Source of the DNA: Ignavibacteriota bacterium | GTDB lineage: Bacteria > Bacteroidota > Ignavibacteria > UBA10030 > UBA6906 | NCBI GenBank assembly: GCA_003158475.1 | Contig: PMJR01000144.1 | Coordinates: forward strand, 37,935 to 78,499 | Direction: 5' to 3' | Length of the DNA stretch: 40,565 nucleotides | Shown here: positions 1 to 40,565 of the stretch, piece after piece | Layout of the letters: the number at the start of each line of letters is the position of its first letter | How positions within the stretch are numbered: the stretch's first letter is position 1 | Position numbers and translations under genes: made by a program | Notes under the pieces: generated by a model | What the model saw: the letters and a program-made list of their open reading frames with translations, nothing else | Databases searched by the model: none | What the model was told of the DNA's origin: nothing

Positions 1-917
<917 letters not shown>

Positions 918-1202
918 TTACACGATCGCGAAAACGTCCGCTTCGCGCATGATCAGGTATTCCTCACCTTCGATCGTCACTTCGGTCCCCGAATACTTGC
1001 CGTACAGAACCTTGTCCCCAACTTTCACTTCAGGCTTCACCGTTTTTCCATCGTCAGTGACCTTACCTGGTCCGATCGCCACGACTTCACCCACGACCGG
1101 CTTTTCCTTGGCAGTGTCAGGAAGAATGATTCCCCCCCTTGATTTCTCCTCCGCGGGAGACGGCTTAATCACGATTCGATCAGCCAGCGGCTTTATCTTC
1201 AT
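918..1202 (-). CDS. groES: GroES co-chaperonin
   Basis: Ten-kDa lid of the GroEL chamber. The 94-residue length is normal. It begins [14 protein letters not shown], has the mobile-loop region [18 protein letters not shown] and ends in the conserved [15 protein letters not shown]. The ATG is preceded by a strong GAGGAGG ribosome site ending 7 bases upstream. A perfect CIRCE operator lies about 67 bases upstream, directly after the -10 box. First gene of the groES-groEL operon. Confidence 0.98.
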
Positions 1203-1268
1203 ACCATATCCTCCTCTATTTGTAAGTTGTTAACTGGTAAGGGCTTGCGGCATGACCCGTGTCTCTTA

Positions 1269-1295
1269 TTAGCACTCTATATTGGAGAGTGCTAA
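1269..1295 (-). promoter_or_regulatory. CIRCE operator (HrcA binding site)
   Basis: Perfect inverted repeat TTAGCACTC (1269-1277), 9-base spacer, GAGTGCTAA (1287-1295). This matches the CIRCE consensus in every arm position. HrcA is known to bind it and repress groE operons until heat stress. It begins one base past the -10 hexamer, so bound HrcA would block initiation. The hrcA gene itself is not in the window. Confidence 0.97.
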
Positions 1296-1296
1296 C

Positions 1297-1324
1297 AATA
1301 TAAGAGATTTCATGAAAATGTCAA
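1297..1324 (-). promoter_or_regulatory. Sigma-70-type promoter of groES-groEL
   Basis: Read on the minus strand: -35 TTGACA (1319-1324), 16-base spacer, -10 TATATT (1297-1302). The -10 abuts the CIRCE element, placing the start site inside the operator as in other HrcA-controlled groE promoters. Confidence 0.85.
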
Positions 1325-1400
1325 GTGGCGCCTTCGGCGCCACCGTTGGTTCCGCTCCAGATTGGCGTGACTGTTGGTCCCGCCTCAGATCAGCGTGACT
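1325..1400. repeat. Intergenic repeat, copy A: hairpin plus two 28-base units
   Basis: An 8-bp perfect stem with a 3-base loop (1325-1343, core GGCGCC-TTC-GGCGCC) overlaps the first of two tandem units starting with ACCGTTGG at 1342 and ACTGTTGG at 1370. The period is exactly 28 bases, and a third start (ACTG) follows at 1398. The same arrangement recurs at 37701-37754. No U-tract follows the hairpin on either strand, so it is not an obvious terminator. Looks like a REP-like element; function unknown. Confidence 0.6.
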
Positions 1401-1439
1401 GACACATGGGTAACAGTGAGGGGTTGATCGAGGGCTAAG

Positions 1440-2975
1440 TTAAGAAGAGACTTCAAATATATGGATGCCGTACGGTTGTATGTCGAAGTAGATCCCTTTT
1501 GAGGCCAGCCCGTTCCTGTCCCGGACATACGCCGCTTCGCTCAGAAGGTCATGGAATTCGATTGATGTACCCGATATCTCTTCCAGCGGCACGTCGACGT
1601 AACATTGCCCGCTCAGCGGGGCATAATTGACAACGACAAGGCGCGTCCCCGCACCCGTATGATGCCACCAGAAAATGAGGAAGTTTCCCCATGTGTGGTT
1701 ATCATGCCATGCCGCCCGGGGCATCAGGAGGCGCCAGGCCCCCTCCCTGAACGGGGGGGATGCGACGATTTTCAGGAGCTGTTCCATAAAGACCTTTGTC
1801 CGGGGGACGACAGCCTCCACGGGGCGGCGTGTCAGTTGCACCGGGAGTTTCACTCTCCGCCCCTCGAATTGTCCTTCATGAAACATCACCATGCCGGGGA
1901 TGGTCGCAATCACCGTCGATGCCGCGCACAGCCATGGCTCCGACGTGAGCGAGGAGGCCGCGCGTTGTTCGTCGTGGTTCTCGATGAACCGGAGTGAGTG
2001 CTTCTGGTATTCCATTTCAGCGCGCAGATGGTCGCGCACCGACCCCGCACCCTCCCGCAGGAGCCTGTCAAAAAGCGTCTTGTCATACGTGTAGTCGAAC
2101 CCGAGCTGCTGCAGGTCCCATTCCATGTTCCAGTAGGCTTCGGCGATAAACAGATGGTCCGGCTGACGAGCGCGCACCGCCCCGATCGCTTCCGTCCAGA
2201 ACTCTCCGGCGGCGTGACCCTCTCCCCCGGGAGCAGCATGCTCCCCCCACGTCCGGGCAAACACGCTTTTCATGACGAGCATGGCCATGTCGCAGCGGAC
2301 GCCGTCGCACATCCTCGCGATGCGCTCCAGAAGCTGTATCATCGCCTTCCGGGCACCTCTGTGTGCAACGTTGATCTGGGCCGTGTCGGTCCATCCGGCG
2401 AACGACGGGTCACGTCCCATGGCGAGCGTGACGGCTCCCTTCCCGGATCCGGCACGGAAGAAAAGGTCCGGCCTCTCCTCGGCATCTCTCTCCCCTCCGT
2501 GCACATAGTACTCCGGATGTGTGGTGACCCATGCATGATCACGGGCGGTGTGGTTGGGGACAAAATCGAGAACCAGCCCTATCCCCCGCTCTGCAAGCCT
2601 CTCACGGAGAACCGCCAGTCCCTTCTCACCTCCAAACGACTCCCGGATCTCATACGCCCGGATAGCATACGGAGAACCTGCGATGTCCTCGTCGGTGAAA
2701 TCGGGGAGCGCGCTCCGGTAGGCGGCCCGGAGCCGTTCGTCCTGCCGGGCGATGGCGATCCCGGCCGGCCCCGAGGACCAGACACCCATCAGCCAGACGG
2801 CGTCGATGCCGTACCTCTCCCACTCTTCGAGGAGCGCCCCGGGGATCGTCCCGAGCGTGACGGCCTTCCCCGCGGCAAGCGAGAGTTCCCTGAGGAGGAC
2901 CCTCGTGTTGATCTCATAGAGGACCGGGTGTGCTTTCGCCCGAAGTCCCACTCCAGTCCTTTTGTTCGTTGCCAT
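1440..2975 (-). CDS. Alpha-amylase family (GH13) glycoside hydrolase
   Basis: 511-residue (beta/alpha)8 enzyme of family GH13, which cleaves or transfers alpha-glucosidic bonds. All four GH13 signature regions are visible: region I LDFVPNH near residues 135-141, region II GVRCDMAM near 224-231 with the nucleophile Asp, region III FIAEAYW near 274-280 with the acid/base Glu, and region IV IENHDEQR near 329-336. No signal peptide is evident, so it is probably cytoplasmic and may work on glycogen, maltodextrin or trehalose. The exact specificity cannot be read from sequence. It follows rsmI by 10 bases and is probably the last gene of nadE-rsmI-amylase. No clear SD precedes the ATG. Confidence 0.85.
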   Translation of the reverse strand: MATNKRTGVGLRAKAHPVLYEINTRVLLRELSLAAGKAVTLGTIPGALLEEWERYGIDAVWLMGVWSSGPAGIAIARQDERLRAAYRSALPDFTDEDIAGSPYAIRAYEIRESFGGEKGLAVLRERLAERGIGLVLDFVPNHTARDHAWVTTHPEYYVHGGERDAEERPDLFFRAGSGKGAVTLAMGRDPSFAGWTDTAQINVAHRGARKAMIQLLERIARMCDGVRCDMAMLVMKSVFARTWGEHAAPGGEGHAAGEFWTEAIGAVRARQPDHLFIAEAYWNMEWDLQQLGFDYTYDKTLFDRLLREGAGSVRDHLRAEMEYQKHSLRFIENHDEQRAASSLTSEPWLCAASTVIATIPGMVMFHEGQFEGRRVKLPVQLTRRPVEAVVPRTKVFMEQLLKIVASPPFREGAWRLLMPRAAWHDNHTWGNFLIFWWHHTGAGTRLVVVNYAPLSGQCYVDVPLEEISGTSIEFHDLLSEAAYVRDRNGLASKGIYFDIQPYGIHIFEVSS

Positions 2976-2985
2976 GGCAAAAACG

Positions 2986-3711
2986 TCAGGATTTGTCTTC
3001 TTCGTCGGAAGATGCGTTTCTGCGGTACGATGTCCCCGCGATCACAAGGACGTATTCACCGCGCGGGGGACGGCCCCGGAGCGCATCGCTCACCTGCGAG
3101 ACCGGTCCCCGTCGGACCTCTTCGAACTTCTTCGTCACCTCACGCACGAGAGCCACCTGCCTGTCACCCATGAACTGCAGCACCTCTTTCAGCGTCTTCT
3201 CGATCCGGTGCGGCGATTCATAGATGACGATCGTGCGCGATTCGAGTGCAAGGGACTCGAACCGCGTCTTCCTCCCTTTCTTGACGGGGAGGAACCCCTC
3301 GAACACGAACCTGTCGGTGGGGAGCCCGCTGATAATCAGCGCGGCAAGGAGCGCGCTGGCCCCGGGCGAAGGGATCACGCTGATCCCGGCATCGATGGCC
3401 TCCCGGATCACCACGTACGCCGGGTCCGATATGCCCGGAGTCCCGGCATCCGTCACAACCGCAACGGAGCCCCCCTGCCTGAGCGACGCGATGAGCTCTC
3501 CGGAGCGCCGGTGCTCATTGTAGCTGAAATAACTTATGAGTGGTTTCCGGATCCCAAGATGGTCGAGAAGGACCCTGGTCGTCCGCGTGTCCTCCGCGGC
3601 GATGAGGTCGACGGAGCGGAGTATGCGGACGGCGCGGAGCGTGATGTCGTCAAGGTTCCCTATCGGCGTACTGACGACGTACAGCGCCCCCTTCTGTATC
3701 TCCTCGCTCAT
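2986..3711 (-). CDS. rsmI: 16S rRNA 2'-O-methyltransferase RsmI (C1402)
   Basis: SAM-dependent tetrapyrrole-methylase-fold enzyme that 2'-O-methylates C1402 of 16S rRNA in the decoding centre. The 241-residue sequence carries the family start YVVSTPIGNLDDITLRA, the AEDTRTTRVLL segment, the GTPGISDP loop and the PSPGASALLAAL segment. It is shorter at the C-terminus than E. coli RsmI (about 286 aa). The ATG overlaps the nadE stop by four bases (ATGA), indicating translational coupling. Confidence 0.95.
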   Translation of the reverse strand: MSEEIQKGALYVVSTPIGNLDDITLRAVRILRSVDLIAAEDTRTTRVLLDHLGIRKPLISYFSYNEHRRSGELIASLRQGGSVAVVTDAGTPGISDPAYVVIREAIDAGISVIPSPGASALLAALIISGLPTDRFVFEGFLPVKKGRKTRFESLALESRTIVIYESPHRIEKTLKEVLQFMGDRQVALVREVTKKFEEVRRGPVSQVSDALRGRPPRGEYVLVIAGTSYRRNASSDEEDKS

Positions 3712-4547
3712 ATTCCCCAGTCGCGGGCATACCGGAAATCGACGTTCACAGTCCTGTGGGAAATCTTTGCGACGACCGGAGGACGGCGTTTGAACTGGCT
3801 CTTCTGCACCATCGTCTGAACAGTCCGGACGAACCGGGCGTCAAACCCCATGGCCCCGAGCTCCTCGTCGCTCCGCCGTTCATCGATCATCGCATAGAGG
3901 AGCCTGTCAACCTCCGCGTACGAAAAGCCGAGCTCCCCCTCGTCGGTCTGCCCCGACCAGAGATCCGCCGTCGGCTTTTTCCCAACGATGCGGTCAGGCA
4001 CTCCGAGAGCCGCGGCGAGCTGCCAGACCTGCGTCTTGTAGAGGTCGCCGAGCGGATTGATTGCGCTTGCCATGTCGCCGAAGAGCGTGCCGTAGCCGAG
4101 CAGGAACTCCGTCTTGTTGCTCGTCCCCAGGACAAGTCCCTTTTCGCGTGCGGAAACATCGTAGAGGATGATCATCCGCTGGCGCGCCATGACATTCCCC
4201 GCACGCAGCCGGTCATCGACGCGCATCGCTCCCAGGCAGGGGTCCACCATCGGCGTGATGTCCACGGTCTCCGAAGGGATCGCCAGAGCATCCAGGACGA
4301 GCTGCGCATCCGAGAGGCTCTCCCGGCTGCTCGTCCTGTAAGGCATCAGGACCGCCCTGACGTTTTCCCTGCCGAGGGCACCGACGGCCAGGAACGCAGT
4401 GACGGCGGAATCGACGCCTCCGGAGAGTCCGACGACCCCCCTGGCAAATCCCGCGTTGCGTGTTTCGTCGAGAAGGAACTTTTCGAGAAGTGTCCGGACA
4501 ACTGAGGTGTTGAGCGACAGGTCCGATTGCGGGCCGGAAGTTTCCAT
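3708..4547 (-). CDS. nadE: NAD(+) synthase, ammonia-dependent type
   Basis: Amidates nicotinic acid adenine dinucleotide (NaAD) to NAD using ATP. The 279-residue length matches the short form without a glutaminase domain. The PP-loop SGGVDSA lies at 42-48, and the NMARQRM and GTSNKTE segments of the NaAD/ATP site follow. First gene of the minus-strand trio with rsmI and the amylase. No SD precedes the ATG. On the minus strand a weak TTGAAT-N17-TAGTTT pair ends six bases before the ATG, so a leaderless message is conceivable but the -10 is poor. Confidence 0.93.
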   Translation of the reverse strand: METSGPQSDLSLNTSVVRTLLEKFLLDETRNAGFARGVVGLSGGVDSAVTAFLAVGALGRENVRAVLMPYRTSSRESLSDAQLVLDALAIPSETVDITPMVDPCLGAMRVDDRLRAGNVMARQRMIILYDVSAREKGLVLGTSNKTEFLLGYGTLFGDMASAINPLGDLYKTQVWQLAAALGVPDRIVGKKPTADLWSGQTDEGELGFSYAEVDRLLYAMIDERRSDEELGAMGFDARFVRTVQTMVQKSQFKRRPPVVAKISHRTVNVDFRYARDWGI

Positions 4548-4615
4548 GCCGGGAAACTAAACAATTTGCACGTGGGATTCAACAGAGGGAAACTGTCCCG
4601 CTCCGCCGTGCGTTA

Positions 4616-4644
4616 TTGACTCAGGGAGCGTCGTTCCTTATACT
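4616..4644 (+). promoter_or_regulatory. Sigma-70-type promoter of the subtilase gene
   Basis: -35 TTGACT (4616-4621), 17-base spacer, -10 TATACT (4639-4644). The in-frame ATG at 4645 touches the -10 box and would lie upstream of the transcript start (about 4651), so it cannot be the initiation codon. This supports the ATG at 4702. Confidence 0.75.
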
Positions 4645-4701
4645 ATGACCACGCTCCCCCCTGCCAGGGGGCGGGGGCCCAGGCTCACTACCGGAAGTGC
4701 A

Positions 4702-6486
4702 ATGAAGATTCTGACGGCCGCCTCATGCATGCTTGCACTCTGCTTCGCCGAGGGATCCGGGGGAAACAGGACCACCGGCCGACTGGAGAACGTCCTCCGG
4801 TCAGCGAGGCCCGACGAGCAGATCGCCGTATGGGTGTTCTTCACGGACAAGGGGGAAGCCGCTCGGGCCGTCCCGCTTGATCTCGTCTCCTCACGCGCGC
4901 TCCATCGAAGGGCCCGTGTCCTCCCCGCCGACAGGCTTGTGGACGAGACGGATCTCCCGGTGAGCGCGGCGTACATCGCCCGGGTCACCCCCATTGTCAC
5001 GCGTATCCGCCAGACGTCGAAGTGGCTCAACGGGGTCAGCGTTGATGCCACCCCTGCCGGCGTCCCCCTTCTCGAAGCACTCCCCTTCGTCCGCGAGATC
5101 GATATCGTGCAGAAATACCGCCGCGGGAGCGGCATGGAGACCGTGCAGGCAGATCCCCCGTCTCCCTACCTCCGGAAGCCATCCGGTACGGGAGCACTCG
5201 ATTACGGCCCCTCGCTTGCTCAGGTCAGCCTGGAGAATATTCCCGCGGTGCATGCGACCGGGAACTCCGCGCAGGGGATCATCATCGGCCTCTTCGACAA
5301 CGGCGTGCGCCTTCAGACACACGAGTCCTTCGATTCGCTCCGACCAAGGATTATTGCGCAGCGTGATTTTGTGGACCACAAGACGAGCGTCGTACCGAAC
5401 AATCCGAACTCCGATGTCGGCGGACACGGCGTGAGCACCCTTTCCATGCTTGCCGGCTACAAGCCCGGCCAGATCATAGGTCCGGCATACGGTGCGTCGT
5501 TCATACTGGCAAGGACGGAGAACGACAGCAGCGAGACCCCCTTTGAAGAGGATAACTGGGCCGCAGCGATCGAATGGGCGGAGAGCCTGGGGGTCCAGGT
5601 CACAAGCACCTCTCTCGGGTATACCACGTTCGACAGCCCCTATACCAGCCTTACATGGCAGGACATGAACGGAAGAACGTCCGTCATCTCCCGTGCCGCT
5701 GTCGCAGCGGCACGCAGGGGGGTCATCGTCGTCAACTCCGCGGGAAATGACGGGCTACCGCCCGCCGGACAAAATACACTCGGGGCTCCTGCGGACGCGG
5801 ACAGCATACTGACGGCGGGGGCGGTCTCACCCGGGGGTGTGCGGGACGGGTTCAGTTCATGCGGGCCAACGACGGATGGGCGGATCAAGCCTGACGTTAT
5901 GGCGGTCGGTTCTAGTGTCTATGTCGCCAGCTACACAGACACGGCGGGATATTTTTATTGGAACGGGACGTCGTTCTCCTGCCCGCTGACGGCGGGTGTG
6001 GCGGCGCTCGTCCTCAAGGCCCACCCGGAAGCGACGGCGATGCAGATCATCGACGCGATAAGAAAGACGGCACACCAGGCCCAATACCAGGTGACGCGAC
6101 CGGACAACTTGTACGGCTGGGGAATCATCGACGCGCAGGCGGCGATCAGCTACCTGGGAGGGGGACCCCTTCCATCCGTCCCCCAGGTTCTGGAACTCTA
6201 TCAGAACTATCCCAACCCGTTCAACCCCGGGACAACGATCAGATTCAATCTCCCGGAGCCCGCGGAGGTGAAACTGGAGGTGTTTGATATCCTGGGGAGA
6301 CATGTGACGACGCTCGTCGACGGGACATTCCCTCCCTCCGGCGGCGCGCCCTGGGCTGTCGCCTGGGACGGCACTGACGAGGGGGGGAGGAAAGCCGCGA
6401 GCGGCGTCTACCTCTGCCGGATGGAGGCGAAGGGAAACTCCGGGAGTACGGGCGTGCTCATCAGGAAGATGATGCTGCTGAGGTAA
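4702..6486 (+). CDS. Secreted subtilisin-like serine protease with type IX sorting domain
   Basis: 594 residues from ATG 4702, which opens a signal peptide ([18 protein letters not shown]). The promoter at 4616-4644 excludes the upstream ATG at 4645. The S8 triad is readable: Asp199 in [10 protein letters not shown], His242 in GGHGVSTLS (the family usually has GHGTHVA) and Ser424 in [11 protein letters not shown]; the oxyanion Asn lies in VNSAGNDG. Residues from about 496 form a C-terminal sorting domain starting [17 protein letters not shown] and ending in a FlgD-like beta fold. By family knowledge this directs export through the type IX (Por) system with C-terminal processing. Its substrate is unknown. 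It stands alone, converging with the lysine aminotransferase gene only 4 bases away. Confidence 0.92.
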
Positions 6487-6490
6487 ACTT

Positions 6491-7927
6491 TCAGAGCTCC
6501 CTGATCGCTTCCGCGACAATGGCAACGCCGGCATCGACCTCTTCCCCGCTCACATTGAGGGGCGGACGGAACCGGATCGATCGCTCGCCGCTGGGGAGTA
6601 TGATCAGCCCCTTCTTCATGCACGCCGTCCGGACTTTCGTTCTCGTCTCGGAGTCCGGCATGTCGAATGCAACGAAGAGACCGAGCCCCCGCACGTTGGA
6701 GACGGCGGGAAACTCCTCGGCAAGACGGTTCAGCGCCCCGAGCAGGTGTTCCCCCTGACGGCGCGCGTTCTCGATGAGGTTCTCCTCCTCGATGACCTCG
6801 AGAAACTTCTGCGCCCGGACCATGTCCACCAGGTTCCCCCCCCACGTCGAATTCAGGCGGCTCGAGACCCGGAACACGTTGTCCGGGATCTCCTCTATCC
6901 TCCGTCCGCAGAGGAACCCGCACACCTGCATCTTCTTCCCGAATGCGATCATGTCCGGCTCCACGAAATGCTGGTGCGCCCACATCTTCCCGGTCATCCC
7001 CACCCCTGTCTGCACCTCGTCGATGATGAGCATCGCATCGTTTTCATCGGCGACCTCCCGGAGCGCCCTGAAGAACTCCCCCCTGAAGTGGTTGTCCCCC
7101 CCCTCCCCCTGAATCGCCTCGATGATTATCGCCGCGATGTCATCCCTGTTTTCGTGAAACGCCTGCCTGATCTGCCCGAGGCTCGTTTTCTCGTCGGCGA
7201 TCACGCGTGCGAGGTTCTCCTCGTTCAGTGGAAAGCGTACGGCGGGATTGAGCACGCGGGGCCACGCGAACTTCGGGAACAGGTCGGTCTTGACCGGGTC
7301 GGTGTTCGTGAGCGACAGGGTGTAACCTGAACGGCCGTGAAACGCCTGGCGGAAGTGAAGGATCTGTCTCCCCCGCTCTTCCCGGTACCCCCGCATCCGG
7401 TTCTTCCGTATTTTCCAGTCGAACGCCGCCTTCAGCGTGTTCTCAACTGCCAGCGCGCCCCCCTCGATGAAGAAGGCATGGGGCAAAGTGGCGGGCATCG
7501 CCACGCGCGCAAACGTGTCGACGAACTGCGCCTGCTCCGCCGTGTAGATGTCCGACAATGAAGGCTTGTTGACCGCGACATACGCCAGTTTCTTCAGGAA
7601 CCCGGGGGCGGTGAGCTTGGGATGGTTCATCCCGAGGGGGGAGGAAGCGACGAACGTGAAGAAATCCAGGTAGCGCCTCCCGTCCCTCGCGTCGACCAGG
7701 TACGTTCCCTTGCTCTTCTTCAGATCGACGACGACGTCGAAGCCGTCAACGAGCATGTGCCGGGAGAGGGTCGGGAGTATGAGCGAAGGAGGGATGACGG
7801 AGCTGCGGGAGGGGCGTGACGTCCTCGGTGTACGGTTTCCGGCGATCCTCCGCCGGGCAATCTTCACGATCTTCGACCCCTTGACCGCTCGTGTCTTCGT
7901 GCGTGCTTTTGCCGTGTGAACGGGCAT
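6491..7927 (-). CDS. lat: L-lysine 6-transaminase
   Basis: PLP-dependent class-III aminotransferase moving the epsilon-amino group of lysine to 2-oxoglutarate, giving 2-aminoadipate 6-semialdehyde. The LAT-specific features are HMLVDGFDVVVDLKKSKG near the N-terminus, IIDEVQTGVGMTGKMWAHQH, and the PLP-lysine motif IAFGKKMQVCGF (Lys331/332). The TWGGNLVDMVRAQKFLEVI segment follows. ATG 7927 is chosen because AGAGGAG lies 8 bases upstream; an in-frame ATG at 7987 lacks an SD. The first 50 residues are Lys/Arg-rich and look like a lineage-specific extension. It lies downstream of an aldehyde dehydrogenase that fits the next step. Confidence 0.9.
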   Translation of the reverse strand: MPVHTAKARTKTRAVKGSKIVKIARRRIAGNRTPRTSRPSRSSVIPPSLILPTLSRHMLVDGFDVVVDLKKSKGTYLVDARDGRRYLDFFTFVASSPLGMNHPKLTAPGFLKKLAYVAVNKPSLSDIYTAEQAQFVDTFARVAMPATLPHAFFIEGGALAVENTLKAAFDWKIRKNRMRGYREERGRQILHFRQAFHGRSGYTLSLTNTDPVKTDLFPKFAWPRVLNPAVRFPLNEENLARVIADEKTSLGQIRQAFHENRDDIAAIIIEAIQGEGGDNHFRGEFFRALREVADENDAMLIIDEVQTGVGMTGKMWAHQHFVEPDMIAFGKKMQVCGFLCGRRIEEIPDNVFRVSSRLNSTWGGNLVDMVRAQKFLEVIEEENLIENARRQGEHLLGALNRLAEEFPAVSNVRGLGLFVAFDMPDSETRTKVRTACMKKGLIILPSGERSIRFRPPLNVSGEEVDAGVAIVAEAIREL

Positions 7928-8079
7928 AGTGAGAACTCCTCTGATGGATGTGGTTGCGAACGGACCTACGTGCCACGCAACGGGCATCCTTCAGAAGAAT
8001 TCCTGGTGTTCAAACATTGAAACGATGTAGAGTCTGATCCGGACCACCGGCGTCCCCGTTCAAAGTGTGAATCGTCTCA

Positions 8080-9573
8080 CTACTTCCCGTAATTGTCGAT
8101 CTGGGCCCTCTGGAGCCCGCCGCTGTAGTCGATGTAGACGGTCTTCCACTCCGAGAAGAAATCGTACACCGTCCACCCCCCCTCGCGGTGGCCGTTCCCC
8201 GTCTGTTTCACGCCGCCGAACGGCATATGCGCTTCGGCCCCGATCGTCGGCGCGTTGATATACGTGATCCCCGCCCTGATGTCCCGGATCGCCCGGAAGG
8301 CATCGTTGACATTCGCGGTATAGATCGAGGAGGAAAGGCCGTAGATCGTGTCGTTGAGAATCGCGACCGCCTCGGCGAGCGACCCCGCTTTGAGGACGGA
8401 AAGGACAGGGCCGAAAATCTCTTCCCTGGCGATCCGGTGGTCCGGCTTTACGCCGGAGAAGACTGTGGGGCTGTAGAACCATCCCCCGCCAAGAGTGTCC
8501 CCTTTGGGGATCGCCCCCCCGGTGAGGAGTTTCGCCCCCTGTTCGAGGCCGACGCGGACATAGCCCGCGACGGTCTCCTGTTGTCCCTGGTTGACGCAGG
8601 GTCCGACGTCGGTCGACGGGAGAAGCCCGTCCCCGAGACGGAGCCTGTTGACCCGTTCCACGAGCATTTCGAGGAACTTCTCATGTATTTTTTCATGGAG
8701 TATCAGCCTGCTTGTCGCGGTACAGCGCTGCCCGGTGGTACCGAACGCCCCCCAGAGCACGCCTTCGAGCGCCAGGCCGAGGTCCGCGTCATCCATCACG
8801 ATCTGGGCGTTTTTTCCCCCGAGCTCGAGCGACACGCGTTTTAACGTCCGGGCAGCCACCTCCGAGATCGCTATCCCGACCGGCGTCGAACCGGTGAAAC
8901 TGACAAGGTCCACGTCCGGATGGCCGACGATCGCCGTGCCGACTTCCCCTCCCCCTCCGTGAACGATGTTTACAACGCCGGCCGGCACCCCTGCTTCAGC
9001 CAGGATCTCCACGAGGGCCGAGGCGGTCGCCGGCGTATCGGAGGCGGGCTTGAAGACAACCGTGTTGCCTGAGAGGAGCGCCGGGAATATCTTCCACGTC
9101 GGAATGGCCATGGGGAAATTCCACGGCGTGACGATCCCCGCAACACCGACCGGCACACGGATCGCCATGTTGAACTTGTCGGGGAGTTCCGAGGGAACAG
9201 TGTTGCCGAAGAGCCTCCGGCCTTCCCCCGCCGCATAGTACGCCGTGTCGATCCCTTCCTGGACATCCCCCCGGGTTTCGGCGAGCACCTTCCCCATTTC
9301 GCGCGTCATCTGCCGCGCGAGATCCTCCTTGCGGGCCACCATGAGATCCCCGACGACGCGCATGATATCTCCCCGCTTCGGAGCGGGAACGAGGCGCCAC
9401 ACGTTAAACGCCGCGCGGGCCGCGCGGACCGCCTCTTCGACATCTTCCTTCCCCGATCTGGGGAATACGCCGACCACCTCGTCCCAGCGGGCCGGATTCC
9501 TGTTCTCGAATGTCTTTCCGGAGGCGGCGTCAACCCACTTCCCGTTGATGAAATTCTGAAATTTCTTCGCCAT
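8080..9573 (-). CDS. Aldehyde dehydrogenase, probably 2-aminoadipate semialdehyde dehydrogenase
   Basis: NAD(P)-dependent ALDH of 497 residues. The motifs visible are TPWNFPMAIPTWK, the active-site Glu in SLELGGKNAQIV and the nucleophile Cys near 284 in GQRCTATSR. EEIFGPVLSV and PFGGVKQTGNGHREGG lie near the C-terminus. ATG 9573 is chosen over the upstream start at 9714 because only from there does the protein align to family N-termini (MAKKFQNFINGKWVDA), and AGGGTG lies upstream. The family is broad. The substrate call rests on its position directly before lysine 6-transaminase: together they would convert lysine to 2-aminoadipate. Another semialdehyde substrate remains possible. Confidence 0.82.
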   Translation of the reverse strand: MAKKFQNFINGKWVDAASGKTFENRNPARWDEVVGVFPRSGKEDVEEAVRAARAAFNVWRLVPAPKRGDIMRVVGDLMVARKEDLARQMTREMGKVLAETRGDVQEGIDTAYYAAGEGRRLFGNTVPSELPDKFNMAIRVPVGVAGIVTPWNFPMAIPTWKIFPALLSGNTVVFKPASDTPATASALVEILAEAGVPAGVVNIVHGGGGEVGTAIVGHPDVDLVSFTGSTPVGIAISEVAARTLKRVSLELGGKNAQIVMDDADLGLALEGVLWGAFGTTGQRCTATSRLILHEKIHEKFLEMLVERVNRLRLGDGLLPSTDVGPCVNQGQQETVAGYVRVGLEQGAKLLTGGAIPKGDTLGGGWFYSPTVFSGVKPDHRIAREEIFGPVLSVLKAGSLAEAVAILNDTIYGLSSSIYTANVNDAFRAIRDIRAGITYINAPTIGAEAHMPFGGVKQTGNGHREGGWTVYDFFSEWKTVYIDYSGGLQRAQIDNYGK

Positions 9574-9601
9574 CACTATCACCCTGCGTTGAATTGCCGC
9601 A

Positions 9602-10897
9602 CTAGGAAAGCCCGACGCGGCTGAATATGTAGTCGACGTTCCGGATGCTCTTCTCCAGGCTGAAGAGCTCCCCCATCTCCTCTTCCGTGAGGGCGCTGGC
9701 AACCTCCTGAACACCCGTCAGCACATCCCGGAAATTCCTCCCCGACTGCCAGACCTCCATCGCCGCCGCCTGGACTATCCGGTAGGCCTCCTCCCGGCGC
9801 ATCCCCTTTTTCGTCAGGGCAAGCAGGACGGACTGGGAGAATATGAGTCCGTGCGTCCGGTCCAGGTTGTTCAGCATCGTGTCCGGATAGACGATCAGCC
9901 TGTCGATGACGTCGGTCGTCAGGGCGATCATATAGTCGAGAAGCATGCAGCTGTCGGGGACGATGATCCTCTCGACGGAGGAGTGCGTGATGTCCCGCTC
10001 ATGCCAGAGGCTCACATTTTCCATCGCCGCCACGGCGTTCCCCCGCAGGACCCGGGAAAGGCCGGCGATACGCTCGCAGGTGATCGGGTTCCGCTTGTGG
10101 GGCATCGCGGACGACCCTTTCTGTCCCTTCGCAAAGTACTCCTCCGCCTCGAGGACCTCGGTCCTCTGGAGATGCCGGATCTCCGTCGCGATCTTCTCCA
10201 GCGAGCTCCCCGCAAGGGCAAGCATCGTCATGTATTCGGCATGCCTGTCCCGCTGGAGTATCTGGGTGGAGACCGGCGCCGGACTCAGGCCGAGCCGGGC
10301 ACAGACGTACTCTTCCACGGCCGGGCTCAGGTGTTCATATGTGCCCACCGCTCCCGAGATCTGCCCGACGCTTATCCTGTCCACAGCCGAGCGGAGGCGG
10401 TCGATGTTCCGGCGCATCTCGTCGAACCAGAGCGCAAGCTTCAAACCGAATGTCGTCGGCTCGGCGTGTATCCCGTGCGTCCTCCCGACCATCAGGGTGT
10501 TCTTGAATTCCCTGGCCCTGCGTGCAAGCACGTCGGCCAGCTTCCCCATCCCCCCCAGCAGAAGCTCGCCTGCCTGCTTCATCTGCACGGCGAGACATGT
10601 GTCGAGCACATCCGATGAGGTCATCCCCAGGTGTATGTACCGGGCCTCCGGGCCGACATGTTCGCCGACGTTGGTCAGGAACGCAATCACATCGTGCTTC
10701 ACCTCGCGCTCGATCTCCTCGATTCTCGCGACGTCAAACGACGCCTTGGCGCGGATCACCTCGACCGCTTCCCGGGGGATGACGCCGTTTTCCGCCTGCG
10801 CTTCGCAGGCGAGTATCTCGATATCGAGCCAGATCTGGAACTTGTTGTGTTCGTCCCAGATCCTCCCCATCGCGGGTCGTGTGTACCGTGCTATCAT
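9602..10897 (-). CDS. purB: Adenylosuccinate lyase
   Basis: Fumarase/aspartase-superfamily enzyme acting twice in purine synthesis: SAICAR to AICAR, and adenylosuccinate to AMP, releasing fumarate. The 431-residue length is typical. It starts [27 protein letters not shown] in part, has [13 protein letters not shown]-type and [15 protein letters not shown] segments with catalytic His residues, and the superfamily signature [11 protein letters not shown] near 260-270 whose Ser is the catalytic base. It begins two bases after the htrA stop, so it is co-transcribed with plsY-htrA. Confidence 0.96.
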
Positions 10898-10899
10898 GT

Positions 10900-12099
10900 T
10901 CAGTGCTTTTCGAGCTTGAGTGTGAGTTCCATTGTCCTCCGGTCGCGTATGACCGTCAGCTTCATCGTATCGCCCGTCTTTGCATCATCCACCGCGGACA
11001 TGAGCGTTGGGCCGTCCGCGATTTTCTCTCCGTTCGCGGCGATGATTATGTCTCCCACGCGAAAGCCGGACCGTTCCGCGGGGCTGTTCTTCTTGACGTC
11101 GCTCACGATCACTCCCTGGGCGCTCTCCAGCCCGAAATACCGGGCCACGCGCTCATCCACCGTCTGGAGCTCGAGCCCTGTCCAGAACTCGCGCTCGACT
11201 TTTCCGCTCTTCTTCAGCTCGGCGATCACCTTCTTGACCCGGCTGATCGGAATGGCAAACCCGAGCCCGATGCTTCCCTGGTTCGGCGTGTAGATCACCG
11301 CGTTGACCGCGATGACGTCTCCCAGGCTGTTGACAAGGGGGCCTCCGCTGTTCCCGGAATTGATCGCCGCGTCGGTCTGGATCATACCGCGGTAGACGCG
11401 TCCCTCCTCGGCGCGCAGGTTCATCTTCGTCGCGCTCACCACGCCCACGGTGACGGTGGGCTTGTCGCTTATGTCGAAAAGCCCGAACGGGTTTCCGAAC
11501 GCGATCACCCACTCGCCGATGATGACATCATCGGAATTCCCAAGCTTGATGTACGGGAAGCTCTTCCCCTCGATCTTCAGGAGGGCGATGTCGGCGACCT
11601 GGTCGGTTCCAATCAGGTCGGCCTTATATTTCTCGCCGTTCGTGAGAGTGACCGTGATCTCCTTGGCGTTTCCCGCGACATGATCGTTGGTCACGATGTA
11701 CCCGTCGGGGGAAATCAGGAACCCCGATCCCAGCCCCTGTACCCGCTCGGTGTATGTCCGGTCGCCGAAGAACTGCCGGAAGAAGGGGTCGTCGCCCCAG
11801 GGGCTCCTGTACCTGTACTGCCTCACCTCCGTGACGTTGATGCCCACCACGGCGGGACTCACCGCGGCGACCGTCCTCGTAATCGCATTCCGCCGGGAGC
11901 CTCCGATCGCCTCTCCGAGAGAATCCCTCACGTCAGCATCGGACGACGACGCCCGGGCCTCCATGAACGGGGTCCCGAGAATCGCACCCTGCGTTCCGGC
12001 ACCCGCGCCCGGCGGGCGTCCGATATTGTACCCGATCACCCCTCCCGCAAAAAGCGGGACAAGAAGAACGATCGCGATCACGACGATATTTCTGTTCAT
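10900..12099 (-). CDS. HtrA/DegS-like periplasmic serine protease with one PDZ domain
   Basis: Envelope quality-control protease of the HtrA family (S1C), 399 residues. One N-terminal hydrophobic segment (about 5-24) acts as anchor or signal. A chymotrypsin-fold domain follows with His140 (TNDHV), Asp170 (ADIALL) and Ser251 (GNSGGP), then one PDZ domain over about 295-395. A single PDZ and a TM anchor resemble DegS more than DegP. The upstream linker [10 protein letters not shown] is a common HtrA feature. Its ATG overlaps the plsY stop by four bases and purB follows by two, so it is in the plsY operon. Confidence 0.92.
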
Positions 12100-12755
12100 G
12101 ATTCTCCCCCTCCTCCTGGTTCATGCCGGCGGAAACGCGCTTCCCGCCTCTCTCGTATGTACGCTCGGACCGGCCCCAGATGTTTTATGAGCACGAGGAG
12201 AATCGACGCTGATGCAAACATGATGAAATCCTCTCCCCGTATCCCTCCGGCGGTATAACCGGACAGAAAGGATCCCGGAGTCACCGCCAGGAGGAGGGGA
12301 AGTATGAGCAACGCCACGGCATTGGCCGGGTTCACCTCCCTGAGAACCAGGTACGCCCCCCCCCAGAGGAGACACCATACCGGCACAAGCGGCCAGCAGA
12401 ACATCGAGAACACTCCTGCCGCCGTCGCAAGCCCTCTCCCTCCCCTGAACCGGAGCCAGACCGGAAAATTGTGACCCAGGATCGAACAGACTCCGGCACA
12501 GGCCTGATGAGCGAAATCGTGATCCGGGAGGAGGCCGGAGACAGAAACTGCAGCGATCCCCTTCGCGGCGTCGAGTGCCAGGACTGCAGCACCCACCAGG
12601 AAGGAGCCGGTTACCTGGTAACTGTTCAGCGTCCCGACGTTCCCGCTCCCGGCGGAACGGATATCAATTCTTGATTTCCAACGAACGAGAAGAAAGGCGG
12701 TCGGGAGTGACCCCAGGAAGTATCCCAGGAGTCCCGCAAGAACGAATGAGAACAC
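12096..12755 (-). CDS. plsY: Glycerol-3-phosphate acyltransferase PlsY
   Basis: Integral membrane enzyme that acylates glycerol-3-phosphate with acyl-phosphate, the first step of phospholipid synthesis. The three PlsY motifs are present: SGNVGTLNSYQVTG, LDAAKG, and GHNFPVWLRFRGGRGLAT. Several hydrophobic helices span the 219 residues. I place the start at GTG 12755 because it immediately precedes the first helix (FSFVLAGLLGYFLGSLPTA) and because a promoter occupies 12790-12818. The open frame does reach a TTG at 12818, but that codon is part of the -35 box. No convincing SD marks any candidate, so the start is uncertain; the gene is not. Confidence 0.92.
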   Translation of the reverse strand: MFSFVLAGLLGYFLGSLPTAFLLVRWKSRIDIRSAGSGNVGTLNSYQVTGSFLVGAAVLALDAAKGIAAVSVSGLLPDHDFAHQACAGVCSILGHNFPVWLRFRGGRGLATAAGVFSMFCWPLVPVWCLLWGGAYLVLREVNPANAVALLILPLLLAVTPGSFLSGYTAGGIRGEDFIMFASASILLVLIKHLGPVRAYIRERREARFRRHEPGGGGES

Positions 12756-12789
12756 AGGGTATGGCAACTGTATCGGGGGAATTGTCCTC

Positions 12790-12818
12790 AAAATACGCAA
12801 ATACCGACGGAGAGTCAA
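12790..12818 (-). promoter_or_regulatory. Candidate promoter of plsY-htrA-purB-aldh-lat
   Basis: Minus strand: -35 TTGACT (12813-12818), 17-base spacer, -10 TATTTT (12790-12795). It is back to back with the larB promoter, the two -35 boxes being only 12 bases apart. If used, the start site falls near 12783. Confidence 0.6.
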
Positions 12819-12830
12819 GGTGGCGGATTC

Positions 12831-12859
12831 TTGATTCTCCGCATATATTCAGCTATATT
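12831..12859 (+). promoter_or_regulatory. Candidate promoter of larB-cbs-metB
   Basis: -35 TTGATT (12831-12836), 17-base spacer, -10 TATATT (12854-12859). It leaves a leader of about 55 bases before larB that contains a strong SD and a short reading frame. Confidence 0.65.
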
Positions 12860-12900
12860 TTCTGATATCTGCGCACCGTTCTTCTCCGCGGAGGTGTTTC

Positions 12901-12927
12901 GTGAATGGATTTCTTCCGGATAGATGA
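12901..12927 (+). CDS. Possible 8-residue leader peptide overlapping larB
   Basis: GTG start at 12901 with a strong SD (GGAGGTG at 12890-12896, spacing 6 from GGAGG). It encodes MNGFLPDR and stops at TGA 12925-12927, which overlaps the larB ATG (ATGA). larB itself lacks a good SD. Inference: ribosomes load on the leader and reinitiate at larB. No protein family can be assigned to such a short peptide. Confidence 0.4.
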   Translation: MNGFLPDR

Positions 12928-13676
12928 CCAAAAAAGAACTCGAACTCCTCCTCCTCCACCACAGGCGCGGGCTGATCAGCACTGAACTTGCTCTCTCCCG
13001 CCTGACCTCCATTTCCACCGAATCTCTCGACTTCGCGACGATCGATCACCAGCGCGAAGCACGACAGGGATTCCCCGAGGTAATCTACTGCGGGGGGAAG
13101 ACTCCCGACCAGGTCGCCTCTATCGCCAAACGGATAGTCGCACACGGGAGCGTGCTTCTTGCGACCAGGGGAAACGTGGACCATTTTGCTGCCGTCAAAA
13201 AGAAAGTCCGGGGCGCGCACTTCAATCCCCTCTCCCGGACGATCACGGCAAATGAAGGAAAGATCAGACCGAACGGGCGGGGGACGATACTTGTCGTTTC
13301 CGCCGGGACATCCGACATCCCGGTTGCGGAGGAGGCGACGGAAACCGCCCGTGTGATGGGGAACGAGACCGGCACGCTCTATGATGTCGGCGTCGCGGGG
13401 ATCCACCGCATACTCGGCCGGAGCGACGTCCTCGCAAAGGCCTCGGTGATCATCGTCGTGGCAGGGATGGAGGGAGCATTGGCGAGCGTCGTGGGGGGAC
13501 TTGTGGACGTGCCCGTCATCGCGGTCCCGACCTCGGTCGGGTACGGGGCGAGCTTCCAGGGAGTCGCGGCGCTTCTGGGCATGCTGAATTCCTGCGCCGC
13601 GGGTGTGACGGTTGTGAACATCGACAACGGATTCGGCGCCGGGTTCGCGGCGAGCGTAATCAACAGGAAACGCTAG
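12924..13676 (+). CDS. larB: LarB-type nickel-pincer cofactor biosynthesis carboxylase
   Basis: LarB carboxylates the pyridine ring of nicotinic acid adenine dinucleotide and hydrolyses its phosphoanhydride, the first step toward the nickel-pincer nucleotide of lactate racemase-type enzymes. The 250 residues have an N-terminal helical region and a C-terminal PurE-like domain with VVSAGTSDIPVAEEA, YDVGVAGIHR and VVAGMEGALASVVGGL. LNSCAAGVTVVNIDNGFGAG holds Cys224, corresponding to the catalytic cysteine described for LarB. An in-frame TAG just before the ATG fixes the start. larC, larE and a racemase are not in the window; cbs follows two bases later. Confidence 0.9.
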   Translation: MTKKELELLLLHHRRGLISTELALSRLTSISTESLDFATIDHQREARQGFPEVIYCGGKTPDQVASIAKRIVAHGSVLLATRGNVDHFAAVKKKVRGAHFNPLSRTITANEGKIRPNGRGTILVVSAGTSDIPVAEEATETARVMGNETGTLYDVGVAGIHRILGRSDVLAKASVIIVVAGMEGALASVVGGLVDVPVIAVPTSVGYGASFQGVAALLGMLNSCAAGVTVVNIDNGFGAGFAASVINRKR

Positions 13677-13678
13677 AA

Positions 13679-15070
13679 ATGGAAAACAAGGCAGCACGCG
13701 TGCGCTACGTCGAAAACATACTCGGCACGATCGGAAATACTCCGCTGGTACGCCTGCGGCGCGTCACAGCAGGTGTCAAGGGGTTGATTCTGGCCAAGGT
13801 GGAATCCATGAACCCGGGAGGGTCGGTCAAAGACCGCATCGGCGTCAGCATCATTGAGGAAGCGGAGCGTTCCGGGAAGCTCAGGCCCGGGGGGACGATC
13901 GTGGAATCCACCTCCGGGAACACCGGGATGGGGCTTGCCCTTGTGGCCTCCGTCAAGGGGTACAAGATGGTGTTCACGCTCCCGGACAAGATGAGCATGG
14001 AGAAGATCAGGCTCCTGCGGGCGTTCGGAGCCGAGGTGATCGTCACGCCGACGGCGGTCCCCCACGATTCGCCGGAGAGCTACACGGAGGTCGCGAAGCG
14101 GATCGCCCGCGAAACTCCGAATGCGATACTGGCCGACCAGTATGACAACCCGCGCAACCCGGAGTCCCACTATGCCACGACAGGGCCGGAGATCTGGGAA
14201 CAGACGGCAGGGCAGATCACGCACTTCATCTGCGGCATCGGCACCGGCGGGACGATTTCCGGGACGGGGAAATTCCTGAAGGAAAAGAACCCCCGGGTCC
14301 GCGTCATCGGCATCGATCCCCGGGGCTCCGCCCTGCGGGAGTACTTTTATACGAAGAAGATGATCCCCCTGCTGAAGACATACAAGGTCGAAGGGATAGG
14401 TCAGGACTACATCCCGGGCGTGCTCGATTTTTCGTTCATCGATGAGGTGATCGAAGCGGACGACAGGGAGTCATTCCTGATGGCACGGCGGCTGACGAGG
14501 GAGGAGGGGATACTTGCCGGCGGTTCCGCCGGGACGGCGGTCGCGGGCATGCTGAAGATCGCGCCCCGCTTCACCGAAGAGGACCTCGTGGTCGTGCTTC
14601 TCCCGGACACAGGGGAACGATACATCAGCAAGATCTACAACGACGAATGGATGAAGGAGAACGGTTTCCTCACCCCCGAGCGGATCACGGTCCGCTACGT
14701 CCTTGACTCCAAGTCCAAACACCCCCGCGGCGTAATCTCCATTGATCCTGCAACATCGGTCAGGATTGCCCTCGACACGCTGAAGCAGCACGACATCTCC
14801 CAGATACCGGTGATGGAAAGGGGAAAGCCGGTGGGGGCGGTGCATGATCACGAGCTGATGATAAAGGTCATGGATCGCCCGGCGCTTGTCGGAGCCCCCG
14901 TCCGTGATGTGATGGGGGCGAGCTTTCCGGTCGTCGGCATCGATGCCTCGGTCGAGGAGGTCCTGCACCTGATGCGTGTGAAAGAGAATTATGCTGTCCT
15001 TGTCGAAGAGGGAGGGAAGATCGACGGGATACTGAACCGGTACGATGTCATAGAGTACATGGGGAGATAA
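13679..15070 (+). CDS. cbs: Cystathionine beta-synthase with C-terminal CBS pair
   Basis: PLP fold-type II enzyme joining serine (or O-acetylserine) and homocysteine to cystathionine. PLP Lys51 sits in MNPGGSVKDRIG, the substrate loop TSGNTG at 79-84 and the phosphate-binding GIGTGGTISG near 185. Two CBS repeats fill about residues 335-460 and probably form a regulatory module. The N-terminal haem domain of the animal enzyme is absent. Paired with the adjacent cystathionine gamma-synthase/lyase-like gene this suggests transsulfuration. Cysteine synthase activity is an alternative, but the CBS tail favours this call. AGGAAA in the larB end serves as SD. Confidence 0.9.
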   Translation: MENKAARVRYVENILGTIGNTPLVRLRRVTAGVKGLILAKVESMNPGGSVKDRIGVSIIEEAERSGKLRPGGTIVESTSGNTGMGLALVASVKGYKMVFTLPDKMSMEKIRLLRAFGAEVIVTPTAVPHDSPESYTEVAKRIARETPNAILADQYDNPRNPESHYATTGPEIWEQTAGQITHFICGIGTGGTISGTGKFLKEKNPRVRVIGIDPRGSALREYFYTKKMIPLLKTYKVEGIGQDYIPGVLDFSFIDEVIEADDRESFLMARRLTREEGILAGGSAGTAVAGMLKIAPRFTEEDLVVVLLPDTGERYISKIYNDEWMKENGFLTPERITVRYVLDSKSKHPRGVISIDPATSVRIALDTLKQHDISQIPVMERGKPVGAVHDHELMIKVMDRPALVGAPVRDVMGASFPVVGIDASVEEVLHLMRVKENYAVLVEEGGKIDGILNRYDVIEYMGR

Positions 15071-15075
15071 AGACT

Positions 15076-15117
15076 GATTGAAGATGGAGGATGGAAGATC
15101 GAGGATTGAAAATGGAG
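15076..15117 (+). repeat. Heptamer tandem repeat, six units, overlapping the metB start
   Basis: Six consecutive 7-base units: GATTGAA, GATGGAG, GATGGAA, GATCGAG, GATTGAA, AATGGAG; consensus GATNGAR. The tract supplies both the SD (GAGG at 15101-15104) and the start codon (15112-15114) of the following gene. Slippage would change the SD-start context and available upstream starts. Confidence 0.7.
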
Positions 15118-16269
15118 CATGAACAGGGGTTTGCGACGAAGGCGATACACGCGGGTCAGGCGCCGGACCCGGCCACAGGCGCGATCATGACGCCGGTGTT
15201 CCTGACCTCGACGTATGTCCAGGAAGAGCTCGGGCGGAACAAAGGGTATGAGTACTCTCGCGTCTCCAACCCGACCCGCACGGCGCTGGAACAGAACATC
15301 GCCGCACTGGAGGGGGGAACCGAGGGGCTCGCGTTCGGGTCGGGCACAGCCGCGGTAGACGCGATACTCCACCTGCTGGCGCCGGGGGACCACGTGATCA
15401 TGTCGCAGAACGTGTACGGCGGCACGTACCGGATCGCGAAAATGATCTGGGAGGGATACGGGATCCGGTTCTCGTTCGTCGACTCGACGGATGTGAAGCG
15501 GATCGAGGAGGCAATTCTCCCGTCGAGCCGCATGCTTTTTATCGAGACCCCGACCAATCCCACGATAGAAATCAGCGACCTCTCGGCATGTGCGGCCCTC
15601 GCGAAGCGGCACGCCCTCCTCAGCGTGGCGGACAATACATTTGCCACCCCTTACTTGCAGCAGCCCCTCTCCTTCGGCATCGACATCGTCGTGCACAGCC
15701 TCACAAAATACCTGAACGGCCACAGCGACATGCTGGGGGGCCTCGTCGTCACCAGCAATACCGCCGTCACGGAGCGCCTCCGTTTCATGCAGAAGGCGGT
15801 CGGAGGGATACTGAGCCCGTTTGATTCCTGGCTCTGCCTGCGGGGGACGAAGACTCTCGCCGTCCGGATGAAGCAGCACTGCGAGAACGCCATGATGGTC
15901 GCCCGCTGGCTGGCGGCACGCAAAGGCATCGTGAGGGTCCTCTTTCCCGGCCTGGAGTCGCATCCGGGGCATGCACTGGCCGGGAGGCAGATGCGGGGGT
16001 TCGGGGGGATGATCTCGTTCGACCTGGGGAGCCTGGCCAGGGCGGCGGCATTCCTCAAACACGTCAGGCTCTGCGCCCTTGCCGAGAGCCTGGGGGGGGT
16101 GGAATCGATAATCACGCACCCTGCGACGATGACGCATGCCGCCGTCCCCCCGGAGGAACGTCTCCGGATCGGCGTGACGGAAGGGCTGGTCCGGATCTCC
16201 GTCGGCATAGAGGACGCGGAGGATATCATCCGGGACCTCGACATGGCGTTGCACGCGTCCGGGCTCTGA
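15112..16269 (+). CDS. metB: Cystathionine gamma-synthase / gamma-lyase family enzyme
   Basis: PLP-dependent Cys/Met metabolism enzyme of 385 residues that makes cystathionine from an activated homoserine and cysteine, or cleaves it. Motifs: YEYSRVSNPTRTALEQNIAALEGG, SGTAAVDAIL, QNVYGGTYR, ETPTNPTIEISDL, VADNTFATPYLQQPL and the PLP-lysine segment HSLTKYLNGHSDMLGG with Lys199. ATG 15112 is chosen (GAGG with 7-base spacing); an earlier in-frame ATG at 15091 lies inside the heptamer repeat. Downstream of cbs, a gamma-lyase role (reverse transsulfuration to cysteine) is as likely as MetB; motifs alone do not separate them. Confidence 0.88.
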   Translation: MEHEQGFATKAIHAGQAPDPATGAIMTPVFLTSTYVQEELGRNKGYEYSRVSNPTRTALEQNIAALEGGTEGLAFGSGTAAVDAILHLLAPGDHVIMSQNVYGGTYRIAKMIWEGYGIRFSFVDSTDVKRIEEAILPSSRMLFIETPTNPTIEISDLSACAALAKRHALLSVADNTFATPYLQQPLSFGIDIVVHSLTKYLNGHSDMLGGLVVTSNTAVTERLRFMQKAVGGILSPFDSWLCLRGTKTLAVRMKQHCENAMMVARWLAARKGIVRVLFPGLESHPGHALAGRQMRGFGGMISFDLGSLARAAAFLKHVRLCALAESLGGVESIITHPATMTHAAVPPEERLRIGVTEGLVRISVGIEDAEDIIRDLDMALHASGL

Positions 16270-16298
16270 AGGGAGAGGCGCACTCCCTCCCCGGCGTA

Positions 16299-16327
16299 TT
16301 GAATTCCACGTAGTATATCGCTATCTT
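16299..16327 (+). promoter_or_regulatory. Candidate promoter of the sugar nucleotidyltransferase operon
   Basis: -35 TTGAAT (16299-16304), 17-base spacer, -10 TATCTT (16322-16327). The open frame could begin at TTG 16326, but that codon overlaps the -10 box; the start site would be near 16334, consistent with ATG 16362. Confidence 0.6.
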
Positions 16328-16361
16328 GCTATCCCATTCCTCATTCCCTGCGCACAACGCT

Positions 16362-18863
16362 ATGAAAGCGGTCATAATGGCTGGCGGGTTCGGGACCAGG
16401 CTCCGTCCCCTCACCTGCAACACCCCCAAGCCGATGGTCCCGCTGATGAACAAGCCGATGATGGAACATATCGTCGCGCTCCTCACCACGCACGGGATCA
16501 CCGACCTGATCGGTTCGCTGTTCTATCAGCCTGAGGTCATCACCGGGTACTTCGGCGACGGCAAGTTGTTCGGCGTGAAGATGAACTATGTGCGGGCGGA
16601 GGCGGACTACGGGACCGCGGGAAGCGTCCGGAATGCGACATACGGGATGAAGGAGCGGATACTCGTGATCAGCGGAGACGTCCTGACGGACTTTGACCTG
16701 ACCGCCGCGCTCCGGTTCCACGAATCCAAGGGGGCCATGGCCACGATCGTCCTCTCGCATGCGAAGAACCCGCTCCAGTTCGGCGTGGTGATCACCGCGC
16801 AGGACGGGAAAATCTCGCGGTTCCTGGAGAAGCCATCCTGGGGAGAGGTATTCAGTGACACCATCAACACCGGCATATACATCCTGGAACCCGAAGTCCT
16901 TGACCTGATCCCCTACCGCGAAGAATACGACTTCAGCAAGGACCTCTTCCCCCTCCTGCTCAAACAGGACGGCGGGCTGTACGGGTGCGTGGCCGAGGGG
17001 TACTGGCGTGACATCGGCAACCTCAACGAATACCAGGACGCGCACTTCGACGCACTCAACGGAGAAGTGAAGCTCAGGCTCCCGGGGACAAAGAGGGGAC
17101 AGGTGTACGCGGGGGAGGGAACGCATCTCCCGGAGGGCTCGCTCCACGTGACGGGGACGGTGGTCATCGGGAACAACTGCACGATAGGCGAGCATGTCTC
17201 GCTCTCCAACACGGTGATCGGCGACAACTGCGTGATCGGCCCTGGGGCGATGATATCGAACAGCGTGATCTGGGGGGACGTCGTTGTCGGCCACAGCGCG
17301 GAGCTTTCGTACGACGTCGTGGGGACCAAATGCTCGATCGGCGAGAAGAGCGTGATCGCCGAGAACGCGTTCATAGGGGACGGATGCTGGATCGGCCGGA
17401 ACGCACGGCTGAGCGCCAACATCAAGCTCTGGCCGGAGAAGGTCGTCGAGGAGGGGGCGGTTGTCACCCGCAGCCTCGTGTGGGAGGACAAGTGGCTCCG
17501 GGAGCTCTTCGCCGATTCGCGCGTGACGGGACTTTCGAACCTCGAGATGAACCCCGAGTTCGGCGCGAAGCTCGGCGCCGCGTACGGGGCATTCATCGGG
17601 GCCGGGAAAACCGTCGTCACATGCCGCGATTCCGACAACGTCTCGCGCATGATGAACCGCTCGCTTATCTGCGGGTTGATCTCCGCGGGGGTCAACACCT
17701 TTGACCTGCGCGCCACCTCCATCCCGCTCCTCCGTCACGAACTCTCGAGCGGCAAGGAGGCCGGGGGCATACACGTCCGGCGGTCCCCCTTCGACAAGAA
17801 CCTGACCGATATCATTTTCTTCGACGCGAACGGCAAAGACCTCCCCAGCGGCAAGACCAAGAATGTCGAAAGGCTGTTTTTCGGCGAGGATTTCGCGCGG
17901 GCACCACGCGAAAAGGTGGGGGGCATATTCTTCCCCGAACGGACGACCGAGGCGTACAAGGAAAAATTTCTCTCCTCGCTCGACGTCGAGGCGATAAGCA
18001 AGCGCAGGTTCAAGATCGTGATCGACTACTCGAACGGCATCGCCTCGACGATTTTTCCCATCCTTCTCGGCGCGTTCGACTGCCAGGTCGTCGCCCTGAA
18101 CGCCCACCTCGACCCGAAGAAGCTTACCCGCGACAAGGAGGAATTCGACTCCTCGCTCATGCAGCTGGCCCACATCGTCACCTCGCTGAAATACGAGATC
18201 GGGTGCCTTATCGATGCCGGCGGGGAGAAGCTCTTCGTCGTCAACGAGCGCGGGGAAGCGCTGGAGAGCGACCGCCTGCTGACGGTCGTCTCCGAAATGT
18301 TCTTGCGCACCCACCCCGGGACACAGGCCATCGCAGTCCCCATCACATCCTCCGGAGAGATCGACATGATCGCCGCTCCGCGGGGCGTGCGCGTCCTGAA
18401 GACGCGCAACAGTCACCTCGCGATGATGGAGGCGACGGCGGACCGGAGCGTCAGGTTCGTGGGGGGGAACAAGGGGGGGTTCATATTCACGGATTTCTTT
18501 TTCGCCACCGATGCGATGTATTCCGTGGCCAAGATCCTCGAGATGATCGCAAAGGCGGGGGTCGGGCTGGGGGATATCGACGAGTCGATCCCCCGGCTGA
18601 GCGGGGCCCGGAGGAACGTGAACTGTTCCTGGGAGCACAAGGGGAAGGTGATGCGGCGCATCATGAACGATTCGGACGGACGCCGGCGCGATCTCGTGGA
18701 CGGAGTCAAGATTTACCTGGACGACGCCAGCTCGGCGCTTCTGATCCCCGACAAGGAGCGGCCGCTGTTCCACATCAACACCGAGGCACCGACCCCGGAA
18801 GCCGCCGAGGGGCTTGCCGCGGCGTACGAGAAGAAAGTCATGGCCTGGCGCGATGAACCATAG
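16362..18863 (+). CDS. Sugar-1-phosphate nucleotidyltransferase fused to a degenerate phosphomannomutase-like domain
   Basis: 833 residues. The N-terminus is a nucleotidyltransferase with MAGGFGTRLRPLTCNTPKPM at residues 6-25, likely making GDP-mannose or a related NDP-sugar. Left-handed beta-helix hexapeptide repeats (VVIGNNCTIGEHV, VIGDNCVIGPGA, AFIGDGCWIGRNA) cover about 255-360. From about 400 the sequence follows the phosphohexomutase fold, but the key motifs are altered. The phosphoserine loop (normally TASHNP) reads GGIHVRRSPFDKN near 468-480, the metal loop (normally DGDADR) reads DAGGEK near 617-622, and the sugar loop reads VGGNKGG near 700. The mutase half is therefore probably non-catalytic. 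Such fusions are known; the substrate is not determined here. Confidence 0.85.
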   Translation: MKAVIMAGGFGTRLRPLTCNTPKPMVPLMNKPMMEHIVALLTTHGITDLIGSLFYQPEVITGYFGDGKLFGVKMNYVRAEADYGTAGSVRNATYGMKERILVISGDVLTDFDLTAALRFHESKGAMATIVLSHAKNPLQFGVVITAQDGKISRFLEKPSWGEVFSDTINTGIYILEPEVLDLIPYREEYDFSKDLFPLLLKQDGGLYGCVAEGYWRDIGNLNEYQDAHFDALNGEVKLRLPGTKRGQVYAGEGTHLPEGSLHVTGTVVIGNNCTIGEHVSLSNTVIGDNCVIGPGAMISNSVIWGDVVVGHSAELSYDVVGTKCSIGEKSVIAENAFIGDGCWIGRNARLSANIKLWPEKVVEEGAVVTRSLVWEDKWLRELFADSRVTGLSNLEMNPEFGAKLGAAYGAFIGAGKTVVTCRDSDNVSRMMNRSLICGLISAGVNTFDLRATSIPLLRHELSSGKEAGGIHVRRSPFDKNLTDIIFFDANGKDLPSGKTKNVERLFFGEDFARAPREKVGGIFFPERTTEAYKEKFLSSLDVEAISKRRFKIVIDYSNGIASTIFPILLGAFDCQVVALNAHLDPKKLTRDKEEFDSSLMQLAHIVTSLKYEIGCLIDAGGEKLFVVNERGEALESDRLLTVVSEMFLRTHPGTQAIAVPITSSGEIDMIAAPRGVRVLKTRNSHLAMMEATADRSVRFVGGNKGGFIFTDFFFATDAMYSVAKILEMIAKAGVGLGDIDESIPRLSGARRNVNCSWEHKGKVMRRIMNDSDGRRRDLVDGVKIYLDDASSALLIPDKERPLFHINTEAPTPEAAEGLAAAYEKKVMAWRDEP

Positions 18864-18878
18864 GAGACCGACGAGAAC

Positions 18879-19349
18879 ATGAAAATCAGCGACATACTGA
18901 CCGAAAATCTCGTTGCGACGGGGCTTCCGGGGAACACCAAGAACGAAGTGATCGACGCCATGATCGATCTTGTGGCCTCCTCCCCGAAAGTGATGGACAA
19001 AGAGAAGGTCCGCAAGGCCATCTTCGAGCGGGAAGAGATCATGTCCACGGGCGTCGGCAATGGCTTCGCCATCCCCCATGGTAAAACCGAGGCCGTGTCC
19101 GACATCGTCGCGGCATTTGCGGTCACCGCGCAGCCGATCGACTACCAGTCGCTCGACGAAAAGCCGGTCCGCCTTGTGTTCCTCCTCGTGGGGAAGGACA
19201 ACCTCGTCGGCCCCCATATCAAGCTCCTGAGCAGGATCTCGCGCCTGATGAACAAGGAAGAGTTCCGCAGGCGCCTCCTCGACCTGAAGTCGCCACGGGA
19301 GATACTCGAGGCGTTCAGGCAGGAGGAGGCGACATACTTCGAGGCGTGA
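18879..19349 (+). CDS. PTS EIIA domain protein, PtsN/fructose type
   Basis: 156 residues forming one PTS_EIIA type-2 domain. The phosphorylatable His67 lies in GNGFAIPHGKTEAV, and LVFLLVGKDNLVGPHIKLLSRISRLM is the conserved C-terminal half. With no EIIB/EIIC permease nearby it is more likely a regulatory EIIA (PtsN-like) than a transporter part. EI and HPr are not in the window, so its phosphodonor is unknown. It sits 15 bases after the nucleotidyltransferase gene; the next gene overlaps its stop. Confidence 0.87.
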   Translation: MKISDILTENLVATGLPGNTKNEVIDAMIDLVASSPKVMDKEKVRKAIFEREEIMSTGVGNGFAIPHGKTEAVSDIVAAFAVTAQPIDYQSLDEKPVRLVFLLVGKDNLVGPHIKLLSRISRLMNKEEFRRRLLDLKSPREILEAFRQEEATYFEA

Positions 19350-19789
19350 TGCCGGGACGAAAGGGAAAAAGCACCCTGCCGGAGTTCCGCCTCCTCGTTG
19401 CGGCTGCGGTCAACGAGAGGACCGGCAGGCCGACAACTCTCGTCGTACTCCAGACCACAAGGTTATTTTCAACGTTTCGGTACACGCTGGCGGTCGATGA
19501 CCGTCTCGAGTCTGGTGCGCTGTTGTTGAGGGTGCTCGGGCTCAGGACGCCGTCGCTCGACCTCCCGGCGACGGGCCCCGCGGAATTCCGGAAGGAATAC
19601 GAGGGGCGCTCCGGGGACTTCAGGATCGTCGTCGAGGGACTGGACGGCTCGCATTCTTCCATCGGCACATATATCACGCCAGACCGCGTCACGCTGACCG
19701 CACCGGTGAGCGGCCGGGCACTCGAGGTCGATATCCCGTCGGCCAACCGCACACAGACCGGCACGCCGCATGATCCCCGTCCTATTTGA
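19349..19789 (+). CDS. Hypothetical protein, 146 aa
   Basis: I do not recognise a family. ATG 19349 overlaps the preceding TGA by one base, and the end overlaps lgt by 20 bases. That tight packing is the main reason to believe it is translated. The sequence has no signal peptide or membrane helix and is rich in alternating hydrophobic/polar stretches (LPEFRLLVAAAVNER, TTLVVLQTTRLFSTFRYTLAV, DFRIVVEGLDG), suggesting beta structure. The last 20 residues look disordered. An antisense frame of similar length exists, so the call is moderate. Confidence 0.55.
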   Translation: MPGRKGKSTLPEFRLLVAAAVNERTGRPTTLVVLQTTRLFSTFRYTLAVDDRLESGALLLRVLGLRTPSLDLPATGPAEFRKEYEGRSGDFRIVVEGLDGSHSSIGTYITPDRVTLTAPVSGRALEVDIPSANRTQTGTPHDPRPI

Positions 19790-20597
19790 AATCGGGCCCT
19801 TCAAAATCTACAGCTTCGGTCTCCTCCTGGGCATAGGGTTCCTCCTGGGGAGCTACATTCTCTCCCTCGAGCTCAAACGGAAGAAGCTCGACCCGGAGAT
19901 CGCGAGCACGGTCACCATTCTGGCGGTGCTGTTCGGCATCTCCGGAGCGAAGATCCTGTTTCTTATCGAGGAGTGGAATACGTTCATTCGGAACCCGATC
20001 AGTGAAACGTTTTCTCCGGGGGGATTGACGTGGTACGGGGGTTTCATACTCGGGATGACCGCGATCTCGGTCTATGTCCGGAGAAAGAAAATCCCCTTCC
20101 TCAAGATCTGGGACGGGCTGGCAATGGGCCTGATCATCGCCTACGGCGTCTCGCGGCTCGGCTGTCACTTCTCGGGGGACGGGGACTACGGATTCCCGAC
20201 GACGCTCCCCTGGGGGACGAACTATGCAAAAGGGACATCCCCCCCTTCGCGCGCGTTTGCCATTTTCCCGGAAATCACCTCGCGCTATCCCGGCGGGGTC
20301 GTTCCGGACACTACCCCCTGCCACCCCACCCCGGTGTACGAATTCCTTCTCGGCATGGCGGGCTTCGCGGCCATGTGGAGGCTGCGAAAGAGGCCGTGGC
20401 CGGACGGAAAGATGTTCATGGTCTACCTGATGCTTTCCAGTCTGTTCAGGTTCTCCGTGGAATTTCTCAGGCTGAACCCGCGGCTCCTGTTCGGGCTTTC
20501 GGAGGCCCAGTTGATCTCGGTCCCCCTTTTCTTCGCCGGCCTGGCGGGAGTCTTCCTGCTGGAACGGAAGCGGGAGACCCGCCGGAATCCAGCCTGA
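19770..20597 (+). CDS. lgt: Prolipoprotein diacylglyceryl transferase
   Basis: Inner-membrane enzyme moving diacylglycerol from phosphatidylglycerol to the lipobox cysteine of prolipoproteins. 275 residues with seven or so hydrophobic segments. It starts MIPVLFEIGPFKIYSFGLLLG in part and shows GGLTWYGGFILG, then RLGCHFSGDGDYG where canonical Lgt has RxGNFxNGE, and CHPTPVYEFLLG near the C-terminal half. The diverged signature marks it as the Lgt form common outside Proteobacteria. It starts within the preceding hypothetical gene without an SD, implying coupling. Confidence 0.88.
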   Translation: MIPVLFEIGPFKIYSFGLLLGIGFLLGSYILSLELKRKKLDPEIASTVTILAVLFGISGAKILFLIEEWNTFIRNPISETFSPGGLTWYGGFILGMTAISVYVRRKKIPFLKIWDGLAMGLIIAYGVSRLGCHFSGDGDYGFPTTLPWGTNYAKGTSPPSRAFAIFPEITSRYPGGVVPDTTPCHPTPVYEFLLGMAGFAAMWRLRKRPWPDGKMFMVYLMLSSLFRFSVEFLRLNPRLLFGLSEAQLISVPLFFAGLAGVFLLERKRETRRNPA

Positions 20598-20616
20598 CCG
20601 GCGCGGAGCGGAATCT

Positions 20617-20778
20617 GTGAAGGTCGCAGCCAAAGGCCTGGAAGCTCTCGGCATCGCCTGCGTCATGATCGGGCTCGCCGAAGGAATCCTGGGCACCACG
20701 ATGTGGATGGAGCTTTACCTCAGCGCGGCGGGCATTATAGTGTTCCTCGCAGGAAGAAGACTCGGGAAGCGACCGTAG
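20617..20778 (+). CDS. Small two-helix membrane protein, 53 aa
   Basis: GTG start at 20617 with GGAG eight bases upstream, 19 bases after lgt. Two hydrophobic segments are separated by a short polar turn: roughly LEALGIACVMIGLAEGILG and MELYLSAAGIIVFLAGRRLG. The ends are basic (N-terminus MKVAAKG, C-terminus GRRLGKRP). It ends 49 bases before rlmB. No family recognised. Evidence is position, SD and a clean hydrophobic pattern. Confidence 0.5.
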   Translation: MKVAAKGLEALGIACVMIGLAEGILGTTMWMELYLSAAGIIVFLAGRRLGKRP

Positions 20779-20827
20779 GGATTCGTGCGAAGCGTCACTC
20801 ACGTTCATCAAGCCATCGGAGACGCCC

Positions 20828-21568
20828 GTGCAAGGCATCATCGCAGGACGAAAACCGGTCATGGAGGCGTTGCGTGCAGGGACGAGCATCGAAAAGATCG
20901 TTTTCCTCCTCGGGGTACAGGGGACGGTCGTCGAGGAAATCCGCCGTGCGGCGGAGCGGAGCAATGTGCCGGTGAGCCAGGCGAGCAGGCAGGAATTCAG
21001 AGAACTCGCGAGCGATGCCACCACGCAGGGGGTCGTTGCGATCGTTCATGAGATGAAAACGTTCGTCGGTCTCGACGAAATCGTGGGAGCGGCGGAGGCG
21101 AAGAAGGAGAAACCCCTGATACTGATACTCGACAGCATCGAAGACCCGCAGAACCTGGGGGCGCTCGTCAGAACCGCCGAATGCGCCGGCGTGCACGGGG
21201 TCGTGATCCCGAAGCACCATGCGGCATCCGTCACCTCCGCGGTCGTGAAGGCATCGGCCGGCGCGACGGAGCACGTGGCGATGGCCGAGGTGACGAATAT
21301 CGTCAGCACGATGGACGAGCTGAAGGAACGGGGGTTCTGGACGGCGGGAGTGGCTCTGGAGGGTGATATCCCGTTCACCGAGTTCGACTACACCACGCCC
21401 GCGGCGATTGTCGTCGGAAATGAGGGGAAGGGGATCCGCAGGCTGGTGCGCGAACACTGCGACCGGCTCGTACGGATACCGATGTACGGCAACCTCGGCT
21501 CACTCAATGCCTCGGTCGCCGGGGCGCTCGTCATGTACGAAGCGGCGCGCCAGCGGCACAGGACCTAG
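20828..21568 (+). CDS. rlmB: TrmH/RlmB-family 23S rRNA 2'-O-methyltransferase
   Basis: SPOUT-class methyltransferase, most like RlmB, which 2'-O-methylates G2251 of 23S rRNA. The 246 residues have an N-terminal substrate-binding domain (IIAGRKPVMEALRAG) and the SPOUT knot motifs: DSIEDPQNLGALVRTAECAG, IVVGNEGKGIRRLV and IPMYGNLGSLNASVAGALVMYE. Start is GTG 20828 with GGAG six bases upstream. Last gene of the plus-strand run, 37 bases from the converging ntrC-type gene. The exact target nucleotide cannot be fixed from sequence. Confidence 0.88.
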   Translation: MQGIIAGRKPVMEALRAGTSIEKIVFLLGVQGTVVEEIRRAAERSNVPVSQASRQEFRELASDATTQGVVAIVHEMKTFVGLDEIVGAAEAKKEKPLILILDSIEDPQNLGALVRTAECAGVHGVVIPKHHAASVTSAVVKASAGATEHVAMAEVTNIVSTMDELKERGFWTAGVALEGDIPFTEFDYTTPAAIVVGNEGKGIRRLVREHCDRLVRIPMYGNLGSLNASVAGALVMYEAARQRHRT

Positions 21569-21582
21569 GCGTGATTGTCGCT

Positions 21583-21609
21583 CCCGCCCAAAACGGACGG
21601 AACTGTTAC
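21583..21609. repeat. Possible degenerate copy C of the intergenic repeat
   Basis: CCCGCCCA, 11 bases, then ACTGTTAC. The spacing equals that in copy B (CCCGCCCA, 11 bases, ACCGTTGG). It spans the gap between two converging genes and touches the stop codon at 21606. No hairpin accompanies it. Could be chance. Confidence 0.3.
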
Positions 21610-22964
21610 CCCCGTCTCTCCAGCCCGTACTTCTTCATCTTGTTGTACAGGTGGCTTCGCTGTATGTCGAGCAGCTCGGCGGTCCTGCTGATGTTCCACC
21701 CGCTTGCCTCGAGCTGTTTCCGGATGAATGCGGCCTCGGCCCTGTCTTTGAATTCCTGAAACGTTCCGCCTGCGCCGAGAAGGTCATCCCCCGCGCCCCG
21801 GCTCCCCCCTCCCTGGCCCGGCTCGAGGTGTGAGGCCTCGATGTACGACCCGGGGGTCATGATCACCAGCCGCTCCACCATGTTCCTCAACTCCCGAACG
21901 TTCCCCGGCCATTCCATTGCCTGGAGGCTGCGCACGGCCCCGTCGCTGAAGCGCTTCACCGCCATCCCGTTCCTCTGGCATATATCCTCGGTGAACGCAC
22001 TCGCGAGGAGGGGTATGTCGTCCGGCCGGTCCCGCAGCGGGGGGACATTGATCGGTATGACGTTCAGGCGGTGATACAGGTCCTGGCGGAAGAGGTTCGC
22101 CCCGATAGCCTCCGGCAGATTCTTGTTGGTGGCGGCGATCACGCGGACGTCCACCGGAATCTGCCGCGACCCTCCCACCCGCTCGACCTTCCCCTCTTCC
22201 AGGGCGCGGAGCACCTTCGCCTGCGCGTTCAGGCTCATGTCGCCGATCTCATCGAGGAAAAGCGTCCCCCCGTCCGCCAGTTCGAACTTCCCCGACCGCT
22301 GTCCGGTCGCCCCGGTGAATGCACCCCGCTCGTGACCGAAAAGCTCCGATTCGATAAGTTCATTCGGTATCGCGGCGCAGTTGACCTCGATGAGCGGCTT
22401 CCCGCTTCTCCGGCTCAGGCGGTGGATCGCCTTGGCGACGAGTTCCTTTCCCGATCCGTTTTCGCCGGTGACGAGCACGCGCACGTCGGTGGGGGCAACC
22501 CTTTCGATCGTGGCAATAACGTCACGGATCTTCCGGCTCGACCCAAGAATCGCGTCTTTCCCCTCGACCATCACCTGCATGCGTCGGTGTTCCGTGACAA
22601 GGCGGTGATGCTCGGCGGCGTTTCGCGCCACGATCACAAGTTTGTCGCTGTCCAGTGGCTTGGGGAGGAAATCGTACGCGCCGAGCCTCGTGGCTTCCAC
22701 GGCGGTCTCGATCGTCCCGTGCCCGGAGATCATCACCACGGGGAGATCGGGATGCCCCTGCCGGAGCCTGCGGAGGACCTTCAGCCCGTCTTCGCCGGGC
22801 ATCTTGATGTCCAGCAGCACGAGATCGAAATCGCCGCTTTCGACGCGCGCAATCCCCCCCGGCCCGTCCTCGGCGTACTGCACGTCGAACTTCTCATATT
22901 CGAGGATCATCCTTATGGAATCGCGGACGGACTTTTCGTCGTCCACAATAAGCACGGATTTCAT
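21606..22964 (-). CDS. Sigma-54-dependent NtrC-family response regulator
   Basis: 452 residues in three parts: receiver with phospho-Asp52 (LVLLDIKMPGEDG), AAA+ sigma-54 activator domain with Walker A GENGSGKE, an intact GAFTGA loop (GHERGAFTGATGQ) and Walker B GGTLFLDEIGD, and a C-terminal FIS-type helix-turn-helix (ISRTAELLDIQRSHLYNKMKKYG). It should open sigma-54 promoters when phosphorylated. No partner histidine kinase is adjacent. The ATG overlaps the stop of the upstream secreted hypothetical protein (ATGA), with SD AGGAGG, so the pair is translationally coupled. Confidence 0.93.
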   Translation of the reverse strand: MKSVLIVDDEKSVRDSIRMILEYEKFDVQYAEDGPGGIARVESGDFDLVLLDIKMPGEDGLKVLRRLRQGHPDLPVVMISGHGTIETAVEATRLGAYDFLPKPLDSDKLVIVARNAAEHHRLVTEHRRMQVMVEGKDAILGSSRKIRDVIATIERVAPTDVRVLVTGENGSGKELVAKAIHRLSRRSGKPLIEVNCAAIPNELIESELFGHERGAFTGATGQRSGKFELADGGTLFLDEIGDMSLNAQAKVLRALEEGKVERVGGSRQIPVDVRVIAATNKNLPEAIGANLFRQDLYHRLNVIPINVPPLRDRPDDIPLLASAFTEDICQRNGMAVKRFSDGAVRSLQAMEWPGNVRELRNMVERLVIMTPGSYIEASHLEPGQGGGSRGAGDDLLGAGGTFQEFKDRAEAAFIRKQLEASGWNISRTAELLDIQRSHLYNKMKKYGLERRG

Positions 22965-23749
22965 TTTGCCTCCTGGCGAGACTCGAGCGAGTCCGGGAGG
23001 GCCGCGCCCTGATCAAGAGGCGCCGCGGGCTCCCGGGGAAAGTCTGCGGTAAAAAAAAGGGACGGGCGCGTGTCCGGGTCAGACAGCAGGTGCAGGCCGA
23101 AGCGCTCCCCCTGCCTGTTGGCCCTCACGTCCCTTTCGTCGTTCACCCCTCCCACGATAAAGCGCTCCTCCCCCCATTCGATGAAAAGTCCGAACCTGTC
23201 AGCCCCCCCGGCGGAACCGGTGATCGCCGTCAGAAATGCCGTTCCGAAAAAATGCTGGAGCTTATCCCTGTCCCCTTCATGCCCCGGCGGCGTATCAGCA
23301 TAGAGGCGCGACGGGAGCGCGCCGACCCTTGCACGGAACTCCCCGGGGAATTCAGAAGTAAGGGGGAACCAGAGGACCGCACCGACGAGCGGGAGACGGA
23401 TGCCGAACTTTTCGTGATCCATAAGCGCAAATGCGCTCACGAGAAGCGCTTCGTACACGTTGTTCCAGCAGAGGCGCATCGCCCGGTCGAACACGCAGTC
23501 CACGGCATACAGGTCGCCGTGCGCGCCCCGCTCCGAGGCGAGCTCCTCCGAGCGGACGTACTCCCTCAGCATCCAGCAATCCTGAAAGACCTTCGGGATG
23601 AGGAGCGGCGAAAGAAACGTCATCACCGCCGGCACCTGTTCCCGTGGGGGGAGAGGGGGAAGAGATGTCTGTCCCGGGGCGTAAACGTGCAATCCCATCG
23701 CTGCGATCAGCACCCGGAGCAACCCGCGGCCAATGAACCGCATCATCAT
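22961..23749 (-). CDS. Secreted protein of unknown function
   Basis: 262 residues from ATG 23749 (GGAGG six bases upstream; GTG 23752 and ATG 23746 are alternatives). The N-terminus is a likely signal peptide: basic MMMRFIGRG, hydrophobic core, possible cleavage after VYA. I cannot assign a family. The central part has the motifs CWNNVYEALL, GDRDKLQHFFGTAFLTAITG, IEWGEE and GGVNDERDVRANRQGERFG, which look like conserved-site sequence rather than filler. It lies between an acyl-CoA carboxylase subunit and an NtrC-type regulator, overlapping the latter by four bases; a sensory or envelope role is only a guess. Confidence 0.7.
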   Translation of the reverse strand: MMMRFIGRGLLRVLIAAMGLHVYAPGQTSLPPLPPREQVPAVMTFLSPLLIPKVFQDCWMLREYVRSEELASERGAHGDLYAVDCVFDRAMRLCWNNVYEALLVSAFALMDHEKFGIRLPLVGAVLWFPLTSEFPGEFRARVGALPSRLYADTPPGHEGDRDKLQHFFGTAFLTAITGSAGGADRFGLFIEWGEERFIVGGVNDERDVRANRQGERFGLHLLSDPDTRPSLFFTADFPREPAAPLDQGAALPDSLESRQEAK

Positions 23750-23764
23750 CACTCGCCTCCGGCG

Positions 23765-25420
23765 TCAGGTTTGGATCACGCCGGGATTGAACTTCGGGAT
23801 TTCCGGATTATGCGCGGCCATGGCGATCCCCGTTGACACGACCTCACGCGTCTCCGCGGGATCGATGATCCCGTCGACCCAGAGACGGGCAGCGGCAAAA
23901 TACGGATCCGTCTCGCGGCTGTAGCGCCGCTGGATGTCCGCCAGTAGTTGTTTCCCGGCTTCGGGACTGAGCTGTTGCCCGCCTTTTTCCATCTGCCGGA
24001 CCTTGATCGCCAGGAGCGTCTCGCTCGCCTGTTTTCCTCCCATCACCGCGATCTGGGCGGTGGGCCATGCAAATATGAGCCTGGGGTCGTACGCCTTCCC
24101 GCACATCGCATAGTTCCCCGCCCCATAGCTGTTGCCGACGATGAACGTGAATTTCGGGACCACGCTGTTGGCGACCGCGTTGACCATCTTCGCCCCGTCC
24201 TTGATGATCCCCCCCTTCTCCGCCCGGCTCCCGACCATGAACCCCGTGACATCCTGGAAGAAGACAAGCGGGATCAGTTTCTGGTTGCAGTTCATGATGA
24301 ACCGGGCCGCCTTGTCCGCGCTGTCGCTGTAGATCACTCCCCCCACCTGCATCTCCCCGCTGCTCGTCTTCACCACGGCGCGCTGGTTTGCAACGATCCC
24401 CACCGCCCAGCCGTCGATCCTGGCATACCCCGTCACCATCGTCCTCCCGTACCCGGCCTTGTATTCGTCCAGGTCCCCCCCGTCGATGATGCGGGAAAGA
24501 ACTTCGTGCATGTCATACGGCTTTGTGCGGTCGGCGGGGAGAAGGCTCGAGATCTCCGCCGCATCGAACCGGGGCGGGGCCGGGACTCCCCTGTCGAATC
24601 CCGCCCGGGGCCGGGTTCCGGTCTTGGCCATGATGCTCCGGATCCGCGCGAGGCATTCGGCATCATCCGCCATCCTGTGATCGGTCACGCCGCTGATCTC
24701 GCAGTGGACCATCGCTCCCCCGAGATGCTCATTGTCGATCTCTTCGCCGATGGCGGCCTTGACGAGATGAGAGCCGGCGAGGAAGACGCTTCCCGTCCCA
24801 TCCACGATCATCGCTTCGTCGCTCATGACAGGGAGATAGGCTCCCCCTGCCACGCACGGCCCCATGATGGCGGCGATCTGTATGACGCCGAGCGACGACA
24901 GGAGGGCGTTGTTCCGGAAAATGCGCCCGAAATGTTCCCTGTCGGGAAAGATCTCGCTCTGCAGCGGGAGGAATACGCCCGCGGAGTCGACGAGATAGAT
25001 GATCGGAAGCCTGTTCTCGATCGCGATCTCCTGGGCGCGGAGGTTCTTTTTGCAGGTCATGGGGAACCACGCCCCGGCCTTCACCGTGGCGTCGTTCGCC
25101 ACGATCACGGACTCCCGCCCGTGGATCCTGCCGATGCCGAAGACGGTCCCCGCGGCCGGGGCTCCCCCGTATTCTTCGTACATCTCCCACGCGGCGAAGA
25201 GGCCTATTTCAAGGAACGCGCTCCCCGGATCGACCAGGCGCTCGATCCGTTCGCGGGCGGTCATTTTCCCGCTCTTCCTCTGCTTCTCCATCGCCACCTT
25301 CCCGCCACCCTGCCGGACCGCCTCCTGGCGGGTCCTGAGATGGTTGAGGAGCGACTGCAGATGCTCCTCGTTCCTTGCGCGGGCCGCAGATTTCTGAATC
25401 TCGGAACCGATAAGCGACAT
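23765..25420 (-). CDS. Acyl-CoA carboxylase, carboxyltransferase (beta) subunit
   Basis: 551-residue biotin-dependent carboxyltransferase that moves CO2 from carboxybiotin to an acyl-CoA. Two crotonase-fold halves are visible. The N-half has VIVANDATVKAGAWFPMTCKK in part, PDREHFGRIFRNNALLSS and MGPCVAGGAYLPVMSDEA. The C-half has GYARIDGWAVGIVANQR, VFFQDVTGFMVG and GNSYGAGNYAMCGKAYDPR. The PDREHFGRIF and LPLQSEIF segments resemble methylcrotonyl-CoA carboxylase beta more than propionyl-CoA carboxylase. The biotin-carrying alpha subunit is absent from the window. Strong SD (AAGGAGG). The upstream gene is an acyl-CoA dehydrogenase, fitting leucine or odd-chain acyl breakdown. Confidence 0.9.
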   Translation of the reverse strand: MSLIGSEIQKSAARARNEEHLQSLLNHLRTRQEAVRQGGGKVAMEKQRKSGKMTARERIERLVDPGSAFLEIGLFAAWEMYEEYGGAPAAGTVFGIGRIHGRESVIVANDATVKAGAWFPMTCKKNLRAQEIAIENRLPIIYLVDSAGVFLPLQSEIFPDREHFGRIFRNNALLSSLGVIQIAAIMGPCVAGGAYLPVMSDEAMIVDGTGSVFLAGSHLVKAAIGEEIDNEHLGGAMVHCEISGVTDHRMADDAECLARIRSIMAKTGTRPRAGFDRGVPAPPRFDAAEISSLLPADRTKPYDMHEVLSRIIDGGDLDEYKAGYGRTMVTGYARIDGWAVGIVANQRAVVKTSSGEMQVGGVIYSDSADKAARFIMNCNQKLIPLVFFQDVTGFMVGSRAEKGGIIKDGAKMVNAVANSVVPKFTFIVGNSYGAGNYAMCGKAYDPRLIFAWPTAQIAVMGGKQASETLLAIKVRQMEKGGQQLSPEAGKQLLADIQRRYSRETDPYFAAARLWVDGIIDPAETREVVSTGIAMAAHNPEIPKFNPGVIQT

Positions 25421-25457
25421 TCATCCCCTCCTTGCGCCGTATCCTTCCCACCACCGG

Positions 25458-26600
25458 TCAACCCTGGAGCAGGTGCCTCGCGATGATCATCTTCTGGACT
25501 TCGGATGTCCCCTCGCCGATCGTCATGAGCTTGACGTCCCTGTAGAGCTTTTCGACGGGATACTCCTTGATGAACCCGTACCCCCCGTGAATCTGGACAG
25601 CCTCATTCGCAGCGCGCACCGCCGCCTCGCTGGCGAAGTATTTTGCCTGCGATGCGGCGAGCGAAAATGGTTCCCCGCGGGATTTCAGCCACGCGGCGCG
25701 GTGCGTCATCAGTCGGGCGGCATTGATCTCCGTCGCCATGTCCGCGATTTTCCACTGTATGGCCTGGAACTCCGAGAGCGCCCTGCCGAACTGATGCCGT
25801 CCCTTTGCGTACGCGATGCTCGCGTCGAGTGCCCCCTGTGCGATGCCGACAGAAAGGGCGGCAATCCCGATCCGCCCGCCGTCGAGAACCGTGAGAGCCT
25901 GCCTGAATCCATCGCCGGCACTCCCCAGGAGGTTCTCCCCGGGGAGACTGACATCGTCGAACAGGAGGGTGGCGGTGTCGCTTGACCGCATCCCCAGCTT
26001 GTTTTCCTTCTTCCCGATCGTGAACCCTTTGAGTCCCCCGGGAACGATAAATGCGGAGATCCCCTTTTTCCCCTCCCCCGGATCGGTGACGGCCATGACG
26101 ACATATATCGCGGCGACGGATCCCTGGGTGATGAACGTCTTGCTCCCGTTCAGGAGCCAGCCGTTCCCCTCCCGCCTCGCCGTGGTCCTCATCCCGCCTG
26201 AGTCGCTCCCGGAGCCCGGCTCCGTCAGTCCCCACGCACCCAGATTCTTCCCCGATGCAAGGTCAGGGACATACTTCTTCTTCTGGCCATCATTGCCGAA
26301 AAGCATGATGTGCCCCGTGCAGAGGCTGTTGTGTGATGCGACGGTGAGTGCGACCGACGGATCAACCCGCGCGAGCTCCTCGATCACCGCGACCGCCTCG
26401 AGGTCGCTCAGCGCCGCCCCCCCCAGTTCCTCCGGCCACGTCATCCCCATAAACCCGAGCTCGCCGAGCTTGCGTACGATGGCGAGGGGGAATTCCTGAG
26501 ACTCGTCATACTTCATCACGACGGGACGCATCTCGGTTTCCGCAAACTCCCTGGCGGCCTTCGCAACGGCAACCTGGCCTTCCGTCGGTCGAAACTCCAT
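25458..26600 (-). CDS. Acyl-CoA dehydrogenase (short/branched-chain type)
   Basis: FAD flavoprotein that desaturates acyl-CoA, passing electrons to ETF. 380 residues with AWGLTEPGSGSDSGG (FAD/substrate site), FITQGSVAAIYVVMA, RIGIAALSVGIAQGALD, GRHQFGRALSEFQ and QIHGGYGFIKEYPVEKLYRD in part. The catalytic Glu lies near residue 363 in MTIGEGTSEVQK. That late Glu position is typical for short-chain and isovaleryl-type enzymes. SD GGAGGAG precedes the ATG. Between meaB and the carboxyltransferase gene it probably belongs to one catabolic unit; the chain specificity is not readable. Confidence 0.92.
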   Translation of the reverse strand: MEFRPTEGQVAVAKAAREFAETEMRPVVMKYDESQEFPLAIVRKLGELGFMGMTWPEELGGAALSDLEAVAVIEELARVDPSVALTVASHNSLCTGHIMLFGNDGQKKKYVPDLASGKNLGAWGLTEPGSGSDSGGMRTTARREGNGWLLNGSKTFITQGSVAAIYVVMAVTDPGEGKKGISAFIVPGGLKGFTIGKKENKLGMRSSDTATLLFDDVSLPGENLLGSAGDGFRQALTVLDGGRIGIAALSVGIAQGALDASIAYAKGRHQFGRALSEFQAIQWKIADMATEINAARLMTHRAAWLKSRGEPFSLAASQAKYFASEAAVRAANEAVQIHGGYGFIKEYPVEKLYRDVKLMTIGEGTSEVQKMIIARHLLQG

Positions 26601-26620
26601 GCCCTTCTCCTCCGGCTCAG

Positions 26621-27568
26621 TCAGCGTGATTTGAAATGATCGATCAGCTCATCGGCAACGTCGTAGGGGGAGGATACCATCTGCATGACCGCCTCCACCC
26701 GGGCCGCCAGCATCGCCTTCCTTTCGGGGGACCAGAAATCGACGCGGAGAGTTTCACTCACCAGGTCTCCGATCCGCTGTGCGATTCTCTTCCGGCGCTT
26801 CACCTCGAGCGCGCCACTTGCCTCGAGATGCGCGCGATGTCCATCGATCAGCGCCGCGATCTCCGTGATCCCCGCCCCCGTGCTCGCCGTCGCCTTCAGG
26901 ACGGTGGGATTCCAGTCCGCGGGATCCCTGAAATGCAGAATCATCTGGATCGACATGACCGCCTGTTCGGCTCCCGCACGGTCCGCCTTGTTCAGGACAA
27001 AGAAATCGGCGATCTCCATGAGCCCGGCCTTCATCGCCTGTATGGAATCCCCCGACTCGGGGACCAGCACAACGACCGTGGTGTCGGCGGCCCCGGCGAT
27101 ATCCAGCTCGGACTGACCGACGCCGACCGTCTCCATGATGATGATCTCCTTCCCGGCTGCGTCGAGCACGTCGGCAGCTTCGACGGCCTTCCTGCTCAGC
27201 CCGCCGAGACTCCCGCGGGAAGCCATGCTCCGGATGAACACACCCGGGTCGGTCTCTATCTCCGCCATCCTGACACGGTCGCCAAGGAGCGCCCCGCCGC
27301 TGAAAGGACTCGTCGGATCGACGGCGATAATTCCGACCCCGAGCCCCCGTTCACGGTAGTGCCCTGCAAGTCTGCTCGTGATTGTGCTCTTCCCCGCTCC
27401 GGGGGGACCCGTGATGCCGATCCGGTAGGCCCGCCCGGTCCGGGAGAAGAGGGAGCGGAGGAGGACGCGGGCCCCCCCTTCCCCGTTTTCCACCACGGAG
27501 ATCGCACGGGCGACCGCGACCCGGTCCCCCGAGAGGATCTTCTCCATGGCGACGGGGCTACGCCCCAT
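26621..27568 (-). CDS. meaB: MeaB/ArgK-family GTPase, methylmalonyl-CoA mutase chaperone
   Basis: G3E-class P-loop GTPase that loads and protects the B12-dependent acyl-CoA mutase. 315 residues from ATG 27568. Walker A GPPGAGKST at 54-62, IAVDPTSPFSGGALLGDRVRM, ETVGVGQSELDIA, and NKAD for guanine specificity. ATG 27568 is chosen for GGGAG four bases upstream, overlapping the epimerase end; ATG 27547 (MEKILSGDR) is a fair alternative. No mutase gene is present, so the partner must be elsewhere. Its place beside acyl-CoA dehydrogenase and a carboxyltransferase supports a propionyl/methylmalonyl-CoA link. Confidence 0.9.
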   Translation of the reverse strand: MGRSPVAMEKILSGDRVAVARAISVVENGEGGARVLLRSLFSRTGRAYRIGITGPPGAGKSTITSRLAGHYRERGLGVGIIAVDPTSPFSGGALLGDRVRMAEIETDPGVFIRSMASRGSLGGLSRKAVEAADVLDAAGKEIIIMETVGVGQSELDIAGAADTTVVVLVPESGDSIQAMKAGLMEIADFFVLNKADRAGAEQAVMSIQMILHFRDPADWNPTVLKATASTGAGITEIAALIDGHRAHLEASGALEVKRRKRIAQRIGDLVSETLRVDFWSPERKAMLAARVEAVMQMVSSPYDVADELIDHFKSR

Positions 27569-28493
27569 GAGTCTCCCGGTTGCGGAAGAACTCCACGGTC
27601 GCGGCGATCCCTTCATCAAGTGAAACCGCGGGGGCCCAGCCGAGTTCCTTCCTTATCCATGAATTGTCCAGAACGCTCCGCATCTGCTCACCCAGCTTGG
27701 CCTCCGCATGACGCTCCTGGCACGCGGCGCCGGTGGCGGACCGGAGAGAGTTGAACAGGCGGTTGACGTCCGTTTCCACCCCCGTCCCCACATTGAATAT
27801 CCCCGATCCTTTGTAACCGAGTGCCAGGACGTTGGCACGGACGACGTCCGCGACATAGACGTAGTCGCGCGTCTGTGTGCCGTCCCCGTTGATGACCGGT
27901 TGCTCCTTTTTGAGCATCCTGGAAGCAAATATTGCCACGACACCCGCTTCCCCTTCGGGGTTCTGGCGCGGGCCGAAGACGTTCGCATACCTGAGGCAGA
28001 CCGAGCCAAGGCCGTGGACCGTCCTGTAATAATAGAGGTACTGCTCTGTCGCGAGTTTCGCGACACCGTACGGGGAGATCGGGCGGGTCGGGTGCGATTC
28101 GTCCGCCGGGAAAAAGTCCTGCTCGCCGTAGATCGCCCCCCCGCTGGATGCGAAAATCACCCGGCGGACGCCCGAGGCGACAGCCGATTCCAGGAGCGTC
28201 AGTACGCCGAGTATGTTCACCGAGGCATCGAAGACCGGGTCGGCGACGGACCGGCGGACATCCATCTGCGCCGCGTGATGGTTCACGACGTCGAAACCGC
28301 CCTCGGCAAAGAGACGCTTGACGGCGGGGGCATCCCGTATGTCGAGTTCGTGGAACCGGGCCTGCGGGTTGAGGTTTTCCTCCCGCCCCGTCGAAAGATT
28401 GTCGATCACACTGACGCTGTGTCCGAGTTTAATGTATGCATCCACGATGTTGGAGGCAATGAATCCTGCGCCCCCGGTAACGAGTATCTTCAT
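27558..28493 (-). CDS. NAD-dependent epimerase, UDP-glucose 4-epimerase-like
   Basis: Extended short-chain dehydrogenase/reductase of 311 residues. The NAD-binding GGAGFIASN is at 7-15, with catalytic Ser116/117 (FASSGGAIYG), Tyr142 and Lys146 (PYGVAKLATEQY), followed by RYANVFGPRQNPEGEAG and GDGTQTRDYVYVADV. These fit GalE-type nucleotide-sugar epimerases; the sugar (glucose/galactose or an N-acetyl or uronic form) is uncertain. It lies 16 bases after purD and overlaps meaB by 11. With the glycosyltransferase two genes upstream it may serve surface polysaccharide. Confidence 0.88.
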   Translation of the reverse strand: MKILVTGGAGFIASNIVDAYIKLGHSVSVIDNLSTGREENLNPQARFHELDIRDAPAVKRLFAEGGFDVVNHHAAQMDVRRSVADPVFDASVNILGVLTLLESAVASGVRRVIFASSGGAIYGEQDFFPADESHPTRPISPYGVAKLATEQYLYYYRTVHGLGSVCLRYANVFGPRQNPEGEAGVVAIFASRMLKKEQPVINGDGTQTRDYVYVADVVRANVLALGYKGSGIFNVGTGVETDVNRLFNSLRSATGAACQERHAEAKLGEQMRSVLDNSWIRKELGWAPAVSLDEGIAATVEFFRNRETHGA

Positions 28494-28509
28494 ACGAGTG
28501 ATCCTTTCC

Positions 28510-29835
28510 CTAGATGCTGTCCGCTTTTGCCGCAGCCCTGGCCCCTATGTCATGCCTGAAGTGCATCCCTTCGAACGATACTCTCCCGACGGCATCGTAC
28601 GCTGCGGCGATCGTCCCCGCCATCCCCCCTCCCCGTCGGACTGCCGTCACGCCGATGACCCGTCCTCCCGCGGTGACAAGTAAGCCGTCCGGCCCCCGTC
28701 CCGTCCCGGCGTGGAACAGGAGGATACCGGGGGGAATTTCATCCTTCCCGGGTGCAGTAATCGGTTTTCCGGTCTCGTACGCACCCGGGTAGCCGGCTGA
28801 GGCGAGGACGACGCACACCGCGGATCCCTGCGTCGGGACCGGCGTCGCCGGCGCCTCGACATTCCCGGAGGCGGAGGCAATCAGGAGCTCTGCAAGGTCA
28901 CCCTGATAAAGAGGGAGCACGACCTGCGTCTCGGGGTCGCCGAACCTGCAGTTGTATTCCACAACTTTCGGTCCCCGAGCGGTCAGCATCAGCCCCGCAT
29001 AGAGGCAGCCCGAATACGGCCTCCCTTCATCGGCCATGCCCCGGAGCGTGGGTCCTATGATTTTCTCCTCAATATCGGCCTGCAGGGAGGCCGTCACGCG
29101 GGGGGCCGGGGCATAGGCTCCCATCCCCCCCGTGTTCTTCCCCGTGTCCCCGTCGAACACCCGTTTGTGATCCTGTGCGGAGGCCAGTGTGACGAAGTGA
29201 ACGCCGTCGGTCACCGCGAAAACAGAGGCTTCCTCCCCCTCCATGAATTCTTCGACGACGACTCTCCTCCCGGCGTCCCCGAACGAAGAGGGATCACTGA
29301 TCTCCTCGAGCGCCCGAATTGCCTCATCGCGGGAGAGGCAGACGATGACCCCTTTTCCCGCTGCAAGCCCGTCCGCCTTGATCACCAGCGGGAGGGGATG
29401 GGAAAGGATGTAGCTCCGCGCTTCATCCGTGCCTCCCGGCCTCCTCCCCGGCCCCTCCCCCGTCTGGAATGTCCTGTACGAGGCGCTCGGGATCGAATGG
29501 CGCTTCATGAAGTCCTTCGCGAACGTCTTGCTCCACTCCAGTTCAGCCGCGCGTCGCGTCGGGCCGAATATGCCGAGCCCCGCTTCCCTGAATGCGTCCA
29601 CGATTCCCGCGGCAAGGGGTCCCTCGGGTCCGACGACGGTCAGGCCGATCTCCCGCCGCCGCGCTTCCGCGATCAGCCGTGGGAAATCCCCGCTCTCCGC
29701 CGGGAAAGGAAGGGCAAGGGCGGCGATCCCCGGGTTCCCCGGCGTGCAGTAAATCCTGTTCACGCGCGGGCTCTGCGCCAGCTTCCAGACGAGCGCATGC
29801 TCGCGGCCGCCGGATCCGATGACAAGCACGTTCAT
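28510..29835 (-). CDS. purD: Phosphoribosylamine-glycine ligase (GAR synthetase)
   Basis: ATP-grasp enzyme joining glycine to phosphoribosylamine, the second step of purine synthesis. 441 residues from ATG 29835, one base after the glycosyltransferase stop. Starts MNVLVIGSGGREHALVWKL, then TVVGPEGPLAAGIVD, FAKDFMKRHSIPSA, LVIKADGLAAGKGVIV, the PurD signature EYNCRFGDPETQ and SAQDHKRVFDGDTGKNTGGM in part. The upstream ATG (29859) lies inside the preceding gene. Complete and typical; other pur genes here are purB and guaB in different units. Confidence 0.96.
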   Translation of the reverse strand: MNVLVIGSGGREHALVWKLAQSPRVNRIYCTPGNPGIAALALPFPAESGDFPRLIAEARRREIGLTVVGPEGPLAAGIVDAFREAGLGIFGPTRRAAELEWSKTFAKDFMKRHSIPSASYRTFQTGEGPGRRPGGTDEARSYILSHPLPLVIKADGLAAGKGVIVCLSRDEAIRALEEISDPSSFGDAGRRVVVEEFMEGEEASVFAVTDGVHFVTLASAQDHKRVFDGDTGKNTGGMGAYAPAPRVTASLQADIEEKIIGPTLRGMADEGRPYSGCLYAGLMLTARGPKVVEYNCRFGDPETQVVLPLYQGDLAELLIASASGNVEAPATPVPTQGSAVCVVLASAGYPGAYETGKPITAPGKDEIPPGILLFHAGTGRGPDGLLVTAGGRVIGVTAVRRGGGMAGTIAAAYDAVGRVSFEGMHFRHDIGARAAAKADSI

Positions 29836-29836
29836 G

Positions 29837-31144
29837 TCAGGGCTCGAAAAGTGACTCAAAAAGTTTTACCAGCGCCCCCGTGAGCGTCCGCCGGTCGTAC
29901 TTTTCCACAACCTCGGGGCCCGGGCCCTTCAGTTGCCGCTTCTCGTGGAGCGCAAGGAACTCCCCAAGTGCATTGCTGATTCCCGCGACATCCCCGGGGG
30001 CAACGGTCTTCCCTCCTGCCTCGAGTATGGTGGTTTTCAGGTACCCGTCCGGCACCAGGGCGAGTATCGGCTTGCGTGCCCCGATATACTCGTAGACCTT
30101 CCCCGGCGAGCCCACGTCATCCCCCACCGTCATCCAGAGGACGTCCGAAGCGCAGAGCTCGCGGACGCAGTCCGGGTGCGGGAGATAGCCGAGCACACGG
30201 ACGGTGTCCTGGAGTCCGAGCCTCGCCACAAGCTTCATGTTCTCTTCCCGGAATTTCCCGACGAAGACGGCTTCGATTCGTCCCCGCAAACGCGGCTTCT
30301 CCGCAAAAAGATCGTGCAGCGCCCGGAGGAAGTAGTCGGGGATCCTGTCTTCCCAGAAGACCCCTGCATACGTGACGCGCATCCTCCTCTCCCCCTGCGG
30401 ACCCGGTTCGACCTTTCCGCGTCCGGCGCGAACTGAAGGGGGAAAATCCGCCGGATCAAACCCCTGGGAAATGATGTCGATGTCGTGGTATGTGAGGAAA
30501 CGATGCCGCCGGAGTATCTGCTCCTTGACGCGCCGGTTGGTGGTGATGATGTGGCTGCTCGCGCGGAGAGCCTTTCGCTCGAGGAGAATATTCGCGAGCT
30601 TGTGAAGCGGCGTGGGGTAGAACTTGAACGGGTAGTCCACCCAGGGATCGCGGTAATCGAACACCAGCGGCCTGTTGATCTTCAGTTTCAGTTTCCGGCC
30701 GATAAGGAATGACGTAAACGGGGGGGCGGTGGCAAACACCATGTCGAACGGCGTTTCCTTATGTAGAGCCAGGGCCCGCGCCACCGCCTTGCGCCGCCAC
30801 CCGATTTTGTTGTCCGGGATGAAGATCGTGTCGCTCAGCCTGCTCAACAGTTTCCGCTTCCACTCCACGGGGATTTCGATCACGTCCTTCTTTTTGAAAA
30901 AGCGCGCGGGCCCCGAGGCGGCCGTCCGGACGACGGTCACGTTCCGTCCCTCGAGCTCGGCCAGGAGCGTGTCGTCCTTCGCGAAGTAGCCCCGCGGGTC
31001 GACTGTCAGGACCGTGGGATGCCAGCCGAACTCCGAGAGGTATTTCACGAATTTGAGCGTGCGCTGAACACCGCTCAGTCCCATCGGGGGGAAGTAATAG
31101 GCGATGACGAGGACCCTGCGCGGCGGAATGGACGGCGTTGGCAT
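29837..31144 (-). CDS. Glycosyltransferase, GT4-like
   Basis: 435 residues from ATG 31144 (PRRVLVIAYYFPPMGLSGVQRTL in part, a typical GT-B N-terminus). Middle region FDYRDPWVDYPF and TTNRRVKEQIL. C-terminal donor domain has VTYAGVFWEDRIPDYFLRALHDL in part, VRVLGYLPH and GSPGKVYEYIGARKPILALV, where a Glu of GT4 enzymes contacts the nucleotide-sugar. No signal peptide or membrane helix, so probably a peripheral cytoplasmic enzyme for polysaccharide or glycolipid assembly. Donor and acceptor unknown. It starts nine bases after the peptidase gene. Confidence 0.85.
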   Translation of the reverse strand: MPTPSIPPRRVLVIAYYFPPMGLSGVQRTLKFVKYLSEFGWHPTVLTVDPRGYFAKDDTLLAELEGRNVTVVRTAASGPARFFKKKDVIEIPVEWKRKLLSRLSDTIFIPDNKIGWRRKAVARALALHKETPFDMVFATAPPFTSFLIGRKLKLKINRPLVFDYRDPWVDYPFKFYPTPLHKLANILLERKALRASSHIITTNRRVKEQILRRHRFLTYHDIDIISQGFDPADFPPSVRAGRGKVEPGPQGERRMRVTYAGVFWEDRIPDYFLRALHDLFAEKPRLRGRIEAVFVGKFREENMKLVARLGLQDTVRVLGYLPHPDCVRELCASDVLWMTVGDDVGSPGKVYEYIGARKPILALVPDGYLKTTILEAGGKTVAPGDVAGISNALGEFLALHEKRQLKGPGPEVVEKYDRRTLTGALVKLFESLFEP

Positions 31145-31152
31145 GGTAGTGG

Positions 31153-32223
31153 TCACAGGACAATGAGCTCGCGGGGTGACCGGGTGAGGACGCGGCACCC
31201 CCTGTCGCCGAGGAGAACGTCATCCTCGATGCGCACGCCGCCGGAACCGGGTATATAGATCCCGGGCTCTATCGTGATGACGCTCCCCGCCTGCAGCACC
31301 TCCGGGCTCAGCGCCGAGACGCGCGGGCGCTCGTGAACGCGGAGACCGAGACCGTGGCCGAGCGAGTGTATGAAATACCTGCCGAATCCACGCCTGCGGA
31401 TGCACCCCCGTGCGACGGCATCGAGCGCCCGCGCAGTCATCCCACCCCGGGCGGAAGCGGCAGCCGACTCGTTCGCCTCCAGCACCGCGCGATAGGCCTC
31501 GCGGAGCCTCCGGGGCACACCTCCCAGGGCCACGGTCCTTGTCAGATCCGAGCAGTATCCGCGGATGGTAGAGCCAAAATCGAGCAGTATCAATTCCCCT
31601 CTCCTGATCTTCCGCGCTGTGGGGCGGGCATGCGGCAGTGCACCGCGCGGCCCGCTTGCGACGATGACATCAAAAGCGTCGGACTCCGCACCCCGCTGCC
31701 TGTTGAGCCACGATATCTCGGCCGCGATCTCCAGCTCCGTCACGCCGGGCCGGAGGAATTTCAGGACGTCGTGAAAGACACTGTCCGAAATCGCCGCGGC
31801 CTCCTCAATGCAGGCGACCTCCCGCCGGTCTTTGACCAGCGCCAGGCTCTCCACAATCCCGGACGTCGGTCGGAACGGGACCCGGGGGAAGAGCGTCCGC
31901 AGCGAGCGGTACTGCGCATACGTAAGCGAATCCGATTCGAACCCCGCGGCACGGCACCCCCGGAGCGTCTTTGCCGCGGCGGCGTCCTCGAACAGACCCA
32001 GGCTTCCGATGATCCTGCGGAAACGCTTCACTTCGCGGGCGCTCTGAAGGGCATAACGGGAGTCGCTTATGAAAAACGCGTTTCTTGCCGTGACTACCGC
32101 AAGGGCGTGCGAACCGCTGAAGCCCGTCAGGTAACGTATGTTGGGAAGGGAGGTGACAAGGAGCGCGTCAAGCGCATGCTCACCCATGCGCACCCGCAGC
32201 CCGGCGATGCGTGCGTCGGTCAT
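31153..32223 (-). CDS. M24 metallopeptidase, Xaa-Pro dipeptidase/aminopeptidase type
   Basis: Pita-bread-fold dinuclear metalloenzyme cleaving Xaa-Pro bonds. About 356 residues. An N-terminal creatinase-like domain (ALLVTSLPNIRYLTGFSGS) is followed by the catalytic domain with all metal ligands: Asp in LLDFGSTIRGY, Asp in CSDLTRTV, His in HSLGHGLGLRVHE, Glu in TIEPGIYIPG, Glu in VRIEDDVLL. Start ATG 32223 fits family N-termini. A TTG at 32253, four bases after guaB with GGGTGA upstream, is an alternative. Cytosolic, probably peptide turnover. Confidence 0.9.
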   Translation of the reverse strand: MTDARIAGLRVRMGEHALDALLVTSLPNIRYLTGFSGSHALAVVTARNAFFISDSRYALQSAREVKRFRRIIGSLGLFEDAAAAKTLRGCRAAGFESDSLTYAQYRSLRTLFPRVPFRPTSGIVESLALVKDRREVACIEEAAAISDSVFHDVLKFLRPGVTELEIAAEISWLNRQRGAESDAFDVIVASGPRGALPHARPTARKIRRGELILLDFGSTIRGYCSDLTRTVALGGVPRRLREAYRAVLEANESAAASARGGMTARALDAVARGCIRRRGFGRYFIHSLGHGLGLRVHERPRVSALSPEVLQAGSVITIEPGIYIPGSGGVRIEDDVLLGDRGCRVLTRSPRELIVL

Positions 32224-32259
32224 GGGATGAGAGCGGCCCGAGGAGTGGCTCAAGGATGT

Positions 32260-33726
32260 TCACCCGTGGTAATTCGGGGCTTCCTTGGTGATGGCGATGT
32301 CGTGTGGATGACTCTCCCGCAACCCGGCGTCAGTCATCCGCACGAACCTTCCCCGCGACTTCAGTTCCGCGATGGTCTTCGTCCCGCAATACCCCATTGC
32401 GGCCCGGAGTCCCCCCACCATCTGGTACATCGTGTCCCCCAGGGGGCCCTTGTGCGGAACGCGCCCTTCGATCCCCTCCGGGACGAGTTTCGCGATGTCG
32501 TCCTCCGCATCCTGGAAGTACCTGTCCCTGCTCCCCTGTTTCATCGCCTCGAGCGATCCCATCCCCCGGTAGTACTTGTAACTCCGCCCTTCGTAGAGCA
32601 CCATTTCCCCCGGACTTTCGTCCACGCCGGCGAAGAGTCCTCCGATCATGACCGCGTCGGCACCGGCAGCGATGGCCTTGGCGATATCCCCCGTCTGCTT
32701 GACCCCACCGTCAGCGATGACCGGCGTGTTCGAGCGTGCGGCCGCCCTCGAGCATTCGAAAATCGCCGTCACCTGGGGAACCCCGACACCCGCCACGACT
32801 CGCGTCGTGCAGATCGATCCCGGGCCGATCCCCACCTTGATCGCATCCGCGCCGGCCCGGATCAGCTCGCGGGTCGCCTCCGCCGTGCCGACGTTCCCTG
32901 CAACCAGATCGAGGCGCGGGAACCGGCGCCGGATCGTCCTGACCATGTCAATCACGCCGCGCGAATGCCCGTGCGCCGTATCCACAACGACACAATCGAC
33001 CCCCGCCTTCAGCAGCGCGGCGACCCTTTCCACCGTGTCGGCGGTCACCCCCACCGCCGCGCCCACCCGGAGGCGGCCGTGTTCGTCCTTGCAGGCGTTC
33101 GGATGCTTGATCTTCTTGAGTATGTCCTTGAACGTGATCAGGCCGTTGAGGACGCCGTGCTTGTCCACGACAGGGAGCTTCTCGATCTTGTGCTTCTGGA
33201 GTATCCTCTTCGCCTGTTCGAGCGTCGTGCCGAGGGGCGCGGTCACGAGGTTCTCCTTTGTCATGATATCGGCGACGTGCTGGTCCTCGTCCGGTTCAAA
33301 GCGGAGATCCCTGTTGGTGATTATCCCTATCAGTCTCTGGTGCTCATCGACGACAGGGATGCCGGAGATGCGGTACTTGTTCATGAGCGCGAGAACGTCG
33401 CGCACGCGCCGGTCGGCCCGAACCGTCACGGGATCGAGGATCATGCCGCTTTCCGACCTTTTCACGCGGTCGACCTCTTCGACCTGCCTCGGGATGGACA
33501 TGTTCTTGTGCAGTATCCCGATACCCCCTTCCCGCGCCATCGCGATCGCCATTGCGGATTCCGTCACGGTATCCATTGCGGCACTCAGGAGGGGGACGTT
33601 CAGCGTGATCCGCCCGGTCAGCCGGGACCGGACGTCGACGTCGCGGGGAAGGACGGAGGATCGAGCGGGGACAAGAAGCACGTCATCGTAGGTGAGTGCT
33701 TCACCGATAATCTTGCCTTTGGCCAC
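32260..33726 (-). CDS. guaB: IMP dehydrogenase
   Basis: Oxidises IMP to XMP with NAD, the committed step to GMP. 488 residues, normal length. N-terminus [18 protein letters not shown], two CBS repeats at about 95-205 inserted in the TIM barrel, and the catalytic loop [17 protein letters not shown] with Cys306. [19 protein letters not shown] in part and [15 protein letters not shown] complete the IMP site and flap. GTG start with SD GGGAG five bases upstream. It lies 30 bases after the glutaryl-CoA dehydrogenase stop. Confidence 0.97.
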
Positions 33727-33756
33727 GGCTGCTCCCGGTCTGTGTGAAGGTTGGAT

Positions 33757-34926
33757 TCAGGTGAACGCAGGGATGCCCGTAATGTCCTCCCCTACAATCA
33801 ACGTGTGCATTTCGTGCGTCCCCTCGTACGTGATCACTGATTCGAGGTTGGCCGCGTGACGCATCACGGGGTATTCGTCGAGAATCCCGTTCGCTCCGAG
33901 TATGCTCCGCGCGTCGCGGGCAATCTCGAGAGCCTGGAAAACGTTGTTCCTCTTTGCGAACGAAATCTGCTGGAATCGCGCCTTGCCTGCATCCTTCAGA
34001 CGCCCGAGCTGCAGGCAGAGGAGCTGCGCCTTCGTTATCTCCGTTACCATGTGCACGAGCTTGGCCTGCGTCAGCTGGAATGAAGCGATCGGCCTGTCGA
34101 ACTGTATGCGGGTTTTCGCATAGTTGAGGGCCGCATCGTAGCAGGCCATCGCGGCCCCGATGGCACCCCACGCGATCCCGTAGCGCGCCTGGCTGAGGCA
34201 CGAGAGGGGCAATTTCAGCCCTTCTCCCCCCGGCAGTATGTTCGCGTCGGAGAGGCGCACGTTGTCGAATATCAGTTCCGATGTGACGGAGGCCCGGAGC
34301 GAGTGTTTCCCCTTCATCTCCGGCGCGCTGAACCCCGCCGTCCCCTTCTCAACGAGGAACCCATGGACGGTTCCGCCGAGCTTCGCCCAAACCACCGCCA
34401 CGTCGGCGATGGACCCGTTGGTGATCCACATCTTTGCGCCGTTGAGCAGATAGCCGCCGGGGGTCTTTTCCGCACGCGTGATCATCCCCCCCGGGTTCGA
34501 GCCGAAATCCGGTTCGGTCAATCCGAAGCACCCGATTTTCTCCCCCCGCGCCAGTGCCGGGAGCCAGAGGTCCCTCTGCTCCCGGGAACCGTACTTGAAT
34601 ATCGGGTACATCACAAGCGCGCTCTGGACGGAGGCAAAGCTCCTGATGCCGCTGTCCCCCCGTTCGAGTTCCTGCATCACAAGCCCGTAGGCGACATTGT
34701 TCATCTCCGCGCCGCCGTACTGCGCCGGGAGCGTCGAGCCGAAGAGCCCCATCTCCGCCATGGCCGGGACAAGGTTCATGGGGAACGTGCCGTCGCGGTT
34801 GTTTTTCTCTATGACGGGGAGAACTCTGTCGTCGACGAACTCACGGACGGTCTGGCGGACCAGTCGTTCGTCCGCGCTCAGGAGACCATCGATGTCGAGG
34901 TAATCGACTCCCTGGAACTTCGGCAT
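33757..34926 (-). CDS. gcdH: Glutaryl-CoA dehydrogenase
   Basis: FAD enzyme oxidising and decarboxylating glutaryl-CoA to crotonyl-CoA, at the end of lysine/tryptophan breakdown. The 389 residues carry GCDH-specific features: ELERGDSGIRSFASVQSALVMYPI with the carboxylate-binding Arg, GCFGLTEPDFGSNPGGM, RYGIAWGAIGAAMACYD, QLTQAKLVHMVTEI and the catalytic Glu near 368 in TYEGTHEMHTLIVG. The family separates clearly from other acyl-CoA dehydrogenases by these motifs. GAGG lies four bases before the ATG. A terminator-like hairpin ends 17 bases upstream of the ATG. Together with lat and its neighbouring ALDH it suggests a lysine-to-crotonyl-CoA route. Confidence 0.9.
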   Translation of the reverse strand: MPKFQGVDYLDIDGLLSADERLVRQTVREFVDDRVLPVIEKNNRDGTFPMNLVPAMAEMGLFGSTLPAQYGGAEMNNVAYGLVMQELERGDSGIRSFASVQSALVMYPIFKYGSREQRDLWLPALARGEKIGCFGLTEPDFGSNPGGMITRAEKTPGGYLLNGAKMWITNGSIADVAVVWAKLGGTVHGFLVEKGTAGFSAPEMKGKHSLRASVTSELIFDNVRLSDANILPGGEGLKLPLSCLSQARYGIAWGAIGAAMACYDAALNYAKTRIQFDRPIASFQLTQAKLVHMVTEITKAQLLCLQLGRLKDAGKARFQQISFAKRNNVFQALEIARDARSILGANGILDEYPVMRHAANLESVITYEGTHEMHTLIVGEDITGIPAFT

Positions 34927-34942
34927 TTCGCCTCATAGATTG

Positions 34943-34976
34943 AAAAAAGCCCTGTCCACGAAAAGCAACACAGGGC
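34943..34976 (-). terminator. Rho-independent terminator-like hairpin upstream of gcdH
   Basis: Minus strand: GCCCTGT / ACAGGGC, a 7-bp stem (34970-34976 with 34949-34955) with a 14-base loop, followed by six U (34943-34948). It would end transcripts from the NtrC-type gene at 35043. It lies only 17 bases before the gcdH ATG, so gcdH transcripts starting upstream would pass through it; attenuation is possible. A weak promoter candidate on the same strand (TTGACT 35022-35027, 17 bases, TTTCTT 34999-35004) lies between the two genes. Confidence 0.7.
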
Positions 34977-35042
34977 CTGAGGGCTCACAATTTCAACAAA
35001 GAAACAAAAGATAGGGGTAAAAGTCAACGGGAAGGGGACCGC

Positions 35043-36422
35043 TCAGTCCTCCACTTTAAGTCCGTAACGCTTGATCTTCAGGTAGAGCGTCTTCTTGCTG
35101 ATCCCAAGAGCCTCGGCGGTTTTTGTCCGGCTGTATTTGTGCTGCTGGAGCATCCGTTCGATATGTTCGCGTTCCAGGTCCTCCAGCGAGCCGCCGTCCC
35201 CCGCCGATCCCGGGGCAACGGGTTCCCCCGCGCGGAGGGGCCGGTCCGGCCTGTGGAAGTACAACGCCAGGTCGTTCGCCTCGATCGTCTCGCCCATGGA
35301 GAGGAGGATCGCACCCTCGAGCGCGTGCTCGAGCTCCCGGACGTTCCCCGGCCATTCGTAATCCATCAGCACGCGTAACGCAGAGGGAGAGAGCTTCTTG
35401 ACGTTTTTCGTCTTGGCCTTCCGCTGGAGGAAATAGTCTGCAAGGACCGGGATGTCCTCCTTCCGGTCGCGGAGAAGCGGAACCTGGAGCGTGATGACGT
35501 TCAGCCGGTAGAGGAGATCCTCGCGGAATCGCCCCGCCCGCACCTCCTCGCGGAGATCCTTGTTTGTCGCGCACACGACACGGACGTCCACGGTAAGGAG
35601 GTTCGTCCCCCCCACCCGGCGGAATTCGCCGGTCTCGAGGAAACGGAGAAGCTTGGGCTGGATTGCAGGACTGATGTCCCCCACTTCGTCAAGGAAGAGC
35701 GTCCCCCCATTCGCCACTTCGACGAGACCCTGCTTCGTCGCCACGGCATTAGTAAACGCACCTTTCTCATGCCCGAACAATTCGCTCTCCAGGAGCGTGT
35801 CGGGAATCGACGCGCAGTTGACTGCGACGAACGGACGGTTGTTCCTCGGACTCCTGCGGTGGATCAGGCTCGCAATCAATTCCTTCCCCGTTCCGCTCGC
35901 TCCCTGGACGAGGACGAACGAATCGCTTTCAGCGAAGCGGGTGGCGCTCTGGATCAGCTTGAGGAAGACGGGCGCCTGGCCGATAAGTTCGGAGTTCCCC
36001 GCTTTCCTGGTCAGCTCGCTTTTCATCAGCTTGTTATCGATGAAAAGCTGCTTCCTCTCTATGGCGCGGTGAATCGTGTTGAAGAGTTCATCGATATCGT
36101 ACGGTTTCGCAAGAAAATCGTACGCCCCCATCTTAATCGTCTCGATGGCGGTCTTTATGTCGGCGTAGTTGGTGAGTATGATGACTTGCGTGGTGGGGGA
36201 GTATTCCTGGACGAACTTGAGGACCTCAATGCCGTTGACGCGGGGCATGCGGATGTCGAGGAGCACGACATCATAGACCTTGGCCTGGATCCTATTGATA
36301 GCCTCTCCGCCGTCCGCAGCGACATCAACGGAGAATTCATCCGATTCAGAGAGCTCGCTTTCCAGCAGTACCCTGAGGGGTTCTTCGTCGTCGACGATCA
36401 GGAGGTTGTATTTTTTTCCCAT
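35043..36422 (-). CDS. NtrC-family response regulator with GAFTNA loop
   Basis: 459 residues: receiver with phospho-Asp56 (VVLLDIRMPRVNG), AAA+ domain with Walker A GASGTGKE and Walker B GGTLFLDEVGD, and a FIS-type HTH (YSRTKTAEALGISKKTLYLKIKRYG). The sigma-54 contact loop reads GHEKGAFTNAVAT, that is GAFTNA instead of GAFTGA, whereas the paralogue at 21606 is canonical. It may still activate sigma-54 or may have a modified role. The upstream single receiver gene ends 10 bases before its ATG, so both are one unit. No SD is obvious. Confidence 0.92.
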   Translation of the reverse strand: MGKKYNLLIVDDEEPLRVLLESELSESDEFSVDVAADGGEAINRIQAKVYDVVLLDIRMPRVNGIEVLKFVQEYSPTTQVIILTNYADIKTAIETIKMGAYDFLAKPYDIDELFNTIHRAIERKQLFIDNKLMKSELTRKAGNSELIGQAPVFLKLIQSATRFAESDSFVLVQGASGTGKELIASLIHRRSPRNNRPFVAVNCASIPDTLLESELFGHEKGAFTNAVATKQGLVEVANGGTLFLDEVGDISPAIQPKLLRFLETGEFRRVGGTNLLTVDVRVVCATNKDLREEVRAGRFREDLLYRLNVITLQVPLLRDRKEDIPVLADYFLQRKAKTKNVKKLSPSALRVLMDYEWPGNVRELEHALEGAILLSMGETIEANDLALYFHRPDRPLRAGEPVAPGSAGDGGSLEDLEREHIERMLQQHKYSRTKTAEALGISKKTLYLKIKRYGLKVED

Positions 36423-36432
36423 GCGAGGAGGG

Positions 36433-36813
36433 TCATTCGCTCAGGACACGCTCGATGGTTGTCAGCAGGTCGACGAGGTCGTACGGTTTGCTGACAAAAT
36501 CATCAGCCCCCAGCTTCTTTGATTCGATCGCATTCTTGAGATCGGCGAACCCTGTCAGCATGACCACTTTGGTCTTGGCGTGCTTTTCCTTGATGAACTT
36601 CAGGACCTCGAATCCATTCATCCTCGGCATCTTGATATCGAGCAACACGAGGTCGAAAGGCGTCTTCTCCACTTCACTGATGGCCTCATCGCCGTCCGCG
36701 GCGGCTTTCACATCGTATCCTTCGTTGGCAAGCTCTCCGCTCAACACTGTCCGTAGGGCATCCTCGTCGTCAACGACCAGAATGGTGCTTTTCTTGGTAG
36801 CCGGATTGGTCAT
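36433..36813 (-). CDS. Single-domain response regulator (CheY-like receiver)
   Basis: 126 residues, receiver only. Acid pocket VVDDED, phospho-Asp59 in LVLLDIKMPRMNG, conserved Thr in VMLTGFADL and Lys in DDFVSKPYD. ATG 36813 is chosen for GGAG five bases upstream; the frame is open to 36873 without an SD. No output domain, so it acts by protein contact or as a phosphorelay intermediate. It precedes the GAFTNA regulator and diverges from the REC-DHp gene, suggesting one signalling circuit. Confidence 0.93.
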   Translation of the reverse strand: MTNPATKKSTILVVDDEDALRTVLSGELANEGYDVKAAADGDEAISEVEKTPFDLVLLDIKMPRMNGFEVLKFIKEKHAKTKVVMLTGFADLKNAIESKKLGADDFVSKPYDLVDLLTTIERVLSE

Positions 36814-36881
36814 CAGATCTCCGATGGCGTTGAAACGTCGTTCTGCCGCGTGCTGCGGCCAGGTCACTTTCACAACGACCG

Positions 36882-36910
36882 ATAATAGGCAAAGAATTGG
36901 ACAAAATCAA
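36882..36910 (-). promoter_or_regulatory. Candidate promoter of the receiver / NtrC-like pair
   Basis: Minus strand: -35 TTGATT (36905-36910), 17-base spacer, -10 TATTAT (36882-36887). Predicted start near 36875, leaving about 60 bases of leader before ATG 36813. Confidence 0.65.
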
Positions 36911-36960
36911 CTCGAAAACCCCGCCTTTGCTCATGCACATTTCCCTTGCGCGCGAGGATG

Positions 36961-36989
36961 TTGCATTTTTTTCCATGAAATACTATAAT
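36961..36989 (+). promoter_or_regulatory. Strong promoter giving a predicted leaderless mRNA
   Basis: -35 TTGCAT (36961-36966), 17-base spacer, consensus -10 TATAAT (36984-36989). Six bases (GGAACC) separate the -10 from ATG 36996, so the usual start position is the A of the ATG. There is no room for an SD. Confidence 0.75.
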
Positions 36990-36995
36990 GGAACC

Positions 36996-37682
36996 ATGTC
37001 CGTCCCCCCCCCGATACGGGTCCTGTTTGTCGACGACGACACAAGCTACATGGCCGTCGCCCAGCACCTCCTCTCAAAATACCAGGGGACGAAGTTCGAT
37101 ATCCTCTGGAAGCAGAACGGTCGGGGGGCTCTGGAAGTGCTCGGACAGAACCCCGAAATCGACCTCATTCTGATGGACTACCACCTCCCCGAGGACAACG
37201 GGCTCGAGGTGACCCGCCAGATCCGGGAAAAGAACATCAATATCCCGATCATTTTCCTCACATCGAACAGGGATTTCCGGCTCGCGATCGAGGCGATGAA
37301 ATTCGGCGTGGAGGACTACCTCGTCAAGGACGAGGCGGTCGATTCGGTCCTTCCGCGTACGATTGTCAACATACTCGAACGCGTGCGGCTCAAGAAACGG
37401 ATCGCCGAGCGGGTGAAGGCGGACCTGATCGCGAAGACCAGGACAAACGCGATCAAGGAGCTCATCGTCACGGTGTGCCATGAATTCAACAACCCGCTGG
37501 CGGCAATCAAGATCAGCACCGATATACTCCTGCGGCAATCCCTCACCCCCGGCGAGCGCTCTGTCGTCGAGGCGATGGACCGGAATGTGGGGCTTGTGGA
37601 AAAGGAAATCGCCCGCCTGAGGGATCTTGACTTCGACACACCTGCGCCCCCCCCCGGCGGAGAAACGGGAAATGCAGGGTGA
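36996..37682 (+). CDS. Receiver plus histidine phosphotransfer (DHp) protein without ATPase domain
   Basis: 228 residues. Residues 1-125 form a receiver: FVDDDTS acid pocket, phospho-Asp61 in LILMDYHLPEDNG, Thr in IFLTSNRD and Lys in DYLVKDEA. A basic helix (RVRLKKRIAERVKADLIAK) leads to a HisKA-type dimerisation segment with His162 in VTVCHEFNNPLAAIKIS and a second helix to about 215. The protein then ends in a Pro/Gly tail. No HATPase_c domain (N, G1, F, G2 boxes) follows, and no in-frame remnant of one was seen before the downstream repeat. It cannot autophosphorylate alone and may relay phosphate Asp-to-His or scaffold another kinase. ATG 36996 agrees with the promoter; the open frame extends to 36897. 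Confidence 0.88.
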   Translation: MSVPPPIRVLFVDDDTSYMAVAQHLLSKYQGTKFDILWKQNGRGALEVLGQNPEIDLILMDYHLPEDNGLEVTRQIREKNINIPIIFLTSNRDFRLAIEAMKFGVEDYLVKDEAVDSVLPRTIVNILERVRLKKRIAERVKADLIAKTRTNAIKELIVTVCHEFNNPLAAIKISTDILLRQSLTPGERSVVEAMDRNVGLVEKEIARLRDLDFDTPAPPPGGETGNAG

Positions 37683-37754
37683 ACTGTCCCGCCCAGGAGC
37701 GGCGCCCGCGGCGCCGGGACCGTTGGCCCCGCCCAGGAGAGGCGGGACCGTTGG
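37682..37754. repeat. Intergenic repeat, copy B
   Basis: Half unit AACTGTCCCGCCCAGGAG at 37682-37699, hairpin GGCGCC-CGC-GGCGCC (37701-37715), then 28-base-spaced ACCGTTGG starts at 37719 and 37747. The first full unit matches copy A unit 1 at 20 of 28 positions. It shares the hairpin-then-unit order with 1325-1400, 36 kb away. Confidence 0.6.
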
Positions 37755-37821
37755 CTTGCATCTCAGTCCCGCTCTCCGTATATTGAGAAACAGCGCTTGA
37801 GTCAACGACTGCAAGGACCCC

Positions 37822-37890
37822 ATGGTCAAACGCAGGCCATACACGGATAAGAACCATATTTCTTTAGTCTTGAAGTCTGTTCGAACGTAG
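37822..37890 (+). pseudogene. Possible N-terminal remnant of an IS200-like (Y1/RAYT-type) transposase
   Basis: A 22-codon frame, MVKRRPYTDKNHISLVLKS then VRT, stops inside the terminator hairpin. The pattern R-R-P-x-x-x-x-x-H-x-x-L-V-L-(K/R)-S resembles the first strand of Y1-type transposase-like proteins related to RAYTs, as I recall them. No SD and no continuation in any frame was found. Its position beside a REP-like repeat fits, but the match is short and from memory. Confidence 0.2.
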
Positions 37891-37921
37891 TCCCGCAAAA
37901 TCGCGGGACTACTTATTTTTT
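37887..37921 (+). terminator. Rho-independent terminator before the Nif3-like gene
   Basis: Perfect 10-bp stem GTAGTCCCGC / GCGGGACTAC (37887-37896, 37903-37912), 6-base loop, then TTATTTTTT. It would end transcripts from the REC-DHp gene. It ends 15 bases before the GTG of the next gene, so that gene needs a promoter I cannot see, or is read through. Confidence 0.85.
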
Positions 37922-37936
37922 AGGGGTGAGGACGCG

Positions 37937-39046
37937 GTGACGGTGAGGGGTATACAGGAGATCATGGAAGCCTGGGCCCCCCTCGATATTGCATGGGAGC
38001 GCGATAACGTGGGGCTCCAGACCGGCGACCCCGATGCACGTGTCCGGGGGATACTCGTCACGCTGGACGTCACGGAATCCGTCGTAACGGAGGCCCTCAG
38101 GCACGGCGCCAATCTCATCGTCAGCCACCATCCCCTCCTCTTCCGTCCCCTGCGGTCCGTCACCACGAGAACTTCGCAGGAACGATGCCTCGCCGCCCTG
38201 CTGCGGAAACGGGTGGCCCTGTATTCGGCACACACCAATCTCGATTTTACGAGCGGGGGGACGAGTTTCGCCCTCGCGGAGACGCTGGGCGTGGCCACGG
38301 AGGGATTTCTGAGGACCCCGTTCATGCTGCAGAACAAGATAGTGACATACGTCCCTCCCTCCCATGCTGACGCGGTCGCAGCGGCGATGGCGGCTGCAGG
38401 AGCCGGCGTGATCGGGGAGTACGAGAGCTGTTCTTTCGGCGCGGAGGGAAACGGGACGTTCCGCGGCAGGGCCGGCACACACCCAGCCCTCGGCCGGTCG
38501 GAGAGGCTGGAACACGTGCAGGAAATACGCCTGGAGATGGTAGTCCCGCGCCGAGCGACGAAGAATGTCGTCCGCGCGATGACCAAGGCGCATCCATACG
38601 AGGAGGTCGCCTACGATGTGTATGCGCTCGAGAACGCCGCCGGGGAGTACGGCATGGGGGCGGTCGGGACGCTCCGGCGCGATGTTCCGCTCCGGGCGTT
38701 CCTAGCCACGGTGCGCAGGGCGCTGGATGCGCCGGCCCTGCGCTGGAGCGGCGATCCACGCACCCCCGTGCACCGCGTCGCGCTTTGCGGCGGGAGCGGC
38801 AGCGAACTCCTTCCCGATGCGATCGCCTCGGGCGCAGAGGTGTTCGTCACCGCCGACGTGCGCTACCATACGTACCACGAAGCGGAGGGATGCATCGCCC
38901 TCGTGGACGCCGGACATTTTGAGACAGAGAATCCGGTCGTCGCGGCCATCGTCGAACGCCTGCGACGGGAAACACTCAGCCGCGGCGCACGCATCCCCGT
39001 GCGCGCGACATCAGTTTCGACGAACCCGGTCAGGTGGAGCATGTAA
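37937..39046 (+). CDS. Nif3/YbgI-family dinuclear metal protein
   Basis: 369-residue NIF3 (DUF34) protein, a widely conserved family often mislabelled GTP cyclohydrolase I type 2, with uncertain activity. Metal ligands are visible: His64/His65 in IVSHHPLLF, Asp103 in AHTNLDF, and His327/Glu331 in AGHFETENP. The middle part (about 125-235) is the PII/CutA1-like insertion seen in longer Nif3 proteins; it contains KAHPYEEVAYDVY. GTG start at 37937 has GAGG five bases upstream. It heads Nif3-zinc ribbon-RNase HI, a pairing of Nif3 with the coiled-coil/zinc-ribbon protein that is common across bacteria. Confidence 0.88.
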   Translation: MTVRGIQEIMEAWAPLDIAWERDNVGLQTGDPDARVRGILVTLDVTESVVTEALRHGANLIVSHHPLLFRPLRSVTTRTSQERCLAALLRKRVALYSAHTNLDFTSGGTSFALAETLGVATEGFLRTPFMLQNKIVTYVPPSHADAVAAAMAAAGAGVIGEYESCSFGAEGNGTFRGRAGTHPALGRSERLEHVQEIRLEMVVPRRATKNVVRAMTKAHPYEEVAYDVYALENAAGEYGMGAVGTLRRDVPLRAFLATVRRALDAPALRWSGDPRTPVHRVALCGGSGSELLPDAIASGAEVFVTADVRYHTYHEAEGCIALVDAGHFETENPVVAAIVERLRRETLSRGARIPVRATSVSTNPVRWSM

Positions 39047-39066
39047 TCACCAACGAGGAGCGTTCA

Positions 39067-39798
39067 TTGGAAACAAAGCTACGGCAACTGTTTGCACTGC
39101 AACAGATCGATTCCAGTCTCGATGAACTGGAAGAGCTGAAGGGGGACCTCCCCGGCCGCATCAGGGAGCTCGAAGCGCAGGAGGCGGCACTGAAAGACCA
39201 GCTCGCGTCGCTCGAGACGACGATGAGAACGGCATTCACACAACGCGACAACGCCGACGGGGAGATCATCTCTCTCAGGGAGAAGGCGGAGAAATACAAG
39301 ACACAGCAGTTCCAGGTCCGCAACAACCGTGAATATGACGCACTGACACGGGAGATGGACGCGGCCCAGGACACGATCGTCCGGCTGGAAAAAGAGATGG
39401 AGATGCTCGAAGGGAAGGCGACGCTCGCCCGCAGCGACATCGAAACTGTCAAGGTCACTCTGGGGGAGCTGGAAGGCGTGCTCGGTGAAAAACGGGCGGC
39501 ACTGGCGGAGGTCTCCAAGACCACGGAGGAGGAGGAGGGGAAACTCCGGCATGAACGGGAGAAGATCGTGCACAGGGTCGCCAAAGGCAATCTGGTGCAG
39601 TATGAGCGGATCCGCGGGGCAAAGAAAGGGAAAGCCGTCGTCCCGGTCCGAAGGGGAGCCTGCGGGGGGTGCTTCGCCCGCGTCCCCCCCCAGAAACTGC
39701 TGGAGTTAAGGCAAAACAGCAAGATCTATTTGTGCGAGCATTGCGGGCGCATCATCGTCTCGGACGAGATCGCCGTGGGGAAGACCTCGCCCGTATGA
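39067..39798 (+). CDS. Coiled-coil protein with C-terminal C4 zinc ribbon (CT398-like)
   Basis: 243 residues. A long coiled-coil hairpin (about 5-180, rich in Glu/Lys/Leu) is followed by a zinc ribbon with cysteines in ACGGCF and LCEHCGR. This is the CT398-like/zf-RING_7 architecture, proposed to bind nucleic acid or secretion partners; the function is not settled. TTG 39067 is chosen because GAGGAG (39055-39060) stands six bases upstream. A GTG at 39034 lies inside the preceding gene with no SD. It overlaps the RNase HI start by four bases. Confidence 0.85.
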   Translation: METKLRQLFALQQIDSSLDELEELKGDLPGRIRELEAQEAALKDQLASLETTMRTAFTQRDNADGEIISLREKAEKYKTQQFQVRNNREYDALTREMDAAQDTIVRLEKEMEMLEGKATLARSDIETVKVTLGELEGVLGEKRAALAEVSKTTEEEEGKLRHEREKIVHRVAKGNLVQYERIRGAKKGKAVVPVRRGACGGCFARVPPQKLLELRQNSKIYLCEHCGRIIVSDEIAVGKTSPV

Positions 39799-40217
39799 CA
39801 TTGCGCGCATTCACCGACGGGGCATCACGCGGAAACCCGGGCGAGGCGGGGATCGGTATCGTGGTGACGGACGAGAAGTCGGACACGATCATCGCGCTTC
39901 ACGGGTACATCGGCGTCTGCACGAACAACGTCGCCGAGTACACCGCGATGGAGACGCTTCTCGAGCGGGCCCGCTCGCTCGACTGTGCGCGCATGATCAT
40001 CCACTCGGACAGCGAACTCATGGTCCGCCAGCTCAACGGGAAATACCGCGTGAAGGACAGCGGACTGAAACCTCATCACGCCAGGGCGGTGCAACTGATG
40101 AAGTCACTGCCGTTCCCGTGCTCGGTCACACACATCCCCCGGGAAAAAAACCGGGAGGCGGACCGGCTGGCGAATCTCGGGATTGACGAGAAGATCCCGG
40201 TACAAGTGTCGTATTAA
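39795..40217 (+). CDS. rnhA: Ribonuclease HI family protein
   Basis: Degrades RNA in RNA-DNA hybrids. 140 residues from ATG 39795, overlapping the previous stop (ATGA). The four acidic catalytic residues are in place: Asp8 (FTDGASRGNPG), Glu48 (NNVAEYTAM), Asp72 (HSDSELMVRQLNG) and Asp123 (NREADRLAN). It lacks the basic protrusion of E. coli RNase HI, as in the compact reverse-transcriptase-like RNase H subgroup. Confidence 0.93.
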   Translation: MTLRAFTDGASRGNPGEAGIGIVVTDEKSDTIIALHGYIGVCTNNVAEYTAMETLLERARSLDCARMIIHSDSELMVRQLNGKYRVKDSGLKPHHARAVQLMKSLPFPCSVTHIPREKNREADRLANLGIDEKIPVQVSY

Positions 40218-40236
40218 CTAACAACAAACATCAACG

Positions 40237-40565
40237 ATGCAGGTCGGGCAGCCGCGTGGCGCTCACGCGCCATGAGGAAAGTCCGAACTCCACAGAGCAG
40301 GGTGCCCCGTGAACAGCGGGGGTCCCTTCCCGCCCAAGCGGGAGGGCAACGGAAAGTGTCACAGAAAACATACCGCCCCGCGGGCGCCGCTTCGCGGCGC
40401 CGTGTCGCGGGGTAAGGGTGCAAAGGCGAGGTAAGAGCTCACCGCCCCGCCAGCAATGACGGGGGCACGAAAAACCCCACCCGGAGCAAGACCAAATAAG
40501 AGAGGAGAGGCTGCTCGCCTCACCGTCGCGCCGAAAGCGTTACGACACTCTCGGGTAGGTCGCTA
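40237..40565 (+). ncRNA. rnpB: RNase P RNA, bacterial class A (3' end outside window)
   Basis: Catalytic RNA that trims tRNA 5' ends. Conserved blocks appear in order: GAGGAAAGTCCGAACTCCAC near 40271, AACGGAAAGTG and ACAGAAAACATACCGCC near 40349-40377, GGTAAGGGTGCAAAGGCGAG near 40412-40431, GGAGCAAGACCAAATAAG near 40483 and CGGGTAGGTCGCTA at the edge. The last tens of bases, which close the P1-P4 pairings, are beyond the window. The 5' end is approximate. No clear promoter is visible between it and RNase HI. Confidence 0.95.

Follow-up and report, generated by a model that had tools for sequence, protein, structure and literature searches.

What might a protein do that joins a receiver to the dimerisation and phosphotransfer (DHp) segment of a histidine kinase and then ends, lacking the ATPase (CA) domain on which a kinase depends, and on which partner would it act? 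Gene A raises this question. It lies in the window, the 40,565-nucleotide stretch of contig PMJR01000144.1 analyzed here, which belongs to an Ignavibacteria MAG of 3.7 Mb that is 97.85% complete. A HisKA protein that lacks an ATPase domain is commonly catalogued as an 'incomplete histidine kinase'. The gene and its parts are as follows.

36996..37682, + strand: REC-DHp protein A, 228 aa, with no CA domain (translation, Pfam, orthologues)
37020..37343, + strand: receiver domain of A, residues 9-116 (Pfam Response_reg, E 1.7e-21)
37176..37178, + strand: codon of Asp61, the predicted phospho-acceptor (D in 61/67 orthologues)
37347..37532, + strand: one continuous predicted helix, residues 118-179, spanning receiver alpha5, the signalling helix and DHp alpha1 (AlphaFold2 model)
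37458..37628, + strand: HisKA/DHp segment, residues 155-211 (Pfam HisKA, 28.2 bits, cut-off 26.9)
37479..37493, + strand: H162-E163-F-N-N166 motif with the predicted phosphatase residues and phospho-acceptor (77/77 keep H, E and N166)

Translation and Pfam searches bear out the sequence-only reading of A as a receiver with Asp61 followed by a HisKA segment with His162. Response_reg and HisKA both match the protein, while HATPase_c matches neither A nor any other part of the 95.6-kb contig carrying the window, so that the window holds no complete histidine kinase, as had been claimed. Membership in HisKA (PF00512) lies just above the curated cut-off (28.2 vs. 26.9 bits); members of two related families, f57 and f10, reach 44.9 and 40.7 bits, respectively. 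The residues that characterize HisKA (a His, an acidic residue at H+1, and Asn or Thr at H+4) are present in A as H162, E163 and N166. Because a CA or CA-like domain is absent, A qualifies neither as a histidine kinase nor as a Rec-controlled histidine kinase (order REC-DHp-CA, of which A has REC and DHp), nor as a Spo0B/ChpT-type protein, in which a CA-like domain follows the DHp; A stops ~19 residues past DHp alpha2. Without a CA domain, A is unable to autophosphorylate. Its Pfam architecture, a receiver plus HisKA without HATPase, is that of the archaeal AF_1472 type, and no PAS or GAF domain was matched in A.

An AlphaFold2 model of A (mean pLDDT 87.6, pTM 0.65, 53 sequences) places the receiver ahead of one predicted helix (residues 118-179) that serves as both receiver alpha5 and DHp alpha1; with the second DHp helix (185-209) it would form a two-helix hairpin. 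The proline-rich tail noted in the sequence-only reading, after residue 214, is disordered in the model (pLDDT ~40) and unconserved among relatives. The A family profile matches LvrB of Leptospira over receiver and DHp together (E 2.4e-16), and structure-library matches are mostly receivers.

REC-DHp proteins were matched in 37 of 41 genomes (the window's own and 40 relatives; A and its paralogue B pooled), with the closest named loci found in 'Ignavibacteriae bacterium' fen MAGs (L038-L040, 87-90% identity). Lengths range from 214 to 240 aa among the 30 group-A proteins read out, none of which extends into an ATPase domain. Wider sampling of the class, by whole-protein search and not by the H-box, yielded 67 distinct A orthologues. 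His162, Glu163 and Asn166 never vary, either among the 67 or in 10/10 deeper relatives from two other families (77/77); a separate locus set seeded with the H-box peptide HEFNNPLA (His in 71/71) is biased and was excluded from these counts. Asp61 is D in 61 of the 67 orthologues, N in 4, E in 1 and S in 1, and all six exceptions keep His162, Glu163 and Asn166. The H-box is by far the best-conserved part of A, with a weighted entropy of 0.18 bit over its core (residues 158-174) vs. 1.70 for the receiver.

These data bear on whether A is simply a damaged gene. Its domain order, that of a Rec-controlled kinase minus the CA domain, would suit a degraded hybrid kinase or a truncation. Orthologues of similar length and ending occur class-wide, however, at ~35-94% identity and with an invariant H-box, and for this reason we rejected A as a truncation or pseudogene; such decay is extremely improbable, and A is confirmed as a conserved CA-less REC-DHp family. 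The two outcomes that could have overturned the view of A as a genuine protein, orthologues that continue into an ATPase domain and general substitution of the His and Asp, were both looked for and, among the orthologues read out, not found.

Comparison of two profile listings for the window's genome gave 37 HisKA matches over the cut-off, 36 of which are followed by HATPase_c; the sole exception is A. A profile search found no free-standing histidine-kinase CA domain in the genome. Of the candidates, one is a fragment of gyrase B (C149), two reach contig ends (C145, C126), and five short ones look, by eye, like anti-sigma or serine-kinase types; what resembled a stand-alone DHp-CA protein at C118 proved to be a kinase truncated by a contig end. 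A dedicated kinase sharing the H-box of A was likewise rejected (best other match in the genome, 33% identity, E 0.003), and the best-matching kinases are 20-36% identical to A over the DHp segment.

Two genes are encoded on the strand opposite to A.

35043..36422, - strand: NtrC-type response regulator with Response_reg, Sigma54_activat and a Fis-type HTH (HTH_8) (Pfam)
36433..36813, - strand: single-domain receiver, sdREC, 126 aa (Pfam)

Pfam domains establish both the lone receiver and the NtrC-type regulator divergent from A that had been described from the sequence alone. The regulator has all three domains of its class, with the sigma-54 contact loop GAFTNA instead of the canonical GAFTGA; over 90 aligned rows the loop reads G[AS]FT[NSD]A, never with the canonical G at the fifth position. 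The genome encodes rpoN. Across the order, the identity of sdREC is about 72-99%, and the protein looks like a copy of the receiver of the NtrC-type protein, since that receiver is its next-best match in its own genome (50% identical).

Where the upstream flank is long enough, A almost always has the divergent sdREC-NtrC pair as its neighbour, even where A identity falls to 38-50%. There are two exceptions: in family f3, A and the pair are on different contigs, and in genome G024 the pair persists while A is gone and an ispE-like gene takes its place. Linkage of a REC-DHp gene to NtrC takes three unrelated forms, namely the divergent pair, a tandem REC-DHp-NtrC behind ftsZ, and a tandem elsewhere. 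In family f10, REC-DHp lies behind ftsA-ftsZ and is separated by 4 bp from the NtrC-type gene that comes next (L171, L203, L217, L218); at three more f10 loci (L204-L206) the same REC-DHp protein is present, masked in the gene listing by a longer reverse-strand frame. In family f57 (L207-L210), the two genes abut or overlap at a third location. None of the three arrangements has a histidine kinase gene between or beside REC-DHp and NtrC, and no full REC-DHp-CA protein, the kind of ancestor from which the CA domain might have been lost, was found neighbouring NtrC. Putative DHp-facing residues (L14, V/L17, L18, E21 and KPYD in approximate RR468 numbering) are common to the sdREC and NtrC receivers and missing from the receiver of A. 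That A belongs with the neighbouring NtrC-type regulator is supported.

The f10 loci (L171, L203-L206, L217, L218) lie directly downstream of a mur-ftsQ-ftsA-ftsZ cluster, a location that suggests a link with cell division or envelope synthesis.

The 182-bp gap between A and sdREC carries a promoter-like pair on each side, recognisable by eye across relatives, and a hairpin follows A.

36882..36910, - strand: promoter-like TTGATT-17-TATTAT for sdREC-NtrC (by eye and by E. coli consensus scan; relatives similar)
36961..36989, + strand: promoter-like TTGCAT-17-TATAAT for A (by eye on 54 intergenic sequences; many relatives similar; missed by the E. coli consensus scan)
37887..37912, + strand: terminator-like hairpin with T-rich tail after A (weak: 1 found in the scan vs. 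1.4 expected by chance)

The -10-like box of the putative A promoter ends 6 nt before the ATG in the window, and is close to the start in many relatives; the transcript of A is thus probably leaderless or nearly so. Given the terminator-like hairpin behind it, A is probably transcribed alone. Some relatives among L038-L104 have a TACCTTT-like box that resembles Bacteroidota promoters. The element GCGGGACTAC occurs in three exact copies in the window (37887-37912, 38540-38549), two of them in the hairpin after A; allowing ≤1 mismatch there are 8 matches vs. 2.9 expected, and it is possibly a small dispersed repeat.

Most relatives encode a second protein, B, with the same length and architecture as A and, in most, 33-43% identity to it; among the short REC-DHp-like types, the window's own genome holds only A and B. 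B has lost the His in 19/20 proteins and kept the receiver Asp in 19/20 (E in one), and its entropies are the reverse of those of A (receiver 1.23, H-box 2.14). The single B with a His at the site (L137) has a Ser at H+4. B genes (L002/L126-L145) often follow, at a distance of a few bases, a giant histidine kinase (up to ~1,800 aa) that includes a GAF region, and in many genomes B precedes a carbon-nitrogen-hydrolase-like gene. In our tree, A and B each form one branch and are sisters (support of 87 for A+B). The f10, f57 and C-type proteins fall outside A+B, and since all of them keep the His, this residue was probably ancestral and then lost in B. Both tandem forms (f10 and f57) lie outside A+B, and a CA-less REC-DHp beside NtrC is therefore probably older than the A/B duplication. 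Further short REC-DHp-like proteins of the class include the C-type, with H-E-L-N-N, the E- and Q-types, without the His, and the D-type, which adjoins hrcA and reads H-H-[VI]-N-N, with the Glu lost and the Asn kept. The D-type gene is beside hrcA in L245, L246, L247, L249, L252 and L254, several of which also have grpE and dnaJ, a hint of a kinase-less, phosphatase-like form tied to the heat-shock repressor locus.

We tentatively favour the explanation that A is a receiver-gated DHp that dephosphorylates, and perhaps also phosphorylates, NtrC and sdREC, with the NtrC-type regulator as its dedicated partner. Asp61 of A would receive its phosphoryl group from an unlinked kinase or from a small phosphodonor, and the resulting change would be transmitted through the uninterrupted alpha5-signalling helix to the DHp bundle of A, presumably acting as a dimer. 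In one state, this DHp would dock on the receiver of NtrC and on the resembling receiver of sdREC and strip the phosphoryl group via His162 and Asn166; reversible transfer to His162 is also conceivable. Which way the phosphoryl group flows, that the receiver acts as a gate, and that NtrC rather than another regulator is the target are all inferred. In CrdS, the HisKA kinase of the NtrC-like regulator CrdA, kinase but not phosphatase activity requires the Glu that follows the His, and phosphatase but not kinase activity requires the Asn at H+4 (PMC3510030). The DHp of HK853 has phosphatase activity when isolated; H260A diminishes this activity, and T264 (H+4) is critical for it (PMC5727384). 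These facts, and the invariance of His, Glu and Asn in A, are why a receiver-gated phosphatase is favoured. NtrC and sdREC are the putative targets because of the linkage and of the receiver residues common to both and missing from the receiver of A; the exceptions in f3 and G024 speak against a dedicated partner, as linkage of A to NtrC is not universal. Phosphorylation of the receiver, moreover, cannot be essential everywhere, since Asp61 is lost in 6/67 orthologues.

The invariant H-E-x-x-N motif would suit a relay and a receiver-gated phosphatase equally. What speaks most strongly against a pure phosphatase is Glu163. Required only for the HisKA kinase reaction (PMC3510030) and yet invariant (77/77), this residue suggests that some CA domain phosphorylates His162. 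That domain might be supplied, in a mixed dimer or by docking, by an unlinked kinase, with A then donating to NtrC or sdREC and its receiver regulating access. The other 36 HisKA domains of the genome all have HATPase_c, but no kinase is linked to REC-DHp in any arrangement seen, and the low identity of the best kinase DHp segments gives no sign of a dedicated mate; such phosphorylation in trans is rather unlikely. Passage of the phosphoryl group from a kinase to Asp61, then to His162 and finally to sdREC or NtrC, the relay hub put forward in the sequence-only reading, draws on the presence of Asp61 and His162 together in most orthologues and of two receivers among the neighbours. It is weakened by the six orthologues that have replaced Asp61 and kept His162, and by the receiver of A, which is without the DHp-facing residues common to sdREC and NtrC. 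The analogous kinase NmpS leaves its own receiver unphosphorylated and can do without Asp59 (PMC6211767). Since Asp61 can be lost in evolution, and since the receiver Asp of NmpS is neither required nor a target of its own DHp, we regard a relay through Asp61 as quite improbable. A receiver-controlled A dimer might instead act as a scaffold that binds NtrC or a kinase without phosphoryl chemistry, as B presumably does. B keeps the architecture and the receiver after loss of the His, and other short REC-pseudoDHp paralogues of the class are also without it, but in A the H-box is the most conserved part, the opposite of B, and a purely structural role is about as improbable as the hub.

The receiver-gated phosphatase that we favour has parallels in several known systems. 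The best functional one is NmpS/NmpT/NmpR, with A resembling an NmpS without its CA domain. The NmpRSTU system of Myxococcus xanthus (PMC6211767, PMC11841059) likewise brings together a REC-DHp protein (NmpS), NmpT, which consists of receivers only, and an NtrC-like regulator, and nmpR of Anaeromyxobacter is read in the direction opposite to nmpS. Unlike A, NmpS is an autophosphorylating kinase with a CA domain; of the two receivers in NmpT, the first is similar to that of NmpS, whereas sdREC resembles the NtrC receiver; and the upstream kinase NmpU is linked in the Nmp system, whereas none is linked to A. In LvrB, the prototype Rec-controlled histidine kinase, from Leptospira (8vc9; PMC13269768), receiver alpha5 also runs into a signalling helix and DHp, but a CA domain is present, whereas A ends after DHp alpha2. 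In CrdS/CrdA, in the HK853 DHp and in EnvZ without its catalytic domain, which share the H-E-x-x-N/T motif with A, a DHp by itself is enough to dephosphorylate the cognate regulator; CrdS, HK853 and EnvZ are naturally full kinases, whereas A is a natural CA-less version. With Spo0B and ChpT, A would share DHp-type phosphotransfer without autokinase activity. Spo0B keeps a CA-like domain and has no receiver, and the earlier likening of A to Spo0F and Spo0B in one polypeptide loses force, as A has no such domain. ChpT likewise keeps a CA-like domain and has no receiver (PMC3433190).

Archaeal regulators with HisKA and no HATPase, such as AF_1472, combine a receiver with HisKA, as A does; for these, dimerisation was suggested and phosphatase activity raised, and as of 2018 the class was unstudied and its partners unknown (PMC5847659). 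They differ from A in being archaeal and in having PAS/GAF domains, whereas A is bacterial, consists of REC-DHp only and has a conserved linked NtrC-type partner. A search of the open-access literature by architecture words returned nothing on bacterial REC-HisKA proteins without HATPase beyond the archaeal survey, an absence that is no proof.

Gene A thus represents a bacterial family that is conserved, keeps its motif invariant, and comes with a recurrently linked partner regulator and a natural control, B, in which the His is lost; the role of a kinase-less DHp is therefore directly testable. In this Ignavibacteria lineage, the NtrC-type regulator adjoins a kinase-less DHp in place of a kinase gene. 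It is possible, if somewhat doubtful, that a kinase-less receiver-DHp replaced the usual NtrC sensor kinase lineage-wide, as a receiver-gated phosphatase or phosphotransferase, and radiated into the paralogues A, B, C, D, E and Q, some of them His-less; kinase-less DHp proteins would then be general controllers of response regulators.
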